A DNA stretch of 64,000 nucleotides from Robertkochia sediminum (lineage in GTDB: Bacteria > Bacteroidota > Bacteroidia > Flavobacteriales > Flavobacteriaceae), in the NCBI RefSeq assembly GCF_016786255.1, contig NZ_JADMKT010000074.1, positions 321,123 through 385,122 on the forward strand. Reading direction: 5' to 3'. How positions within the stretch are numbered: the first letter of the stretch is position 1; each line of letters starts with the position of its first letter. The position numbers and the translations under genes are program-made. The notes beneath the pieces are model-generated. The model did no database searches and had not been told where the DNA came from. It worked only from the letters and a program-made list of their open reading frames with translations. This document shows, piece by piece, positions 1-64,000 of this stretch.

Positions 1-1871
<1,871 letters not shown>

Positions 1872-1896
1872 TGAAATTTTCGCTAAAAAAGTTTTA

Positions 1897-1904
1897 CAAA
1901 AATA
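1897..1904 (-). promoter_or_regulatory. Candidate -7 box for carA-eno
   Basis: On the minus strand the sequence reads TATTTTTG, an exact match to the Bacteroidota -7 consensus TAnnTTTG, 25 nt before the carA ATG. No TTTG lies 19 nt upstream, because that position falls inside the rplQ terminator hairpin. The -33 element is therefore missing or weak. Confidence 0.4.
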
Positions 1905-1912
1905 GCACAAAA

Positions 1913-1944
1913 AAAAAGGATAAACGATGACGTTTATCCTTTTT
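1913..1944 (-). terminator. Strong terminator after rplQ
   Basis: A perfect inverted repeat, AAAAAGGATAAACG/CGTTTATCCTTTTT, has a 14-bp stem and an ATGA loop. On the minus strand it is followed by a run of U, so it ends the ribosomal superoperon. The plus strand also has a T tract, so it could work in both directions. Confidence 0.85.
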
Positions 1945-1967
1945 GGTATGTAATCAATAAATTTTCA

Positions 1968-2462
1968 CTATTCCTGAGAATCTTCAGATTTCTTCTCAGT
2001 TGCAGTCTCTGCAGCCGCAGGAGCATCGGCAGTTGCTGCAGATTTCTTAGAGCGTCCACGACGAGTTGATTTCTTCGCGGCAGGCTTACCTGCGTTGTAG
2101 ATCTCGTTGTAGTCAACCAGTTCGATCATCGCCATATCTGCGTTGTCACCAAGACGGTTACCAAGCTTGATAATACGGGTATATCCTCCCGGACGATCAC
2201 CAACTTTAACTGCTACTTCTCTGAACAGTTCTGTTACGGCATCCTTATCTCTAAGTCTGCTGAAAACGATTCTTCTGTTGTGCGTAGTATCCTCTTTAGA
2301 TTTTGTTACCAGAGGCTCCACGAATTGCTTAAGCGCTTTGGCTTTAGCAAGGGTGGTATTGATACGCTTATGCTCGATCAGCGAGCAAGCCATATTGGCA
2401 AGCATAGCCTTTCTGTGAGCGGTCTTTCTACCTAAATGATTGAATTTTTTTCCGTGTCTCAT
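1968..2462 (-). CDS. rplQ: 50S ribosomal protein L17
   Basis: L17 is a large-subunit protein. The 164-aa product opens [20 protein letters not shown] and has the conserved L17 core to about residue 120. A tail of about 45 residues rich in Ala, Lys and Glu makes it longer than the E. coli protein (about 127 aa). It is the last gene of the alpha operon segment, 64 nt after rpoA, and a strong terminator follows its stop. Confidence 0.97.
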
Positions 2463-2526
2463 TGTATTCTTTAATTAATCCCTTTCCAGTCCCTTCATTT
2501 CATCGATCTTCCTGGGAAAAGGAGAA

Positions 2527-3519
2527 CTAATCCTTATCTAATTTGTACTTTGAAAGGTCCATTCCGAAGCTAAGGCCTTTGTTGTTTACCAACTCCTCAA
2601 GCTCGGTAAGCGACTTCTTACCAAAGTTTCTGAATTTCATTAAGTCGTTCTTGTTAAAAGACACCAGGTCACCCAGAGTGTCTACTTCAGCAGCCTTCAA
2701 GCAGTTAAGGGCACGAACCGAAAGGTCCATATCTACCAGCTTGGTTTTAAGCAACTGTCGCATATGAAGCGATTCTTCATCATAAGTTTCTGTTTGCGCG
2801 ATCTCATCTGCCTCCAGGGTAATACGCTCATCAGAGAAGAGCATAAAGTGGTGGATCAGGATCTTCGCAGCCTCAGTTAAGGCGTCCTTAGGATGAATAG
2901 ACCCATCTGTGATGATCTCGAAAACCAGCTTTTCGTAGTCGGTTTTCTGCTCTACACGATAGTTCTCAATACTAAACTTAACATTTTTGATAGGCGTGTA
3001 GATCGCATCTGTAAAGATGGTTCCCAGTGGTGCATTGGCCTTTTTGTTCTCTTCAGCAGGCACATACCCTCTACCCTTTTCGATCGTGATCTCCATATTG
3101 ATAGTCACTTTAGGGTCCAGGTTACAGATCACTAGATCCGGATTCAACACCTGGAAGCCTGAAATAAACTTCTGGAAATCCCCGGCAGTGATCTGCTCTT
3201 TACCGGTAAGGGAGATCGATACGGTTTCGTTATCGATGTCATCGATCTGACGCTTAAAACGCACTTGTTTAAGGTTCAGGATGATCTCCGTAACGTCTTC
3301 CACCACACCCTCGATGGTAGAGAACTCGTGTTCTACTTTATCGATCCTTGTTGAGGTAATTGCATACCCTTCGAGGGAAGAAAGTAAAACTCTGCGCAAT
3401 GCGTTACCAACGGTCAATCCATACCCGGGTTCCAAAGGACGAAATTCAAATTTTCCTTCGAAATCGGTTGAATCGATCATTATAACTTTATCGGGCTTCT
3501 GAAAATTTAATATTGCCAT
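2527..3519 (-). CDS. rpoA: RNA polymerase alpha subunit
   Basis: Alpha nucleates assembly of RNA polymerase and contacts upstream promoter DNA and activators. The 330-aa length is typical. The N-terminal assembly domain (about 1-235) contains the [20 protein letters not shown] dimer motif near residue 35. A linker leads to the C-terminal helix-hairpin-helix domain (about 260-320, with [16 protein letters not shown] and [14 protein letters not shown]). It lies between rpsD and rplQ, the usual alpha operon order. Confidence 0.98.
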
Positions 3520-3540
3520 AGTACGACTGCTGTCTAATTA

Positions 3541-4146
3541 TTATTTAGAGTATAACTCGACGATTAATTGCTCTTTAATGTTTTCCGGGATCTGGATACG
3601 CTCAGGAACAGATACGAAAGTACCTTCCATCTTCTCGCCATTCCAGCTGATCCACTCGTAAACACTACTGTTATTTGCAAGAGATCTTTCGATCGCTTCA
3701 AGAGATTTCGACTTCTCTCTTACTCCAACAACATCACCAGGCTTCAATTGATAAGACGGAATGTTTACTACCTCTCCATTCACAGTAATGTGACGGTGAG
3801 ACACAAATTGACGGGCAGCTCTTCTTGAAGGAGCCACACCCATTCTGAAAACTACGTTGTCAAGACGAGACTCACACAGTTGAAGAAGTACCTCACCGGT
3901 AACACCTTTCTTGCGGTTCGCCCTTTCAAATAGGTTACGGAACTGACGCTCAAGAATACCATAGGTATACTTGGCTTTTTGCTTCTCCATTAACTGGATA
4001 GCGTATTCTGATTTTTTACCTCTTCTACGGTTATTACCGTGTTGCCCCGGAGGGTAATTTCTTTTTTCAAATGATTTATCATCACCGAAAATTGCTTCTC
4101 CGAACTTACGGGCAATCTTAGTTTTTGGACCTGTATATCTTGCCAT
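3541..4146 (-). CDS. rpsD: 30S ribosomal protein S4
   Basis: S4 binds 16S rRNA early in small-subunit assembly and in many bacteria represses its own operon. The 201-aa product starts [17 protein letters not shown]. It contains the S4 RNA-binding domain at about 95-155 ([22 protein letters not shown] region). The gap to the upstream rpsK is 83 nt, large for this operon, and holds a long hairpin that could be a control site. Confidence 0.98.
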
Positions 4147-4161
4147 GTTTCAATTTCATTT

Positions 4162-4214
4162 AGAAGGTGATTATGAATTAAGGCTTATCCTTCGATAATC
4201 ATATAAAACCTTCT
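4162..4214 (-). promoter_or_regulatory. Hairpin leader ahead of rpsD (candidate S4 site)
   Basis: An outer stem AGAAGGT (4162-4168) pairs with ACCTTCT (4208-4214). Inside it GATTAT (4169-4174) pairs with ATAATC (4195-4200), and GAA (4175-4177) can continue with TTC (4191-4193). The structure ends 15 nt before the rpsD start codon. Autoregulation by S4 is known in other bacteria; a role here is inference from position and structure. Confidence 0.4.
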
Positions 4215-4229
4215 GAAAACATTAATTAA

Positions 4230-4625
4230 TTAAACTCTTCTTCGTTTAGGAGGACGACATCCGTTGTGCGGAAGTGGAGTAACGTCGATGATCTCGGTTA
4301 CTTCGATACCAGCATTGTGGATAGACCTGATGGCAGATTCTCTACCAGAACCAGGTCCTTTTACGTACACCTTCACTTTTCTAAGGCCAGCCTCGTGTGC
4401 TACCTTCGCTGCGTCTTCAGCTGCTACCTGGGCAGCGTAAGGAGTGTTCTTCTTAGAACCTCTGAATCCCATTTTACCTGCAGATGACCATGAGATCACG
4501 TCACCTTTCTTATTGGTCAGGGAAATGATCAGGTTGTTGAATGATGCAGAAACGTGAGCTTCTCCAACAGACTCTACTACAACTTTACGCTTTTTACTAG
4601 CAGTTTTTGCATTTGACTTTGCCAT
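4230..4625 (-). CDS. rpsK: 30S ribosomal protein S11
   Basis: S11 lies on the small-subunit platform near the mRNA exit. The 131-aa product contains the family signatures [22 protein letters not shown] and [12 protein letters not shown] and ends [11 protein letters not shown]. It is 14 nt downstream of rpsM. Confidence 0.98.
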
Positions 4626-4639
4626 AACTAAGCTACGTA

Positions 4640-5014
4640 TTATTTAGTTGCTTTCTTCTTGTTAGCAACAGTTTTTCTTTTACCTTTTCTTGTTCTCGAG
4701 TTATTCTTGGTACGCTGACCTCTAAGTGGAAGTCCAGCTCTGTGACGAATCCCTCGCTGACAACCGATGTCCATCAAACGCTTAATGTTAAGCTGAGTTT
4801 CTGAACGAAGCTCTCCTTCAATGGTGAACTGAGATACAGCTTCACGAATACGCGCGATCTCATCATCATTCCAGTCAGACACTTTAGTATCCTCGCTAAC
4901 CTGAGCTGTCTCTAATATCTCTTTAGCTCTACTTTTACCGATACCAAAGATGTAAGTTAACCCAATAACTCCTCTTTTATACTTTGGTAAATCTACTCCT
5001 GCGATTCTAGCCAT
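4640..5014 (-). CDS. rpsM: 30S ribosomal protein S13
   Basis: S13 sits in the small-subunit head and contacts the P-site tRNA and L5. The 124-aa product starts [20 protein letters not shown] and contains the family motif [18 protein letters not shown] before a basic tail. It follows rpmJ by 3 nt, so the spc and alpha gene groups run on without a break. Confidence 0.98.
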
Positions 5015-5017
5015 AAC

Positions 5018-5134
5018 TTATCCTTGTCTTTGTTTAAATCTAGGATTCTTTTTATTAATTACATACAACCTCCCTTTTCTACGCACGATCTTGCACTCGG
5101 GACTTCTTTTCTTTAGTGATGCTCTTACTTTCAT
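5018..5134 (-). CDS. rpmJ: 50S ribosomal protein L36, zinc-free form
   Basis: This 38-aa protein was read directly from the sequence: it starts [20 protein letters not shown] and ends NPRFKQRQG. The E. coli-type protein binds zinc with three Cys and a His. Here only Cys14 remains; positions 11, 27 and 33 are Ser, Asn and Phe, so it is a C-minus paralogue that should not bind zinc. It lies 4 nt after infA and 3 nt before rpsM. Confidence 0.95.
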
Positions 5135-5138
5135 CTCT

Positions 5139-5354
5139 TTAATATCTATAAGTAATTCTTGCTTTTGTCAGATCATACGGACTCATCTCGAGCTTCACCT
5201 TGTCACCGGGCAGTAATTTAATGTAATGCATTCGCATCTTTCCGGAAATGTGAGCTGTTACTACATGCCCGTTTTCCAATTCTACCCGGAACATGGCATT
5301 TGATAATGCCTCGATAATGGTTCCGTCCTGTTCTATCGCTTGTTGTTTTGCCAT
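5139..5354 (-). CDS. infA: Translation initiation factor IF-1
   Basis: IF-1 occupies the ribosomal A site during initiation and assists IF-2 and IF-3. The 71-aa product is a single OB fold, with motifs [38 protein letters not shown] and [10 protein letters not shown]. It lies between secY (6 nt upstream) and rpmJ. Confidence 0.98.
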
Positions 5355-5360
5355 ATATAC

Positions 5361-6722
5361 TTAAGCTACAACTTTTCTGTTTTTACCTGTTTTCATCAAC
5401 CCGTCGTAATGCCTGTTAAGCAGGTATGAATTCACCTGTTGCATGGTATCAATAGCCACACCAACCATGATGAGCAGTGAGGTACCTCCGTAAAAGAGGG
5501 CCCAACCCTGCTGAATACCCATAACATTTACCACGATGGCCGGGAAAATGGCGATAACTGCCAGGAATAATGATCCCGGGAATGTTATCAGCGACATGAT
5601 CTTGTCGAGGTAATCAGAAGTCTCTTTTCCGGGTCTGATACCGGGAATAAAACCTCCGCTTCTCTTAAGATCGTCTGCCATTTTATTTGTCGGAACGGTA
5701 ATTGCGGTGTAAAAATACGTAAATACAATGATTAATAACGCAAACACAACATTATACCAGAATCCAAACATGGATCCGTTTCCGAAATTCACCTGCAACC
5801 ATTGTCCGACTGCAGTATCCTTCAAGGCACCTATTGTACCAATATACCCGGGAGCAAACATAATAGCCTGAGCGAAAATAATAGGCATCACTCCGGAAGC
5901 GTTAAGCTTAAGCGGAATGTACTGTCGTGATCCAAATACGTTTTTCTCGTAACCACCAGAAGCAGTTCTTCGAGCATACTGTACAGGGATCTGACGAGTA
6001 GCCATAACCAGCATGATACTGGCCAGGATCACTACGAACCAAAGGATCACTTCGATCAGGATAAGAATAAGACCACCGTTGTTTCGGTTAACGACAGAAT
6101 CAAATTCCTGAGCAAAAGCAATTGGAAGCGTAGCAATGATACCTACCATGATCAACAGCGAAATACCGTTACCAATACCTTTATCGGTGATCTTCTCACC
6201 CAGCCACATGGCAAAGATCGTTCCTGTTACCAGGATCAATACAGCAGGAATCATAAACTCCAGCCCTTTCCCAAGGATAAAAGCACTGTCCGGCACCCCA
6301 AGGGCTCCCAGACCATATAGATAAGCAGGCGCTTGCACCAAACAGATACCGATGGTTAACCAACGAGTGATCTGATTGAGGGTCTTACGGCCACTTTCAC
6401 CTTCTTTCTGTAATTTCTGAAGGTAGGGAATAGCCAGTCCCATTAACTGAACCACAATAGAGGCAGAGATGTAAGGCATGATCCCAAGCGCAAAAACAGA
6501 GGCATTAGCAAATGCCCCTCCTGTAAATGCATTGAGAATACCTAACAAACCACCACCGTCGGTTCTACTGGTTAATTCAGCCAATTGTTGTGTATCAATA
6601 CCTGGAAGCACTACCTGAGCACCGAAACGGTACACCAGCAGTAAACCGAGGGTTACAAGGATTCTTCCTTTTAGTTCTTCGATTTTCCAGATATTGCTTA
6701 GTGTCTCAATAAACTTCTTCAT
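5361..6722 (-). CDS. secY: Preprotein translocase subunit SecY
   Basis: SecY forms the protein-conducting channel of the inner membrane with SecE and SecG. The 453-aa product has about ten hydrophobic segments. It carries the family motifs GGALANASVFALGIMPYI-like near residue 70 (here GGAFANASVFALGIMPYI) and GIGNGISLLIMVGI. It sits between rplO and infA as in most bacterial spc operons. Confidence 0.98.
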   Translation of the reverse strand: MKKFIETLSNIWKIEELKGRILVTLGLLLVYRFGAQVVLPGIDTQQLAELTSRTDGGGLLGILNAFTGGAFANASVFALGIMPYISASIVVQLMGLAIPYLQKLQKEGESGRKTLNQITRWLTIGICLVQAPAYLYGLGALGVPDSAFILGKGLEFMIPAVLILVTGTIFAMWLGEKITDKGIGNGISLLIMVGIIATLPIAFAQEFDSVVNRNNGGLILILIEVILWFVVILASIMLVMATRQIPVQYARRTASGGYEKNVFGSRQYIPLKLNASGVMPIIFAQAIMFAPGYIGTIGALKDTAVGQWLQVNFGNGSMFGFWYNVVFALLIIVFTYFYTAITVPTNKMADDLKRSGGFIPGIRPGKETSDYLDKIMSLITFPGSLFLAVIAIFPAIVVNVMGIQQGWALFYGGTSLLIMVGVAIDTMQQVNSYLLNRHYDGLMKTGKNRKVVA

Positions 6723-6748
6723 GGTTACTTTTGGTTGTTGGATTTGGG

Positions 6749-7201
6749 TTATAAATTCACAGCCTCACCTCCGGCAGCCTCAATAGCAGCCTTAGCGCTT
6801 GCAGTAAACTTATGAACAGAAACTTTCAATTTAGATTTTAGTTCGCCTCCACCAAGGATCTTTACCAGATCATTTGAACCGGCGAGTTTGTTGGCCACTA
6901 ATATATCTAAATTTACGGTGTCTTTCACTACACCTTTATCAACCAATTCCTGTAACTTGTTAAGATTGATACCAACATACTCTTTTCTGTTGATATTTTT
7001 GAAACCAAACTTAGGCACACGTCTCTGAAGTGGCATTTGCCCTCCTTCAAATCCGATCTTTTTCGAGTAACCGGAACGGGACTTCGCCCCTTTGTGTCCG
7101 CGAGTTGCAGTTCCTCCTTTACCGGAACCTTCACCTCTACCTACTCTCTTACCGTCTTTGTGAACTGAACCTTCAGCAGGTTGTAAGTTACTTAAATTCA
7201 T
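6749..7201 (-). CDS. rplO: 50S ribosomal protein L15
   Basis: L15 is a late-assembling large-subunit protein. The 150-aa product has the Gly/Arg-rich N-terminal arm GRGEGSGKGGTATRGHKGAK and the motif GFEGGQMPLQRRVPKFGF. It lies 13 nt after rpmD. Confidence 0.97.
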   Translation of the reverse strand: MNLSNLQPAEGSVHKDGKRVGRGEGSGKGGTATRGHKGAKSRSGYSKKIGFEGGQMPLQRRVPKFGFKNINRKEYVGINLNKLQELVDKGVVKDTVNLDILVANKLAGSNDLVKILGGGELKSKLKVSVHKFTASAKAAIEAAGGEAVNL

Positions 7202-7214
7202 AACTGTATTGTAT

Positions 7215-7394
7215 TTAAGCTTCTTCTACAGAAACCAAATGTTCAACTTTTTTTACCATACCAAGGATACTTGGTGTCGCATCATGTTCCACCACCTGGC
7301 CGATCTTCTTAAGACCTAGGGCCTCGAGCGTTCTCTTTTGATCCTGAGGACGCTTGATGTTGCTCTTTACCTGTGTAACTTTAATCTTTCCCAT
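7215..7394 (-). CDS. rpmD: 50S ribosomal protein L30
   Basis: This 59-aa gene was read directly from the sequence; it starts MGKIKVTQVKSNIKRPQDQK and ends VEHLVSVEEA. The ferredoxin-like L30 fold is recognisable from the KVTQVKS strand and the LGLKKIGQVVEH segment. It sits between rpsE (12 nt) and rplO (13 nt), its normal place. Confidence 0.95.
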   Translation of the reverse strand: MGKIKVTQVKSNIKRPQDQKRTLEALGLKKIGQVVEHDATPSILGMVKKVEHLVSVEEA

Positions 7395-7406
7395 TTTATC
7401 CTTGAT

Positions 7407-7931
7407 TTATCCTTTAAAAACTTTTTCTAAAGAAATACCGCGTTGCGCAGCTACCGTCTTCGCATCTCTCAGTTGAAGTAAAGCATCAAAAGTCGCTTTT
7501 ACTACGTTGTGAGGGTTAGATGACCCCTGAGATTTTGAAAGTACGTCGTGTACTCCAACAGCTTCCAATACCGCACGTACCGCACCACCGGCGATAACCC
7601 CGGTACCGTGTGAAGCAGGCTGAAGATATACACGGGCTCCACCGTATTTACCTTTTTGCTCGTGAGGAAGGGTTCCTTTGTTCAATGGAACACGAACCAG
7701 GTTCTTCTTAGCATCTTCTACTGCTTTAGAAATAGCATCGGCTACCTCTTTAGATTTCCCCAGACCATGACCAACAACACCGTCTTCGTTACCTACAACT
7801 ACGATAGCAGAAAAACCAAAAGCTCTACCACCTTTAGTTACCTTAGTAACACGTTGTACGCCTACCAGACGATCTTTAAGCTCCAGTCCTCCTGGCTTAA
7901 CTAATTCTACGTTCTTATAATCTTGATACAT
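7407..7931 (-). CDS. rpsE: 30S ribosomal protein S5
   Basis: S5 lies near the mRNA entry channel and affects accuracy of decoding. The 174-aa product has the S5 N-terminal double-stranded RNA-binding domain ([20 protein letters not shown] region) and the C-terminal domain with [21 protein letters not shown]. It starts 6 nt after the rplR stop. Confidence 0.98.
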
Positions 7932-7937
7932 AATTTC

Positions 7938-8294
7938 TTAGAATTTAAGTCCTGCTTCTCTGGCTCCTTCTGCCAATGATTTAACTCTTCCGTGATACAG
8001 GTAACCACCTCGGTCAAAAGCGATGGTATCGATACCAGCTTTCAGGGCTTTCTCACCGATAGCTTTCCCAACCAGGGCAGCGATCTCGATCTTGGTTCCG
8101 GTAGCGTCACTGATCTCTTTGTCTCTTGAAGAGGCAGCCATAAGGGTTTTCCCGTTACGGTCGTCGATCAGCTGTGCGTAGATCTCTTTATTACTTCTGT
8201 AAACAGCCAGCCTAGGTCTTGCCTCCGTTCCGGAAACCACCTTTCGGATCCTGTTCTTAATTCTCTGTCTTCTTTCAGTCTTTGATAATGCCAT
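7938..8294 (-). CDS. rplR: 50S ribosomal protein L18
   Basis: L18 binds 5S rRNA together with L5. The 118-aa product has the basic N-terminus [19 protein letters not shown], the core motif [20 protein letters not shown] and the C-terminus [20 protein letters not shown]. The gene order rplF-rplR-rpsE is canonical. Confidence 0.98.
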
Positions 8295-8305
8295 AATGCT
8301 ACTTA

Positions 8306-8848
8306 TTAAGCTGATTTACCTGCTTTTCTTCTTAATTGTTCACCTACGAACTTGATACCTTTTCCTTTGTAAGGCTCAGGCTTACGGTAGGAACGGATCT
8401 TAGCAGCCACTTGACCAACTAATTGCTTATCGTGCGAAGTAAGTTTCACGATCGGATTCTTACCCTTCTCAGAGATCGTCTCTACTTTGATCTCAGGAGC
8501 AAGCTCCATTACGATGTTGTGAGAGAACCCGATAGCGATATCGAGTTTTTGTCCCTGGTTGCTGGCACGGTAACCTACCCCTACCAACTCGAGCTCTTTA
8601 GTGAATCCTTTAGAAACACCTTCGATCATGTTGTTAAGCAAAGATCTGTAAAGACCGTGCTTGGCCTTTACGTCTTTCTTCTCTGAGTTACGCTCTACAA
8701 CAACTTGCCCTTCTTCTACCTTGATGGTAACGTCTTGGAAGTCTTGCTTAAGCTCGCCCAGCTTTCCCTTAACGGTAACTTCGCCGTCTTTAATATCTAC
8801 AGTAACTCCTTCCGGAACTACGATTGGACTATTACCTATTCTTGACAT
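8306..8848 (-). CDS. rplF: 50S ribosomal protein L6
   Basis: L6 has two similar domains and lies near the factor-binding site of the large subunit. The 180-aa product starts [17 protein letters not shown]. It ends with the family signature [16 protein letters not shown] followed by a basic tail. It lies between rpsH and rplR. Confidence 0.98.
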
Positions 8849-8867
8849 TTCTTCTTGTCTTTAATTT

Positions 8868-9266
8868 TTAGTAAACGTAACACAATACCTCACCACCTAC
8901 ATTCTCGGCCTTAGCCTGCTTAGAGGTCATTACTCCGTGAGAAGTAGAAACGATGGCAATTCCCAGTCCGTTAAGCACGCGGGGAAGTTCATCTTTCCCG
9001 GAATACTTACGAAGACCTGGCTTACTTACCCTCTGGATCTTCTTGATCACGGGCTCTTTGGTCATCTTGTCGTATTTCAACGCGATCTTGATAGTTCCCT
9101 GAGGACCTTCCTCTTCGAACTTATAACTCAGGATATACCCCTGGTCGAACAAGATCTTAGTGATCTCCTTCTTCAGGTTTGAAGCAGGGATCTCAACAAC
9201 ACGGTGCCCGGCACTGTTTGCGTTTCTAATTCTCGTTAAATAATCTGAAATAGGATCTGTATACAT
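8868..9266 (-). CDS. rpsH: 30S ribosomal protein S8
   Basis: S8 binds the 16S central domain, and in E. coli it represses the spc operon. The 132-aa product starts [17 protein letters not shown] and ends with the conserved segment [20 protein letters not shown]. It lies 19 nt after rplF in map order and 20 nt from rpsN. No repressor-binding hairpin was recognised near rplE. Confidence 0.98.
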
Positions 9267-9286
9267 CTTTTATCCTTTTAATTCTA

Positions 9287-9556
9287 TTACCAACTTGCTT
9301 TTTTAACTCCCGGAATCAACCCTTTGTTGGCCATTTCTCTGAACATTACACGAGAAATACCGAAAGTACGCATATACCCTTTTGGTCTTCCGGTTAGTTT
9401 GCAACGATTGTGCATACGTACCGGTGAAGCATTCTTTGGCAGTTTTTGAAGCGCTTCGTAATCTCCAGCCTCTTTAAGAGCCTGACGTTTCTCGGCATAC
9501 TTCTCTACCAATTTTTTTCTTTTAACCTCGCGGGCTTTCATTGATTCTTTAGCCAT
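9287..9556 (-). CDS. rpsN: 30S ribosomal protein S14, zinc-free form
   Basis: S14 is a small-subunit head protein. This is the 89-aa long form, with only one Cys (in [13 protein letters not shown]), so it lacks the four-Cys zinc site of the short 61-aa form. Its C-terminus [19 protein letters not shown] is family-typical. It starts 2 nt after the rplE stop. Confidence 0.97.
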
Positions 9557-9558
9557 AC

Positions 9559-10110
9559 TTAATTCTTTTTAAAAGGTAATCCTAATTCGCTTAATAATGA
9601 TTTCGCTTCCTTATCGGTCTCGGCGCTGGTCACAAAAGTAACATCCATTCCGGCTATTTTGTTCACTTTGTCGATATCGATCTCTGGGAAAATGATCTGC
9701 TCGGTAACCCCGAGGTTGTAGTTCCCGCGTCCGTCAAAACCATTAGCCTTGATCCCATTAAAATCTCTCACACGTGGAAGTGCTGAAGTAATCAGTCGGT
9801 CCAGGAATTCGTACATACGCTCTCCGCGAAGGGTAACTTTTGCCCCGATAGGCATCCCCTTACGAAGTTTGAACGATGCAACGTCCTTCTTAGAAACTGT
9901 AGATACTGCTTTTTGTCCTGAGATCTTAGTCAGTTCATCAACAGCATAGTCGATCAATTTCTTGTCGGCTACAGCGGCACCAACTCCACGGCTAATAACA
10001 ATCTTCTCAAGTTTAGGCACCTGCATTACGTTGGTGTAACCAAACTCTTCTGTAAGAGCAGCAATGATTCTCTCTTTATACTCTTGTTTTAATCTTGGAA
10101 TGTAAGCCAT
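9559..10110 (-). CDS. rplE: 50S ribosomal protein L5
   Basis: L5 binds 5S rRNA and contacts S13 across the subunit interface. The 183-aa product contains [35 protein letters not shown] and the C-terminal segment [20 protein letters not shown]. It starts 2 nt after the rplX stop. Confidence 0.98.
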
Positions 10111-10112
10111 AA

Positions 10113-10427
10113 CTAAATTACTTCATTGGATTTTTTAGAAACTCTCACCTTCTGTCCGTCTCTAACCTCAAATCCTACACGAGTAGTTTCACCAGACTTA
10201 GCGTCGATAAGTGAAAGGTTAGAAATATGGATAGGCGCTTCTTTCTTCACGATTCCGCCCTGAGGATTCTTGGCGCTAGGCTTCTCATGCTTAGAAACCA
10301 TGTTCACCCCCTCAACGATCGCTTTGTTCTTTTCACGATCTACTTTCAGAACGCTCCCCTCGGCACCTTTGTGCTCTCCGGCGATCACTCTTACAGTATC
10401 TCCTGATTTTATTTTTAGCTTTGTCAT
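10113..10427 (-). CDS. rplX: 50S ribosomal protein L24
   Basis: L24 starts assembly of the large subunit and lies near the peptide exit. The 104-aa product has the KOW motif [20 protein letters not shown] at its N-terminus and the family segment [20 protein letters not shown]. It lies 15 nt after rplN. Confidence 0.98.
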
Positions 10428-10442
10428 TTCTTCTACAATGTA

Positions 10443-10811
10443 TTAAAGCACCTCAGGCGCTAATGATACAATTTTCATAAACTGCTTGTCGCGTAGCTCT
10501 CTTGCCACAGGTCCGAATACACGGGTACCGCGCATTTCACCTGTTGGGTTAAGAAGTACACAAGCATTATCGTCAAAACGAATGTAAGAGCCGTCAGGAC
10601 GTCTAACCTCTTTCTTGGTGCGAACAACTACCGCAGTAGATACCTGTCCTTTTTTAACGTTTCCGTTAGGAGTGGCATCCTTTACGGTAACAACGATCTT
10701 GTCACCAACAGAGGCGTACCTTTTCTTAGTACCTCCAAGTACACGGATAGTCAGTACTTCTTTGGCTCCCGTGTTGTCTGCTACTTTTAATCTAGATTCC
10801 TGTTGTACCAT
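10443..10811 (-). CDS. rplN: 50S ribosomal protein L14
   Basis: L14 is a large-subunit protein at the subunit interface, near bridge B8. The 122-aa product starts [20 protein letters not shown] and contains [20 protein letters not shown] and [13 protein letters not shown], all family signatures. It opens the spc segment, 2 nt after rpsQ. Confidence 0.98.
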
Positions 10812-10813
10812 AA

Positions 10814-11071
10814 TTACTTAGCTCTTTCAATAATTTCAACTAATCTCCAACACTTGGTCTTACTCATAGGACGAGTTTCCATGATCCTAACAGTATCGCC
10901 AATATTGCAATCTTCTTTTTCGTCGTGTGCGACATATTTCTTAGTCTTTAACACGAACTTACCGTACATAGGGTGCTTTACACGTTTCACCTCAGAAACC
11001 ACGATCGATTTCTGCATTTTGTTACTGGTAACAACCCCTATTCTTTCTTTTCTTAAATTTCTATTTTCCAT
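10814..11071 (-). CDS. rpsQ: 30S ribosomal protein S17
   Basis: S17 is an OB-fold protein that binds the 5' domain of 16S rRNA. The 85-aa product starts [20 protein letters not shown] and carries [21 protein letters not shown] and the signature [17 protein letters not shown]. It lies between rpmC and rplN. Confidence 0.98.
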
Positions 11072-11088
11072 CTCTTAGCAGAATCGAA

Positions 11089-11280
11089 TTATTGTAATTC
11101 TCTTTTAGTAAGCTCTGTTGCCATACGTGCTACCGCTCTTCTGGTAGAACGAAGTTGCGCCGGATTATCCAGCGGCTGAATGGCATGAGCCAGTTTTAAA
11201 TCTGCATATTGTTTCTTAAAAACACCAAGCTTTTCCTGTAGCTCAGCAGTAGACAATTCTCTAATCTCTGATTGTTTCAT
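11089..11280 (-). CDS. rpmC: 50S ribosomal protein L29
   Basis: L29 is a small helical protein near the peptide exit tunnel. The 63-aa product starts MKQSEIRELSTAELQEKLG and has the closing helix RRAVARMATELTKRE. It lies between rplP (21 nt) and rpsQ (17 nt). Confidence 0.97.
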   Translation of the reverse strand: MKQSEIRELSTAELQEKLGVFKKQYADLKLAHAIQPLDNPAQLRSTRRAVARMATELTKRELQ

Positions 11281-11301
11281 GATCTTCTTAGTCTTAATAA
11301 A

Positions 11302-11721
11302 TTAAGCTGAATAATCCCTGGCTACAACGAACTTAGTTCTCACAGGTAGTTTTTGAGCTGCAAGACGAAGGGCTTCTTTAGCCACGTCCATAGGCACTCC
11401 ACCTACTTCAAACATAATTCGACCTGGTTTCACAACAGCTGCCCAATATTCAGGGGCACCCTTACCTTTACCCATACGCACCTCTAAAGGCTTTTTAGTG
11501 ATAGGCTTGTCCGGGAAAATTTTGATCCAAAGCTGACCTTCCCTTTTCATGTAACGGGTGGCAGCCACACGAGCCGCCTCGATCTGACGCGCAGTGATAA
11601 ACTTCGAATCTAGAGACTTGATCCCGAACATCCCGTTAGAAAGTTGGTTACCTCTTTGAGAAACCCCTTTCATACGGCCTTTTTGCTGCTTACGGTATTT
11701 TGTTCTTTTAGGCTGTAACAT
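11302..11721 (-). CDS. rplP: 50S ribosomal protein L16
   Basis: L16 lies near the A site and helps organise the peptidyl-transferase region. The 139-aa product starts [19 protein letters not shown]. Its family motifs are [19 protein letters not shown] and the segment around [10 protein letters not shown]. It follows rpsC by 19 nt. Confidence 0.98.
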
Positions 11722-11740
11722 TTTCTTTTACTTTAAAAAA

Positions 11741-12460
11741 TTACTTTCTGCGGCGAGCTTTTCCTCTTCCGGCGTTTCCACCAGTTTTACCTCCTTGTTT
11801 CTTAGACATTCCGGTTAGAGGTGAAAGATCTCTCTTTCCGTAAACCTCGCCTTTCATGATCCATACCTTGATACCCAATCTACCGTAGGTAGTGTGAGCC
11901 TCTTCAAGCGCATAATCAATGTCAGCTCTGAATGTTGACAATGGAATACGACCATCTTTGTAAGCCTCTGAACGTGCCATTTCAGCACCGTTCAAACGAC
12001 CTGAGATCTGGATCTTGATACCTTCGGCGTTCATTCTCATTGCAGCAGCAATAGCCATTTTGATTGCACGACGATAAGAAATACGATTCTCGATCTGACG
12101 TGCGATGCTTGAAGCAACGAGGTTAGCATCTAGTTCCGGTCTTTTGATCTCAAAGATGTTGATCTGAACTTCCTTGTCGGTGATCTTTTTAAGTTCCTCT
12201 TTCAGCTTGTCTACCTCCTGTCCGCCTTTCCCGATAATGATACCAGGACGGGCAGTGGTGATAGTAACGGTTACAAGCTTTAAAGTACGCTCGATGATCA
12301 CTCTGGATACACTAGCTTTAGAAAGACGTGCATGGATGTACTTTCTGATCTTATCGTCTTCAGCAAGCTTATCCCCGTAGTCGTTACCTCCGTACCAGTT
12401 GGATTCCCATCCTCTGATGATACCAAGGCGATTTCCGATTGGATTTGTCTTTTGTCCCAT
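11741..12460 (-). CDS. rpsC: 30S ribosomal protein S3
   Basis: S3 lies at the mRNA entry tunnel with S4 and S5. The 239-aa product starts [20 protein letters not shown]. It has a type 2 KH domain ([18 protein letters not shown] near residue 75), the C-terminal signature [20 protein letters not shown], and a Gly/Lys/Arg-rich tail. It follows rplV by 13 nt. Confidence 0.98.
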
Positions 12461-12473
12461 ACTATCTAACTAA

Positions 12474-12881
12474 TTAACTTTGTGTATTATTATTAGAACC
12501 AAGCACTACAGTAACGTGATTGGAACGTTTTCTGATTCTGTGAGCACGACCCTGTGGCGCTGGACGAAGACGCTTAAGCATCGTTCCTCCGTCAACACGG
12601 ATCTCCTTAATGAATAAATCTGCATCCTCCAGGCTGGCATCCTCATTCTTAGCCTGCCAGTTTGCGATGGCAGAAAGAACGAGTTTCTCCAAACGGCGTG
12701 AAGCCTCCTTTTGGCTGAATCTCAAAATAGCAAGCGCCTTTTCAACTTTCTCACCTCTAACAAGATCAGCAACTAATCTCATCTTTCTTGGAGAAGTCGG
12801 GCAGTTATTCAACTTTGCAAATGCTAAGCTCTTCTTAGCCTCTTTTATTTGCTCTGCTTTTTCTCTTTTACGAACTCCCAT
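12474..12881 (-). CDS. rplV: 50S ribosomal protein L22
   Basis: L22 lines the peptide exit tunnel with a long hairpin. The 135-aa product has the core segment [20 protein letters not shown] and the hairpin end [21 protein letters not shown] short N-terminal extension ([17 protein letters not shown]) precedes the core. It lies 9 nt after rpsS. Confidence 0.97.
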
Positions 12882-12890
12882 GGCTACTTA

Positions 12891-13169
12891 TTATTTTTTT
12901 CCTTTATTTTTTGCACCGGCGTGTCCTCTGAACGAACGGGTCGGTGAAAATTCTCCTAACTTGTGACCCACCATGTTCTCTGTTACATAAACAGGAACGA
13001 ACTGGCGGCCGTTGTGTACCGCTATGGTCTGACCTACGAAGTCGGGAGTGATCATTGACGCCCTGCTCCAGGTTTTGATAACGGTCTTCTTACCTGATTC
13101 AACGTTTTGTTGAACTTTTTTCTCTAATTTATAGTGAACGTAAGGTCCTTTTTTTAATGAACGTGCCAT
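12891..13169 (-). CDS. rpsS: 30S ribosomal protein S19
   Basis: S19 lies in the small-subunit head and forms a complex with S13. The 92-aa product starts [19 protein letters not shown]. It contains the signature [19 protein letters not shown] followed by [12 protein letters not shown]. It lies 11 nt after rplB. Confidence 0.98.
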
Positions 13170-13180
13170 CTTTTAATACT

Positions 13181-14005
13181 TTATTTCTTTCTACGTTCTA
13201 CAATGTACTTATTACTCGCTTTGGTCTTAGAACGTGTTCTAAATCCTTTAGCAGGTAAACCTTTTCTAGATCTTGGGTGACCTCCGGAAGCTCTTCCTTC
13301 ACCACCACCCATTGGGTGATCTACAGGGTTCATCACTACTGGTCTTGTTCTAGGTCTTCTACCTAACCAGCGTTTTCTACCTGCCTTACCTGATACGATC
13401 AACTGGTGATCAGAGTTAGACACCGCACCGATAGTAGCCATACAATCTGCAAGCACCATACGGGTTTCTCCCGAAGGAAGCTTAACAGTTGCATACTTCC
13501 CATCACGCGCCATAAGCTGTGCAAAGGCCCCAGCCGAACGCGCCATAACCGCACCCTGTCCAGGACGCAGCTCGATGCAAGAAATAATAGTACCCAGAGG
13601 CACTTCACTCAAAGGCATTGCATTTCCGATCTCAGGAGCAGCACCTGAACCAGACACTACGGTTTGTCCAACCTGAAGTCCGTTCTGAGCAATGATGTAG
13701 CTCTTCTCACCGTCCTTGTAAACGATCAATGCAATAAACGCAGTTCTGTTTGGATCGTACTGGATCGACTCAACAGTAGCCTCAACTCCTGCCTTAGCTC
13801 TTTTGAAATCGATGATACGATACTTTCTCTTATGACCACCACCCATATAGCGCATGGTCATTTTTCCTTGACTGTTTCTACCTCCTGATTTTTTTAACGG
13901 AGCGAGCAAGCTCTTCTCCGGCTTGTCAGTAGTGATCGCGTCAAATCCGTTCACTACTCTAAATCGCTGACCAGGAGTAACTGGTTTTAATTTTCTAACT
14001 GACAT
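13181..14005 (-). CDS. rplB: 50S ribosomal protein L2
   Basis: L2 binds 23S rRNA near the peptidyl-transferase centre and is needed for subunit joining. The 274-aa product has the N-terminal OB and SH3-like domains and the highly conserved C-terminal loop [20 protein letters not shown]. It lies 11 nt after rplW. Confidence 0.98.
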
Positions 14006-14016
14006 TCCGTCTCTAC

Positions 14017-14307
14017 TTAAATATTACTATAAAAATCAATAATATCTCCTTCAGCCACCTGAACGATCGCTTTTTTATAAGCGTTGGTCTTTCCATTCTG
14101 GATACCGCTCTTGGTGTAACGAGTACTACGCTTTGGCCCGTAGTTCATGGTACGAACTTTTTCAACAGAAACACCATAGGTAGCCTCTACCGCATTCTTG
14201 ATCTCGATCTTGTTTGCTCTGGTATCAACCAGGAAACCATAACGATTGTTCAACTCGCTGTCTGCGGTTGCTTTTTCCGTAATAATAGGCTTAATTAACA
14301 CACTCAT
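14017..14307 (-). CDS. rplW: 50S ribosomal protein L23
   Basis: L23 lies at the peptide exit and docks the signal recognition particle and trigger factor. The 96-aa product starts [19 protein letters not shown], the usual opening of flavobacterial L23. An in-frame ATG three codons earlier (14316, MKP...) overlaps the rplD stop as TAATG and is a real alternative start, since the same overlap joins rplC and rplD. Confidence 0.93.
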
Positions 14308-14315
14308 GGGTTTCA

Positions 14316-14945
14316 TTATTTACTTAAATTCGACACAATACCTTCCAGAGACCCTTCAAAAAACACGATGTTGTTTGCATTAACAATCTTGTAAGTGTTT
14401 AATTCTGAAGGAGTTACCACTTCTGAGGCCTTCAAATTGCGCGACGACAAATATACATTTTTATTTGCATCACCCAACACGAACAGCGACTTTTTACCAT
14501 CTAACCCTAAGGCTTTCAGGACAGAAGAAAATTCCTTGGTCTTTGGAGTCTCAAAATTGAAGTCCTCTACTACGATGATCTGGTTCTCTTTTGCTTTTGC
14601 AGAAAGAGCCGATCTTCTTGCCAGCTTCTTCAATCCTTTAGTAAGCTTCTGAGTATAGTCTTTTGGTCTTGGACCAAAAATTCTACCACCACCTTTAAAG
14701 ATAGGCGACTTGATGCTACCCGCACGGGCGGTACCGGTACCCTTTTGCTTCTTGATCTTACGGGTACTTCCCGCGATCTCGGCACGCTCCTTAGACTTGT
14801 GCGTTCCCTGACGCTGATTGGCCAGGTACTGTTTTACGTCTAAGTAAACAGCGTGAGTGCTTGGCTCTATACCGAAAACTGATTCTGAAAGGCTAACCTT
14901 TCTTCCGGTTTCTTTTCCGTTTTTATCTAATACTGCTACTTCCAT
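14316..14945 (-). CDS. rplD: 50S ribosomal protein L4
   Basis: L4 reaches into the exit tunnel, and in E. coli it also represses the S10 operon. The 209-aa product starts [20 protein letters not shown]. It has the tunnel-loop segment [20 protein letters not shown] and the motif [20 protein letters not shown]. The ATG at 14945 is chosen because it overlaps the rplC stop (TAATG) and begins the conserved part; the 15-codon upstream extension is not family-like. Confidence 0.96.
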
Positions 14946-15562
14946 TACTTCTGAACGATTACGTAAGCATTTTTGTGACCTGGAACACACCCCTTAACAA
15001 CAAGAAGGTTTTTCTCAGGAACCACTTTCAACACTTTCAGGTTTTGTACTGTTACTCTTTCTGCACCCATTTGACCAGCCATGCGCATTCCTTTGAATAC
15101 ACGCGCCGGGTAAGATGCTGCACCGATAGAACCAGGAGCTCTCAGACGGTTGTGCTGACCGTGAGTGGCCTGTCCAACACCGCCGAAGCCATGTCTCTTA
15201 ACAACACCCTGAAATCCTTTTCCTTTAGATGTACCACTTACATCTACAAATTCTCCAGCTGTAAATTGCTCTACTGTAATAGTATCGCCTAATTTGTACT
15301 CACCTTCAAAATCCTGGAACTCGACAACTTTCCTTTTAGGAGCAGTACCTGCTTTCTTAGCGTGACCTGATTCAGCCTTGTTAGCATGTCTTTCTGCCTT
15401 GTCATCGAAACCAAGCTGAAGAGCCTCATACCCGTCAACCTCTTTGGTTCTGACTTGGGTAACTACACATGGTCCAGCCTCGATAACAGTACAAGGAATG
15501 TTCTTCCCGTTCTCATCGAACAGACTGGTCATACCAATTTTCTTTCCAATTAACCCAGACAT
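14945..15562 (-). CDS. rplC: 50S ribosomal protein L3
   Basis: L3 starts large-subunit assembly and has a loop close to the peptidyl-transferase centre. The 205-aa product starts [20 protein letters not shown]. It contains the signature [20 protein letters not shown] and [17 protein letters not shown]. Its start lies 189 nt from the rpsJ stop, by far the widest gap inside the superoperon. Confidence 0.98.
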
Positions 15563-15583
15563 TCTAATTTAATTTAATAACCC

Positions 15584-15606
15584 GCAACCCTCATATTTTC
15601 GGTTGC
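15584..15606 (-). promoter_or_regulatory. Small hairpin in the rplC leader
   Basis: GCAACC (15584-15589) pairs with GGTTGC (15601-15606) across an 11-nt loop, 22 nt before the rplC ATG. It lies downstream of the terminator-like hairpin of the same gap. A regulatory role is only suggested by its position. Confidence 0.3.
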
Positions 15607-15635
15607 AAGCCGTTGTTAGTAATTACTCATTATTC

Positions 15636-15679
15636 AAAAAACTTCAGGGCCAAAAAAATACATTTTCAACCCTGAAAGT
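15636..15679 (-). terminator. Terminator-like hairpin between rpsJ and rplC
   Basis: On the minus strand CTTTCAGGG pairs with CCCTGAAG across a 20-nt loop; the core stem is TTCAGGG/CCCTGAA. A run of six U follows directly. The shape fits a weak intrinsic terminator or attenuator inside the operon. The long loop makes it uncertain. Confidence 0.4.
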
Positions 15680-15751
15680 ATTTTTCCGTTTTTCCCTCGC
15701 GAAACGCTCAGGACATGTTGTGCACTCCTTCCGGTGACACACGGAGAGAAC

Positions 15752-16057
15752 TTATACCTTGATCTCTACCTCAACCCCGCTAGGAAGCTCAAGCTTCATT
15801 AGCGCATCAATGGTCTTTGAAGACGAGCTGTAGATATCTAAAAGTCTCTTATAAGAACTCAACTGGAACTGCTCTCTCGACTTCTTGTTCACGTGAGGAG
15901 AACGAAGCACAGTAAAGATCTTCTTGTGGGTTGGCAATGGGATAGGCCCGGTTACCACAGCCCCGGTAGTTTTTACCGTTTTTACGATCTTCTCAGCAGA
16001 CTTGTCCACGAGGTTGTGATCGTACGACTTTAACTTTATTCTGATTTTCTGACTCAT
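15752..16057 (-). CDS. rpsJ: 30S ribosomal protein S10
   Basis: S10 is a small-subunit head protein and partner of NusB in antitermination. The 101-aa product contains [40 protein letters not shown] and [14 protein letters not shown], all family signatures. It lies 11 nt after fusA, so the str and S10 groups are joined. Confidence 0.98.
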
Positions 16058-16068
16058 TTTCTTTAGAT

Positions 16069-18198
16069 TTAAGCATTAGCTCCTTTAGCAGCCTTGATCA
16101 CTTCCTCAGCAATGTTAGAAGGAGTTTCTGCGTAGTGGGAGAATTCCATTGTAGAAGTAGCTCGCCCAGAAGAAAGGGTTCTCAAAGAAGTTACATAACC
16201 AAACATCTCTGAAAGTGGCACTTCAGCCTTGATCACCTTAGAACCGGCTCTGTCGCTCATGTTGTTTACCTGACCACGACGACGGTTAAGATCACCTACG
16301 ATATCACCCATATTCTCTTCCGGAGTAAGCACCTCCAGCTTCATAATAGGCTCCATGATGATCGCTCTCGCCTTCTTAGCAGCTTCCTTGTAACCAAGTT
16401 TAGCAGCCAATTCGAACGACAACTGATCAGAATCCACAGGGTGGAAAGATCCATCCTTAAGAGTCACCTTCATGGCATCCATCTCAAATCCGGCAAGCGG
16501 ACCATTCTTCATAGCCTCCTTGAATCCTTTCTCTACTGAAGGGATAAATTCCTTAGGAATGTTACCACCTTTCACTTCGTTCACGAACTCAAGTCCAACC
16601 TTACCTTCCTCAGCAGGCTCCATAGTAAATACGATATCTGCGAACTTACCACGTCCACCGGTTTGCTTCTTATAGGTCTCTCTATGATCTGCATTTCCGG
16701 TAATCGCCTCCTTGTACTCTACCTGAGGAGCTCCCTGGTTAACCTCTACCTTAAACTCACGCTTAAGACGGTCAACGATAATATCAAGGTGAAGCTCACC
16801 CATACCTGAGATAATAGTCTGTCCTGAAGCTTCGTCAGTTTTCACCTGGAAAGTAGGATCCTCTTCAGCAAGTTTAGCAAGTGCCATACCCAACTTATCT
16901 ACGTCGGCCTTAGTTTTAGGCTCAACAGCGATACCGATCACAGGATCAGGGAAGTTCATACTCTCAAGAACGATCGGATGCTTCTCATCAGAAAGCGTAT
17001 CCCCGGTCTTAATATCTTTAAATCCAACAGCAGCTCCGATATCACCAGCTTCGATGAAGTCGATAGCATTCTGCTTGTTTGAGTGCATCTGATAGATTCT
17101 CGAGATACGCTCTTTCTTACCTGAACGGTTGTTCAATACGTAAGAACCAGCATCAAGTCTACCTGAATAAGCACGGAAAAAAGCCAGACGACCTACGAAC
17201 GGGTCGGTAGCGATCTTAAATGCAAGTGCAGCAAAAGGAGCATCTACACTAGGCTTACGACTGATCTCTTCTTCAGTATCAGGATTAGTTCCAACGATAG
17301 CCTCCTTATCTACTGGAGAAGGAAGGTAACGACAAACACAGTCAAGAAGGAACTGAACTCCTTTGTTCTTGAATGAAGAACCACAAACCATAGGCACAAA
17401 GCTAAGGTCCATAACCGCAGCGCGAACCGCAGCGTGGATCTCATCTTCTGTGATAGAGTTCTCATCTTCGAAGAACTTCTCCATCAACTCCTCATCGTAC
17501 TCAGCAACAGCCTCGATAAGCTGCGCTCTGTACATATCTACCTCCTCTTGCATATCGGCAGGAATATCCACCTCATCAAAAGTAGACCCGAAGTTATCTT
17601 CGTGCCATACGATAGCTCTGTTCTTTACCAGGTCAACGATACCTTTAAAGTCTGCCTCTTCTCCGATAGGGAGTACAAGTGGCACGGCTTTAGAACCAAG
17701 CATCTCTTTAACCTGCTTACAAACCGCAAGGAAGTTAGACCCCTGACGGTCCATTTTATTTACGAAACCGATACGTGGTACGTTGTAGTTGTCTGCAAGT
17801 CTCCAGTTCGTCTCAGACTGAGGCTCCACCCCGTCTACCGCACTAAAAAGGAATACCAGACCATCAAGCACACGAAGGGAACGGTTAACCTCAACGGTAA
17901 AGTCAACGTGCCCGGGAGTATCGATAATGTTAAAGTGGTAATCTTTAGCATTAGGAAGAGGCTGCCCTTTTTCCATTGGGAACTTCCAGGTACAGGTAGT
18001 CGCTGCAGAGGTAATGGTAATACCACGCTCCTGCTCTTGCTCCATCCAGTCCATAGTAGCTGCACCGTCGTGCACCTCTCCGATCTTATGACTAATACCG
18101 GTATAGAAAAGGATACGCTCAGTAGTCGTAGTCTTCCCTGCGTCGATGTGCGCCGCAATACCGATATTTCTTGTATATTTTAAATCTCTTGTTGCCAT
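16069..18198 (-). CDS. fusA: Elongation factor G
   Basis: EF-G is the GTPase that drives translocation and, with RRF, ribosome recycling. The 709-aa length is typical. The G domain opens with [19 protein letters not shown] (about residue 16), then DTPGHVDFT and NKMDRQG; domains II to V follow, including [20 protein letters not shown] and RRRGQVNNM. It sits between rpsG (20 nt) and rpsJ. Confidence 0.98.
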
Positions 18199-18218
18199 TT
18201 TCTAAACGTGCTTTTTAG

Positions 18219-18695
18219 TTAAAATCTAAAGTGAGAGAACGCCTTGTTAGCCTCAGCCATCTTGTGTGTATCCACTCTTTTCTTAACAGCAGCACCTTCT
18301 TCTTTGGCAGCCGCAAGAATTTCATTCGCTAAACGAAGCGCCATTGACTTCTCATTACGCTTACGCGCATATCCGATCAACCACTTCATCGCCATAGAAA
18401 CCTTTCTGTCTGGTCTGATCTGCATAGGAATTTGGAAAGTAGCCCCTCCAACTCGTCTGCTTCGTACCTCTACGTGAGGCATTACGTTAGATAACGCATC
18501 TTTCCAGATCTCAAGCGCGGTCTTTTCTTCGTCTTGTTTCTTCTCCTCAACTATATCAATAGCATCGTAGAATACTTTAAAAGCAATAGACTTTTTACCG
18601 TCCCACATCATCATGTTCACGAATCGAGTCACTAACTGATCGTTGAACCTTGGATCCGGTAAAAGAGGTCTCTTTTTAGCCTGTCTTTTTCTCAT
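18219..18695 (-). CDS. rpsG: 30S ribosomal protein S7
   Basis: S7 starts assembly of the small-subunit head and lies at the E site. The 158-aa product starts [20 protein letters not shown]. It carries the conserved [19 protein letters not shown] segment and ends [14 protein letters not shown]. It lies 22 nt after rpsL. Confidence 0.98.
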
Positions 18696-18717
18696 GTCTT
18701 CTTTTTAAAAGTTTTAA

Positions 18718-19092
18718 TTACTTTTTAGGGCGTTTCGCACCGTACTTAGATCTACGTTGCGTTCTACCCTGAACACCTGCTGTATCCAGTGCACCACGAA
18801 CGATGTGATACCTAACTCCCGGTAAGTCTTTTACCCTTCCGCCTCTTACTAATACTATCGAGTGCTCTTGCAAATTGTGACCCTCTCCCGGGATGTAAGC
18901 ATTCACTTCCTTACCGTTAGTAAGACGAACCCTTGCTACTTTACGCATAGCCGAGTTAGGCTTCTTAGGTGTGGTAGTGTAAACACGCGTACAAACCCCT
19001 CTTCTCTGAGGACACGAATCCAAAGCAGCCGATTTACTCTTCTTAGTAATCGTAGCTCTTCCTTTTCGTACTAATTGTGAAATTGTTGGCAT
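18718..19092 (-). CDS. rpsL: 30S ribosomal protein S12
   Basis: S12 lies at the decoding centre. The 124-aa product contains [31 protein letters not shown] and [13 protein letters not shown]. The lysines in the KPNSA and RVKDLPG loops, where streptomycin-resistance changes usually occur, are the normal residues. It is the first gene of the superoperon, about 100 nt from the promoter at 19193-19223. Confidence 0.98.
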
Positions 19093-19516
19093 AATTTACT
19101 TTACAATAAACATTATTTTAAAATCTCAAACCGCACGTCCTGCAAGGGCATAGAACCCCCTGAAACAGAAGTACATGCCGATTTGAGGGTCGCAAAGGTA
19201 GAAATATTTCCCAATAAATCAAACCTTAATTGATTAATTTTCAACAACCTTACGTTTTTACTGAAACAAGAAGAACAAAGTCCAAAAAATGGCAATAATC
19301 CTGCAAAGCTTTTAGCAACCCAACCACACCAGTCAATACCCCGCGCCGAGAAATACAACCCACCTGCTTCACCAATTTTCAAATCCGGGCGAAATCCTCC
19401 AGCATCAACGCTCAACACTATATTTCCACGAAATAAAAGCATATTTCACCCCATTTAACATCGTTTAAGTACTGATTTTCAGACTTTTATTATTTATTAA
19501 TCAAATAACAGTACGG
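19093..19516. other. Divergent intergenic region rpsL / susC
   Basis: These 424 nt separate the minus-strand superoperon from the plus-strand SusC gene. The left part (19093-19192) is the rpsL leader and 19193-19223 its promoter. In the remaining 293 nt I see no open frame with family features, no tRNA and no TAnnTTTG box for the SusC gene, only AT-rich sequence next to the susC start. Confidence 0.6.
19193..19223 (-). promoter_or_regulatory. Main promoter of the ribosomal superoperon
   Basis: On the minus strand the sequence reads TTTG (19223-19220), a spacer of exactly 19 nt, then TACCTTTG (19200-19193). Both boxes and the spacing match the Bacteroidota housekeeping promoter TTTG-N19-TAnnTTTG. 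Transcription would start near 19187, giving an rpsL leader of about 95 nt. Confidence 0.88.
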
Positions 19517-22500
19517 ATGAAATCAAGCTACAACTTGTTATTAACGCTTACCATGGCGTTGATAACACAACTGGCCGTGTCGCAAACCAACACCTATAGC
19601 GGAGTGGTTTCTGATCCCGACGGATTCCCCCTTCCAGGTGCCAATGTCCTTATCAAAGGCACGACCACAGGAACACAGACCGATTTTGACGGAAACTACA
19701 GCATCGACGCCTCTATTGGCGATGTCATTGTATTCTCTTATGTCGGTATGAGAACAGTAGAAACAACCGTCACAAACGACACCCCCACCACCCTGAACAT
19801 GGTCCTCGACATCGACGCCCAATCGCTTGACGAAGTGGTTGTGGTAGGATACGGTACATCGACCAAGCGAAAGGTTACCGACAATATCGCATCGATCTCT
19901 TCCGAACAGATCGCAGAGATACCCACTCCCAGTGTGCAAAACACCCTGGCAGGTAAGGCCGCCGGAGTACAGATCAACCAGGTCAACGGTAAGGCCGAAT
20001 CAGGGATCAAGATCCGGGTTCGCGGGGTGGCGACCATATCATCTTCCCAGGAACCCCTGTATGTGATCGACGGGGTCCCCATGATCAACAACGATGAAAG
20101 TGTGAACGGCTCTCCTATCAACCCGCTGGTAGGGATCAACCCGCAGGACATTGAATCTATCCAGATCCTGAAAGATGCCTCCTCAGCAGCGATCTATGGA
20201 GCCCGGGGTACCAACGGGGTCGTACTAATCACCACCAAAAAAGGTAAGGAAGGAAAAACGAGGGTTAGCCTAAACACCTCGTATGGCTTTAGTCAACCAA
20301 CCAATAAAAGAGAATGGCTAAATACAGCCGAATACGTCGAACTCTTTACCGAAGCTGCACTGAACTCCGGCTTTACCGAAGACGACGCCGCTTTTTTCTT
20401 TAACCTATTTGCCGAAAACGAAGAAGACTGGAGAGACGGACTCGTTGATACCGATTGGCAGGATCTTGCCCTAGTTGACGGGTCGGTTGAAGATTTTTCT
20501 GTTAATGTATCCGGAGGGAACGAAAAAACGACCTTCTTTATCTCTACAGGATACAATAAAACCGACGCCATTATTCGGGGGAATGACCTGGAGAGATATT
20601 CTCTGAGAACCAACCTCAATCATACGATCTCCGAAAAATTCTCCACCGGATTTGGGGTCGGGATCTCCAAAACAAAGGTCAACAGACTCTCTAACGACAA
20701 CGCCTTTGCAACACCACTTCAAGGTATCGCCCAGGTACCATTTTCAAAACCCTACCAGGACGATGGGGTCATTCCAAATCCCAATACCTTATATTACAAC
20801 TTCCTTTTCCAGGAGTACAACGCAGACCATCAATCGAACATTTGGAGGGTCCTTGCAAACGTATACCTCCAATGGAATATGACCGAAAACCTGAATTTCA
20901 GAACAGAGGTCGGATACGATTTCAATAGCCAGGTAGAGGAACGTTTTTTCGGTAGTCTCACCGAATCGGCATCGACCAACGGATTTGCAGATGCCAATGC
21001 AGTACAAAATGAAAAATACGTTCTTAACAACTATTTCACCTTTAATAAGGACCTCGCCGAAGACATCAATATGGAAGCCATCCTCGGGATGTCCTTTGAA
21101 GACGACCGAAGGAGATTGCAGTTCGTAGAGGGGCAAGAATTCCCGTCAGACGACCTTCAAACTGTAAGCAGTGCTTCGGAGATCGTAGGGGGCGGATCTA
21201 CAAGAACCGCTTTTAACTTCCTGTCGTATTTCGCAAGAACCAACTTTTCATTGTGGAACAAGCTGTTATTAAAAGCCAGTTTACGTTACGACGGATCATC
21301 CCGATTTGGTGCAGATGAGCGCTACGGTTGGTTCCCGGCATTCTCAGCAGGTTACATCCTCAGCGAAGAAGAATTCTTAAGAGACAACAACACCCTGACC
21401 CTGCTCAAGCTCAGAGCCAGCTGGGGAGTCACAGGAAACGCAGGGATCGGCAATTTCGCCTCCAGAAGTTTATTCCAAGGGGCGTCCTACAACAATCGTG
21501 CTGCTCTGGTCCCCACACAGATCGGAGACCCTTCACTTAAATGGGAGACTACCACACAATGGGACCTGGGGCTCGATTTCGGATTTGCACGCAACCGAAT
21601 CACCGGGGAGATAGATTACTACAACAAAACCACCAGCGACCTGCTACTGGCCCAACCGGTACCATCGACCTCTGGCTTTTTGAACATTACCCGTAATGTA
21701 GGGGAGATCAGAAACACGGGAGTAGAATTCGTGCTGAACACTAAGAACTTTATCAAAGAGAATTTCCGATGGACCACGAGCTTCAATATCGCCAGAAACA
21801 TCAACGAGGTAATAGACCTTCCCGGAGGCGACATCATCTCCGGAGTTAACATTGTTCGCGAAGGAGAGTCCATTGCCGACTTCTACCTGGTAGAGTTTGC
21901 TGGGGTAGACCCCGATAATGGAGACGCCCTTTTCTACAGAAACACTCCCTTGGAAGACGGAAGCCTCGACCGTTCTACCACCAACAACTTCAATGAAGCC
22001 TCAAGGGTGATCGCAGGCTCAGCGTTCCCAGACCTGATCGCAGGTCTTACGAACACCATCAACTTTTACGATTTTGATTTTTCATTCACCTTTCAGGGAC
22101 AATGGGGCGCCTCCATCTTTAATTCGGGAGGCCGATTCCAAAGCGCAAGTGCCGATTTCTTCGACAACCAATCGAGAGACCAGCTGGATCGATGGCAACA
22201 ACCCGGAGACATCACCAACGTACCTCAGGCCAGACTCTTTGGAGCGAACGGAACGCAAAACTCTACGCGATATTTGCAAAATGCCGACTTTATACGATTG
22301 CGAAACCTGTCCTTCGGATATACCATTCCAACAACATTTACAGAGAAGTTCAGTATCTCACGACTACGCCTTTATTTCACAGGCTTCAACCTGCTCACCT
22401 TCACTGATTACAACGGTTGGGATCCGGAGGCAACGGCCGACTTTAACGCTGACAACGCACTTAATGTGGGACGCGAATTTTATTCTGCCCCTCCGGCTAA

Positions 22501-22534
22501 AACCTATTCTATAGGGGTTAATATTGATTTTTAA
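19517..22534 (+). CDS. SusC/RagA family TonB-dependent outer-membrane transporter
   Basis: Proteins of this family import bound oligomers through the outer membrane with a SusD lid, using TonB energy. The 1005-aa product has a signal peptide (about 1-22, ending AVSQ). A carboxypeptidase-regulatory-like domain follows (about 25-105, GVVSDPDGFPLPGANVLIKG), then the SLDEVVVVGYGT TonB-box region, a plug with the YVIDGVPM and YGARGTNGVVLITTKKG motifs, and a C-terminal barrel ending in Phe. It overlaps nothing; the SusD partner starts 14 nt later. No glycosidase, peptidase or regulator lies beside it, so the substrate is unknown. Confidence 0.95.
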   Translation: MKSSYNLLLTLTMALITQLAVSQTNTYSGVVSDPDGFPLPGANVLIKGTTTGTQTDFDGNYSIDASIGDVIVFSYVGMRTVETTVTNDTPTTLNMVLDIDAQSLDEVVVVGYGTSTKRKVTDNIASISSEQIAEIPTPSVQNTLAGKAAGVQINQVNGKAESGIKIRVRGVATISSSQEPLYVIDGVPMINNDESVNGSPINPLVGINPQDIESIQILKDASSAAIYGARGTNGVVLITTKKGKEGKTRVSLNTSYGFSQPTNKREWLNTAEYVELFTEAALNSGFTEDDAAFFFNLFAENEEDWRDGLVDTDWQDLALVDGSVEDFSVNVSGGNEKTTFFISTGYNKTDAIIRGNDLERYSLRTNLNHTISEKFSTGFGVGISKTKVNRLSNDNAFATPLQGIAQVPFSKPYQDDGVIPNPNTLYYNFLFQEYNADHQSNIWRVLANVYLQWNMTENLNFRTEVGYDFNSQVEERFFGSLTESASTNGFADANAVQNEKYVLNNYFTFNKDLAEDINMEAILGMSFEDDRRRLQFVEGQEFPSDDLQTVSSASEIVGGGSTRTAFNFLSYFARTNFSLWNKLLLKASLRYDGSSRFGADERYGWFPAFSAGYILSEEEFLRDNNTLTLLKLRASWGVTGNAGIGNFASRSLFQGASYNNRAALVPTQIGDPSLKWETTTQWDLGLDFGFARNRITGEIDYYNKTTSDLLLAQPVPSTSGFLNITRNVGEIRNTGVEFVLNTKNFIKENFRWTTSFNIARNINEVIDLPGGDIISGVNIVREGESIADFYLVEFAGVDPDNGDALFYRNTPLEDGSLDRSTTNNFNEASRVIAGSAFPDLIAGLTNTINFYDFDFSFTFQGQWGASIFNSGGRFQSASADFFDNQSRDQLDRWQQPGDITNVPQARLFGANGTQNSTRYLQNADFIRLRNLSFGYTIPTTFTEKFSISRLRLYFTGFNLLTFTDYNGWDPEATADFNADNALNVGREFYSAPPAKTYSIGVNIDF

Positions 22535-22547
22535 ACACGTGAAGACT

Positions 22548-23936
22548 ATGAAACCTTTATTCAAATATTATTACCTAACGATCGTTGCCCTCACCGGACT
22601 CACCTCCTGTGACGACAACCTGGACCTTGTGCCGGAGCAAAGTCTTGACCCGGAAACCGCCACCTCCAGCCCTGCTAACATTCAAAACCTCCTGATAGGA
22701 GCCTATGACCTGGCGGGAAGTAACGTACTATTTTCAGGAGACACCCAGCTGGCCTCTGAATTATTGGCAAACGACAACCGCATAGAAAACGAAAACCTCT
22801 TGGGAGAACTGGCATGGAGAGGAACGTTTCAAGGCCCTGCCGAATTCAACAGGAAGCAAATGACCGCACAAAATGCATTCGTTGTTCCCTACTGGACCCA
22901 AGGCTACGCTACTATCAACCAGACCAACCTGGTATTAGACAATCTGGACATTATCACAGATCCGGAAACAGCTGCGATACTGGAAGGGGAAGCTAAATTT
23001 TTAAGGGCCCTCGTCTACTTTGAGCTCGTTCGGCATTTTGGCCTTCCCTATGAAACGGGGCAAACGAACGCTCAATTAGGTGTACCCATCGTAACCAATG
23101 CCGTTACCGACGCCTCACAGATCGAATTCCCCAGCAGGAATTCTGTAGAAGAAGTATATACGCAACTCATCACAGACCTTCAGGACGCTTACAACCTGCT
23201 ACCTGACGAGAATAGCTTTTTTGCCGATCGTTACGCAGCCCAGGCCATTTTAGCACGCATCTACCTGCAACAAGGCAACTATGTCGCTGCAAGAGATGCG
23301 GCCGACGACGTACTCAACAACAGCGGTCACTCCCTTACCGCGAGCTACGAAGACGCATTCAATAATGACGAAGATTCTACAGAAGATATTTTTGCGTGGC
23401 AGATCACCACCCAGGACGGGATCAACGACTACAATACATTTTGGGCCACCAGGGACTTCGGAGGCCGTTCACTCACAGGAGATATCACCATCGAAGCTCC
23501 GTATTTCGAGCTATTCGATGACCCTAACGACGAACGCTCTACTTTCTTTTATGAAGGAAACGGAACTTTAGCCTCCGGCAAATGGCAGTCACAATTCGCG
23601 AACGTCCCCTTTTTAAGGCTGGCCGAAATGCACCTCATAAGAGCAGAATGTAACTTTAGAGAAGGTAGCAACATCGGGCTGAGTCCGCTGGAAGAGATCA
23701 ACGCCCTGCGAGCAAGATCCAACGCCTCGGCGCTGGGCGCTTTGGATCTGGAAGAGATCCTCAGAGAACGCAAGAGAGAATTGGGATTCGAAGGTTTCGC
23801 ACTGCACGACCTCAAGCGCACAAAACAAGATGTGGCAGGAATACCCTATAATGCCGATGAATTGGTTATGCCGATCCCCCAAAGAGAGATCGATGCGAAC
23901 CCGAATTTAGTACAAAATCCGGGCTATGTGAACTAA
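22548..23936 (+). CDS. SusD/RagB family outer-membrane lipoprotein
   Basis: SusD proteins cap the SusC barrel and bind the nutrient at the cell surface. The 462-aa product has a lipoprotein signal MKPLFKYYYLTIVALTGLTS followed by Cys and acidic residues (CDDN), as expected for surface export in Bacteroidota. TPR-like helices follow, and the family C-terminus LVMPIPQREIDANPNLVQNP. The ATG at 22548 is chosen because it begins the signal peptide; an in-frame ATG at 22524 would add eight residues and overlap the SusC stop. An intrinsic terminator follows at 23962. Confidence 0.95.
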   Translation: MKPLFKYYYLTIVALTGLTSCDDNLDLVPEQSLDPETATSSPANIQNLLIGAYDLAGSNVLFSGDTQLASELLANDNRIENENLLGELAWRGTFQGPAEFNRKQMTAQNAFVVPYWTQGYATINQTNLVLDNLDIITDPETAAILEGEAKFLRALVYFELVRHFGLPYETGQTNAQLGVPIVTNAVTDASQIEFPSRNSVEEVYTQLITDLQDAYNLLPDENSFFADRYAAQAILARIYLQQGNYVAARDAADDVLNNSGHSLTASYEDAFNNDEDSTEDIFAWQITTQDGINDYNTFWATRDFGGRSLTGDITIEAPYFELFDDPNDERSTFFYEGNGTLASGKWQSQFANVPFLRLAEMHLIRAECNFREGSNIGLSPLEEINALRARSNASALGALDLEEILRERKRELGFEGFALHDLKRTKQDVAGIPYNADELVMPIPQREIDANPNLVQNPGYVN

Positions 23937-24274
23937 ATATTCTACATCGCCCTCATCTTCCAAACCCTCTTCAAGATCCGAAGAGGGTTTTTCATGCCTT
24001 AAAGCCACCCCAAATGCCCACTCCACAAGGGTTACGAAAACCTTTAAGTAAGAAAAACCTCTATTTAGACTTCATAAAAATTCGAAACTTCAAAATAAGT
24101 CATCAACACATCAAATCCGGCTTAACACCCTTATTTTCAATTACTTACAAGTTTTGCCCGAAATACACTGTTTACATTATCTTAAAAACCGTTAAGAAAA
24201 CGTTAGGGATTATCTTGCTTTTTAACAGATTTTTCGCATAATTGCCAGTGCTAATTCAATATTACTTAACAAGT
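23937..24274 (+). other. Intergenic region between the two SusCD operons
   Basis: These 338 nt hold the terminator of the first operon (23962-23992) and the AT-rich upstream region of the second. A poor promoter match is TTTG at 24153-24156 with TATCTTAA 21 nt downstream; another is TATCTTGC at 24211. Neither is convincing. I see no small gene. Confidence 0.5.
23962..23992 (+). terminator. Terminator after first SusCD operon
   Basis: AAACCCTCTT (23962-23971) pairs with AAGAGGGTTT (23981-23990) across a 9-nt loop, and T residues follow. It starts 25 nt after the SusD stop codon. Confidence 0.85.
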
Positions 24275-27200
24275 ATGAAAACAAAACTTAATGGCTTTCT
24301 AGCATTATTACTAGTGCTAGCGGCGCAAATTACGTTTGCGCAAGTGAAAACGATCACTGGTACGGTAACGGACCAGGACGGCCTTCCACTGCCAGGAGCC
24401 ACTGTTCAGGTTAAAGGTACCAACACCGGTACACAAACTGACTTTGACGGAAATTATGCCGTTGAAGCTGCCGTTGGGCAGACATTGGTATTCTCCTTCG
24501 TAGGGCAGAAAACGGAAGAGCGAGTAGTTGGTGCTGCAAGCACCATTAATGTAGAACTGGCTCAGGATGCCCAGGCTCTGGAAGAGGTTGTGGTAACTGC
24601 TCAGGGTATTAAGCGAGAGAAAAAAGCTCTTGGTTATGCCGTATCTGAGGTTGCCAGCGAACAACTGGAGCAACGCGCCGAAGGTGATATCGGACGTGTT
24701 CTTAGTGGTAAGGCTTCCGGGGTAAACATCACCGCTCAGAGTGGTTTATCGGGATCGGGAACCAACATCATTATTCGTGGTCTTAGTTCCTTTAGTGGTT
24801 CTAACCAACCATTATTCATTGTAGATGGTGTTCCTTTTAGTTCAGACACCAATGCTCAGGGGGACTTCGTAGATGGTAACGCCGGTGGTTCGAGGTTCTT
24901 TGACCTTGACCCTAACAACATCGAGAGCATCAACGTTCTTAAAGGTCTTGCTGCTGCTACGCTTTACGGTACACAAGGACGTAACGGGGTGATCCTGATC
25001 ACTACCAAGAACGGTGCTGCCGGAGGTGGTGCTAAAAAGACCGAGGTTACTGTAAACACCTCTTTATTCTTCAACGAGATCGCATCAATGCCGGATTACA
25101 CCAACAAGTGGGGTAACGGATTTGACCAGGCTTTCGGATGGTTCTTCTCTAACTGGGGACCAAACTTTGAAGAAAATGCCATTGGAGGATGGGGATCTCA
25201 GGCTGCTATCGACGAGAACGGTACACTGCCTCACCCATACTCTACTGCAAGTTCCGGTACCGGAATTCCTCAGGCATTTCCTGAGTTCCAGGGCGTACGT
25301 TATGAGTACAAGCCTTACCGAAGTGCTGAGAACTTCTTCAGAACCGGTACGGTTCAGAACACTTCTGTGAACTTTGCTACTTCGTCAAGCGATGGTAAAA
25401 TGAGCTTCAATGCGAACCTTGGTCACTTAGAGGACGAAGGATTTACCCCTGGTAACAAAGTATTCCGTAACACCCTTGGTCTTGGTGGTAAAGCAGAGCT
25501 TAGCAACAAGATCACTGTTAACGGTACCCTGAACTTCAGTAAGACCGACTTCAGATCGCCTCCTATTGCAGCGGGTGATGGTAACACCGTATTTGGAGCT
25601 TCAGAAGGATCTTCTGTATTCTCTAACGTATTCTTTACTCCGCGTTCTGTAGACATGCTTAACCTTCCTTACCAAAATCCAATTACCGGAGGAAGTGTTT
25701 ACTACCGTCAGAACAACAGTATTCAGCACCCATTGTGGACTGTTGCTAACGCACAGACCCAACAGGTAACTAACCGTACTTTTGGTAACACTACCATTTC
25801 TTACAACCTAACAGACAACCTGAACCTGACCTACCGTCTTGGACTTGATGTCTATAGTGAGAACAACACTCGTTACCAAAATAAAGGTGGGGTTAGTGAT
25901 ATCGCCAGAACACGTAGCGGATTCTACGACACATGGAACAACACGAACACCATCTGGGATCACAACTTGTTCTTAACAGGGATGTACGACATCAACGAGG
26001 AGATCGGAGTATCTTTCAACGTAGGTGCTACTTCACGTCGTGACGTATTCGATCAAAACGGAGTTTCTTCTTCAGGACAGCAGGTATTTAACGTGCTGCG
26101 TCACTTCAACTTCCAGTTGCAGGATGAGATCCAGTTCTTCCAGGAGAGAAACATTAACGGAGCATACGCTCAGGCCGACTTCGATTACAAAGATTATCTT
26201 TATGTAACGCTTGCCGGACGTAACGACTGGGTTTCTAACCTTTCAGTAGACAACCGTTCGATCTTCTATCCTAGTGCAAGTGCATCGTTCATTCCTACCA
26301 GTGCCTTTGACGGTCTGAAAGGAAGCAGCGCGATCAACTTCCTTAAGTTACGTGCAGGTTATGGTACTTCTGCTACCTTCCCAACAGGATATCCGGTGGC
26401 AACCACCCTTAACCTTAACACCCAGAGATGGCTTAATGCAGGTGGTGCCTTTGTAGCTACCAATGAGATCGATGATGATCTTGGTAACCCGGGACTGAAG
26501 CCTGAGACGCTTAAAGAGTTGGAATTTGGTTTGGAGTCAAGATTGTTCAGCAACAGAGTAACGCTTAACGCTTCTTACTTTAACAGAACAACCGAGAACC
26601 TGAGTATCCCAAGAGCCCTTGACCCGGCAACAGGTTACCTTTCTACGGAAACCAACATTGGTGAGATCCAGGTAGACGGGGTAGAGATCGATTTAGGAGT
26701 TGACGTGTTCAGAAGTACCGATCCAACCGGATTGAACTGGAACATCAACGCTAACTTCAACGCGATCGAGCCTGTAGTTACCGATCTTGGTGCAGATACC
26801 GAGCAGATCACTTACGCCGGTTTCGGAGATCTTGGTAACGCGGCTATCGAAGGTGAAGCCCTTGGTACGATCGTAGGTTCAAGAATTTTGAGAAACGAAG
26901 ATGGTATCCCATTGATCAACTCTGAAGGGGATTATATTATCGAAGCAGGACAGTTCGCTATTGGTGATCCTAACCCGGATTACACTTTGAACATTTCGAA
27001 CTCGTTCCGTTTCAAGAACTTTAACTTTAGCTTCCTGATCCAGCACGTTGCCGGAGGAGATATGTATAGCCAGACTATCGCTACACTTCTTGGTCGTGGA
27101 TTAGTTCAGGATACAGATAACAGGGAGGCTACTTACGTGCTTCCTGGTATCTACCAAAACACCGGAGAAGCAAACACCATTCAGATCAACAACTCTGACT

Positions 27201-27505
27201 ACTATTTCGACAATGTATTGTTCGGACCGTCAGAACTCAACATCTACGATGGTTCTGTGATCCGTCTGCAGGAAGTATCTCTTGGATACAGCCTTCCGGC
27301 AAAATTCCTCGAAAAGACCCCATTTGGTGCATTAAGCTTTACCGTGTCAGGATTCAACCTGTGGTATGACGCTTATAATACTCCAGATAGTATTAACTTT
27401 GATCCTAACCAGGCCGGTCTCGGTGTAGGTAACGGACAAGGATTTGACTGGTTAACAGGTCCTAGCTCAAGAAGATATGGATTTAGTGTTAAAGCTTCAT
27501 TCTAA
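24275..27505 (+). CDS. SusC/RagA family TonB-dependent outer-membrane transporter
   Basis: This second SusC-type importer is 1076 aa. It has a signal peptide (MKTKLNGFLALLLVLAAQIT, cut near FAQ) and a carboxypeptidase-regulatory-like domain (about 26-105). A TonB-box region with LEEVVVTAQGIKRE, a plug with LFIVDGVPF and YGTQGRNGVILITTKNG, and a barrel ending SVKASF follow. The ATG at 24275 is used because it begins the signal peptide; an upstream TTG at 24242 is rejected. Codons are mostly GGT, CTT, GTT and AAC, unlike the first SusC gene, which suggests high expression. It heads a three-gene operon. Confidence 0.95.
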   Translation: MKTKLNGFLALLLVLAAQITFAQVKTITGTVTDQDGLPLPGATVQVKGTNTGTQTDFDGNYAVEAAVGQTLVFSFVGQKTEERVVGAASTINVELAQDAQALEEVVVTAQGIKREKKALGYAVSEVASEQLEQRAEGDIGRVLSGKASGVNITAQSGLSGSGTNIIIRGLSSFSGSNQPLFIVDGVPFSSDTNAQGDFVDGNAGGSRFFDLDPNNIESINVLKGLAAATLYGTQGRNGVILITTKNGAAGGGAKKTEVTVNTSLFFNEIASMPDYTNKWGNGFDQAFGWFFSNWGPNFEENAIGGWGSQAAIDENGTLPHPYSTASSGTGIPQAFPEFQGVRYEYKPYRSAENFFRTGTVQNTSVNFATSSSDGKMSFNANLGHLEDEGFTPGNKVFRNTLGLGGKAELSNKITVNGTLNFSKTDFRSPPIAAGDGNTVFGASEGSSVFSNVFFTPRSVDMLNLPYQNPITGGSVYYRQNNSIQHPLWTVANAQTQQVTNRTFGNTTISYNLTDNLNLTYRLGLDVYSENNTRYQNKGGVSDIARTRSGFYDTWNNTNTIWDHNLFLTGMYDINEEIGVSFNVGATSRRDVFDQNGVSSSGQQVFNVLRHFNFQLQDEIQFFQERNINGAYAQADFDYKDYLYVTLAGRNDWVSNLSVDNRSIFYPSASASFIPTSAFDGLKGSSAINFLKLRAGYGTSATFPTGYPVATTLNLNTQRWLNAGGAFVATNEIDDDLGNPGLKPETLKELEFGLESRLFSNRVTLNASYFNRTTENLSIPRALDPATGYLSTETNIGEIQVDGVEIDLGVDVFRSTDPTGLNWNINANFNAIEPVVTDLGADTEQITYAGFGDLGNAAIEGEALGTIVGSRILRNEDGIPLINSEGDYIIEAGQFAIGDPNPDYTLNISNSFRFKNFNFSFLIQHVAGGDMYSQTIATLLGRGLVQDTDNREATYVLPGIYQNTGEANTIQINNSDYYFDNVLFGPSELNIYDGSVIRLQEVSLGYSLPAKFLEKTPFGALSFTVSGFNLWYDAYNTPDSINFDPNQAGLGVGNGQGFDWLTGPSSRRYGFSVKASF

Positions 27506-27521
27506 TCATAAAAAATAAACA

Positions 27522-29174
27522 ATGAAAAATAGTTTCAAGAAAATAGGTTTAGGACTGGTATCTGCTTTGAGTTTCATGGCATGTGAAACCTTGGATCTGG
27601 ATATCACCGAAAACCCAAATGCGTTGACACCCGGACAGGCTGACGTTGACTTCTTCGCCAACGCCATCCAGTTAAATTATGTCGACTTTGTAGAAAGCAT
27701 GGGAATTACTGCCGGACAAGTAGTTCGTCAGGAGGTTCTCTTTGACCGTAACTACCTCAATGCCTTCGCCCCTATTTCCTTTAATGGAGAATGGAACGAC
27801 GTGTACAGAGGTATTCTCACCAACCTGGAAGCCATGAGACCATTGGCTGAGGAGAGTGAATTATTTTACCACGTTGCTATGGGAGAGGTACTGGCTGCCG
27901 ATGCCATGATCACCCTGGTTGACTTCTTTGGACCTGTTCCATTTTCAGAAGCCATCTCCGGAGACGAAGGCAACTTTAACCCGGCTCCGGATTCCGGAGA
28001 AGAGGTATACGCTGCGGCGCTTGCACTGCTTGATGGTGCCATCAACAAATTCAACGGTAGTGCTGCCGGTGGACTGCAGAATGATTTCTTCTATGACAAC
28101 GACGTTGACAACTGGATCAAGTTAGCCAACACCCTGAAGATGAAGATCTATCTTCAGACACGTCTGGTTAATCCTAACGCCATTAGCGAATTTAACGCTA
28201 TCGTTGCCAGCGGAGAGTATATCGATGAGAATTCAGAAGATTTTCAGTTCTTTTATGGAACCAATGAAAATCAGCCTGACAACCGTCATCCTCGATATGC
28301 AGACGACTACACTCCTTCCGGAGCTATCAACTACCAGTCGAACTGGTTGATGAACAACATGATCGAAAATGGAGATCCAAGACTTCAATACTACTTCTAC
28401 CGTCAGGTATCTGCAGTTCCGGGTCAAGAGATCGATCCTAACGAAGAGACCATTGACTGTTCATTGGAAACTGCTCCTCAGCACTATATCGACGGCGGAT
28501 TCACTTTCTGCGCCCTTCCTAACGGATACTGGGGCAGAGACCACGGTGACGATTCGGGTACTCCTCCGGATGGATTCCTGAGAACAGCTGCCGGAGTTTA
28601 TCCTGCTGCAGGTAACTTTGACGACGGGCGTTTTGATCCTGTTGCTCAGGGAGATGGCGGACAAGGAGCCGGTATCACGCCGATCATGCTTGCATCATAT
28701 GTTGACATGATGAAAGCTGAAGTAGCTGCGATCAGCGATCCTGCTGCTGCTAAACCGTTCCTTATTGACGCACTTAACAAGCACATCGAAAAGGTGCAGT
28801 CTTTCGGTGCTCTTGATGCTTCAGCAGATGCAACTACCGCTCCTGATGGAGATGATGTCACCAACTTCCTTAACGGTATCGAAATCGCTTTTGATGCCGC
28901 CGATAACGACGGTAAATGGGACATCATTGGTGAGCAACTTATCGTGACCACTTATGGTAACGGACTCCTTCCTTTTAACTTCTACAGAAGAACAGGATTC
29001 CCTACCACGCTCCAACCTAACAGGGAGCCAGATCCAGGTGCTGTGATCCGTTCGTTCCGTTATCCTGCTAACTCAGCGAATAACAACTCGAGCATCACAC
29101 AGCGTCAAAACGTAACCTTCCAGGTATTCTGGGATACGAACCCTGCTTCACCAGCATTCCCAGTAGCTAATTAA
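27522..29174 (+). CDS. SusD/RagB family outer-membrane lipoprotein
   Basis: This is the partner lid protein of the preceding SusC gene, 16 nt downstream. The 550-aa product has a lipoprotein signal ending SFMAC followed by ETLDLD, acidic residues that fit surface export. The helical body resembles the SusD-like subgroup that carries a PNALTPGQADVDFF-type start and the segment ADAMITLVDFFGPVPFSEAI. It lacks the C-terminal PIPQ motif of the first SusD protein, so the two pairs are not recent copies. Confidence 0.93.
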   Translation: MKNSFKKIGLGLVSALSFMACETLDLDITENPNALTPGQADVDFFANAIQLNYVDFVESMGITAGQVVRQEVLFDRNYLNAFAPISFNGEWNDVYRGILTNLEAMRPLAEESELFYHVAMGEVLAADAMITLVDFFGPVPFSEAISGDEGNFNPAPDSGEEVYAAALALLDGAINKFNGSAAGGLQNDFFYDNDVDNWIKLANTLKMKIYLQTRLVNPNAISEFNAIVASGEYIDENSEDFQFFYGTNENQPDNRHPRYADDYTPSGAINYQSNWLMNNMIENGDPRLQYYFYRQVSAVPGQEIDPNEETIDCSLETAPQHYIDGGFTFCALPNGYWGRDHGDDSGTPPDGFLRTAAGVYPAAGNFDDGRFDPVAQGDGGQGAGITPIMLASYVDMMKAEVAAISDPAAAKPFLIDALNKHIEKVQSFGALDASADATTAPDGDDVTNFLNGIEIAFDAADNDGKWDIIGEQLIVTTYGNGLLPFNFYRRTGFPTTLQPNREPDPGAVIRSFRYPANSANNNSSITQRQNVTFQVFWDTNPASPAFPVAN

Positions 29175-29188
29175 ATTTGATTTAGATC

Positions 29189-30061
29189 ATGAAAAGAATA
29201 AAATTATTATCTCTAAGTCTCCTGGCATTATTGGGATCCTGTGCGGAAAGCGATAACGCCATAGACGAATTGTTCGAAAACACCGAAAGAGGTGCTGTAC
29301 TGAGAACGATCAGTGTAAACAATCCTGATTTCTCGATCTCAGATCCTTCTTCTGTTTTCTCCGTAACTCTGGAGGAACAAGATGCCAAGGAAGGCGATCT
29401 GCTGCAATCGGTAGATGTTTACGTCTCTTTCTCTGACGAAACTCCGGGAAGACCGGACGACACTGACTACTCTAAAGAAGAGGTGCTTTTAACCACCATT
29501 CCTGCAGATGTATGGGAAGACGGACCAATCGGTCTGCCACGCTATACCTTCGAAACTACTTTTGGAGATGTTCTTACTGCACTAAACATTGGTGACAATG
29601 ACTTTGCAGGAGCCGATATCTTCAATATCCGTTTCGCATTAAACCTTACCGATGGTCGCACCTTTACCAGCACCGACGGTAACGGTAACATCTTTAGCGG
29701 ATCGTTCTTTAGAAGTCCTTTCCTTTATCGTGCACCGATCGTATGTCCTCCGGCTGCTCCGACTCCCGGAACATGGAATATGGAATTCCAGGATTCTTAT
29801 GGTGACGGATGGAATGGCGCTTCTTTAGAAGTTGTTATTGACGGAACTACGACCAGTTACACCATGGATGATGGTGCTGCCGCAAGCTTCACCTTCGACG
29901 TGCCTGACGGCGCTCAGGAGATCAATTTCATCTTCCGTTCGGGAGATTGGGATTCTGAGATCACCTTCCAGGTAACTTCAGCTTCCGGATTCCAGGTAAT
30001 GAGTATTGGACCAAGTCCTACACCAGATACGCCACTAGCTATTGATTATTGCAACATCTAG
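29189..30061 (+). CDS. Surface lipoprotein with YGDGWNG motif, third gene of SusCD operon
   Basis: I do not recognise a named family for the whole protein. The 290-aa product has a lipoprotein signal (LALLGSC) followed by AESDNAIDE. A beta-rich middle region covers about 30-185. A C-terminal region (about 190-290) carries DSYGDGWNG at 202-210, a short motif seen in many secreted flavobacterial proteins. It starts 14 nt after the SusD stop and precedes a strong terminator, so it belongs to this operon. It may sit on the surface with the SusCD complex and help bind its substrate; that is inference. Confidence 0.85.
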   Translation: MKRIKLLSLSLLALLGSCAESDNAIDELFENTERGAVLRTISVNNPDFSISDPSSVFSVTLEEQDAKEGDLLQSVDVYVSFSDETPGRPDDTDYSKEEVLLTTIPADVWEDGPIGLPRYTFETTFGDVLTALNIGDNDFAGADIFNIRFALNLTDGRTFTSTDGNGNIFSGSFFRSPFLYRAPIVCPPAAPTPGTWNMEFQDSYGDGWNGASLEVVIDGTTTSYTMDDGAAASFTFDVPDGAQEINFIFRSGDWDSEITFQVTSASGFQVMSIGPSPTPDTPLAIDYCNI

Positions 30062-30080
30062 TTTACTTTTATCGTAGCGT

Positions 30081-30112
30081 AAAAGGGCTGCCATATTTGG
30101 CAGCCCTTTTTA
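30081..30112 (+). terminator. Terminator after second SusCD operon
   Basis: AAAAGGGCTGCCA (30081-30093) and TGGCAGCCCTTTT (30098-30110) form a perfect 13-bp stem with a TATT loop and T residues after it. It can act in both directions. Confidence 0.92.
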
Positions 30113-30140
30113 TATGCATAAAATCCAACAAATTTTCGCC

Positions 30141-30148
30141 TACCTTTG
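30141..30148 (+). promoter_or_regulatory. Candidate -7 box of rlmB, nearly at the start codon
   Basis: TACCTTTG matches the Bacteroidota -7 consensus TAnnTTTG and ends only 4 nt before the rlmB ATG. If used, the transcript would begin at or next to the start codon. No TTTG is found 19 nt upstream. Confidence 0.5.
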
Positions 30149-30152
30149 CACC

Positions 30153-30887
30153 ATGAAAGACGACTATCAGATATTTGGGATCCGGGCGGTTATGGAAGCC
30201 ATTCAGGCCGGAAAAGACATCGACAAGGTATTTATACAAAAAGGCCTTAAAGGAGAGCTTTTTGCCGAACTCAACGGTCTCCTGCAACAACAGGGGATCA
30301 CTGCCAGCTATGTGCCGGTAGAAAAACTCAACCGACTCACCCGAAAGAACCACCAGGGAGTGGTTGCAAATATCTCTCCCGTGACCTTCCACGACCTTGA
30401 AAACCTGGTGATGCAAGTTGTGGAAAGTGGCGAAACACCCCTCTTTATCGTTCTCGATCAACTTTCTGATGTCCGTAATTTCGGAGCCATTATCCGCACC
30501 GCAGAATGCACAGGCGTGCACGGGATCATCATCCAGAAAAAGGGCGCTGCCCCGGTAACCGCAGACACCGTAAAAACCTCGGCCGGAGCTGCCTTCAGGG
30601 TACCCATTTGCCGCACCGAGCATATTAAGGACGCCATCTATTACCTCCAGGCTTCAGGCATTAAAGTGCTCGGCGCTACAGAGAAAACCATAACCCATAT
30701 CTACGATGTTAACCTCAACACCCCACTGGCAATCGTCATGGGTGCAGAAGACAAGGGTATCTCATCATCTGTTATGAAATTATTAGATGAAAAAGCCTCC
30801 TTACCGCTAAAAGGAGAGATCGGAAGTTTGAACGTATCTGTTGCATGTGGAGCTTTTTTATACGAGGTAGTTCGACAACGCCTTTAA
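30153..30887 (+). CDS. rlmB: 23S rRNA (guanosine-2'-O-)-methyltransferase RlmB
   Basis: The SpoU/TrmH-family enzyme methylates the 2'-O of G2251 (E. coli numbering) of 23S rRNA with S-adenosylmethionine. The 244-aa product has the N-terminal substrate-binding domain (FGIRAVMEAI..., about 1-75). The SPOUT domain follows with DVRNFGAIIRTAECTGV (about 106-122), IVMGAEDKGIS and GSLNVSVACGAFLYE. The ATG at 30153 is chosen because homologous sequence begins there. Its stop overlaps that of the convergent rhomboid gene by 4 nt. Confidence 0.92.
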   Translation: MKDDYQIFGIRAVMEAIQAGKDIDKVFIQKGLKGELFAELNGLLQQQGITASYVPVEKLNRLTRKNHQGVVANISPVTFHDLENLVMQVVESGETPLFIVLDQLSDVRNFGAIIRTAECTGVHGIIIQKKGAAPVTADTVKTSAGAAFRVPICRTEHIKDAIYYLQASGIKVLGATEKTITHIYDVNLNTPLAIVMGAEDKGISSSVMKLLDEKASLPLKGEIGSLNVSVACGAFLYEVVRQRL

Positions 30888-31669
30888 TCGTTATCCTTAT
30901 CTCCTGATGCTTTGTAGTGATAGGTGATTTTTACAGAGGGTTGATTTTCATTAGATTCATTTATCGCTGGCTCGTCTTCAGGAAGCACCTCTATAAAGTT
31001 CCCGTGCTCATCAAAGTGCCTCATAAAGGGATCATCTTCTTCCTTGTATTCCGCTTTTTCCCAGGAATACCGTACCGGTTGAAGCACTTCTCTCTTGAAG
31101 AACAAAGACAACACCAAACCTGCTATGGCTCCCGAAAGGTGACCTTCCCATGAGATCTTATCGTCTACAGGGAGTACATACCACACCATACTTCCGTAAA
31201 GAAAAACCACCAACAGTGAAAGCGCCATAAGCCTGTAATTGCGCGCCAAAAGTCCTTTAAAGAAGATAAAGCTCACCAGCATATAGATCACTCCACTAGC
31301 CCCGATATGCCATGCAGGCCTGGCCATCAACCAGGTTAGCGTACCACTTAGAAGCACCCCCCACCCTAACACCTTCCAGGCAATACGCCTGTAGAAATAA
31401 AACAAGGCGGCACTAAGCACCAGAAGCGGCAGGGTATTGTGATACAAATGCGAAACAGAGCTATGGACGAACGGACTCAGAACGATCCCCGGAAGTCCCT
31501 TTAGAGACCTCGGATAAACCCCCAACCGATTGAGATACCAGCCGGATTCAAGTTCCAACCAATACACCCCCCAGATGAACACTCCAAAGAATACCGGCCA
31601 TATCAGGTACCAGAGGCTAAACCCCAGCTCTGAGACATCTTCTGTATTTGAGTAGTAGTGACGTCGCAT
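30884..31669 (-). CDS. Rhomboid family intramembrane serine protease
   Basis: Rhomboids cut transmembrane proteins inside the inner membrane with a Ser-His dyad. The 261-aa product has six hydrophobic segments. The likely catalytic Ser is S125 in HIGASG and the His H177 in WEGHLSG, and the GLPGIVLSPFVHSS region matches the first loop. A soluble acidic C-terminal tail of about 65 residues follows the last segment. Its target is unknown. It converges on rlmB and diverges from mgsA. Confidence 0.92.
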   Translation of the reverse strand: MRRHYYSNTEDVSELGFSLWYLIWPVFFGVFIWGVYWLELESGWYLNRLGVYPRSLKGLPGIVLSPFVHSSVSHLYHNTLPLLVLSAALFYFYRRIAWKVLGWGVLLSGTLTWLMARPAWHIGASGVIYMLVSFIFFKGLLARNYRLMALSLLVVFLYGSMVWYVLPVDDKISWEGHLSGAIAGLVLSLFFKREVLQPVRYSWEKAEYKEEDDPFMRHFDEHGNFIEVLPEDEPAINESNENQPSVKITYHYKASGDKDND

Positions 31670-31754
31670 AGCCTAAAAGTAACAATTTTAACGAACCCAC
31701 CACCCCCGGTTAAAAACTCATCTCCATCACCTCACCAAATCGGGCCAATTATTG

Positions 31755-31762
31755 TAATTTTG
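31755..31762 (+). promoter_or_regulatory. Candidate -7 box of mgsA, nearly at the start codon
   Basis: TAATTTTG matches TAnnTTTG exactly and ends 6 nt before the mgsA ATG at 31769, so the predicted transcript has almost no leader. No clear -33 TTTG is visible at the expected distance. Confidence 0.5.
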
Positions 31763-31768
31763 ATCATT

Positions 31769-33046
31769 ATGAACGAGCCTTTAGCAGAACGCATTCGACC
31801 CCGTACCCTCGATGATTATATAAGTCAGCAACACCTTGTTGGCCCGTCCGGATCACTCACCCAACAGATCAAAAGGGGTATTATCCCCTCCCTGATCTTA
31901 TGGGGCCCACCGGGTATTGGCAAAACCACCCTGGCGGAGATCATTGCACACGAAAGCAAAAGACCATTCTACACCTTAAGCGCTATCAATAGCGGTGTGA
32001 AAGATGTCCGGGAGGTGATTGAAAAGGCCAAGCAGAGCGGCGGATTGTTCACCACCCAGAACCCTATCCTTTTTATCGATGAGATCCATCGGTTCAGCAA
32101 GTCGCAACAGGACTCCCTGCTCGGGGCAGTAGAAAAAGGATGGGTTACCCTTGTAGGTGCTACTACTGAAAACCCTAGCTTCGAGGTGATCCCGGCCTTG
32201 TTATCCCGATGCCAGGTATATACTCTGGAAGCCTTTGGCAAGGAAGATCTGGAGACCCTTTTAAAAAGGGCTATGACCACGGATACCGAACTGCAAAAAC
32301 GAAATATCATCACCGAGGAAACCGATGCCCTGCTTCAGCTTTCCGGAGGGGATGCCCGTAAGCTTTTAAACATCTTCGAACTGGTGGTGAATGCCATAAA
32401 TGAAGATCCGGTGCGTATTACCAACGACAAGGTGCTTCAACTGGTACAAAAAAACACCGTTCGCTACGACAAGACCGGTGAGCAGCATTACGATATTATC
32501 TCTGCCTTTATCAAATCGATCCGGGGTAGCGACCCAAACGGAGCCGTGTATTGGCTTGCACGCATGATCGAAGGCGGAGAAGATGTAAAATTCATCGCAA
32601 GAAGACTGCTCATCCTGGCTTCTGAAGATATCGGGAACGCCAACCCTACCGCCCTGGTCATCGCCAACAACACTTTCCAGGCCGTTACCACCATAGGTTA
32701 CCCGGAGGCGCGAATCCTGCTGAGCCAATGCGCCACCTACCTGGCCACATCACCTAAGAGCAACGCCGCATACATGGCTATTAACAAAGCGCTGCAAACC
32801 GTGAAAGAAACCGGAGACCTCTCGGTACCCCTGCACCTGCGTAATGCACCTACAAAGCTTATGAAAGAATTAGGATACGGCGAAACCTACCAGTATGCGC
32901 ACGATCATCCGGGGAGTTTCGCCTACCAGGAATACCTGCCGGACGCCTTGAGCAATACCACCTTTTACGAACCCGGCAACAATGCCCGCGAACGCTCACA
33001 AAAGGAATTTCTGGCCAACCGCTGGAAAGGAAAGTACGGGTATTAG
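31769..33046 (+). CDS. rarA: Replication-associated recombination protein A (AAA+ ATPase)
   Basis: RarA (MgsA) is a clamp-loader-like ATPase that acts at stalled replication forks. The 425-aa product has Walker A GPPGIGKT (46-53), Walker B FIDEIHR (102-108), the sensor segment GATTENPSFE and the C-terminal tetramerisation region (DIISAFIKSIRGSDPNGAVYWLAR). The ATG at 31769 is used because homologous sequence starts at MNEPLAERIRP; the upstream in-frame extension is proline-rich and not family-like. The stop overlaps the convergent gene by 4 nt. Confidence 0.95.
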   Translation: MNEPLAERIRPRTLDDYISQQHLVGPSGSLTQQIKRGIIPSLILWGPPGIGKTTLAEIIAHESKRPFYTLSAINSGVKDVREVIEKAKQSGGLFTTQNPILFIDEIHRFSKSQQDSLLGAVEKGWVTLVGATTENPSFEVIPALLSRCQVYTLEAFGKEDLETLLKRAMTTDTELQKRNIITEETDALLQLSGGDARKLLNIFELVVNAINEDPVRITNDKVLQLVQKNTVRYDKTGEQHYDIISAFIKSIRGSDPNGAVYWLARMIEGGEDVKFIARRLLILASEDIGNANPTALVIANNTFQAVTTIGYPEARILLSQCATYLATSPKSNAAYMAINKALQTVKETGDLSVPLHLRNAPTKLMKELGYGETYQYAHDHPGSFAYQEYLPDALSNTTFYEPGNNARERSQKEFLANRWKGKYGY

Positions 33047-33837
33047 AATTTGATCTGAAAGACCTCGGTTACCAACTCCCCGTTCTTGTAGTATTCAGCC
33101 ACCCAGTTCCCATCATCATTGAGAAACAGCAATCCGTCAAGTCCCACAAGCGCGAAGGTGTTCTCACGACTGGTCTTCTTTAGTTTAAAGCGTAAAGCAG
33201 GAGTAGTATCTACAAGCTGATAGCCGTTCTCAATGGCCTGGGCATAAAGAACCGGGATCACCTCAGCTACTTTTGAACGGTCGGCATCGGGATCAACATC
33301 ACTCGCTGCAACGCCCATAGCCGCTGACTCTTGCATCTCTACCTGTTCCTCTTGCTCTTGTGCCGCTACGACTTGAGGGGTAGTCAATGTATCACCGTCG
33401 GCACTCTTAGGCACATAAGCGTACTGCAACGCCTGCAATTCTGCAAAAGACTTCCTGAAGGCTTCATGAAAGGATGGCTCATATTCCTTGATCTTACTCC
33501 GGCCTTCTTCAGACTTAAAAACAGCATTCCCATAGCAATCATAAAGCGCAAACACCAATTTGGTCGTGAACAAACTTGAGTTATTTTCAACATCGGCACG
33601 GAGTGCATTACACGGTTCCTTAACAAGTTCTTCGGGCAGGTTATCATCCAGAAAGGCCACAAAACCTTCCTTCTCGAGCAAAAACTTCACCAGGGTGTTC
33701 AGCCGATATTGATTATCGGAATTCTGAAAATCAAATTTCCGCGGTACGATAACATATTGAAAATCGTTAATGGTTGCAGTCTGCGCGTATCCACTAAAGA
33801 AAAACAGGGATACTGCAGCAAGAAGAAAGTTTCTCAT
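33043..33837 (-). CDS. Secreted protein of unknown function
   Basis: I do not recognise the family. The 264-aa product has a clear signal peptide (MRNFLLAAVSLFFFSGYAQ). A mixed alpha/beta N-terminal part (about 20-140) contains FQYVIVPRKFDF, KFLLEKEGFVAF and KLVFALYDCYGNAVF. An acidic Gln/Glu-rich linker (about 150-190) and a C-terminal region of about 70 residues ending EVFQIKF follow. It is the last gene of the minus-strand series from radC, 9 nt after the DUF5723 gene, so it may serve the same envelope process. It is probably periplasmic or outer-membrane attached. Confidence 0.85.
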   Translation of the reverse strand: MRNFLLAAVSLFFFSGYAQTATINDFQYVIVPRKFDFQNSDNQYRLNTLVKFLLEKEGFVAFLDDNLPEELVKEPCNALRADVENNSSLFTTKLVFALYDCYGNAVFKSEEGRSKIKEYEPSFHEAFRKSFAELQALQYAYVPKSADGDTLTTPQVVAAQEQEEQVEMQESAAMGVAASDVDPDADRSKVAEVIPVLYAQAIENGYQLVDTTPALRFKLKKTSRENTFALVGLDGLLFLNDDGNWVAEYYKNGELVTEVFQIKF

Positions 33838-33846
33838 AAGATCAGC

Positions 33847-35268
33847 CTAGCGGGCTCCTTTAAAAATATAATTAAAACCAAATTGAACTGAGGCCTGATT
33901 GGCTTGTGCAAGGTTGGAGTACTCGAGCAGGTTATCGGCCAGCAGATAGAAGTTAAAATTAGCAAAATGGGTGGAAATACCAAGCCCGATATTTGTAAAG
34001 GAATGTTCGCTCACCGTATAGGTGAACTTACCTCTGAGAAAGTTGAAGATACGCCTGTAGTAAAAAGCAGTAAGTGCCGCATTAATATGCTGTGGCCTTT
34101 TAATCGCATAAAGTTGCAACCCCACAGAATTCTCATACCCCGTATCATCGATATCGCAACTGCAATCAAAGGTCTTTCGGTATTTGAGCTTACCGAAATT
34201 ATGCATGACCGAGCCATTGAACTTTACGGGACGAAAAGAGGTATACACATCAGCGATCGTATCACGAGGCAACTGCTCATCCAGATCGGCCTTCAGGCGC
34301 TCCCAGTAATCGTCGAGAAAGTCATCATCGGTTTCCTCTCCGAACAGGAATTCGATCCCCTCAAGCTCATAGGCGCCCTTTAGGGTGTAGATCTCTACAT
34401 CGGTGGTATGCACGAGCATTCCCAGATCGAGAATACTGGCCGTAAAGGTCCACGAAGGATTCGGAGCATAGGTCACACCCAGATCGACACCCAGTCCGTA
34501 GTTCCCACCAAAGAACGCGCGCTCTGCAATACGTTTTGCGACCGGATCAGGATCTTCCTTATCGGTAAGGGCGATATACCCCGAGGTACGCCATTCCATA
34601 TCGGCAACCACATTATGCGAATAGACATTATCGGTTCCCGGTAGCGTGATAAAGGTTCCCGAATTATTAACAGAGCTCACATTAGCCAGACTGGAATAGA
34701 GCTTTAAACGCCCTCCATAGGTTAACTTCTCATTCACCCTTCGATTGATACCAAAATGAAAAACGGTCATCAATTCTCCTTGTCCGTTGAGATCCCTGAG
34801 ATCATAAGACCTCCCTAAATTTCCCGCATTTCCTTCATAGGCAAGAAAGGCCAGGTCTTCGGGCCAAAAGTTAAACACATCGAGTTCCTGGTAGATCCCA
34901 AAGGTATAGAAGTTCTTATTGGATTCGCCTTTTCCCTTAAAACCCGCAAACAAGATCTCAAGCTGTTGGTTAGCTTCCACAATATCGTTCCGGTTAAGCC
35001 GGTATAAAACATCCCTCACCTTGATATTGAAGTTTACACCGTCATCGGCGAACAGATCATAGGTGGTAAAACCGGAACTCCCGACCTGGGCAGAAACTCC
35101 GGACAGGAAAGGAACACCCACATAAGCCCGCTGGTGGATGAGCCCACCCGGATTGACCATAACGTGCTGCGGGATCTCTCGAAAATTATAGAGAAGCTGC
35201 TTATTTTGAGATCGCAGGGACATAGAAGACCCCAGGAGAAGTAGTATGTATATAACGATCCTGATCAT
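33847..35268 (-). CDS. DUF5723 family outer-membrane beta-barrel protein
   Basis: DUF5723 proteins are conserved in Bacteroidota and have no known function. The 473-aa product has a signal peptide (ends near LRSQ). The body is rich in alternating beta-strand segments such as FGINRRVNEKLTYGGRLKLY, and it has a barrel-type aromatic C-terminus (FGFNYIFKGAR). A short Cys pair, CSC, lies near residue 365. Its ATG overlaps the TGA of the upstream lipoprotein gene as ATGA, so the two are probably translated together and may work together in the outer membrane. Confidence 0.85.
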   Translation of the reverse strand: MIRIVIYILLLLGSSMSLRSQNKQLLYNFREIPQHVMVNPGGLIHQRAYVGVPFLSGVSAQVGSSGFTTYDLFADDGVNFNIKVRDVLYRLNRNDIVEANQQLEILFAGFKGKGESNKNFYTFGIYQELDVFNFWPEDLAFLAYEGNAGNLGRSYDLRDLNGQGELMTVFHFGINRRVNEKLTYGGRLKLYSSLANVSSVNNSGTFITLPGTDNVYSHNVVADMEWRTSGYIALTDKEDPDPVAKRIAERAFFGGNYGLGVDLGVTYAPNPSWTFTASILDLGMLVHTTDVEIYTLKGAYELEGIEFLFGEETDDDFLDDYWERLKADLDEQLPRDTIADVYTSFRPVKFNGSVMHNFGKLKYRKTFDCSCDIDDTGYENSVGLQLYAIKRPQHINAALTAFYYRRIFNFLRGKFTYTVSEHSFTNIGLGISTHFANFNFYLLADNLLEYSNLAQANQASVQFGFNYIFKGAR

Positions 35269-35825
35269 TCAAATCCCATATAAAAAATTGCACTTGAAGC
35301 AAATTTGATAGCGCCCTGAGAGGTAGCATCCAAAGGAGGATCGCCGGGCAGCAAAGTGATCTCGGCAGTAATGGTATAGGTATTCCGTAAAATACCGATC
35401 TGACTTTCGTCAAAGTAGATAAGGGTGGTCACCTCCTTTTCTTCTCCATCATAAGCCGGAATGTCTACTTCTACACTATATAGAACACTCCCTCCTTCAT
35501 CCTTAAAAAGGATCTTTGCCTCAAAGGCCCGCTCTACGGTATTGGCATGGATAATGGTGAACTCTGCCGCCTTCAGGTTCATATCAAAAAAATCCTGAGA
35601 GAACAGATCGGCCCGGGTAGAATCTATATAGCTATTGGAATTTCCCGGATCGAACTCATCGAAATCAGAAGCCCGGAAATCAAAAAAGGCAAGACTTAAT
35701 TCTATTTCAGGTTCGAGAATGAACTCATCGACCTGATCAAAGTCGACATCGTCAACACACGAATTCACAAGCAATCCTGTAAAAAAGCAGCCTATAAAGA
35801 TAAGTATGGTTCGCAATGTTGTCAT
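35265..35825 (-). CDS. Lipoprotein of unknown function
   Basis: The 186-aa product has a lipoprotein signal ending LLVNSC followed by VDDVDFDQVDE. The acidic stretch after the Cys fits surface or outer-membrane export in Bacteroidota. The rest is beta-rich with several aromatic-acidic segments and matches no family I can name. The ATG at 35825 is preferred over an in-frame TTG two codons upstream. It is coupled by ATGA to the DUF5723 barrel gene, which makes a barrel/lipoprotein complex plausible. Confidence 0.85.
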   Translation of the reverse strand: MTTLRTILIFIGCFFTGLLVNSCVDDVDFDQVDEFILEPEIELSLAFFDFRASDFDEFDPGNSNSYIDSTRADLFSQDFFDMNLKAAEFTIIHANTVERAFEAKILFKDEGGSVLYSVEVDIPAYDGEEKEVTTLIYFDESQIGILRNTYTITAEITLLPGDPPLDATSQGAIKFASSAIFYMGFE

Positions 35826-35862
35826 ATTCAATAAACGTTTTTACCGAAACGCTATTGCCATA

Positions 35863-36549
35863 TCACAACAAATTTTTCATTTCCAGAAGATTAGAAATAA
35901 AAGCAACATGATCCGGAACCTCTTCTTTATGCGGATTGAAATGCAGGGCGTGCATACCCGCATTCAACGCTCCGAACACATCGGCCTCCAGATTATCACC
36001 CACCATGAGTGAATGTTCCGGAATTGCTCCGGCCCTTTTCATGGCCAGCTGAAAAATATAGGGATTGGGTTTTTTCACTCCGGCCATCTCCGAATTAACC
36101 ACTACATCGAAATAGCGATCGATCCCTGAATTTACGAGCTTACCCTCCTGGACGTTGGCAAAACCATTAGTTATGATATGCAATTTATACGTCAAATTAA
36201 GGTAAGATAAAATTTCAGCCGTATCCTTAAAAAGATGATTAAAGGTAGGTAAATACGTTAAATAGTCATTCGCTATTTCCCTGATTGTCAAGTCATTTAC
36301 GGGAGCGCCCAGAACATCAAAGGTCGCTCTCAACCGGATGTATCGCAACTCTTTTTTTGTAAGACGATTCTCCCGAAACATTTTCCAGAATTTCAGGTTC
36401 AGAGGCACGTACTCCCTTAAGAAATCGTCTAAGGCTACAGACATATTCCGCTCTGCAAAGATCTTCCCGAAAGCAAGGGCCGAATTTCGTTCAAAATCCC
36501 ACAAAGTATGGTCGAGATCAAAGAAGATATGTTTTACACTTTCCCTCAT
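35863..36549 (-). CDS. yjjG: HAD-family nucleotidase YjjG-like
   Basis: YjjG-type enzymes remove phosphate from noncanonical pyrimidine nucleotides and protect the nucleotide pool. The 228-aa product has HAD motif I DLDHTLWDF (D11 nucleophile, D13 acid/base), motif II ITNG, a motif III Lys in GVKKPNP and motif IV GDNLEAD. The start codon follows the stop of the deacetylase-like gene directly (TAGATG). Substrate specificity is inferred from overall similarity. Confidence 0.88.
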   Translation of the reverse strand: MRESVKHIFFDLDHTLWDFERNSALAFGKIFAERNMSVALDDFLREYVPLNLKFWKMFRENRLTKKELRYIRLRATFDVLGAPVNDLTIREIANDYLTYLPTFNHLFKDTAEILSYLNLTYKLHIITNGFANVQEGKLVNSGIDRYFDVVVNSEMAGVKKPNPYIFQLAMKRAGAIPEHSLMVGDNLEADVFGALNAGMHALHFNPHKEEVPDHVAFISNLLEMKNLL

Positions 36550-37839
36550 CTAATGGTTTTCTATCATTTCCTTATACAGGGCCGTTATACTATTATACGC
36601 TGTAAAATCGAGCACATCGTTTGAAAATACCACATTAAAATGTCCGTTCACATCTTTTACCACCTGCCTCAGCTGGCGAATCTTTTCACGGGTACGTTTA
36701 ATATTCTGGTATTGGTACAATGCCGAGTAGATCACCGCTACCGGATTCACCAGTAAAGGCAATTGCTCTTCATAGCTAATGTCGTAAAAGTAAAAAGGCG
36801 TGCAGGTACCGGCACGAAAACCAACCTTCTCGGGGTATCCCATGGTATAGTCTTCATTAAACTCTGCCTCAACCACTTCCCGGTAGGTTTCAGGCACCTG
36901 TAACCGGTTAAACCGGTGACGGATGCGTTTAACAGGGCGGTTAATAAAGTTAATAAGCCGTCGACGCTCTTTCTTAAGCAACTCAGGATCTTTAAACGAC
37001 CTGTACGAAGCCATGAGCGAAACAATACTGTAATCGGCCACCGATTTGATCAAGGTACGCATCACAGGCTTATATACAGAAACGTTCTTATCGTAATGTG
37101 AATAATCGGCAAGCAGAAAAAAGTACAAGGCGTCGATCCCATGCTCCTTATGTAGGGCAGTAAGCGTATCAAAAACATTATTGGGGTCCTGTTTTAAACC
37201 CAGGAGTACCCCAAAGCGCTTAAAGAGCTCCCGAAATCGAAAGCGACTCAGGTCTACAAGGGTACCCCCGATAGTTCTTATGATCCCTCGTTTACGATAC
37301 CTGAAGATCACCGGAACATCGATCACCGGAGTAAAGGCATAGGAACGCTGCACGTTGGTCATTTCCGGGAATCGCTCTGCCAGAGCAACACGCAAACGCT
37401 CAACCCAAATATCGATCACAGGAAGCTCGAGAAAATTATTCTTAGCCGCAAGACTTTCGGCAGCGGGGTAGCGACCGTGTTCATCTTTTACATGAGGCAG
37501 GTACTCTTCGTACCTGCTCATAAGGTAAAATGATGCTGCAAAAATATCATAAGGCAAAACACTCTTCTCCGAACAGGGAAAAAAGCAGGAAACACCATCC
37601 CAGTCGCTCACCTTGATCTCAATATCAGAAACCCCCTGATCGAATAACAACTCGGTACTTCTTACAAAGAACTCATTTTGCAGAGGCTGCTTGGCATAAG
37701 AGAGCTTCGGCCCATTATGGGCGATAAAATCCTCTACCCTGGTGGTAAAATCAACCTCAGTTAAAAGCATACGCTTAAAGATATGCTTCATAACATACTG
37801 CAAGCGTGGGGTGATCTTATAGGTATAAATTAAAACCAT
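36550..37839 (-). CDS. Polysaccharide deacetylase homologue, probably inactive
   Basis: The 429-aa product matches the flavobacterial deacetylase family with a DUF7033-type N-terminal region (about 1-165) and a NodB-like barrel (about 166-429). It keeps the scaffold segments RTIGGTLVDL, GYPEKVGFRAGT and PFYFYD. By my recall of the family, its metal and catalytic positions have changed. The usual DID motif is IDVP (D174, P176), the HPSY motif is MASY (276-279), and the RQH motif is RHR (near 308). No signal peptide is seen. The ATG at 37839 follows the radC stop by one base; a longer start at 37863 would overlap radC. Confidence 0.85.
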   Translation of the reverse strand: MVLIYTYKITPRLQYVMKHIFKRMLLTEVDFTTRVEDFIAHNGPKLSYAKQPLQNEFFVRSTELLFDQGVSDIEIKVSDWDGVSCFFPCSEKSVLPYDIFAASFYLMSRYEEYLPHVKDEHGRYPAAESLAAKNNFLELPVIDIWVERLRVALAERFPEMTNVQRSYAFTPVIDVPVIFRYRKRGIIRTIGGTLVDLSRFRFRELFKRFGVLLGLKQDPNNVFDTLTALHKEHGIDALYFFLLADYSHYDKNVSVYKPVMRTLIKSVADYSIVSLMASYRSFKDPELLKKERRRLINFINRPVKRIRHRFNRLQVPETYREVVEAEFNEDYTMGYPEKVGFRAGTCTPFYFYDISYEEQLPLLVNPVAVIYSALYQYQNIKRTREKIRQLRQVVKDVNGHFNVVFSNDVLDFTAYNSITALYKEMIENH

Positions 37840-37840
37840 G

Positions 37841-38539
37841 TCAGAGGAGTCCTTCATCGGCAAAGCTATAATATTCTTTGTCGGTTACAATAAGATGGTC
37901 GAGTAATTTTATATCCAGACTGCCTGCGGCCTTATGAAACTTTCTCGTAAGCTGCTTATCAGCCTCACTGGGAATAAGCGTTCCCGATGGATGGTTATGG
38001 GCGAGGATCATAGCTGTTGCATTAAGCTCAAGGGCCAGCTTTAAGGCCAGCCTGATATCGACAAGGGTACCGGTAATACCCCCTTTGCTCAACTGCTCGT
38101 GTTTTAGCACACGGTTAGAATTATTTAGATACAACACCCAAAACTCTTCATGGGGCAACTCTGCCAGTACCGGCTTTAAAAACCTATTTGCAGAAGCACT
38201 ATTTGTTATGCGATACCGGTAGGGAGATTCTGTTAATCCCCGACGGCGTCCCAGCTCAAGAGCAGCAGCGATACTTATCGCTTTGGCCTCTCCTACCCCG
38301 TGAAAGGTCATGAGTTTGGTGAGCGATAAATTCCCCAGTGAAGACAAATTATTCCCTGCAGATGCCAGGATCCTTTTCGCCAGACTTACAGCACTCTCTC
38401 CGGAACTGCCACTCCCCAATATGATCGCCAGAAGCTCGGCATCACTTAGCGCTGACCTCCCCTTCAGGCGTAACTTTTCGCGCGGACGATCATCGCGATT
38501 CCAGCTTTTTATTGTAAAAGATTCTGTTTTCTCAGGCAT
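37841..38539 (-). CDS. radC: RadC family JAB1/MPN-domain protein
   Basis: RadC proteins are linked with DNA repair or recombination by history, but their biochemical role is unsettled. The 232-aa product has an N-terminal UPF0758 region, a helix-hairpin-helix (about 76-90, FHGVGEAKA) and a C-terminal MPN domain. The zinc site is HNHPSG with D194 (H181, H183). It heads a minus-strand series that continues into the deacetylase-like and yjjG genes, with one base before the next ATG. Confidence 0.93.
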   Translation of the reverse strand: MPEKTESFTIKSWNRDDRPREKLRLKGRSALSDAELLAIILGSGSSGESAVSLAKRILASAGNNLSSLGNLSLTKLMTFHGVGEAKAISIAAALELGRRRGLTESPYRYRITNSASANRFLKPVLAELPHEEFWVLYLNNSNRVLKHEQLSKGGITGTLVDIRLALKLALELNATAMILAHNHPSGTLIPSEADKQLTRKFHKAAGSLDIKLLDHLIVTDKEYYSFADEGLL

Positions 38540-38605
38540 CTTATAAATATAGTAAACTTTACTCTTAATGATGTAAATTTCCTATATTGAGGCAAAAATC
38601 ACGAC

Positions 38606-39055
38606 ATGAGATCACTATTCGAAGCGGAAGCACATCAGGACATCCTCGACCGACTCCACACCCTTACACCAGAATCTACAGGGAAATGGGGTACTATGGA
38701 TGTCGCCCAAATGCTGAAGCACGTTAATACCACCATGAAGATCGCCACCGGGGAGGTAGCCCTGGTAAGTCCGCCATGGTATAAAAAAGCAATGTTCAGT
38801 CTTTTTAGATCAATGCTTTATAATGACCGTCCGTGGAAGCAGAACCTTCCTACGGCACCGGAACTAAAGATCGCCGGCACGGAAGACTTCGAGAAAGAGA
38901 AAAAAGCATTACTCGATAGCATCGGAAAATTTATGGCACTACCCTTTTCAGGGGGTAAAATGGAGCATCCGATATTTGGCATTTTCACCAAAGAGCAATG
39001 GGGAAAGATGCAATACAAGCACCTCGACCATCACCTAAGGCAATTCGGAGCCTAA
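38606..39055 (+). CDS. DUF1569 (DinB-like) protein
   Basis: DUF1569 proteins have a DinB-like four-helix fold that often binds a metal; their function is unknown. The 149-aa product has possible ligand His residues in MLKHVNTTM (about 38) and the C-terminal KHLDHHLRQFG. The spacing between an N-terminal His and a C-terminal HxxxH-like pair fits the DinB pattern. It is a single plus-strand gene whose stop overlaps the convergent mpl stop by 4 nt. Confidence 0.85.
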   Translation: MRSLFEAEAHQDILDRLHTLTPESTGKWGTMDVAQMLKHVNTTMKIATGEVALVSPPWYKKAMFSLFRSMLYNDRPWKQNLPTAPELKIAGTEDFEKEKKALLDSIGKFMALPFSGGKMEHPIFGIFTKEQWGKMQYKHLDHHLRQFGA

Positions 39056-40413
39056 GCCTTTCCCAAACGCGCCTGAAGCGATTCGAGATCAAGTCCGCCA
39101 TAATCACCACTACTCATAAGCAACAACACGGTATCTTTTAGCGAAGTGGCATCAAGGTAGTCTTTAAATGCCTTCGGATCGGTATAGACCTCAACATCCG
39201 GCCTGTTAAACGCCCTGGCTATGTCGTCGTGCTCAAGCGACTCCAGTTTCTTTATAGCTACTGCTTCCGGCGAGTAAAACACCACCGCCTTATCGGCGGC
39301 ATCAAGAGCTCCGCTGTATTCCCCGAGAAAATCGGCATTGAGGCTGCTGTACGTATGCAATTCGAGACAAGCCAGCACAGTCTTATCGGGATATTGCTCT
39401 TTTACGGCCTTCGTGGTGGCCGCTACCTTACTCGGTGCATGGGCAAAGTCTTTGAACATCACACTCCCATCATGCTCTGCTAATTTTTCCAGGCGTTTAG
39501 AAGCACCTTTAAAACTCGCAATGGCCTCGTAGAAATCATCTTCATCGACCCCCATGTGCTGACAGATCCATTTTGCTCCTGCCAGGTTGTTCAGGTTGTG
39601 TTTACCGAAAACCTCTATAGGTACCGGTCCTTCATTGGTCTCAAGGAATGTTTCGCCATCTTCAACAAAATACTCAGGGGTAGTATACCCGATCTTTCTG
39701 ATCTGGTTTTCAGAAGCCTCCACCACTTCATTCAGGGTCTCGTCTTCCATATTATAGGTCAGACTACCTCCCTGGGTAATGGTGTCGACAAAAGTGCGAA
39801 ACTGATCTACATAATTCTCACGAGTAGGAAAGACATTGATATGATCCCAGGCAATACCGCTTAAGAGGGCTATATTGGGCTGGTAAAGATGAAATTTAGG
39901 CCGGCGATCTATGGGAGACGATAAATACTCGTCGCCTTCAAGCACGATGAATTCATTAGTATCGGTAAGCTTCACCATAGTATCAAAACCTTCCAGCTGC
40001 GCACCAACCATATAATCTACATCTATACCGTGATAATCGAGCACATGCAAGATCATTGAAGTAATGGTGGTCTTACCGTGACTACCACCGATCACCACCC
40101 TGGTCTTATCTTTTGACTGCTCGTATAGAAATTCAGGATAGGAATACACTTTTAATCCAAGGTCCTTTGCGGCCTGCAACTCCGGATTATCTTCCCGTGC
40201 ATGCATACCCAGAACCACCACATCGATAGCTGTAGTGATCTTCTCCGGATACCAGCCTATTGCTTCCGGCAACAATCCCTTTGCCTGCAACCGCGAACGG
40301 GAAGGCTCGAAAATAACATCGTCACTTCCGGTAACTTCAAATCCTTTCTCATGTAATGCCAGGGCAAGATTATGCATGGCACTACCTCCAATAGCTATAA
40401 AATGTACTTTCAC
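39052..40413 (-). CDS. mpl: UDP-N-acetylmuramate:L-alanyl-gamma-D-glutamyl-meso-diaminopimelate ligase
   Basis: Mpl joins recovered murein tripeptide to UDP-MurNAc in peptidoglycan recycling. The 453-aa product is a Mur-ligase family member. It starts MKVHFIAIGGSAMHNLALAL and has the ATP loop GGSHGKTT (109-116), the central motif FIVLEGDEYLSSP and the C-terminal domain segment MFKDFAHAPSKVAATTKAV. The overall length and GSAMHNLA start separate it from MurC. A TPR-protein gene lies 42 nt upstream on the same strand. Confidence 0.92.
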   Translation of the reverse strand: MKVHFIAIGGSAMHNLALALHEKGFEVTGSDDVIFEPSRSRLQAKGLLPEAIGWYPEKITTAIDVVVLGMHAREDNPELQAAKDLGLKVYSYPEFLYEQSKDKTRVVIGGSHGKTTITSMILHVLDYHGIDVDYMVGAQLEGFDTMVKLTDTNEFIVLEGDEYLSSPIDRRPKFHLYQPNIALLSGIAWDHINVFPTRENYVDQFRTFVDTITQGGSLTYNMEDETLNEVVEASENQIRKIGYTTPEYFVEDGETFLETNEGPVPIEVFGKHNLNNLAGAKWICQHMGVDEDDFYEAIASFKGASKRLEKLAEHDGSVMFKDFAHAPSKVAATTKAVKEQYPDKTVLACLELHTYSSLNADFLGEYSGALDAADKAVVFYSPEAVAIKKLESLEHDDIARAFNRPDVEVYTDPKAFKDYLDATSLKDTVLLLMSSGDYGGLDLESLQARLGKA

Positions 40414-40455
40414 GTAAAAAAACGGATTAATGGATTGGGAGTGTAAAGATAAAAA

Positions 40456-41364
40456 TTATAGGGACTCCAGGGCCTCTTTCTGCTCAATAGCAGGCTCAAA
40501 ATCGGGCATGACCCTCAGAGATTTCTCAAGAAACGCCAGGGCCTGCTGTTTTAAAGCCTCTCCCTTAAAGATCATGGCCTGGTGATAGTAGATCCACTCG
40601 AGTCCGATACGACTATACGGATTGTAACGTTTCTCATATTGACTGAGGTGCCATCTGCCCAATGGGCGGTTAATTCCGTACTTCGAAGCGATCTTCCCAA
40701 ATTGGTAGTGAATGTTCTCCCTTGGATAATCCTCGGGAATGGCATTCATATATCGAGATGCCTTATCAAAGTATTTTCTGGCCTCTTTGGTATTATCCCG
40801 GTAATCTTCAATATACCCTTTTGAAAGGTACCCTTCTACAGCCGATATCTTATGCAACTCTTCGGCGTAGGCATACGCCTTCTTATAACTCCCACCGAAA
40901 ATTCCGGGCAATTCGAGGTAGAATTCGATCAGTGCCCATCGGGCTTCCAGATGAGCAGGATCTAATTGGGCCGCTTTTGCAAAGTGGTATTTAATATCAT
41001 CAATGATCCCCAATGCTTTGAGCTTGTTACTAAGAGCGATCATCCCGTAAATACCTCCCACCTTAAAATGGTAGTTCGCATTATTGGGATCGAATTCCAG
41101 AAGTTTTAAGTAATGTTCAAGGGCCGGCTTCCACTCCTTTTTAACGCCATAGAGGTCACCCAGTTTCTCATAGATATCGGCTTCCCCGGGCATGCTTTGC
41201 TTAAGTTCGAGCAACAAACGCTCGGCCTTGTCAAATTCATATTGGGCTATAAGCTCGTCGGCGCGATGCAGTTCGGCATCCTGGGCCAGTGCCGTTGCAA
41301 GCCCGAACCAAACCAAAACAAACACCAATACCAACTTATTGAATACCCTCATAGGTCTTTTCAT
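40456..41364 (-). CDS. Exported TPR-repeat protein
   Basis: The 302-aa product has an N-terminal signal peptide (ends near ALAQ). It is built of tetratricopeptide-like helix pairs, for example ADIYEKLGDLYGVKKEWKPA, ALEHYLKLLEFDPNNANYHF and AFLEKSLRVMPDFEPAIEQK. Such proteins usually serve as protein-binding scaffolds; the partner is unknown. It lies upstream of mpl on the same strand and is separated from the S9 peptidase gene by a terminator at 41392-41421. An internal ATG four codons in (MRVFNK) is an alternative start. Confidence 0.85.
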   Translation of the reverse strand: MKRPMRVFNKLVLVFVLVWFGLATALAQDAELHRADELIAQYEFDKAERLLLELKQSMPGEADIYEKLGDLYGVKKEWKPALEHYLKLLEFDPNNANYHFKVGGIYGMIALSNKLKALGIIDDIKYHFAKAAQLDPAHLEARWALIEFYLELPGIFGGSYKKAYAYAEELHKISAVEGYLSKGYIEDYRDNTKEARKYFDKASRYMNAIPEDYPRENIHYQFGKIASKYGINRPLGRWHLSQYEKRYNPYSRIGLEWIYYHQAMIFKGEALKQQALAFLEKSLRVMPDFEPAIEQKEALESL

Positions 41365-41391
41365 TATCTTTTTACCAAAGCACTATAATAC

Positions 41392-41421
41392 AAAAAAGGA
41401 GCCAAAAACAGCTCCTCTTTT
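41392..41421 (-). terminator. Terminator after S9 peptidase gene
   Basis: GGAGC (41398-41402) pairs with GCTCC (41411-41415) across an 8-nt loop, and the stem can extend through A/T pairs. On the minus strand six U follow. It lies between the peptidase stop and the TPR gene start. Confidence 0.7.
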
Positions 41422-41438
41422 ATAGTATAGATGGATTT

Positions 41439-43748
41439 TTAGTCTTGGATAGGACGCTCAAATTCCTTCTCCTTTAGATGCTTTGCAAAGAAGCCCATCA
41501 TCGCCTCATACAAGGCAATACGATTCTCTTCCTTCCCAAAACCGTGACCTTCGTCATAACGCACCATATATGGCACATCTACCCCCTTAGCTCTAAGTCC
41601 TTCAACGATCTGATCAGACTCATCGATGTTTACCCTGGGGTCATTGGCACCCTGAACTACGAACAGTGGTTTTTTGATCTTATCGATATGGAATACCGGA
41701 GACACCTCTTCCATGATCTCCTTTTCTTTCGGATCGTCTTCATCATACCAGATCTCTTTAATGATCTTCAGGTAAGGCTTCCAATACGGAGGTATGGTCT
41801 CCATAAAAGTAAACAGGTTTGAAACTCCAACATAATCGACTCCACAGGCGTACAGATCCGGAGTTTTGGTAAGTCCTCTAAGCACGGCATACCCCCCATG
41901 ACTCCCCCCGTAGATGGCGGCCTTTTCTTTATCTACCCAGCCCTGATCGGCAACATAATGCAATCCGTCTTCCACATCGTCCATGGCTTTTCTACCGATC
42001 TCATTAAATCCGGATTCAAGAAATTCGCGCCCGTAACCTCCCGAGATACGAAAGTTCACCTGCAGTGTTGCGTACCCTCTGCTGGCAAACAACTGAGCTT
42101 CGGGATTAAAGCCCCAGCTATCCCGAATACCTTGAGGTCCCCCATGCGGATTGACGATCACGGGAACCGCTTTCCCGTCGACAGCCTCCTTAGGAAGCGT
42201 GATATATCCATGAATGGTCTTCCCGTCTCTACTGGTAAAGGTTATGGGTCTCATCTCGGCCATATCGTCTTCTTTGAGCTGCGGCATAAGGTCGTACATC
42301 AACGAGAACTCATCGCCGGCAACATCGTAAGAATAATAGGTTCCGTAACGCTTATCGCTTTGAATAAGGATCAGTAATTTATCTTCTTCATCGGTCATAT
42401 CGGCAATACTGTACTGGTAACCCGGAAACTCATCAGTGATCCTTTTGTGCCATTTTTTATAGGTATCACTTACCGGAACCATCACACGCTTTTCGCCTTC
42501 ATAGGTAAAATAATCGATCTCATAATCGCGCTTTCTTGAGCGGGACATTCCACCCGCATCGTAATTTTCGTTCGAAAACACCTTTTCCAGTACTTTACCG
42601 GCCTTCAGGTCATAACGAATGATCTCTGCCTTATCGCTTTCCAGGTTAGAGATCATATAGGCATCATGAGCATTCTCACTGCTATAATCAAAACCTAACA
42701 CCGCAAAGGTATCTTTCCAGTCGAGTGGTTTTATAAGCTCGTAATTCCCGGGCTCGGTCTCGTAGTACATATCGGTAAACACCCCATCTCTTAATTTGGT
42801 AAAAGCCCTGAGGTTACCTTCCTTATCAAAATTATACCCCATTACCGGATTGGCGGGATCATCGTTCTCATAGAGCTGCTCCATTTCCCCGGTATTCACA
42901 TTGATCTTATACGGATCGAATACCTGCGGATTGGTCTTATTCATAGAGATGATCATATGATCCTTATCGTCTTTAAGACTATTGACGATCTGGGCACGCA
43001 CCCCATCAAAAGGCGTAAGCTCCATAAGTTCTGACCCATCAAGATCTACGGCAAAAAGGTGGTAATTTTCATCACCCCCTTTATCCTTAAGAAAAATGAG
43101 GCGTTCATTATTCACCCATCCATAACCGCGCACCAGCTCTTCTCCCTCAACAATAGCTTTGGTCACCTCTTCGGTCTCCAGGTTCTTCACATAAACATGG
43201 CGCTTATTATGCTCGTCCTTTTCCCTGTAAGAAAGGTATTTTCCGTCTGGAGAGAACTGAAATTCACTTGCTTTTGGCCGCGCAAAATAATCGGCAACGG
43301 CATACTTATAATTTTCATTATCAAAAGCTGCCAATTCAACCAGCTTGGTATCAGGAGTCACCAGCTCGGGTTTTCCCGGAAGCGGTGCTTCACCTTTCGT
43401 CATATCCAGGGGCATTTCCATACCCCCTTGCTTAAATGTTCCTTTCATTTCTGTTCCTTTAACGACAGCCTCATAGACGATACCGGCCTGAGCGAGCTCT
43501 AAACCGATCTTATCGCCCTCAAGGGTCACCTTATCAAAGGGTATCCCCGTTGCCCCCTGGGCAGGGCTGTCCATTGTTGCTGCAAGTTTACCGTCTTTTT
43601 CGGTGATCTCAAAAACCAGGGGTAATTCGGTACCCTGCACATTGAGCTTACCGTTCCATTTCCCGATAACCTCCTGCGCATGGGCCGTCATACCGCCGAG
43701 CAGTACGATGGCCATTACAAACAATGACCGCTTCATTCGTGTTTTCAT
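41439..43748 (-). CDS. S9 family prolyl oligopeptidase-type peptidase with extra N-terminal domain
   Basis: S9 peptidases cut short peptides with a Ser-Asp-His triad. The 769-aa product has a signal peptide (ends near AHAQ), so it acts outside the cytoplasm. A beta-rich domain of about 105 residues follows (GKWNGKLNVQGTELPLVFEI to DMTKGE), which I associate with Bacteroidota alpha/beta hydrolases. Next come a beta-propeller region (about 160-500) and the catalytic domain. The triad by position is S616 (GGSHGGY), D703 (GANDPRV) and H735 (DEGHGF). ATG at 43748; an ATG four codons later is possible. A terminator follows. Confidence 0.9.
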   Translation of the reverse strand: MKTRMKRSLFVMAIVLLGGMTAHAQEVIGKWNGKLNVQGTELPLVFEITEKDGKLAATMDSPAQGATGIPFDKVTLEGDKIGLELAQAGIVYEAVVKGTEMKGTFKQGGMEMPLDMTKGEAPLPGKPELVTPDTKLVELAAFDNENYKYAVADYFARPKASEFQFSPDGKYLSYREKDEHNKRHVYVKNLETEEVTKAIVEGEELVRGYGWVNNERLIFLKDKGGDENYHLFAVDLDGSELMELTPFDGVRAQIVNSLKDDKDHMIISMNKTNPQVFDPYKINVNTGEMEQLYENDDPANPVMGYNFDKEGNLRAFTKLRDGVFTDMYYETEPGNYELIKPLDWKDTFAVLGFDYSSENAHDAYMISNLESDKAEIIRYDLKAGKVLEKVFSNENYDAGGMSRSRKRDYEIDYFTYEGEKRVMVPVSDTYKKWHKRITDEFPGYQYSIADMTDEEDKLLILIQSDKRYGTYYSYDVAGDEFSLMYDLMPQLKEDDMAEMRPITFTSRDGKTIHGYITLPKEAVDGKAVPVIVNPHGGPQGIRDSWGFNPEAQLFASRGYATLQVNFRISGGYGREFLESGFNEIGRKAMDDVEDGLHYVADQGWVDKEKAAIYGGSHGGYAVLRGLTKTPDLYACGVDYVGVSNLFTFMETIPPYWKPYLKIIKEIWYDEDDPKEKEIMEEVSPVFHIDKIKKPLFVVQGANDPRVNIDESDQIVEGLRAKGVDVPYMVRYDEGHGFGKEENRIALYEAMMGFFAKHLKEKEFERPIQD

Positions 43749-43819
43749 AATCTAATGTTGTTGATTTAATTGTGGTATCGTCAGGTTAGTCTACTGAAAT
43801 TGAATTTGTTACAACAAAA

Positions 43820-44353
43820 TCACTTCTTTATTTCCGGAGGAAAAGCCTTTAGTGCCTTTTCCATCATCTCATACATTTTAGACTCCCGCTTTTGGGGAGT
43901 CAGATCCTCCCTTAACGGCGTTTTTATGCGCGCCTGCCAGAAGAGGATATCGCCTTTAACATCTACCAGGTCCAGGTATATGATCTGTCTTATTTTGGGC
44001 TCCCCCATGGGAACTCCTACACCAACGCCTCCACCAACCTGGTTGCCGGTACCCCCAACACCAAGGGACACACTTCCGGAGGGCGCCTCCTGAATGATCT
44101 CACTTTTGATATTTACATAGAATTGAGGCAGGTTTTCACCGGCAACCTTTTTATAGCCACGAGACTGAAGAATGTCGTCAATGGCACGCACAGCGCGCTT
44201 GGTATCCAGCGGCCCCAGTCGGGTATCTAAGGGTGCAAAGAAGTCGTATTCCCGATATTGGGTGTAATCGATCTTTTGGTCAAAATCGTGCACCACCTTA
44301 ATACTGCTGCACGATAACAGGACCAGAAACAACAAAGGTAGTAACCTGCTCAT
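43820..44353 (-). CDS. DUF4136 lipoprotein
   Basis: DUF4136 proteins are bacterial envelope lipoproteins of unknown function. The 177-aa product has a lipoprotein signal ending LVLLSC followed by SSIKVV; there are no acidic residues after the Cys, so surface export is less likely. The family core has VVHDFDQKIDYTQYREYDFF, a Gly/Val-rich centre (SLGVGGTGNQVGGGVGVGV) and the C-terminal KRESKMYEMMEKALKAFPP. It lies alone between obg and the S9 peptidase gene on the same strand. Confidence 0.88.
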   Translation of the reverse strand: MSRLLPLLFLVLLSCSSIKVVHDFDQKIDYTQYREYDFFAPLDTRLGPLDTKRAVRAIDDILQSRGYKKVAGENLPQFYVNIKSEIIQEAPSGSVSLGVGGTGNQVGGGVGVGVPMGEPKIRQIIYLDLVDVKGDILFWQARIKTPLREDLTPQKRESKMYEMMEKALKAFPPEIKK

Positions 44354-44409
44354 TTACTTGCTTTTAAGTAAAAATAAGCAAATTAATTAAGAAAATACTA
44401 CAGGTAAGA

Positions 44410-45429
44410 TTAGCGTAATTCTTCCCCCGATTCGTTGAGCATTTGCCACAGTCGGTCTTTCAGCTCCTGAATACCTTGTTGGGCTACTGAAGAGATAAAA
44501 ATAAAATCAAGCCCTTTAAGCTCTTTCTTAAGCTCTGCTGTTAGCTCTTCCTTTAATTCCTCATCGAGCATGTCTGCTTTAGAAATAGCAATGAGCCTTT
44601 GTTTATCGAGGAGTTCCGGATTGTATTTCTTCAGTTCGTTGAGCAGCACATTATATTCTGCAGCGATATCCTTACTATCTGCAGGAATGAGGAATAAAAG
44701 GGTCGAATTACGTTCAATATGACGCAAAAAGTAATGCCCAAGACCTTTCCCTTCTGAAGCCCCTTCAATGATCCCGGGAATGTCGGCCATTACGAACGAT
44801 TTAAAATCGCGGTATTGCACGATCCCCAGATTCGGTTTCAGGGTTGTAAATTCATAATCGGCGATCTTTGGTTTTGCTGAAGTGATTGCCGACAACAGGG
44901 TAGACTTTCCGGCATTAGGAAAACCTACAAGACCCACATCGGCCAGTACTTTTAGCTCAAGGGTGATATTGCGCTCTTCTCCCGGAAGTCCGGGCTGTGC
45001 ATAACGAGGGGTTTGGTTAACAGACGATTTAAAGTTCCAGTTACCAAGACCTCCCTTACCTCCTTTTACGAGGATCTTTTCCTGTCCCTCTTCTGTGATC
45101 TCAAAGAGCTTCTCGCCGGTTTCGGTATCTTTAATAACCGTTCCCAGAGGCACTTCCAGATAAACGTCTTGTCCGTAAGCCCCGGAACTGCGTTGCTTAC
45201 CACCCGCTTCGCCGTGTCCGGCTTTGAAGTGCTTCTTGAATTTAAAATGAAAAAGGGTCCAAAGGTTCTTGTTGCCTTTTACGATCACATGCCCTCCACG
45301 GCCACCATCGCCCCCGTCGGGACCTCCTTTAGCCACATACTTCTCGCGATGGAGATGGCTGGAACCCTGCCCTCCTTTTCCGGAAGAAACATATAGTTTT
45401 ACGTAGTCAACAAAATTACCTTCGGTCAT
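44410..45429 (-). CDS. obg: GTPase Obg/CgtA
   Basis: Obg is an essential GTPase in late 50S ribosome assembly and stress response. The 339-aa product has the glycine-rich Obg domain (about 1-165, with [16 protein letters not shown]). The GTPase domain has G1 GFPNAGKST, switch [19 protein letters not shown] and G4 ISKADML. It lacks the C-terminal OCT domain of some Obg proteins, as is common. The hpt-adk gene lies upstream on the same strand with a terminator between. Confidence 0.95.
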
Positions 45430-45464
45430 ATTATCCTTTCTATACTAATCTGTTCTGAAAAATC

Positions 45465-45488
45465 AAAAGGTCTTTGATCAGACCTTTT
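45465..45488 (-). terminator. Terminator overlapping the hpt-adk stop
   Basis: AAAAGGTCT (45465-45473) pairs with AGACCTTTT (45480-45488) across a 6-nt loop. The hpt-adk TGA (45480-45478) lies inside the hairpin. On the minus strand a short U-rich stretch follows. Confidence 0.7.
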
Positions 45489-46602
45489 CTTGCTTACACA
45501 GGGCATCGATAACCCGGCTCAAGCGCCCGGTGATCTCATCGATCTTCCCGATCCCGTCTACCTTATGCAATTTGTTCTGTTCGGCGTAAAAGTCCATTAC
45601 AGGAGCCGTCTTCTCATTGTATTCCTGGAAGCGATTCTTGATCTTTTCCTCATCCTGGTCGTCGCTTCGGCCACTAACTTTACCGCGCTCGAGCAACCGC
45701 TCGATGAGCACCTCGTCTTTGGCTTCCAGTGCAATGGTTCCACTGATCTCCATTTGCTTTGACTTCATAAGCTCATCAAGAGCCTTTGCCTGGGCCTGAG
45801 TTCTCGGGAAACCGTCAAAAATAAATCCGTTAGCTTCCGGATTGTTCTCCACCTCAGCTTTAAGCATGTTAATGGTCACTTCATCGGGTACCAATTCACC
45901 TTTATCTATGTATGATTTGGCCAGCACCCCTAATTCGGTTCCGTTCTTGATATTGAATCGGAAAACATCTCCTGTAGAGATGTGTTTCAGGTCGTATTTT
46001 TCTTTTAAGAAGTTTGCCTGGGTTCCTTTTCCGGCTCCCGGTTTACCGAATAGTACTAAATTGATCATAGGTTTATCGTTTAATTGATATACATCGGGTA
46101 AGTTACGTCCAAGCTCATCGTAATCCAATCCATAGCCCACAATGAACTTGTCGGAGATCTTCATTCCCACATAGTCAATATTATATTCTCCTTTATAGGT
46201 ATCGGGTTTATAGAACAACCCTGCTATTTTGAATTTCTTTACATTGATCTCTGAGAACATCGATACGAGCTCTTTTACCGTAGCGCCGCTATCGATCACA
46301 TCCTCAAGAATAACCACACTTCGCCCCGAAACACCTTCCGGCACATCGAGCAAGGTCTCTACGATCCCTGTAGACGACAGCCCGCGGTACGAACTAAGCT
46401 TAACAAAACTCACCTCGCAAGGTCCGTCGTATGCTTTAAGAAAATCAGAAGTGAACATAAACGCCCCGTTGAGCACCCCGATAAAAACCGGCACCTCATC
46501 TTTAAAATCGGCTTTCACTTCCTGAGCCATTCTGGCAATGGCTTCCTGGATCTCTTCGGCCGAAATAAACGGCTTAAAATATTTGTCGTGGAGTTTGATC
46601 AC
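45478..46602 (-). CDS. Fused hypoxanthine phosphoribosyltransferase / adenylate kinase
   Basis: One 374-aa reading frame holds two enzymes. Residues 1 to about 176 form a purine phosphoribosyltransferase (salvage of hypoxanthine to IMP), with the PRPP motif VVILEDVIDSGAT (96-108). Residues about 179-374 form an adenylate kinase (AMP + ATP to 2 ADP), with P-loop GKPGAGKGTQ (186-195), DGFPRT (263-268) and a short LID containing no Cys. An ATG at codon 179 (46068) begins MINLVLFGKPG and could start a free kinase. Similar fusions occur in Flavobacteriia. A -7 box lies 23 nt upstream. Confidence 0.95.
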   Translation of the reverse strand: MIKLHDKYFKPFISAEEIQEAIARMAQEVKADFKDEVPVFIGVLNGAFMFTSDFLKAYDGPCEVSFVKLSSYRGLSSTGIVETLLDVPEGVSGRSVVILEDVIDSGATVKELVSMFSEINVKKFKIAGLFYKPDTYKGEYNIDYVGMKISDKFIVGYGLDYDELGRNLPDVYQLNDKPMINLVLFGKPGAGKGTQANFLKEKYDLKHISTGDVFRFNIKNGTELGVLAKSYIDKGELVPDEVTINMLKAEVENNPEANGFIFDGFPRTQAQAKALDELMKSKQMEISGTIALEAKDEVLIERLLERGKVSGRSDDQDEEKIKNRFQEYNEKTAPVMDFYAEQNKLHKVDGIGKIDEITGRLSRVIDALCKQEKV

Positions 46603-46624
46603 TTACCTGAAAATTGTAAAGATG

Positions 46625-46632
46625 CAAAGATA
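46625..46632 (-). promoter_or_regulatory. Candidate -7 box of hpt-adk
   Basis: On the minus strand the sequence reads TATCTTTG, an exact TAnnTTTG match, 22 nt before the ATG at 46602. The -33 position has no TTTG. Confidence 0.45.
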
Positions 46633-46696
46633 ATAGTTTGATTGTTCTATCGACCGGAAATTGGTTGAAATTCATTTCCTTTTTGATAATTAACCG

Positions 46697-46704
46697 TATT
46701 TTTG
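46697..46704 (+). promoter_or_regulatory. Candidate -7 box of purK-purE
   Basis: TATTTTTG matches TAnnTTTG and ends 45 nt before the purK ATG. A T-rich stretch (TTTC at 46675-46678) sits 18 nt upstream as a poor -33 element. It lies back to back with the hpt-adk box in the 147-nt divergent region. Confidence 0.45.
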
Positions 46705-46749
46705 CCTCATTATTATCACACATTAACGCGCTAGCTAACACTAAATTTA

Positions 46750-47904
46750 ATGAATTATTTTTCTTCTGATTTCAAGCTCGGAATCCTGGGCGGCGGACAG
46801 TTAGGGAAGATGTTGCTCTACGATACCCGAAGGTTCGATATCCACACTGTAGTTATGGACCCCAGCCCTGAAGCTCCCTGTAAGATCGCATGTAACGAAT
46901 TTATCCAGGGGGACCTTATGGATTTTGATGCGGTTTATGAATTTGGAAAAAAGGTCGACCTGCTCACCATTGAGATCGAGAACGTGAATGTGGATGCTCT
47001 CGAAAAACTCGAGCAGGAAGGACTTAAGGTCTACCCATCTCCCAAGACCCTTAAACGTATTCAGAATAAAGCGGTGCAAAAACTTTTTTACACCGACAAC
47101 AATATTCCCACAGCTCCCTACAGCCGCTTTGCTTATCCGGGAGAGATGGAAACAGCCATTTCCAACAACTCCCTGAGCTTTCCGTTCGTATGGAAAAGCG
47201 CCCGCTTCGGTTACGACGGTCAGGGTGTAAAGGTGATCAAAACCTGGTCGGATCTCGAAGGACTTCCAAAACAGGAATGTATCGCCGAAGAGATGATCGA
47301 CTTTAAGAACGAACTTGCTGTGATCGTTGCCCGCGACGTACATGGAAAAGTAGAGACCTACCCGGTGGTGGAAATGGAATTTCACCCGGAAGCCAACCAG
47401 GTAGAATACGTGATCTGTCCTGCCCGAATAGATACCGAAGTCGCCAAAAAGGCACAGCTCGTTGCGCTTAAGGTTTCCCAGGCCTATGAGCACGTAGGAC
47501 TTCTGGCGGTAGAGATGTTCCAGACCAAAGACGATGAGATCCTGGTTAATGAGGTAGCGCCACGACCACATAACAGCGGTCATTACAGCATAGAGGCCAG
47601 CTACACCAACCAGTTCGAACAGCACCTGAGAGCTATTCTTGGACTCCCACTTGGGAAGACCGAAAGCACGGTGGCCGGTGTTATGGTTAACCTCGTAGGT
47701 GCCGAAGGACATGAAGGCCCGGTGAAATACGAGAACATTGAAAGCATCATGGCTATGGACGGGGTGAACCCACATATCTACGGTAAAAAAGTAACCCGCC
47801 CATTTCGTAAAATGGGACATGTAACCATTGTAGACGGAGATATGGAAACAGCCCGCACCGTTGCCGAAAAAGTAAAGAAAACCATTAAAGTAATCAGCGA
47901 ATAA
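46750..47904 (+). CDS. purK: 5-(carboxyamino)imidazole ribonucleotide synthase
   Basis: PurK uses ATP and bicarbonate to carboxylate AIR to N5-CAIR in purine synthesis. The 384-aa ATP-grasp protein has the N-terminal Rossmann motif LGILGGGQLGKMLLYDTRRF. It also has KSARFGYDGQGVKV in the ATP-grasp domain and the segment EVAPRPHNSGHYSIEASYTN near residue 270. purE follows after 17 nt, so the two-step carboxylation is made from one transcript. Confidence 0.97.
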   Translation: MNYFSSDFKLGILGGGQLGKMLLYDTRRFDIHTVVMDPSPEAPCKIACNEFIQGDLMDFDAVYEFGKKVDLLTIEIENVNVDALEKLEQEGLKVYPSPKTLKRIQNKAVQKLFYTDNNIPTAPYSRFAYPGEMETAISNNSLSFPFVWKSARFGYDGQGVKVIKTWSDLEGLPKQECIAEEMIDFKNELAVIVARDVHGKVETYPVVEMEFHPEANQVEYVICPARIDTEVAKKAQLVALKVSQAYEHVGLLAVEMFQTKDDEILVNEVAPRPHNSGHYSIEASYTNQFEQHLRAILGLPLGKTESTVAGVMVNLVGAEGHEGPVKYENIESIMAMDGVNPHIYGKKVTRPFRKMGHVTIVDGDMETARTVAEKVKKTIKVISE

Positions 47905-47921
47905 TAAAGCACAGTAATCCT

Positions 47922-48407
47922 ATGGCCAGAGTAGCAATCATTATGGGTAGCACCAGCGACCTTCCTGTTATGCAGCAGGCGATCGACGTTCTCAAAGAAC
48001 TCGGGGTACCCACAGAAGTAGACATCGTTTCGGCGCACCGAACCCCTGAAAAAATGTTCGAATTCGGCAAACAGGCTCACGAAAGAGGCATCCAGGTCAT
48101 TATTGCCGGTGCCGGAGGAGCAGCCCACCTGCCGGGGATGGTAGCTTCTCTTTCTCCCCTTCCTGTTATCGGGGTACCCGTAAAAAGCAGCAATTCGATA
48201 GACGGATGGGATTCTGTACTCTCCATTCTTCAAATGCCGGGAGGCGTACCCGTTGCCACAGTTGCCCTCGATGGTGCTAAAAATGCAGGGATCCTCGCAG
48301 CCCAGATCATTGGCGCATCAGATCCCGAAGTACTCAAAAGGATCATTGCCTATAAAGAAGGACTTAAAGAAAAGGTGATCAAAGGCGCTCAACAAGTAAA
48401 AAAATAG
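47922..48407 (+). CDS. purE: N5-carboxyaminoimidazole ribonucleotide mutase
   Basis: PurE moves the carboxyl group of N5-CAIR to C4, giving CAIR. The 161-aa class I protein has MGSTSDLPVM, the catalytic His in SAHRTPEKM, and AGAGGAAHLPGMVAS. The presence of purK supports the class I mutase assignment. A terminator starts at the stop codon. Confidence 0.97.
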   Translation: MARVAIIMGSTSDLPVMQQAIDVLKELGVPTEVDIVSAHRTPEKMFEFGKQAHERGIQVIIAGAGGAAHLPGMVASLSPLPVIGVPVKSSNSIDGWDSVLSILQMPGGVPVATVALDGAKNAGILAAQIIGASDPEVLKRIIAYKEGLKEKVIKGAQQVKK

Positions 48408-48430
48408 GTTCTTTATAGAACCTGTTTTTG
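48403..48430 (+). terminator. Terminator after purE
   Basis: AGGTTCT (48406-48412) and AGAACCT (48417-48423) pair across a TTAT loop; T residues follow. The hairpin includes the last base or two of the purE stop codon. Confidence 0.8.
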
Positions 48431-48488
48431 TTTTACGACCAGTGTAAACACGCAACGCAGCAGCATCAAAAATCAAAAAATTGCCATT

Positions 48489-50519
48489 ATGAATATCCTG
48501 AACACACCATTCAATACAACGTATAGCACTCCGCCATTCTCCAAAATAGAAACTGCCATGTTCAAAACAGCAATTCCTGAGGAGATCGAAAAGGCGCGAA
48601 AGGAGATCGAAGCCATCGCAAACAATACAGCCACCCCAACCTTTAGCAATACCATCGAAGCACTCGAGTTCAGTGGCGAACAGCTGGAGGTGATCACCTC
48701 CATATTCTTCAATCTGAACAATGCAGAAACCAATGCCGAAATGCAGGAACTTGCGCAGGAGATCTCGCCTGCTTTATCAGAGTTTGCCAACGACATCAGA
48801 CTCAATAACAAACTCTTTCAACGGGTAAAGGCCGTTTATAAAGGGAGAGAAGCACTCGACCTAACCCCCGAACAGCTCATGCTACTCGATAAAAAATACA
48901 AGAGCTTCGCCCGAAACGGGGCCGATCTTCCCGAAGAAAAGAAAGAAAAGCTGCGGGCTATAGATAAGGAACTCTCACGCCTGTCGCTCACCTTCGGAGA
49001 GAACGTCCTGGCAGAGACCAATAGTTACGAGCTGCATATCACCAATGAAAATGAACTGGAAGGCCTTCCGGAGTTCGCGATGGAGGCTGCTGCCGAAGAA
49101 GCCAAAAGCCGGGATAAAGAAGGATGGGTCTTTACTCTGAATTACCCCAGCTACATTCCCTTTATGACCTATGCCTCCAACAGAGCGCTGCGTCAAAAAC
49201 TACACCTTGCCTTTGGTAGCAAAGGATTTCAGGACAACGAAAGAAACAACACCGGGATCATCCTTAAGATCGTAAACCTGCGCCATGAACGCGCTCTATT
49301 GCTCGGCTACCAAAGTCACGCGCATTTTATCCTTGAAGAACGCATGGCCAAGACCCCGGAAGAGGTAAACAACTTCCTGGAAGACCTGCTCAAAAAAGCA
49401 TCTCCGGCCGCCAAAGCAGAGTATGAACAACTGGCCTCTTTCGCAAAAGACACCGACCATATCGACCAACTCGAAAAATGGGACGGAGCCTATTACACAG
49501 AAAAGTTGAAGCAGAAACTCTTTGACCTGGACGACGAAAAGCTAAAACCATATTTCCAGCTGGAACATGTGATCGACGGGGTTTTCGAGATCGCAGAAAA
49601 ACTCTACGGACTCAAATTCATCGCCTCAGAGACCATCGACGTATACCACGAAGATGTTCGGGCCTATACCGTAATGGACAGCAGCAACGACCTGGTCGCG
49701 ATATTCTATGCCGACTTCCACCCTCGTAAAGGGAAGCGCAACGGTGCATGGATGACCTCATACAAACCACAATACGTTAAGGATGGAGAGAACTCGAGGC
49801 CACATATATCTATTGTATGTAATTTCACCAAACCTACGGCAACCACCCCATCCCTGCTCACCTTTAACGAGGTAACCACCTTGTTCCATGAATTCGGTCA
49901 CGCCTTACACGGCATGCTTGCCAACACGGTTTATCCCAGTCTGAGCGGAACAAGTGTTTACTGGGATTTTGTAGAACTCCCAAGCCAGGTGATGGAAAAC
50001 TGGTGTTACGAGAAAGAAGCCCTGGAACTATTTGCACGGCACTACAAGACAGGCGAATTGATCCCGATGGAATACATCAAAAAGATCAAGGAATCGTCTA
50101 CGTTCATGGAAGGTATGCAAACCCTCAGGCAACTGAGCTTCGGATTGCTGGATATGAGCTGGCACGAGAAAGACCCATCACACATTACAGATGTTAAAGC
50201 CCATGAATCGAAGGTCTTCAAACGCACCGACCTTTACCCCGACCATGGCCAGACCTGTATGAGCACGGCCTTTTCACATATATTTCAGGGCGGGTATTCT
50301 GCGGGCTACTACAGCTATAAATGGGCCGAGGTCCTCGATGCCGACGCCTTCGAGCTTTTCCGGGAGAAAGGTATTTTCAACAGTGAGGTGGCCCAAAGTT
50401 TTATGGAACACGTACTCACCAAAGGAGGCACTGAAGACCCAATGACACTCTACAAGCGTTTTCGCGGACAAGAACCTCAGCCGGAAGCCCTTTTACGAAG
50501 AGCCGGATTAGTCAAATAA
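48489..50519 (+). CDS. M3 family metallopeptidase (oligopeptidase A / dipeptidyl carboxypeptidase type)
   Basis: M3 zinc peptidases degrade short peptides. The 676-aa product has the zinc site HEFGH (H467, E468, H471) inside FNEVTTLFHEFGHALHGML, with the downstream Glu in the DFVELPSQVMENW segment. The substrate motif GYSAGYYSYKWAEVLDADAF lies near the C-terminus. No signal peptide is seen, so it is probably cytoplasmic. Family members are called Dcp or PrlC; the exact specificity is not decided here. Its 3' end overlaps the convergent rhodanese gene by 12 nt. Confidence 0.93.
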   Translation: MNILNTPFNTTYSTPPFSKIETAMFKTAIPEEIEKARKEIEAIANNTATPTFSNTIEALEFSGEQLEVITSIFFNLNNAETNAEMQELAQEISPALSEFANDIRLNNKLFQRVKAVYKGREALDLTPEQLMLLDKKYKSFARNGADLPEEKKEKLRAIDKELSRLSLTFGENVLAETNSYELHITNENELEGLPEFAMEAAAEEAKSRDKEGWVFTLNYPSYIPFMTYASNRALRQKLHLAFGSKGFQDNERNNTGIILKIVNLRHERALLLGYQSHAHFILEERMAKTPEEVNNFLEDLLKKASPAAKAEYEQLASFAKDTDHIDQLEKWDGAYYTEKLKQKLFDLDDEKLKPYFQLEHVIDGVFEIAEKLYGLKFIASETIDVYHEDVRAYTVMDSSNDLVAIFYADFHPRKGKRNGAWMTSYKPQYVKDGENSRPHISIVCNFTKPTATTPSLLTFNEVTTLFHEFGHALHGMLANTVYPSLSGTSVYWDFVELPSQVMENWCYEKEALELFARHYKTGELIPMEYIKKIKESSTFMEGMQTLRQLSFGLLDMSWHEKDPSHITDVKAHESKVFKRTDLYPDHGQTCMSTAFSHIFQGGYSAGYYSYKWAEVLDADAFELFREKGIFNSEVAQSFMEHVLTKGGTEDPMTLYKRFRGQEPQPEALLRRAGLVK

Positions 50520-50942
50520 CCAAGCCATAAAGCTCCCCCAAAAACCTTCATCGGCTTTTTGGGGGTCCTTTTCTTTTGGAGCTTCCTTTTGCCGGGCAGC
50601 TTCCCAACGAACGTACCCTCCCTCAAGGTTATACACCTCTTTATACCCCAAAGAATCTAAAAGCGCAGAGGCATCGGCACTTCTTCTGCCGGACCTGCAA
50701 TACAACAGCAGCTTTTTATCTTTTGAGAATCGCGATACCTTTTCCACAAAATCTTCATCGTAGAAATTGATCAGGGTAGCACCGGGCACCACCCCTTCCT
50801 CCCATTCTCCGGGAGTACGAACATCGATCAGAACGCCTTCTTCCCAAAGGGTTTCAGGAACCTCTGTAATACTTATGTTATTTACTTGTGCGAATAGCCC
50901 TGCAGAAAACAACAGCGCTGCGAATAAAAAGATCTTTTTCAA
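50508..50942 (-). CDS. Exported rhodanese-like domain protein
   Basis: Rhodanese domains transfer sulfur through an active-site Cys. The 144-aa product has a signal peptide and one rhodanese domain with LIDVRTPGEWEEGVVPGAT and the active loop CRSGRRSA (C82), so it acts outside the cytoplasm. The proposed start is a TTG at 50942, because it begins a good signal peptide (LKKIFLFAALLFSAGLFAQ). The ATG-started frame at 51113 would overlap the sigma factor gene and its promoter region. A short acidic tail ends in WLFD. Confidence 0.85.
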   Translation of the reverse strand: MKKIFLFAALLFSAGLFAQVNNISITEVPETLWEEGVLIDVRTPGEWEEGVVPGATLINFYDEDFVEKVSRFSKDKKLLLYCRSGRRSADASALLDSLGYKEVYNLEGGYVRWEAARQKEAPKEKDPQKADEGFWGSFMAWLFD

Positions 50943-51023
50943 TGGTTTGTTTTTTTGAATTTGGCGTAAATTTAATATTTCATAATTTAATACAAGGCCA
51001 ACAGAATCCTTCAAATTGCTCCT

Positions 51024-51575
51024 ATGGGGAAAACAAAACTGGATCCATCTCAATGGGTAGATCGTTATGCCGACTACCTGTACAACTATACCATCTCCAA
51101 GGTAAGCGATCAAACCCTTGCTGAAGACCTGGTCCAGGAAACCTTTTTGGCCGGGTTAAAATCGGCTTCCGGGTTTAAGGGAGACGCCTCTGAACGCACC
51201 TGGCTAACGGCCATTTTAAAACGAAAGATCATCGATCATTACAGAAGAGCGAATTCCGGAAAAGGCAAAGTCGAGGTAAAGATCAATTACACCGACGACG
51301 ATCAGGAGGGCGACTGGCTGGAAGAAAGGGCTGCAGACAAACACCGGGACAATATCGAAGACCAGCTGCAAAATGAAGAACTGGGAATTGCCATAGAGCG
51401 GTGTGTATCGCAATTACCCGAAAAACAAGCCAGGATCTTCAGGATGAAGACCATCGAAGGTATGGAAACGGAAGACATTTGTAAAGAACTTCAGATCACT
51501 CCGTCTAATCTGTGGGTGATCATTCACCGGGCACGGACAACCTTAATGAATTGCCTGGAAAAAAATTGGTTTTAA
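51024..51575 (+). CDS. ECF-type RNA polymerase sigma factor
   Basis: ECF sigma factors direct RNA polymerase to stress or envelope promoters and are usually held by an anti-sigma factor. The 183-aa product has region 2 (about 15-85, AEDLVQETFLAGLKSASGF) and region 4 (about 130-180, LPEKQARIFRMKTIEGMETE and a helix-turn-helix), ending MNCLEKNWF. An acidic linker (YTDDDQEGDW) joins them. A 76-aa zinc-binding anti-sigma-like gene follows after 27 nt. Upstream, TTTG at 50960 and TAATTTAA 19 nt later form a partial promoter match. Confidence 0.92.
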   Translation: MGKTKLDPSQWVDRYADYLYNYTISKVSDQTLAEDLVQETFLAGLKSASGFKGDASERTWLTAILKRKIIDHYRRANSGKGKVEVKINYTDDDQEGDWLEERAADKHRDNIEDQLQNEELGIAIERCVSQLPEKQARIFRMKTIEGMETEDICKELQITPSNLWVIIHRARTTLMNCLEKNWF

Positions 51576-51602
51576 CTAACAACACCTAATCAGTAACAAA
51601 CC

Positions 51603-51833
51603 ATGCTAATAGACTGTACCAAAGCAGCAGAAATATGCAATAAAGCGCAATACCGGGAGGCGGGATCCTGGAAGGTCTTTAAACTAAAAATACACCTCAT
51701 GTATTGCCCTACGTGCCGAAAGCACGCCGCCAAAAATGGCAAGCTTACTAAGCTGTGCTCTAAGGCCAAACTGCAGTGCATGGATCCTGAAAAGAAGAAA
51801 AAGATCAAAGAAAAGATCGCTTCCAGATCCTAG
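51603..51833 (+). CDS. Minimal zinc anti-sigma-like protein
   Basis: The 76-aa product has the ligand pattern C5-x25-H31-x3-C35-x2-C38. This is the HxxxCxxC signature of zinc anti-sigma (ZAS) domains, with the same spacing as RsrA of Streptomyces. A basic Lys-rich tail ends the protein. There is no transmembrane segment, and the sequence is much shorter than membrane anti-sigma factors. It is co-directional with the ECF gene and probably its partner; binding and control of the sigma factor are inference. Its stop overlaps the convergent UbiA-like gene by 4 nt. Confidence 0.8.
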   Translation: MLIDCTKAAEICNKAQYREAGSWKVFKLKIHLMYCPTCRKHAAKNGKLTKLCSKAKLQCMDPEKKKKIKEKIASRS

Positions 51834-52642
51834 AGCAGCCATAGCAGCCCCAGCCAGATAAGCGGCAAACTCTCTACCAGCAGCCCGGTATAATACCGGT
51901 GTCGCTTGCGACTGGAAGCATAGAGTAGCACAAGGGAAAGCAACACGAGCACCCCTTCTGTATACCACTTATCTTCGAGATAATCCATTTCGAAAACCAC
52001 TCCCAGGAGCCAGAAAAGCAAGAGAAAACAATAACCCAAAAGCTTAGCACCCCGCACACCGAACTGCTGCGGTATGGTATACAACCCCGGCTGGTCCAGC
52101 CCCAGGTCCCTGATCTCGAAGGGAATGGTTATCGCCAGCACAAAGAGCATGCGCCGCACCACTTCAAGAGCCACTGCGGCATCAACAGGCAACTCTACCA
52201 ACACCACAGGAAGCACAACAGTACACAAGGCCCACACCAAGGCCACCACATAAACCTTGATCCCCCGCATATTCCTGATATTACCCTTTAGCCTTTGCAC
52301 GGGATACACATAAAAAAATACCAGCAATCCAACCAGGGCAGCAAGCGCTATGGCCCGGAGCGAGAAATCTTTTAAAAAATACAAGGCAATGATGAAATTA
52401 AGCACACTAAAAATCTGCATCCCCTTGTAATATTTACCCTTTACAGAAATAAAATCGCCTGCCAAAGGCGCGTATTTGATGAAGTTATAACCTACGACCG
52501 AACCAAAATACAGCGCGGCATAGACATAGAGGGGCGGGTCGAAGTCAAAATACACTCCTGTAACCCCGCAAAGGGCAGCTACAGCCAGCGCTACATGCAG
52601 GCTACTTTCTATATACAGATCTACGATCTTTTTAAGCATCAT
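51830..52642 (-). CDS. UbiA-like polytopic membrane protein
   Basis: The 270-aa product has eight or so hydrophobic segments and the look of the UbiA prenyltransferase superfamily, which attaches prenyl chains in the membrane. It keeps a second Asp motif (IRDLGLDQPGL). The first, usually N/DDxxD, reads YNFIKYAP, so classic prenyl transfer is doubtful. The ATG at 52642 is preferred over a GTG at 52657; 52639 is also possible. It is not tied to a quinone or haem operon here. It diverges from gcvP. Confidence 0.75.
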   Translation of the reverse strand: MMLKKIVDLYIESSLHVALAVAALCGVTGVYFDFDPPLYVYAALYFGSVVGYNFIKYAPLAGDFISVKGKYYKGMQIFSVLNFIIALYFLKDFSLRAIALAALVGLLVFFYVYPVQRLKGNIRNMRGIKVYVVALVWALCTVVLPVVLVELPVDAAVALEVVRRMLFVLAITIPFEIRDLGLDQPGLYTIPQQFGVRGAKLLGYCFLLLFWLLGVVFEMDYLEDKWYTEGVLVLLSLVLLYASSRKRHRYYTGLLVESLPLIWLGLLWLL

Positions 52643-52739
52643 CTTGGTCGGGATCACCCTTGTTTAACCTCCATTAGCAAAGGTCTGAAAGTTTCGTTAA
52701 AGCCTTATCAAAAGTACTTTTTAAAACCAATTTAATATG

Positions 52740-52747
52740 TACTTTTG
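52740..52747 (+). promoter_or_regulatory. Candidate -7 box of gcvP
   Basis: TACTTTTG matches TAnnTTTG and ends 35 nt before the gcvP ATG. A T-rich stretch 18 nt upstream (TTTT at 52718-52721) is a possible weak -33 element. No glycine-riboswitch-like structure was recognised in the short leader. Confidence 0.5.
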
Positions 52748-52782
52748 CGCAAAATAACATAACACATTATTAGTCACTTATA

Positions 52783-55635
52783 ATGAGAACAGATTCTTTT
52801 GCTATTCGCCACATAGGCCCGAAAAAAGAAGATCTTTCAAAAATGCTGAAAACTGTAGGCGTAGCCGACATCGATCAGCTTATATACGAGACCTTCCCCG
52901 ATGGTATCAGACTAAAAAAAGGACTGGATCTTCCAGAAGCCATGTCTGAATATGAGTACCTCTCACACATACAGGAATTGGGAGACAAGAACAAGGTATT
53001 CCGTTCATTTATCGGACTGGGTTATCACGAAGCTATTCTTCCTTCGGTGATCAAGAGAAACATTCTTGAAAATCCGGGGTGGTATACGGCGTACACGCCT
53101 TACCAGGCAGAGATCGCACAAGGCCGTCTCGAAGCGCTGCTCAACTTCCAAACCGTAATAAGTGACCTTACCGGAATGGAGATCGCCAACGCCTCATTAC
53201 TCGATGAGAGTACGGCTGCTGCAGAGGCTATGACCATGCTATTCAGCGCGAGAAGCCGCCAGCAAAAGAAAGCAGGGGTTGTAAAATTCTTTGTTTCTGA
53301 AGAGGTATTACCTCAAACCCTTTCTGTTCTTCAAACCAGAGCCCTTCCTTTAGGCATTGAGCTGGTTATTGGAGATCACCGTACCCTGGAACTTTCTTCA
53401 GATTACTACGGTGCCTTACTCCAATATCCGGGGAAAAGCGGTGAAGTTTTTGACTACAAAACCTTCACAGCCAATGCCAACGAAATGGACATCAAAGTTG
53501 CTGTTGCTGCCGATATCCTGAGTCTTGTATCACTAACTCCTCCGGGAGAATGGGGCGCAGAGGTTGTTGTAGGTACCTCACAGCGATTCGGTATCCCACT
53601 GGGTTACGGAGGACCTCACGCAGCATTCTTTGCTACTAAAGAAGCATACAAAAGAAGCATCCCGGGAAGAATTATCGGAGTTACCAGAGACACCGATGGC
53701 AATTTCGCTATGAGAATGGCACTGCAAACCCGCGAGCAACATATCAAAAGAGATAAGGCTACTTCTAATATCTGTACCGCCCAGGTGTTACTGGCTGTTA
53801 TGGCAGGTATGTATGCCGTTTACCACGGTCCTGAAGGCCTTAAATACATCGCTCAGAAAGTCCACAAAGCGACTACCACCCTGGTAGCTGCTCTTGAAGA
53901 ACTAGGATACGAGCAGCTCAACGGTGCGTTCTTTGACACCATTCGTGTTAAAGCCGACGCCGAGAGCGTAAAGAACATCGCCGAACTTCAAAAGGTAAAC
54001 TTCTATTATCCGGACGAGAGTACCGTAGCGATCGCACTTAATGAAACCGTTTCTGTTAAAGACCTGAACACCATCGTTCAGATCTTTGCCGACGCAGCCG
54101 GAAAAAATACCGTAACCATTACCGACATTCAGGATACCATCGCGATCCCTGAAACACTGCAAAGAACAAGCGCTTTCCTTCAGAACGAGGTCTTTAATGC
54201 CTACCATTCTGAAACAGAACTAATGCGCTACATCAAAAAGCTTGAGCGCAAAGACCTTTCGCTGAATCACTCCATGATCTCCCTCGGATCTTGCACCATG
54301 AAGCTTAACGCTGCATCTGAAATGCTTCCCCTCAGCAATCCGCAGTGGGGTAACATTCACCCTTTTGCACCGGTAGATCAGGCTCAGGGATATCACGAAG
54401 TACTCCAGGAACTTGAACACCAGTTAAACGTGATCACCGGTTTCGATGGCACTTCCCTGCAACCCAACTCAGGAGCACAGGGCGAGTATGCCGGACTCAT
54501 GGTGATCAGAGCATACCACCTTTCTAGAGGTGATGCCCACCGCCATATTTGCCTTATCCCATCGTCTGCCCACGGTACCAACCCGGCTTCTGCTGTTATG
54601 GCAGGAATGAAGGTGGTTGTAACCAAAACCGACGATCAGGGGAATATCGATGTTGCCGACCTGAAAGAAAAAGCAGAGAAGTACAAAGATGAACTGGCTG
54701 CCCTTATGGTAACCTACCCTTCAACCCACGGGGTATTCGAATCGTCTATTAAAGAGATCACTCAGATCATTCACGATAACGGAGGACAAGTATATATGGA
54801 TGGTGCCAACATGAACGCTCAGGTTGGACTTACCAATCCGGCAACCATCGGAGCCGATGTTTGTCACCTCAACCTTCACAAGACCTTTGCCATTCCTCAC
54901 GGAGGTGGAGGCCCCGGTGTTGGACCTATTTGTGTTGCCGGTCACCTGGCAGAATTCCTTCCGACAAACCCTGTGATCACCACAGGAGGAGAGAAGGCCA
55001 TTACCGCTATTTCTGCAGCTCCTTGGGGTAGTGCACTGGTTTGCCTGATCTCTTACGGATACATCAAAATGCTCGGTGCTGAAGGCCTGAAGCGATCTAC
55101 AGAAATGGCGATCCTCAATGCCAACTACATCAAGAACCGACTTGAAGGTAATTACGATGTGCTCTACAAAGGAGAGTGTGGAAGAGCCGCTCACGAGCTT
55201 ATCATTGAGTGTCGTCCCTTCAAGATGAACGGGATCGAGGTTACCGATATCGCCAAGCGTCTTATGGATTACGGATTCCACGCGCCAACGGTTTCTTTCC
55301 CTGTTGCGGGAACCATGATGATCGAACCTACCGAAAGCGAAAGTCTGGCAGAGCTTGACAAATTCTGTGATGCTATGATCGCCATTCGTCAGGAGATCGA
55401 AGAAGCTGTTGCAGAAGACGGGAATAATGTTCTTAAAAACGCACCACACACCCTTAAAATGGTGACCGCGAACGAATGGAACTTCCCTTACAGCCGCGAA
55501 AAGGCCGCCTATCCTCTTGCTTATGTTGCAGAAAACAAATTCTGGCCAACAGTAAGAAGGGTCGACGAAGCCTTTGGGGATCGTAACCTGATGTGTACCT
55601 GCGCGCCAATTGAAGAATACGCAGAAGCGCTATAA
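52783..55635 (+). CDS. gcvP: Glycine dehydrogenase (decarboxylating), P protein
   Basis: The P protein of the glycine cleavage system decarboxylates glycine and passes the aminomethyl group to the lipoyl H protein. The 950-aa product is the single-chain form with two GcvP halves. The PLP lysine is K700 in [15 protein letters not shown]. Family segments include [26 protein letters not shown] and [10 protein letters not shown]. gcvT and gcvH are not in the window. A terminator follows. Confidence 0.97.
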
Positions 55636-55660
55636 AGCGCTACTATACAGCTAAATACAC

Positions 55661-55689
55661 AAACCCCTGCCACACCAGCAGGGGTTTTT
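55661..55689 (+). terminator. Terminator after gcvP
   Basis: AAACCCCTGC (55661-55670) pairs perfectly with GCAGGGGTTT (55678-55687) across a 7-nt loop; T residues follow. Confidence 0.9.
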
Positions 55690-55796
55690 ATCACCCTATT
55701 ATTAGCCCAAAAGCACATTTGGGCATCGTAGCACTTTTTTAATGATCACACATATGCTTTGGTTATTAATTAGCTTGCAGCAAATTAAAAGTCCCT

Positions 55797-56855
55797 ATGA
55801 ACACAAAGATCACCGGAACAGGATGTTACATCCCCTCGCATATCGAAACGAATGCAGAATTTTCGCATCACGAGTTCCTCAATGAAGACGGAAGCCTGTT
55901 AAAGCAGAGTAATGATGTGATCATCAAAAAATTTGTTTCCATAACGGGAATCGGAGAACGCAGGTACGCTTCTCCCGAATACAACACCTCAGACATCGCC
56001 TACTTTGCCGGCGAACGCGCTATTGACAACGCACGCATTGACAAAGAATCACTGGATTATATTATCGTTGCCCATAATTTCGGGGATGTTCGTCATGGAT
56101 CATCTCAGGGTGACACCCTGCCCAGCCTTGCAGCCCGGGTAAAACACAAACTGGAGATCAAGAATCCTAAGTGTATCGCTTACGACCTCATCTTTGGCTG
56201 TCCGGGATGGGTAGAAGGACTCATTCAGGCTCACGCCTTCATCAAGGCCGGAATGGCAAAAAAATGTCTGGTGATCGGTGCCGAAACCTTATCAAGGGTA
56301 ACCGACCAGCACGACAGAGACTCGATGATCTACTCAGATGGCGCAGGTGCAACAGTAGTTGAAGCTTCACCGGAGAGCGAAAGCGGGATCATCTCTCACG
56401 AATCGGCCTCTTTCACCCAGGATGAAGCGCACTTTTTGTTCTTTGGGAAGTCCTATAAAAAAGATGCCGACGACACCCGATACATCAAAATGCACGGTCG
56501 TAAGATCTATGAATTTGCCCTGAACCAGGTTCCCTCTGCCATGAAAGCCTGCTTTGATCAATCGGGAGAAGACATTAAAGACCTGAAGAAGATCTTCATA
56601 CACCAGGCTAATGAAAAAATGGACGAAGCTATCGTAGACCGATTTTACCGACTTTACGATATGCAAGCTCCTGAAGATATCATGCCTATGAACATCGCTA
56701 CGCTCGGGAACAGCTCAGTAGCCACCGTACCTACTCTGTTTGATATGGTTAAACGCGGTGAACTACTCGGCCATGAGATCAAAAAAGGAGACGTGATCAT
56801 GTTCGCCAGTGTTGGAGCAGGAATGAACATCAACGCGGTAACCTACAAACTGTAG
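55797..56855 (+). CDS. 3-oxoacyl-ACP synthase III family (FabH-like) protein
   Basis: KASIII-type enzymes condense an acyl-CoA with malonyl-ACP. The 352-aa thiolase-fold product has the complete Cys-His-Asn triad: C135 in IFGCPGW, H269 in FIHQAN and N305 in LGNSSVA. It differs from housekeeping FabH in length and in the N-terminal insert (about 20-48). No fabD, ACP or plsX lies beside it, so it may make a specialised lipid head. A methyltransferase and a glycosyltransferase gene follow on the same strand. Confidence 0.88.
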   Translation: MNTKITGTGCYIPSHIETNAEFSHHEFLNEDGSLLKQSNDVIIKKFVSITGIGERRYASPEYNTSDIAYFAGERAIDNARIDKESLDYIIVAHNFGDVRHGSSQGDTLPSLAARVKHKLEIKNPKCIAYDLIFGCPGWVEGLIQAHAFIKAGMAKKCLVIGAETLSRVTDQHDRDSMIYSDGAGATVVEASPESESGIISHESASFTQDEAHFLFFGKSYKKDADDTRYIKMHGRKIYEFALNQVPSAMKACFDQSGEDIKDLKKIFIHQANEKMDEAIVDRFYRLYDMQAPEDIMPMNIATLGNSSVATVPTLFDMVKRGELLGHEIKKGDVIMFASVGAGMNINAVTYKL

Positions 56856-56899
56856 GGCGCTTTGATGCAGATCTCCATCGGCATAAGGCACAATAGTTT

Positions 56900-56907
56900 T
56901 ATATTTG
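56900..56907 (+). promoter_or_regulatory. Candidate -7 box before methyltransferase-glycosyltransferase pair
   Basis: TATATTTG matches TAnnTTTG and ends 17 nt before the ATG at 56925. No TTTG occurs 19 nt upstream. Confidence 0.45.
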
Positions 56908-56924
56908 GAGCCTAAATCAGCATC

Positions 56925-57455
56925 ATGTACGAACATACCTATCCGGACAAAAGGTACCGGATCACTCTTGACCTCATAAAGCGAGTAGCCCCTTCAGGAA
57001 CCAGGATCCTTGACCTTGGTGTTGAAAATCCGTTTTCGGAGATCATGAAGAAAGAGGGGTACCAGGTAGAAAACACCCATGGAGAAGACCTCGATGAGCA
57101 CAGAAGCACTATAGAAAACTCTGAAGCCGACATGGTCACCGCCCTGGAAATTTTCGAACACCTGCTCTCTCCTTACGAGGTTCTAAAGAGCATCAAGGCG
57201 CACAAGCTGGTTGCCTCGATCCCATTACGTCTTTGGTTTGCCTCAGCATATCGCAGCAAAACCGACCCATGGGACCGCCACTACCACGAATTCGAAGACT
57301 GGCAGTTTGACTGGCTTCTCGAAAAGACCGGATGGACCATCAAGGAACGTATCCAATGGTCTCACCCCGTAAATAAAATAGGGATCCGTCCGCTACTCAG
57401 ACGTTTCACACCCAGATACTACATGGTTTATGCTGAAAGAAACAAAGAAGCATAG
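56925..57455 (+). CDS. Short SAM-dependent methyltransferase-like protein
   Basis: The 176-aa product resembles class I methyltransferases. An AdoMet-binding strand ILDLGVENPFSEIM (about 28-41) is followed by an acidic GEDLDEH and the LEIFEHL motif (about 74-80). The Gly-rich loop is degenerate and the fold is short, so activity is uncertain. The C-terminal end overlaps the glycosyltransferase start by 26 nt, which points to a shared job in modifying the same product. Confidence 0.75.
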   Translation: MYEHTYPDKRYRITLDLIKRVAPSGTRILDLGVENPFSEIMKKEGYQVENTHGEDLDEHRSTIENSEADMVTALEIFEHLLSPYEVLKSIKAHKLVASIPLRLWFASAYRSKTDPWDRHYHEFEDWQFDWLLEKTGWTIKERIQWSHPVNKIGIRPLLRRFTPRYYMVYAERNKEA

Positions 57456-58314
57456 CAGCCTGACCTATAGCGTGGTGATCCCCGCGCATAACGAAGAAGC
57501 TTTCCTGGCATTAACACTGGATTCCTTGCTATCGCAATCGGTGTTACCTGAGCAGATCGTGGTAGTAAATGACCATTCGACAGACAGCACCCCTAAAATT
57601 CTTAAAGACTATCAAAAGGCATCCGACCGCCTGACGGTTGTACACCGGAGATCGGAAAGCAAGCACATGCCGGGAAGTAAAGTGGTGGCCACGTTTAACG
57701 CAGGCCTTGACCATCTTAACAAGGGTCATGACATCATCGTAAAACTGGACGCCGACCTCATCCTCCCGTCAGACTACTTCGAAAAGGTACTAAACGTATT
57801 CGAACAAAACCCAAAGGCCGGGATCGTTGGAGGCTTTGCCTGGGAGCAAGAAGGCAACGGCGAATGGAAACGCAACCACCCCATGAACAAGGACCATGTT
57901 CGAGGGGCGTTTAAAAGCTACTCCACACCCTGTTTTGAAGCTATCGGAGGATTACGCCCTGCTATGGGATGGGACACCATAGACGAGCTCCTGGCGCGTT
58001 ATAACGGGTATGAGATCATCACCCTCCCGGAACTAAAGGTAAAACACCTGCGACCCACCGGAGGCTCGTACAACAAAAAGGCGAGATTACTCCAGGGAGA
58101 AGCGATGTTCCTGATGCGTTACGGACTCCCTATCACCCTAATTGCTTCGGCAAAAATGGCCTTCAAACAGAAAAAGGTCATGACCTTTTTCCACAATATT
58201 CAGGGTTATTTCCGAGCACAAATAAAAAACCTCCCTCCGGCAGTAACACCAGAAGAAGGTCGTTTTATACGAGCGTTCAGATGGAAGGGCATCAAAGCAC
58301 AACTTCCTTTCTAA
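57430..58314 (+). CDS. Family 2 glycosyltransferase
   Basis: GT2 enzymes transfer sugars from nucleotide sugars with inversion. The 294-aa product has a GT-A fold with VVIPAHNEEAFLALTLDSLL at the N-terminus, the DHSTDST nucleotide region and the DAD metal motif (D107, D109 in KLDADLI). No transmembrane segment is clear; a hydrophobic stretch near 228-240 could anchor it. It begins inside the methyltransferase gene. The acceptor is unknown; a lipid or polysaccharide is likely given the neighbouring ketosynthase. Confidence 0.88.
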   Translation: MLKETKKHSSLTYSVVIPAHNEEAFLALTLDSLLSQSVLPEQIVVVNDHSTDSTPKILKDYQKASDRLTVVHRRSESKHMPGSKVVATFNAGLDHLNKGHDIIVKLDADLILPSDYFEKVLNVFEQNPKAGIVGGFAWEQEGNGEWKRNHPMNKDHVRGAFKSYSTPCFEAIGGLRPAMGWDTIDELLARYNGYEIITLPELKVKHLRPTGGSYNKKARLLQGEAMFLMRYGLPITLIASAKMAFKQKKVMTFFHNIQGYFRAQIKNLPPAVTPEEGRFIRAFRWKGIKAQLPF

Positions 58315-58331
58315 ACCCTTTTATCTTTTCA

Positions 58332-59972
58332 TTAGTCCATATAAGCCTCTGCCCTTACCGTACCGGTCGCACCGTTTGGGAAAGGAATACCCAACAAAGC
58401 CGAAACCGTGGGAGCGATATCCGGGATCACCGTTTTAATTGTGGTACTTCCTTGACGAACACCTTTTCCGAACAAGAGGAATGGCACATGGGTATCGTAC
58501 CCATAGGCCGTACCATGAGATGTACCTCCATTGGCATAACCGGCAGACAACATACCCGGGCGGAATACGAACATGACATCACCCGACAGTTTAGCATTAA
58601 ATCCGTTCTGTATAAGACTCGCAATTCCTGTTTTATAATTATTTGCATTTAACATATCGGCGGTAAAGATCTTTTCGATCTCCTCATAAGTGAGCATTTC
58701 ATTCGCAATGTCCTTGCGGATCTCTTCCGCATTCAACTCCAGGGAATCGATCACGCGCTTGTCAAGAAAAAGCTGATCCCAGCTCAAATGCCTGATCACC
58801 TTATTGGTGGCGTATTTCTTTTCTGCAAAGGCCAATAAACGATCTCTTAACGACCTCCCTTCTATAAACCCGGAAGGAAGTTTATGATCTTTAAGGTAAT
58901 TTGAATTATAAGCAGCTCCGTGGTCAGCAGTAAGGAACACCAGGTACTGTCCCTTACCTATCTTCTCATCAAGAGCGTTCAATAACCGTTCAATATCTTT
59001 ATCAAGACGCAAATAGGTATCTTCTGTCTCCATTGCCTTAACACCGAATTGATGCCCCACGTAATCGGTACTGGAGAAGCTCACTGCCAGGAAATCGGTC
59101 GCACCACTTTCCCCGAGGGACTCTCCTTCCAGGGCAGCCAGTGCAAAATCGGCGGTAAGGCTATTCCCGTAAGGAGTCGCCTTAATGATATCGTACTTCC
59201 CGTTCTCCTTCCATAGAGCAGGCAGATCATGAGGGAAAACAGCAGCCTCTTCACCTCTGAACGGACGCTCGTAGTTGGTGTTATCGGGATTGCTATTCAC
59301 ATATGACCCGCTGTCGTAAAGGGTATTCCAGGTACGTTTGTATGAGGCAGCAGCATCACTTTTATTAAAAGTCTTCACCCAGTCCGGAAGCGCTTCCATA
59401 TAATAGGTACTGCTCACCCACTTCCCTTCATCCTTTCCATAGAACCAATACGCCGTTCCCGTAAATCCTGCCGGAAGCACAGCTCCCCGGTCCTTAATGG
59501 CCACGCCAATAGTCTTTCCCTTGAAATTGTTATAGATACGCAAGGCGTCGGTAAGGGTATTTCTTCTAAGGCGGTGCGGAGACATTTCGCCGGCATCACT
59601 TTTAGTCCCTACGCTTTTATAAGCGGGGTCGGAAACACAATACACCTCTTCACCGGAGAACACATCAAACCAGTCATTACCTATAATACCGTGCTCTGAG
59701 GGGGTTGTTCCGGTATACACAGAGGCATGCCCCGGAGCTGTGGCGGTAGGCACATAGTTAAAATGGTTGTTCTTAAAGTTAAAGCCTTCATTTACCAAAC
59801 GACGGAAACCACCATCTCCATAGCGATCCCAATATCGGTTTAAGTATTCATAACGCATTTGATCTACCACGATACCAACCACGAGTTTGGGCGGATCGTT
59901 GGCTTGGTCTTCCTGGGCATGCCCGTGAACAAAAAAGCCTGCCAGAAGAAGAAAAATACAGAACTGTTTCAT
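58332..59972 (-). CDS. PafA-type alkaline phosphatase
   Basis: PafA enzymes release phosphate from phosphomonoesters in the periplasm of flavobacteria and do not depend on phosphate starvation in all species. The 546-aa product has a signal peptide (ends near GHAQ). The metal ligand is D37, the likely nucleophile is T78 in PTATAPGH, N99 follows, and the K160-x-R162 pair (IKDRG) marks PafA-type monoesterases. The metal motif TADHG and the C-terminal GTSHGTAYGYDTHVPFLLF complete the site. It converges on the glycosyltransferase gene. Confidence 0.92.
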   Translation of the reverse strand: MKQFCIFLLLAGFFVHGHAQEDQANDPPKLVVGIVVDQMRYEYLNRYWDRYGDGGFRRLVNEGFNFKNNHFNYVPTATAPGHASVYTGTTPSEHGIIGNDWFDVFSGEEVYCVSDPAYKSVGTKSDAGEMSPHRLRRNTLTDALRIYNNFKGKTIGVAIKDRGAVLPAGFTGTAYWFYGKDEGKWVSSTYYMEALPDWVKTFNKSDAAASYKRTWNTLYDSGSYVNSNPDNTNYERPFRGEEAAVFPHDLPALWKENGKYDIIKATPYGNSLTADFALAALEGESLGESGATDFLAVSFSSTDYVGHQFGVKAMETEDTYLRLDKDIERLLNALDEKIGKGQYLVFLTADHGAAYNSNYLKDHKLPSGFIEGRSLRDRLLAFAEKKYATNKVIRHLSWDQLFLDKRVIDSLELNAEEIRKDIANEMLTYEEIEKIFTADMLNANNYKTGIASLIQNGFNAKLSGDVMFVFRPGMLSAGYANGGTSHGTAYGYDTHVPFLLFGKGVRQGSTTIKTVIPDIAPTVSALLGIPFPNGATGTVRAEAYMD

Positions 59973-60086
59973 GATATTTAATTAGTGTTTCACAAACTTA
60001 CAACTTATCAGACAACCCATTTTTAAAATACGGTTAAAACACCACTAACCTAATTTTTCTTACTTTAGCCTTTCATAATTCACCTG

Positions 60087-60824
60087 ATGCAATACCTGAA
60101 AAACTTTGGGAAATATTTTTTGATGCTCCGCGAGGTCTTTAGCAAGCCCACGAAATGGAACATTATGAAAAACCTTATTCTAAAGGAGATCGACGACCTC
60201 ATCTACGGATCACTCGGGATCATTATTTTCATATCGTTCTTTATCGGGGGAGTTGTTGCTATTCAAACAGCACTGAACATCGATAGTCCGCTCATCCCAA
60301 AATACCTGGTCGGATTCACCACCAGGCAATCGGTGATCCTGGAATTCTCACCTACGTTCTGCTCCATTATTATGGCCGGAAAGGTAGGCTCTTATATCAC
60401 CTCGAGCATCGGGACCATGAGGGTTACCGAACAGATCGATGCCCTGGAGGTCATGGGAGTAAATTCCCTGAACTACCTGGTCTTCCCTAAGATCATCGCC
60501 TTATTATTATACCCCTTCGTTATCGCCATCTCTATGTACCTCGGTATCCTGGGAGGTTGGCTTGCTGCCGTTATGGGCGAATACACTACCAGCGCTGAGT
60601 TTGTGAAGGGACTACAAATAGACTTCAAGCCCTTTCACATATTTTACGCCTTTGCCAAAACCATGGCCTTTGCCTTTATCCTGGCCACCATACCTTCATT
60701 TTACGGTTATTATATGAAAGGTGGAGCTTTAGAAGTAGGTAAGGCAGCCACTACTTCCTTTGTTTGGACCAGTGTGGTGATCATTATCGTAAATTACCTG
60801 TTAACACAAATGTTGCTCGGCTAA
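60087..60824 (+). CDS. mlaE: MlaE-type lipid ABC transporter permease
   Basis: MlaE permeases move phospholipids between inner and outer membranes with the ATPase MlaF and the MCE protein MlaD. The 245-aa product has five or six hydrophobic segments and the family motif around EVMGVNSLNYLVFPKIIALL (about 130-150). The first membrane-entry segment lies near residue 40. Its stop and the ATG of the next gene share an A (TAATG). No MlaD, MlaB or MlaC gene lies here. Confidence 0.92.
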   Translation: MQYLKNFGKYFLMLREVFSKPTKWNIMKNLILKEIDDLIYGSLGIIIFISFFIGGVVAIQTALNIDSPLIPKYLVGFTTRQSVILEFSPTFCSIIMAGKVGSYITSSIGTMRVTEQIDALEVMGVNSLNYLVFPKIIALLLYPFVIAISMYLGILGGWLAAVMGEYTTSAEFVKGLQIDFKPFHIFYAFAKTMAFAFILATIPSFYGYYMKGGALEVGKAATTSFVWTSVVIIIVNYLLTQMLLG

Positions 60825-61591
60825 TGATAGAAGTAAAGAACATCCACAAAACGTTTGGTCAGAACCATGTTCTTAAGGGGATCTCTACCCTGTTCGAAGC
60901 GGGCAAGACCAATCTGATCATTGGTCAAAGTGGTTCGGGTAAAACCGTATTCCTGAAATCCTTGCTCGGACTGCACACCCCGGATGAAGGCGAGATCCTT
61001 TACAGCGATCGCCGATACTCTGAAATGGACAGCACGCAACGACGCAACCTGAGAAAAGAAATGGGGATGGTATTCCAGGGAAGCGCCCTCTTTGATTCGA
61101 TGACCGTATTGGAAAACGTGATGTTTCCCTTAAAGATGTTCTCTAAAATGAGTGAATCGGAAATGAAGGATCGCGCAAATTTCGTGATCAACAGGGTTAA
61201 TCTTTCCAATGCTAACGACCGCCTGCCCTCTGAGATCTCAGGTGGTATGCAGAAGCGGGTAGCCATTGCCAGAGCCATTGTAAACAATCCGAAATACCTG
61301 TTCTGCGACGAACCTAACTCCGGGCTGGACCCTAAAACAGCCATCGTGATCGACAATCTCATTCATGAGATCACGGCAGAATACAACATTACCACGGTCA
61401 TTAATACCCACGATATGAATTCTGTGATGGAGATCGGAGAAAAGATCGTTTTCCTCAAGAACGGACATAAAGAATGGGAAGGCACCAACAAAGAGATCTT
61501 TAAAACAGACAATGCAGCGGTAACCGACTTCGTTTATTCCTCAGAACTGTTCAAAAAGGTACGTCAAATGTACATTGAAGAGCGGGACTAA
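60824..61591 (+). CDS. mlaF: MlaF-type lipid ABC transporter ATPase
   Basis: This is the ATP-hydrolysing partner of the MlaE permease. The 255-aa product has Walker A GQSGSGKT (34-41), the signature SGGMQKR (139-145), Walker B YLFCDEP (158-164) and the switch His in INTHDMNS. The ATG at 60824 overlaps the mlaE stop as TAATG. The longer in-frame start at 60764 lies inside mlaE and is not used. Its stop overlaps the convergent DUF389 gene by 4 nt. Confidence 0.95.
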   Translation: MIEVKNIHKTFGQNHVLKGISTLFEAGKTNLIIGQSGSGKTVFLKSLLGLHTPDEGEILYSDRRYSEMDSTQRRNLRKEMGMVFQGSALFDSMTVLENVMFPLKMFSKMSESEMKDRANFVINRVNLSNANDRLPSEISGGMQKRVAIARAIVNNPKYLFCDEPNSGLDPKTAIVIDNLIHEITAEYNITTVINTHDMNSVMEIGEKIVFLKNGHKEWEGTNKEIFKTDNAAVTDFVYSSELFKKVRQMYIEERD

Positions 61592-63126
61592 GGCGCCATC
61601 TCAGCCTGCCTTACAAATCGTGCCTGCACCTTTTGATTCCCGGTACGCACCTGTAACCACTCGTGAATTTTCGTGGTATTCTCTTTTATAACACGCTGAG
61701 ACAACTTATTGCTCCAACTGATATAGAATATCGGGATGGTATCGGTCTTCTTAAAATCGGTAATGATCTCATTGGCAAACCCCACCTGCTCTATACCTGA
61801 ATAATTAATGCGAAGCTCCTTGGAAATATCGCTAAAAGGCACATCGTTGTACGCAAATCTACGAAGGCGCTCCACTTCACCTTCCAGCACCCCGATACGC
61901 TGGTCTTTGGTAGCGATCTCTTCCTTCTTAGCCTCATAAAGCTCTGTCACATACTGGTATTTGTCGGCATCCCCGTTACGGCCTCCTTTAATATTCAGGG
62001 TCGCATCCTTGAGATAAGGATAGGACTTCATTTGCGCCTTCCAGGTTTCCACCACGTTATCAGGCACCGACTCATCGCCCATGATCACCACTTCGACCAC
62101 AGAATTCTCCCCGTCGTTGTACTCAGCATTCGGATAATCGTTTAAAAAGAATCCTCCTTCAGAAAACTGATAAGGACTAACATTCTCCATATAAAACTCA
62201 GAGGCCTGCCTTTCAAAAACCGATTTCTTCCAAACCGCATAAAAGGTGTAAATGGCGGGTAAGGTAACCAGGATGGCTACGATAGACGCGATCTGCCCTA
62301 TGCGCCTGCGCTTTTTGGAGTTCGCATACCGCACCATAGGGAACCTGAGATATTTCACTACGAGGAATGTGGCTATACCAATAAAGATCGCATTGATGGT
62401 AAAGAGATACGAAGCGCCGATAGCATATTCTAAATTCCATATCGCCAGACCAAATCCAACGGTACACAAAGGAGGCATCAGTGCCGTGGCAATAGCCACC
62501 CCAAAGATCACACTCGCAATGGTACCCTTCTTGGCTCTGGCAATAACCAAGGCAAGACCACCAAAAAAGGCAATAAGCACATCCCTTACATCGGGAGCGG
62601 TCCTGGCAAGCAATTCAGAATTCTCATCCTGAAGCGGAAAGAACTTAAAGAAGAAAAAAGCAGTCACAACACTTAACACAACCATAACTCCGAAATTCTT
62701 CAGAGACCTTCTCAGCAGGTCGACATCATTGATCGCCACCGAAAAGCCTACCCCAAGAATAGGTCCCATTAGCGGAGAGATCAACATGGCCCCGATAACC
62801 ACTGCAGTAGAGTTAGCGTTCAGACCCACAGATGCAATAAATATAGAACAGATCAGGATCCAGGCCGTATGGCCCTTGAACGGAATATCGTTGATAATAC
62901 CCTCCCTGGTACTCTCAACATCGGTGTTATCGCGAATATTGAGCAAATCCTTAAGAAAGGCCCTCAGAGAATCAAAGGCCGTACCAACGTCCTTTTTAAC
63001 CTTTTTCTCGTCTTCCTTGCGCTTTGCTTCCTGCTCCTGCTCTTCGGGAGTGGCAGCTGCTCCGGAAACAACCGGCTTTTGATCATCGTTATTCTCCGGG
63101 GTCACATCCTTGTTGTTCTCGACCAT
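61588..63126 (-). CDS. DUF389 membrane protein
   Basis: DUF389 proteins are polytopic membrane proteins of unknown role. The 512-aa product begins with a charged Glu/Lys/Gln-rich stretch (about 1-45). The DUF389 membrane part covers about 85-315, with GANSTAVVIGAMLISPLMGP-like motif (here SVGLNANSTAVVIGAMLISPLMG). A soluble C-terminal region (about 320-512) includes a short coiled coil (RIGVLEGEVERLRRF). The upstream nucleotidyltransferase gene ends 16 nt before it on the same strand. Confidence 0.88.
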   Translation of the reverse strand: MVENNKDVTPENNDDQKPVVSGAAATPEEQEQEAKRKEDEKKVKKDVGTAFDSLRAFLKDLLNIRDNTDVESTREGIINDIPFKGHTAWILICSIFIASVGLNANSTAVVIGAMLISPLMGPILGVGFSVAINDVDLLRRSLKNFGVMVVLSVVTAFFFFKFFPLQDENSELLARTAPDVRDVLIAFFGGLALVIARAKKGTIASVIFGVAIATALMPPLCTVGFGLAIWNLEYAIGASYLFTINAIFIGIATFLVVKYLRFPMVRYANSKKRRRIGQIASIVAILVTLPAIYTFYAVWKKSVFERQASEFYMENVSPYQFSEGGFFLNDYPNAEYNDGENSVVEVVIMGDESVPDNVVETWKAQMKSYPYLKDATLNIKGGRNGDADKYQYVTELYEAKKEEIATKDQRIGVLEGEVERLRRFAYNDVPFSDISKELRINYSGIEQVGFANEIITDFKKTDTIPIFYISWSNKLSQRVIKENTTKIHEWLQVRTGNQKVQARFVRQAEMAP

Positions 63127-63141
63127 GGTTATACTATAGTA

Positions 63142-64000
63142 TTAAGCGTTATCTTCTAATTTTTTGGCAACAGATTTCACATCCTGTTCGTCCTTTTTAG
63201 GGTATATCATTAGCGTATCACCTTCATCTACCACAATATAATTCTCCAGCCCCCTGATCACCACTTTTTTTCCCTTAGGAGCATGCACCATATTCCCTTC
63301 AGCCTCTTCAAACAACACCCTGGCATTTACTACGGCATTATTACCCTCCATCTTTGGCAATTCCTTGTAAAGCGAACCCCAAGTACCCAGATCGTTCCAC
63401 CTGAAGGCTGCCGGAAGCACATAGATGTTATCTGCCGGCTCCATGATCGCATAATCAATAGAGATGTTTGCAGCCCTGGCATAATAGGTATCAATAAAAT
63501 CGGATTCCGCATGGGTATTATAAGCCTCCAAACCCTGGGCGAACAAGGCATGCATGTCGGGCTGGTAACTCTGAAAAGCTTTGACGATCTCTTTGACACT
63601 CCACACAAAAATACCGGCATTCCACAAGAAGTTCCCTTCCTTCAGATACTTTTTCGCTGTAGCTTCATCCGGCTTCTCGCGGAAACGACTCACTTTAAAG
63701 AAGCCACCATCCTTTTGCGCTTCGTCATATTGAATATAGCCGTAGCCCGTGTTCGGAAAGTCGGGCTTAATACCGAGGGTCATCAATACCGACTCTTTGC
63801 TGCAGTATTGATAACACCGTTCAATATCCCTCAGAAATACATCTTCATCGGCTATCCAGTGATCACTGGGCGCCACGGTCATGACCGCATCCGGATTTGC
63901 AGCGCCGATCTTCATCGCACTATAGAGAATACAAGGTGCCGTATTTCTCATTGCAGGCTCCGTAAGCACCTGCTCCCGGTCAATTTCCGGCAATTGCTCC
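63142..64000 (-). CDS. Mannose-1-phosphate guanylyltransferase, C-terminal part
   Basis: The enzyme makes GDP-mannose from mannose-1-phosphate and GTP for polysaccharides. The visible 285 codons start beyond the window edge (EQLPEIDREQVLTEPAMRNT) and include APSDHWI, GIKPDFPNTGYGYIQY, FREKPDEATAKKYL, the NAGIFVW motif and the C-terminal segment RWNDLGTWGSLYKEL. The N-terminal nucleotide-binding loop is outside the window. The gene is cut at the edge and not otherwise damaged. It may share a transcript with the DUF389 gene. Confidence 0.93.
   Translation of the reverse strand, partial: EQLPEIDREQVLTEPAMRNTAPCILYSAMKIGAANPDAVMTVAPSDHWIADEDVFLRDIERCYQYCSKESVLMTLGIKPDFPNTGYGYIQYDEAQKDGGFFKVSRFREKPDEATAKKYLKEGNFLWNAGIFVWSVKEIVKAFQSYQPDMHALFAQGLEAYNTHAESDFIDTYYARAANISIDYAIMEPADNIYVLPAAFRWNDLGTWGSLYKELPKMEGNNAVVNARVLFEEAEGNMVHAPKGKKVVIRGLENYIVVDEGDTLMIYPKKDEQDVKSVAKKLEDNA

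Follow-up and report, generated by a model that had tools for sequence, protein, structure and literature searches.

A putative cytoplasmic zinc-type anti-sigma factor encoded beside an ECF sigma factor in Robertkochia sediminum, and its orthologues lacking two ligand residues

The sigma factor gene and its neighbourhood

We analysed a 64,000-nucleotide stretch (the window) of the 3.5 Mb genome of Robertkochia sediminum, a close relative of Robertkochia marina (their ECF sigma factors are 83% identical). Two adjacent genes on the forward strand are considered here. The first (51024..51575, +) encodes an ECF sigma factor of 183 amino acids with a sigma2 and a sigma4 domain, both above the Pfam cut-offs (Sigma70_r2, 2.3e-14; Sigma70_r4_2, 3.9e-13). 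Its best NCBIfam profile, TIGR02943, scores 144.1 bits, below the curated cut-off of 162.2. The second gene (51603..51833, +) starts after a gap of 27 bp and encodes a 76-residue candidate anti-sigma factor with the motif C5-x25-H31-x3-C35-x2-C38. The gene lengths and strands in a preliminary description of this locus were correct, as was the residue spacing, which is exact. The four motif residues occupy the places of the RsrA zinc ligands: Cys5 (codon 51615..51617, +) that of RsrA Cys11, His31 (51693..51695, +) that of His37, Cys35 (51705..51707, +) that of Cys41 and Cys38 (51714..51716, +) that of Cys44. A further cysteine, Cys12 (51636..51638, +), falls at the place of RsrA Leu18, counting from Cys11. 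The sigma factor has cysteines of its own at the start of sigma4 (Cys127; 51402..51404, +), within sigma4 (Cys153; 51480..51482, +) and in the C-terminal 'CLEKNWF' end (Cys177; 51552..51554, +).

A rhodanese gene (50508..50942, -; Pfam Rhodanese), with a TTG start at 50942 and a signal peptide recognised by eye, is divergent from the ECF gene. Convergent with the pair is a membrane protein gene (51830..52657, -) that appears UbiA-like by eye, although Pfam and NCBIfam scans of it gave no match; gcvP lies beyond it. The UbiA-like gene is a useful synteny marker, since in tblastn searches of 39 flavobacterial loci it stood beside the pair in 37 and gcvP was present in 36. The exported rhodanese is divergent from the ECF gene in 18 of the 39 loci (17 of 38 when L009 and L037, which are one organism, are counted once; L and G numbers denote our loci and genomes). 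The divergent rhodanese of the preliminary description is present in the window, but is a neighbour in only part of the family. These counts also overturn a tblastn result at 1e-6 in which it had seemed a rare neighbour, confined to the window and one relative. Its recurrence shows no regulation, and it is a candidate member of the switch only. Elsewhere in the window, a 374-residue frame (45478-46602, -) appears by eye to be a fusion of a hypoxanthine phosphoribosyltransferase followed by an adenylate kinase, with tblastn matches in two loci, L037 and L043, of R. marina and Muriicola.

When the sequences preceding the ECF gene at the 39 loci were inspected by eye, no ECF-type promoter common to them stood out, and autoregulation was rejected as a candidate on this basis. 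A TAnnTTTG-like housekeeping box was seen by eye 20-30 bp before the ECF ATG in many of them, which suggests that in many relatives transcription of the operon begins at a promoter of the housekeeping type. Upstream of the UbiA-like gene (e.g., in L024 and L238) we noted a strongly conserved promoter block, in which two GTTnnnAAC-like halves lie 20 bp from each other and a TAnnTTTG box immediately precedes the start codon; the block is degenerate in the window's genus (window 52657-52783). A fuzzy search matched this block 73 times, in 72 of 297 loci, some of which are two pieces of one genome. When it was searched as a regulon motif, 40 sites were listed, distributed over 27 of 60 genomes; a reversed control pattern gave 13. 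However, 13 of the 15 mismatch-free sites were at this locus, none was in the window's own genome, and three other sites that were read (L298, L302 and L303) had no common gene context. The block was therefore rejected as operator or regulon evidence for this ECF factor. An ECF/anti-sigma pair of Flavobacterium psychrophilum (THC0290_1774/1773) is reported to be under a starvation-induced CGT-box promoter (PMC9723704); it could not be matched to the window pair.

Outside Flavobacteriaceae, protein families were tallied for 122 of the 139 nearest neighbours at 48 of 49 loci. The commonest was MNIO (MbnB/TglH/ChrH; 7), followed by AhpC-TSA, tRNA_anti-like and DUF6789 (4 each), SelR (3) and Redoxin (3, which may overlap AhpC-TSA). 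Thioredoxin, DUF547, GT87, Cytochrome_P460 and two thioredoxin-like families occurred twice each, and PMSR once among many singles. The thiol, peroxide and methionine-repair flavour of these neighbours, in a tally without a background control, is suggestive only. A search for an MNIO gene in the window's genome found none, and a bufferin/copper link in this genome was rejected for that reason. Two tandem msrB (SelR) genes lie elsewhere in the same genome (G000:C69:271237-271996), and by analogy with Neisseria and Haemophilus they are possible targets of the sigma factor.

Conservation of the pair and predicted fold of the small protein

The small gene was found in 241 of 299 genomes drawn from Flavobacteriaceae, and in 214 of the 249 good assemblies. 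Among 20 listed genomes without it, 13 have a size of 2.0 Mb or less. We tested these 20, out of the 58 genomes that lack the small gene, for the ECF factor, and none had it at E <= 1e-20, while all five positive controls did. Seven genomes of the family (G113, G129, G147, G204, G244, G251 and G315) each gave two small-protein matches. For a closer comparison we used 158 loci: 120 from the matches listed in the 299-genome search, 30 from the 33 matching genomes of a separate search, and 8 named loci from the search for ECF relatives described below. One of these (L036) belongs to another family of the order, and L040 and L228 are identical rows, one organism represented twice. The ECF gene is directly upstream on the same strand in all 158 loci, with a gap of -25 to +148 bp, such that the small protein is encoded next to its ECF factor, as in ZAS anti-sigma factors.

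The association extends beyond the flavobacteria. A relative of the small protein was found on the same strand of the fetched stretch in 64 of the best 80 of 523 ECF relatives (9 in the flavobacterial clade); among those 64, the partner is not adjacent to the ECF gene in L053, L069, L085 and L111, and scores are weak in L111 and L112. An alignment (A2) was built from the window protein, nine loci of its clade and 49 other relatives, leaving out L053, L069, L076, L107, L111 and L112. All 49 relatives outside the flavobacterial clade keep C-x25-H-x3-C-x2-C, and all 59 members match NF052368 ('anti-sigma factor family') at E <= 0.001. The RsrA-like spacing is thus the norm in this family.

Within the window, the motif occurs in only 1 of 468 stop-free stretches of at least 50 amino acids (six frames, whole window), and it appeared in 64 of 200,000 shuffles of the small protein's own letters. 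A Pfam scan of the 76-residue protein found no family. Its best NCBIfam profile is NF052368 (E = 3.1e-9), at 36.5 bits against a cut-off of 50. When the genome was scanned with this profile, the window protein scored 36.4 bits, again below the cut-off, and 1 of 14 control genomes gave a match, none above the cut-off. The likeness to the zinc site of RsrA in the preliminary description thus holds for the spacing. It is not special to this protein, however: the spacing is family-wide and was already in print for MseR (PMC2893595), and the RsrA model TIGR03988 gives 12.9 bits (E = 0.087) against a cut-off of 62.5. Nor is the protein unusually small, as had been suggested, since HrsE has 67 residues (PMC7907618) and the orthologues at the 158 loci have 74-97, with starts chosen by script. 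The N-terminal ligand place is Cys in the window and in 154 of the 158 loci, which makes the site CHCC, as in RsrA, and not HHCC.

The AlphaFold2 model of the window protein (pLDDT 90.3) has four helices (residues 5-16, 22-34, 36-54 and 62-75). H31-x3-C35-x2-C38 spans helices 2 and 3, and a three-helix bundle is followed by a fourth helix, both as in ZAS proteins, although the matches of the model to anti-sigma domains have E > 1. Foldseek ranks 1-7 are RsiW, RslA, ChrR and MucA chains (E = 1.3-4.5). The VIA-align list is led by MucA (Z = 6.5 and 6.4), RsiW (5.7) and RslA (5.4) over about 53-62 residues, with all Z values below 8; further down are an unrelated ribosomal chain and RskA (both Z = 4.6) and ChrR (Z = 3.3, rmsd 11.2). 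Each of these values is weak singly, and the argument is that anti-sigma domains fill the leading ranks for the predicted model. A sequence search of solved structures with alignment A1 found no match up to E = 10.

Loss of two ligand residues and the cysteines of the sigma factor

Residues 5, 12, 31, 35 and 38 read CCHCC in 119 of the 158 loci, CCRCT in 31, CIHCC in 3, KCRCT in 2, and CCRCS, YCRCT and FCRCT in one each. H31 and C38 are therefore both kept in 122 loci and both lost in 36, with no mixed case; H31 is replaced by Arg in all 36, and C38 by Thr in 35 and Ser in 1. As weaker, unlisted matches of the 299-genome search lie outside the 158 loci, 36 of 158 is not a family rate. Conservation of the Cys/His residues in orthologues had been named in advance as a check on the proposed switch. 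It holds at all five loci of the window's genus, the window included, which carry the full site, as it does in the 122 loci overall, but fails in the remaining 36. C35 is present in 158 of 158 loci, and both C35 and C12 are present in all 36 zinc-less loci. C5 is lost in only four loci, all of the Arg31/Thr38 class, such that C5 and C35 are both kept in 32 of 36. C12 is found in 155 of the 158 orthologues and in none of the 49 other A2 relatives (Ile 20, Val 15, Met 5, Leu 4, Ala 3, Ser 2), all 49 of which have His at the place of H31. Residue Leu18 of RsrA belongs to the hydrophobic core (PMC4960319). Places 9, 34, 37 and 40 also differ between the two classes, as if packing had taken the place of zinc.

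The zinc-less protein of Kordia (L038) is predicted to have the same four helices (pLDDT 85.7), and scores 21.3 bits with NF052368. The best Foldseek matches of its model are MucA chains (E = 1.6, probability 0.94). MucA is an anti-sigma factor that is not known to carry this zinc motif; the match does not separate the classes, since MucA also tops the VIA-align list of the zinc-site model. The absence of the zinc site from 36 of 158 loci implies that zinc is not needed for what all orthologues share, and it is doubtful that zinc is the sensor for the family as a whole. C5 and C35 could still work in the 32 zinc-less proteins that keep both, as a Cys44His form of RsrA is still responsive to oxidation (PMC4960319).

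To characterise how the zinc-less class is spread, we compared it with a gcvP tree. Its 69 rows comprise 35 zinc-less loci, the thirty-sixth being on a contig that is too short, together with 34 hand-picked others; for one further locus, L283, there was no gcvP match. All of our trees were quick reconstructions with many unresolved forks. On the gcvP tree the zinc-less label needs 11 changes, at least 5 of them forced by well-supported branches, and a single zinc-less clade is rejected (p-AU = 1.2e-52). The ECF tree of 158 rows also needs 11 changes, at least 2 of them forced; an ECF tree of 68 rows needs 7, and there a single clade is rejected more weakly than with gcvP (p = 0.015). Single vertical origin of the class was therefore rejected. 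The tree of the anti-sigma factor itself needs only 2 changes when seven trait columns are removed (columns chosen once the differences between the classes were known), but a tree of its C-terminal part needs 10. When gcvP distance is equal, the zinc-less rows resemble one another more than they resemble the other rows, and they do so chiefly in the N-terminal half: the residual difference is 0.089 there, 0.014 in the C-terminal half and 0.012 in the ECF factor. As far as gcvP follows the organisms, these comparisons rule out a single change passed on vertically; the zinc-less form arose repeatedly, by parallel change around the site, or spread by exchange of the gene or part of it.

The cysteines of the sigma factor are nearly invariant. 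Across 158 flavobacterial loci and 52 others in which a small partner was detected, residues 127 and 177 are Cys in all 210 and residue 153 in 206. The window's genome has five further ECF-like loci, none of which has Cys at any of these three places. Four verrucomicrobial loci in which no small anti-sigma gene was detected (L065, L072, L078 and L089) lack both C127 and C177. In L078, the gene after the ECF gene encodes, by eye, a STAS-domain protein. The three cysteines are all kept in L046, whose contig ends after the ECF gene, and in L050 and L094, where no small gene was detected. None of the three is present in three distant ECF factors (L107, L112 and L113; 28-30% identical), each of which is followed by a small H-x3-C-x2-C protein. 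A sigma-factor cysteine pair is known from SigK of Mycobacterium tuberculosis, in which a C133/C183 disulfide, when oxidised, stabilises the SigK-RskA complex (PMC7509140). The same paper reports a cysteine pair of this type in 94% of ECF18, 56% of ECF19 and <2% of other families. C127 and C177 are 50 residues apart, as are C133 and C183, but the phmmer match of the window ECF factor to SigK spans residues 11-103 only. A contact shared by RpoE R178 and SigK L177 (PMC7406223) provides a second reference point, as RpoE R178 aligns with R171 of the window ECF factor, provided that the chain carries three extra residues. From the spacing and this one aligned position, and not from a full alignment, we infer that C177 probably occupies the place of SigK C183.

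Interpretation and comparison with known systems

The gene pair almost surely encodes an ECF sigma factor and its cytoplasmic anti-sigma factor. The reading of the small protein as an anti-sigma factor follows from the unbroken synteny, the joint absence of both genes from the 20 genomes tested, the ranking of fold matches, NF052368 as its best profile, and its relatives MseR and HrsE, which inhibit their sigma factors. On these grounds, and with the caveat that profile and fold scores are weak, the cytoplasmic zinc-type anti-sigma factor proposed in the preliminary description is upheld; its suggestion of a redox switch is supported in part, since not all orthologues have the zinc site. The small protein is best explained as a flavobacterial relative of MseR and HrsE.

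As a whole, the locus is best explained by a cytoplasmic class I anti-sigma factor that releases its ECF factor through thiol chemistry, to which we assign a probability of roughly 0.7. The 76-residue protein would be dedicated to the upstream ECF factor. Helices 1-3 (residues 5-54) would form the zinc bundle and helix 4 (62-75) would complete a clamp. Class I anti-sigma factors bind sigma4 through helix 1 and sigma2 through helix 4 (PMC7406223); docking of this kind would keep the ECF factor off RNA polymerase. By analogy with the homologues, C5, H31, C35 and C38 of the window protein would hold one zinc. Oxidation of C5/C35/C38, or another thiol-reactive or metal insult, may expel the zinc, with C12 as an extra thiol in the core; zinc expulsion together with a disulfide would allow the bundle to repack and the ECF factor to be released. 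Release by thiol chemistry is a likely signal step, judging from the homologous systems.

An alternative that overlaps with this explanation is that zinc is only structural and that the sensor is the sigma factor, in which a SigK-type C127/C177 disulfide alters the grip of the anti-sigma factor. It would explain why zinc could be lost, and it draws on the near-invariance of the sigma cysteines, their absence from the other ECF-like loci of the genome, the SigK-like spacing, and the lack of C127 and C177 in the four verrucomicrobial loci without a detected anti-sigma gene. However, the equivalence to SigK does not come from a full alignment, and the link between these cysteines and a ZAS partner is not strict, as all three are present in L050 and L094, where no small gene was detected, and L107, L112 and L113 have the small neighbour and none of the three. 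The RsrA-type thiols of the anti-sigma factor are conserved too. We consider the sigma factor as sensor rather unlikely. A slightly better, though still tentative, case can be made that both partners contribute. C5 and C12 lie on helix 1, which is expected to meet the cysteine-bearing sigma4. From the sequences, the pair may be a two-sided thiol switch, with conserved, redox-competent cysteines on the sigma factor (C127/C153/C177) and on the anti-sigma factor, in which the gain of C12 made zinc dispensable and the R31/T38 form arose several times or spread between genera at a fixed locus. If so, nature would have uncoupled thiol sensing from zinc within a switch of the RsrA type.

It is improbable that the signal at the thiol site is a metal (e.g., copper taking the place of zinc) or some other thiol-reactive stress, and not reactive oxygen. 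MNIO enzymes, the commonest neighbour family outside Flavobacteriaceae, make bufferins that chelate copper (PMC12452194), which would fit a metal signal; but that tally lacks a background control, no MNIO gene was found in the window's genome, and the anti-sigma genes named for bufferin clusters in that source are of the NrsF kind. Least probable by far is that the small protein is a chance neighbour or a co-activator and not the anti-sigma factor of this ECF factor. The lack of a Pfam family, the NF052368 score below its curated cut-off and the weak fold matches would permit this. They are set against invariant synteny and joint absence, anti-sigma domains at the head of the fold matches, and the inhibition demonstrated for the relatives MseR (PMC2893595) and HrsE (PMC7907618).

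The preferred reading, thiol-driven release by a class I anti-sigma factor, provides a likely function for a gene pair whose small member is widespread in Flavobacteriaceae. Furthermore, the orthologues that have the zinc ligands and those that lack them, which mostly occupy one chromosomal position, could be compared directly as natural variants in harmless marine bacteria, to ask whether zinc is a sensor, a brake or a scaffold; the sigma partner also has near-invariant cysteines of its own.

The closest described counterparts include small zinc-type anti-sigma factors of Neisseria and Haemophilus. In Neisseria meningitidis, MseR (NMB2145) is encoded directly downstream of the ECF factor sigmaE (NMB2144), and its C4, H30, C34 and C37 are described as matching RsrA C11/H37/C41/C44 exactly (PMC2893595). 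MseR inhibits its sigma factor, and for this C34 is essential, C4 and C37 are important and H30 is dispensable (PMC2893595). In contrast to the window, where we found no such link, sigmaE is autoregulated and controls msrA/msrB (PMC2893595). Expression of sigmaE was reported as unchanged by oxidative stimuli in meningococci (PMC2893595), whereas the Haemophilus paper names H2O2 as a reported inducer of the Neisseria response (PMC7907618). Relative to MseR, the extra C12 and the zinc-less class are features of the flavobacterial set; the Neisseria sequence itself is outside the alignment. HrsE of Haemophilus influenzae is likewise cytoplasmic and co-transcribed with its ECF factor, has conserved ZAS residues, and inhibits RpoE2, which controls msrAB (PMC7907618). 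Unlike the neighbourhood in the window, that system is near msrAB, and rpoE2 expression is raised by HOCl and H2O2 (PMC7907618).

Streptomyces sigmaR-RsrA shares the ligand spacing and the CHCC type, which was found to be required for release on oxidation (PMC4960319). Zinc makes the RsrA complex tight, oxidation is limited by zinc release, and the trigger disulfide joins Cys11 to Cys41 or Cys44 (PMC4960319). RsrA is longer, however, with 105 residues (PMC4960319), whereas the window protein has 76, scores well below the cut-off of the RsrA model, and has Cys12 where RsrA, by count, has Leu18. M. tuberculosis SigK-RskA resembles the window pair in the sigma-factor cysteines 50 residues apart, but the window's ECF factor has a third cysteine (C153), and RskA is regulated by proteolysis (PMC7509140) and does not rely on a zinc motif (PMC7406223). 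Presence and absence of the zinc motif within or between related anti-sigma groups has already been reported, including for AS33-1 and AS33-2 (PMC7406223). A literature search, with most subscription journals outside its scope, found no work on the zinc-less form and none that could be recognised as describing this pair. Compared with the variation in AS33-1 and AS33-2, the present case concerns one orthologue, located mostly at one syntenic place, in which two residues are strictly swapped together while C12 and C35 are retained. Zinc-less members of anti-sigma groups are thus known as such, but the all-or-none loss of H31 and C38 with C12 and C35 kept, and the accompanying sigma4 cysteines, may be new.
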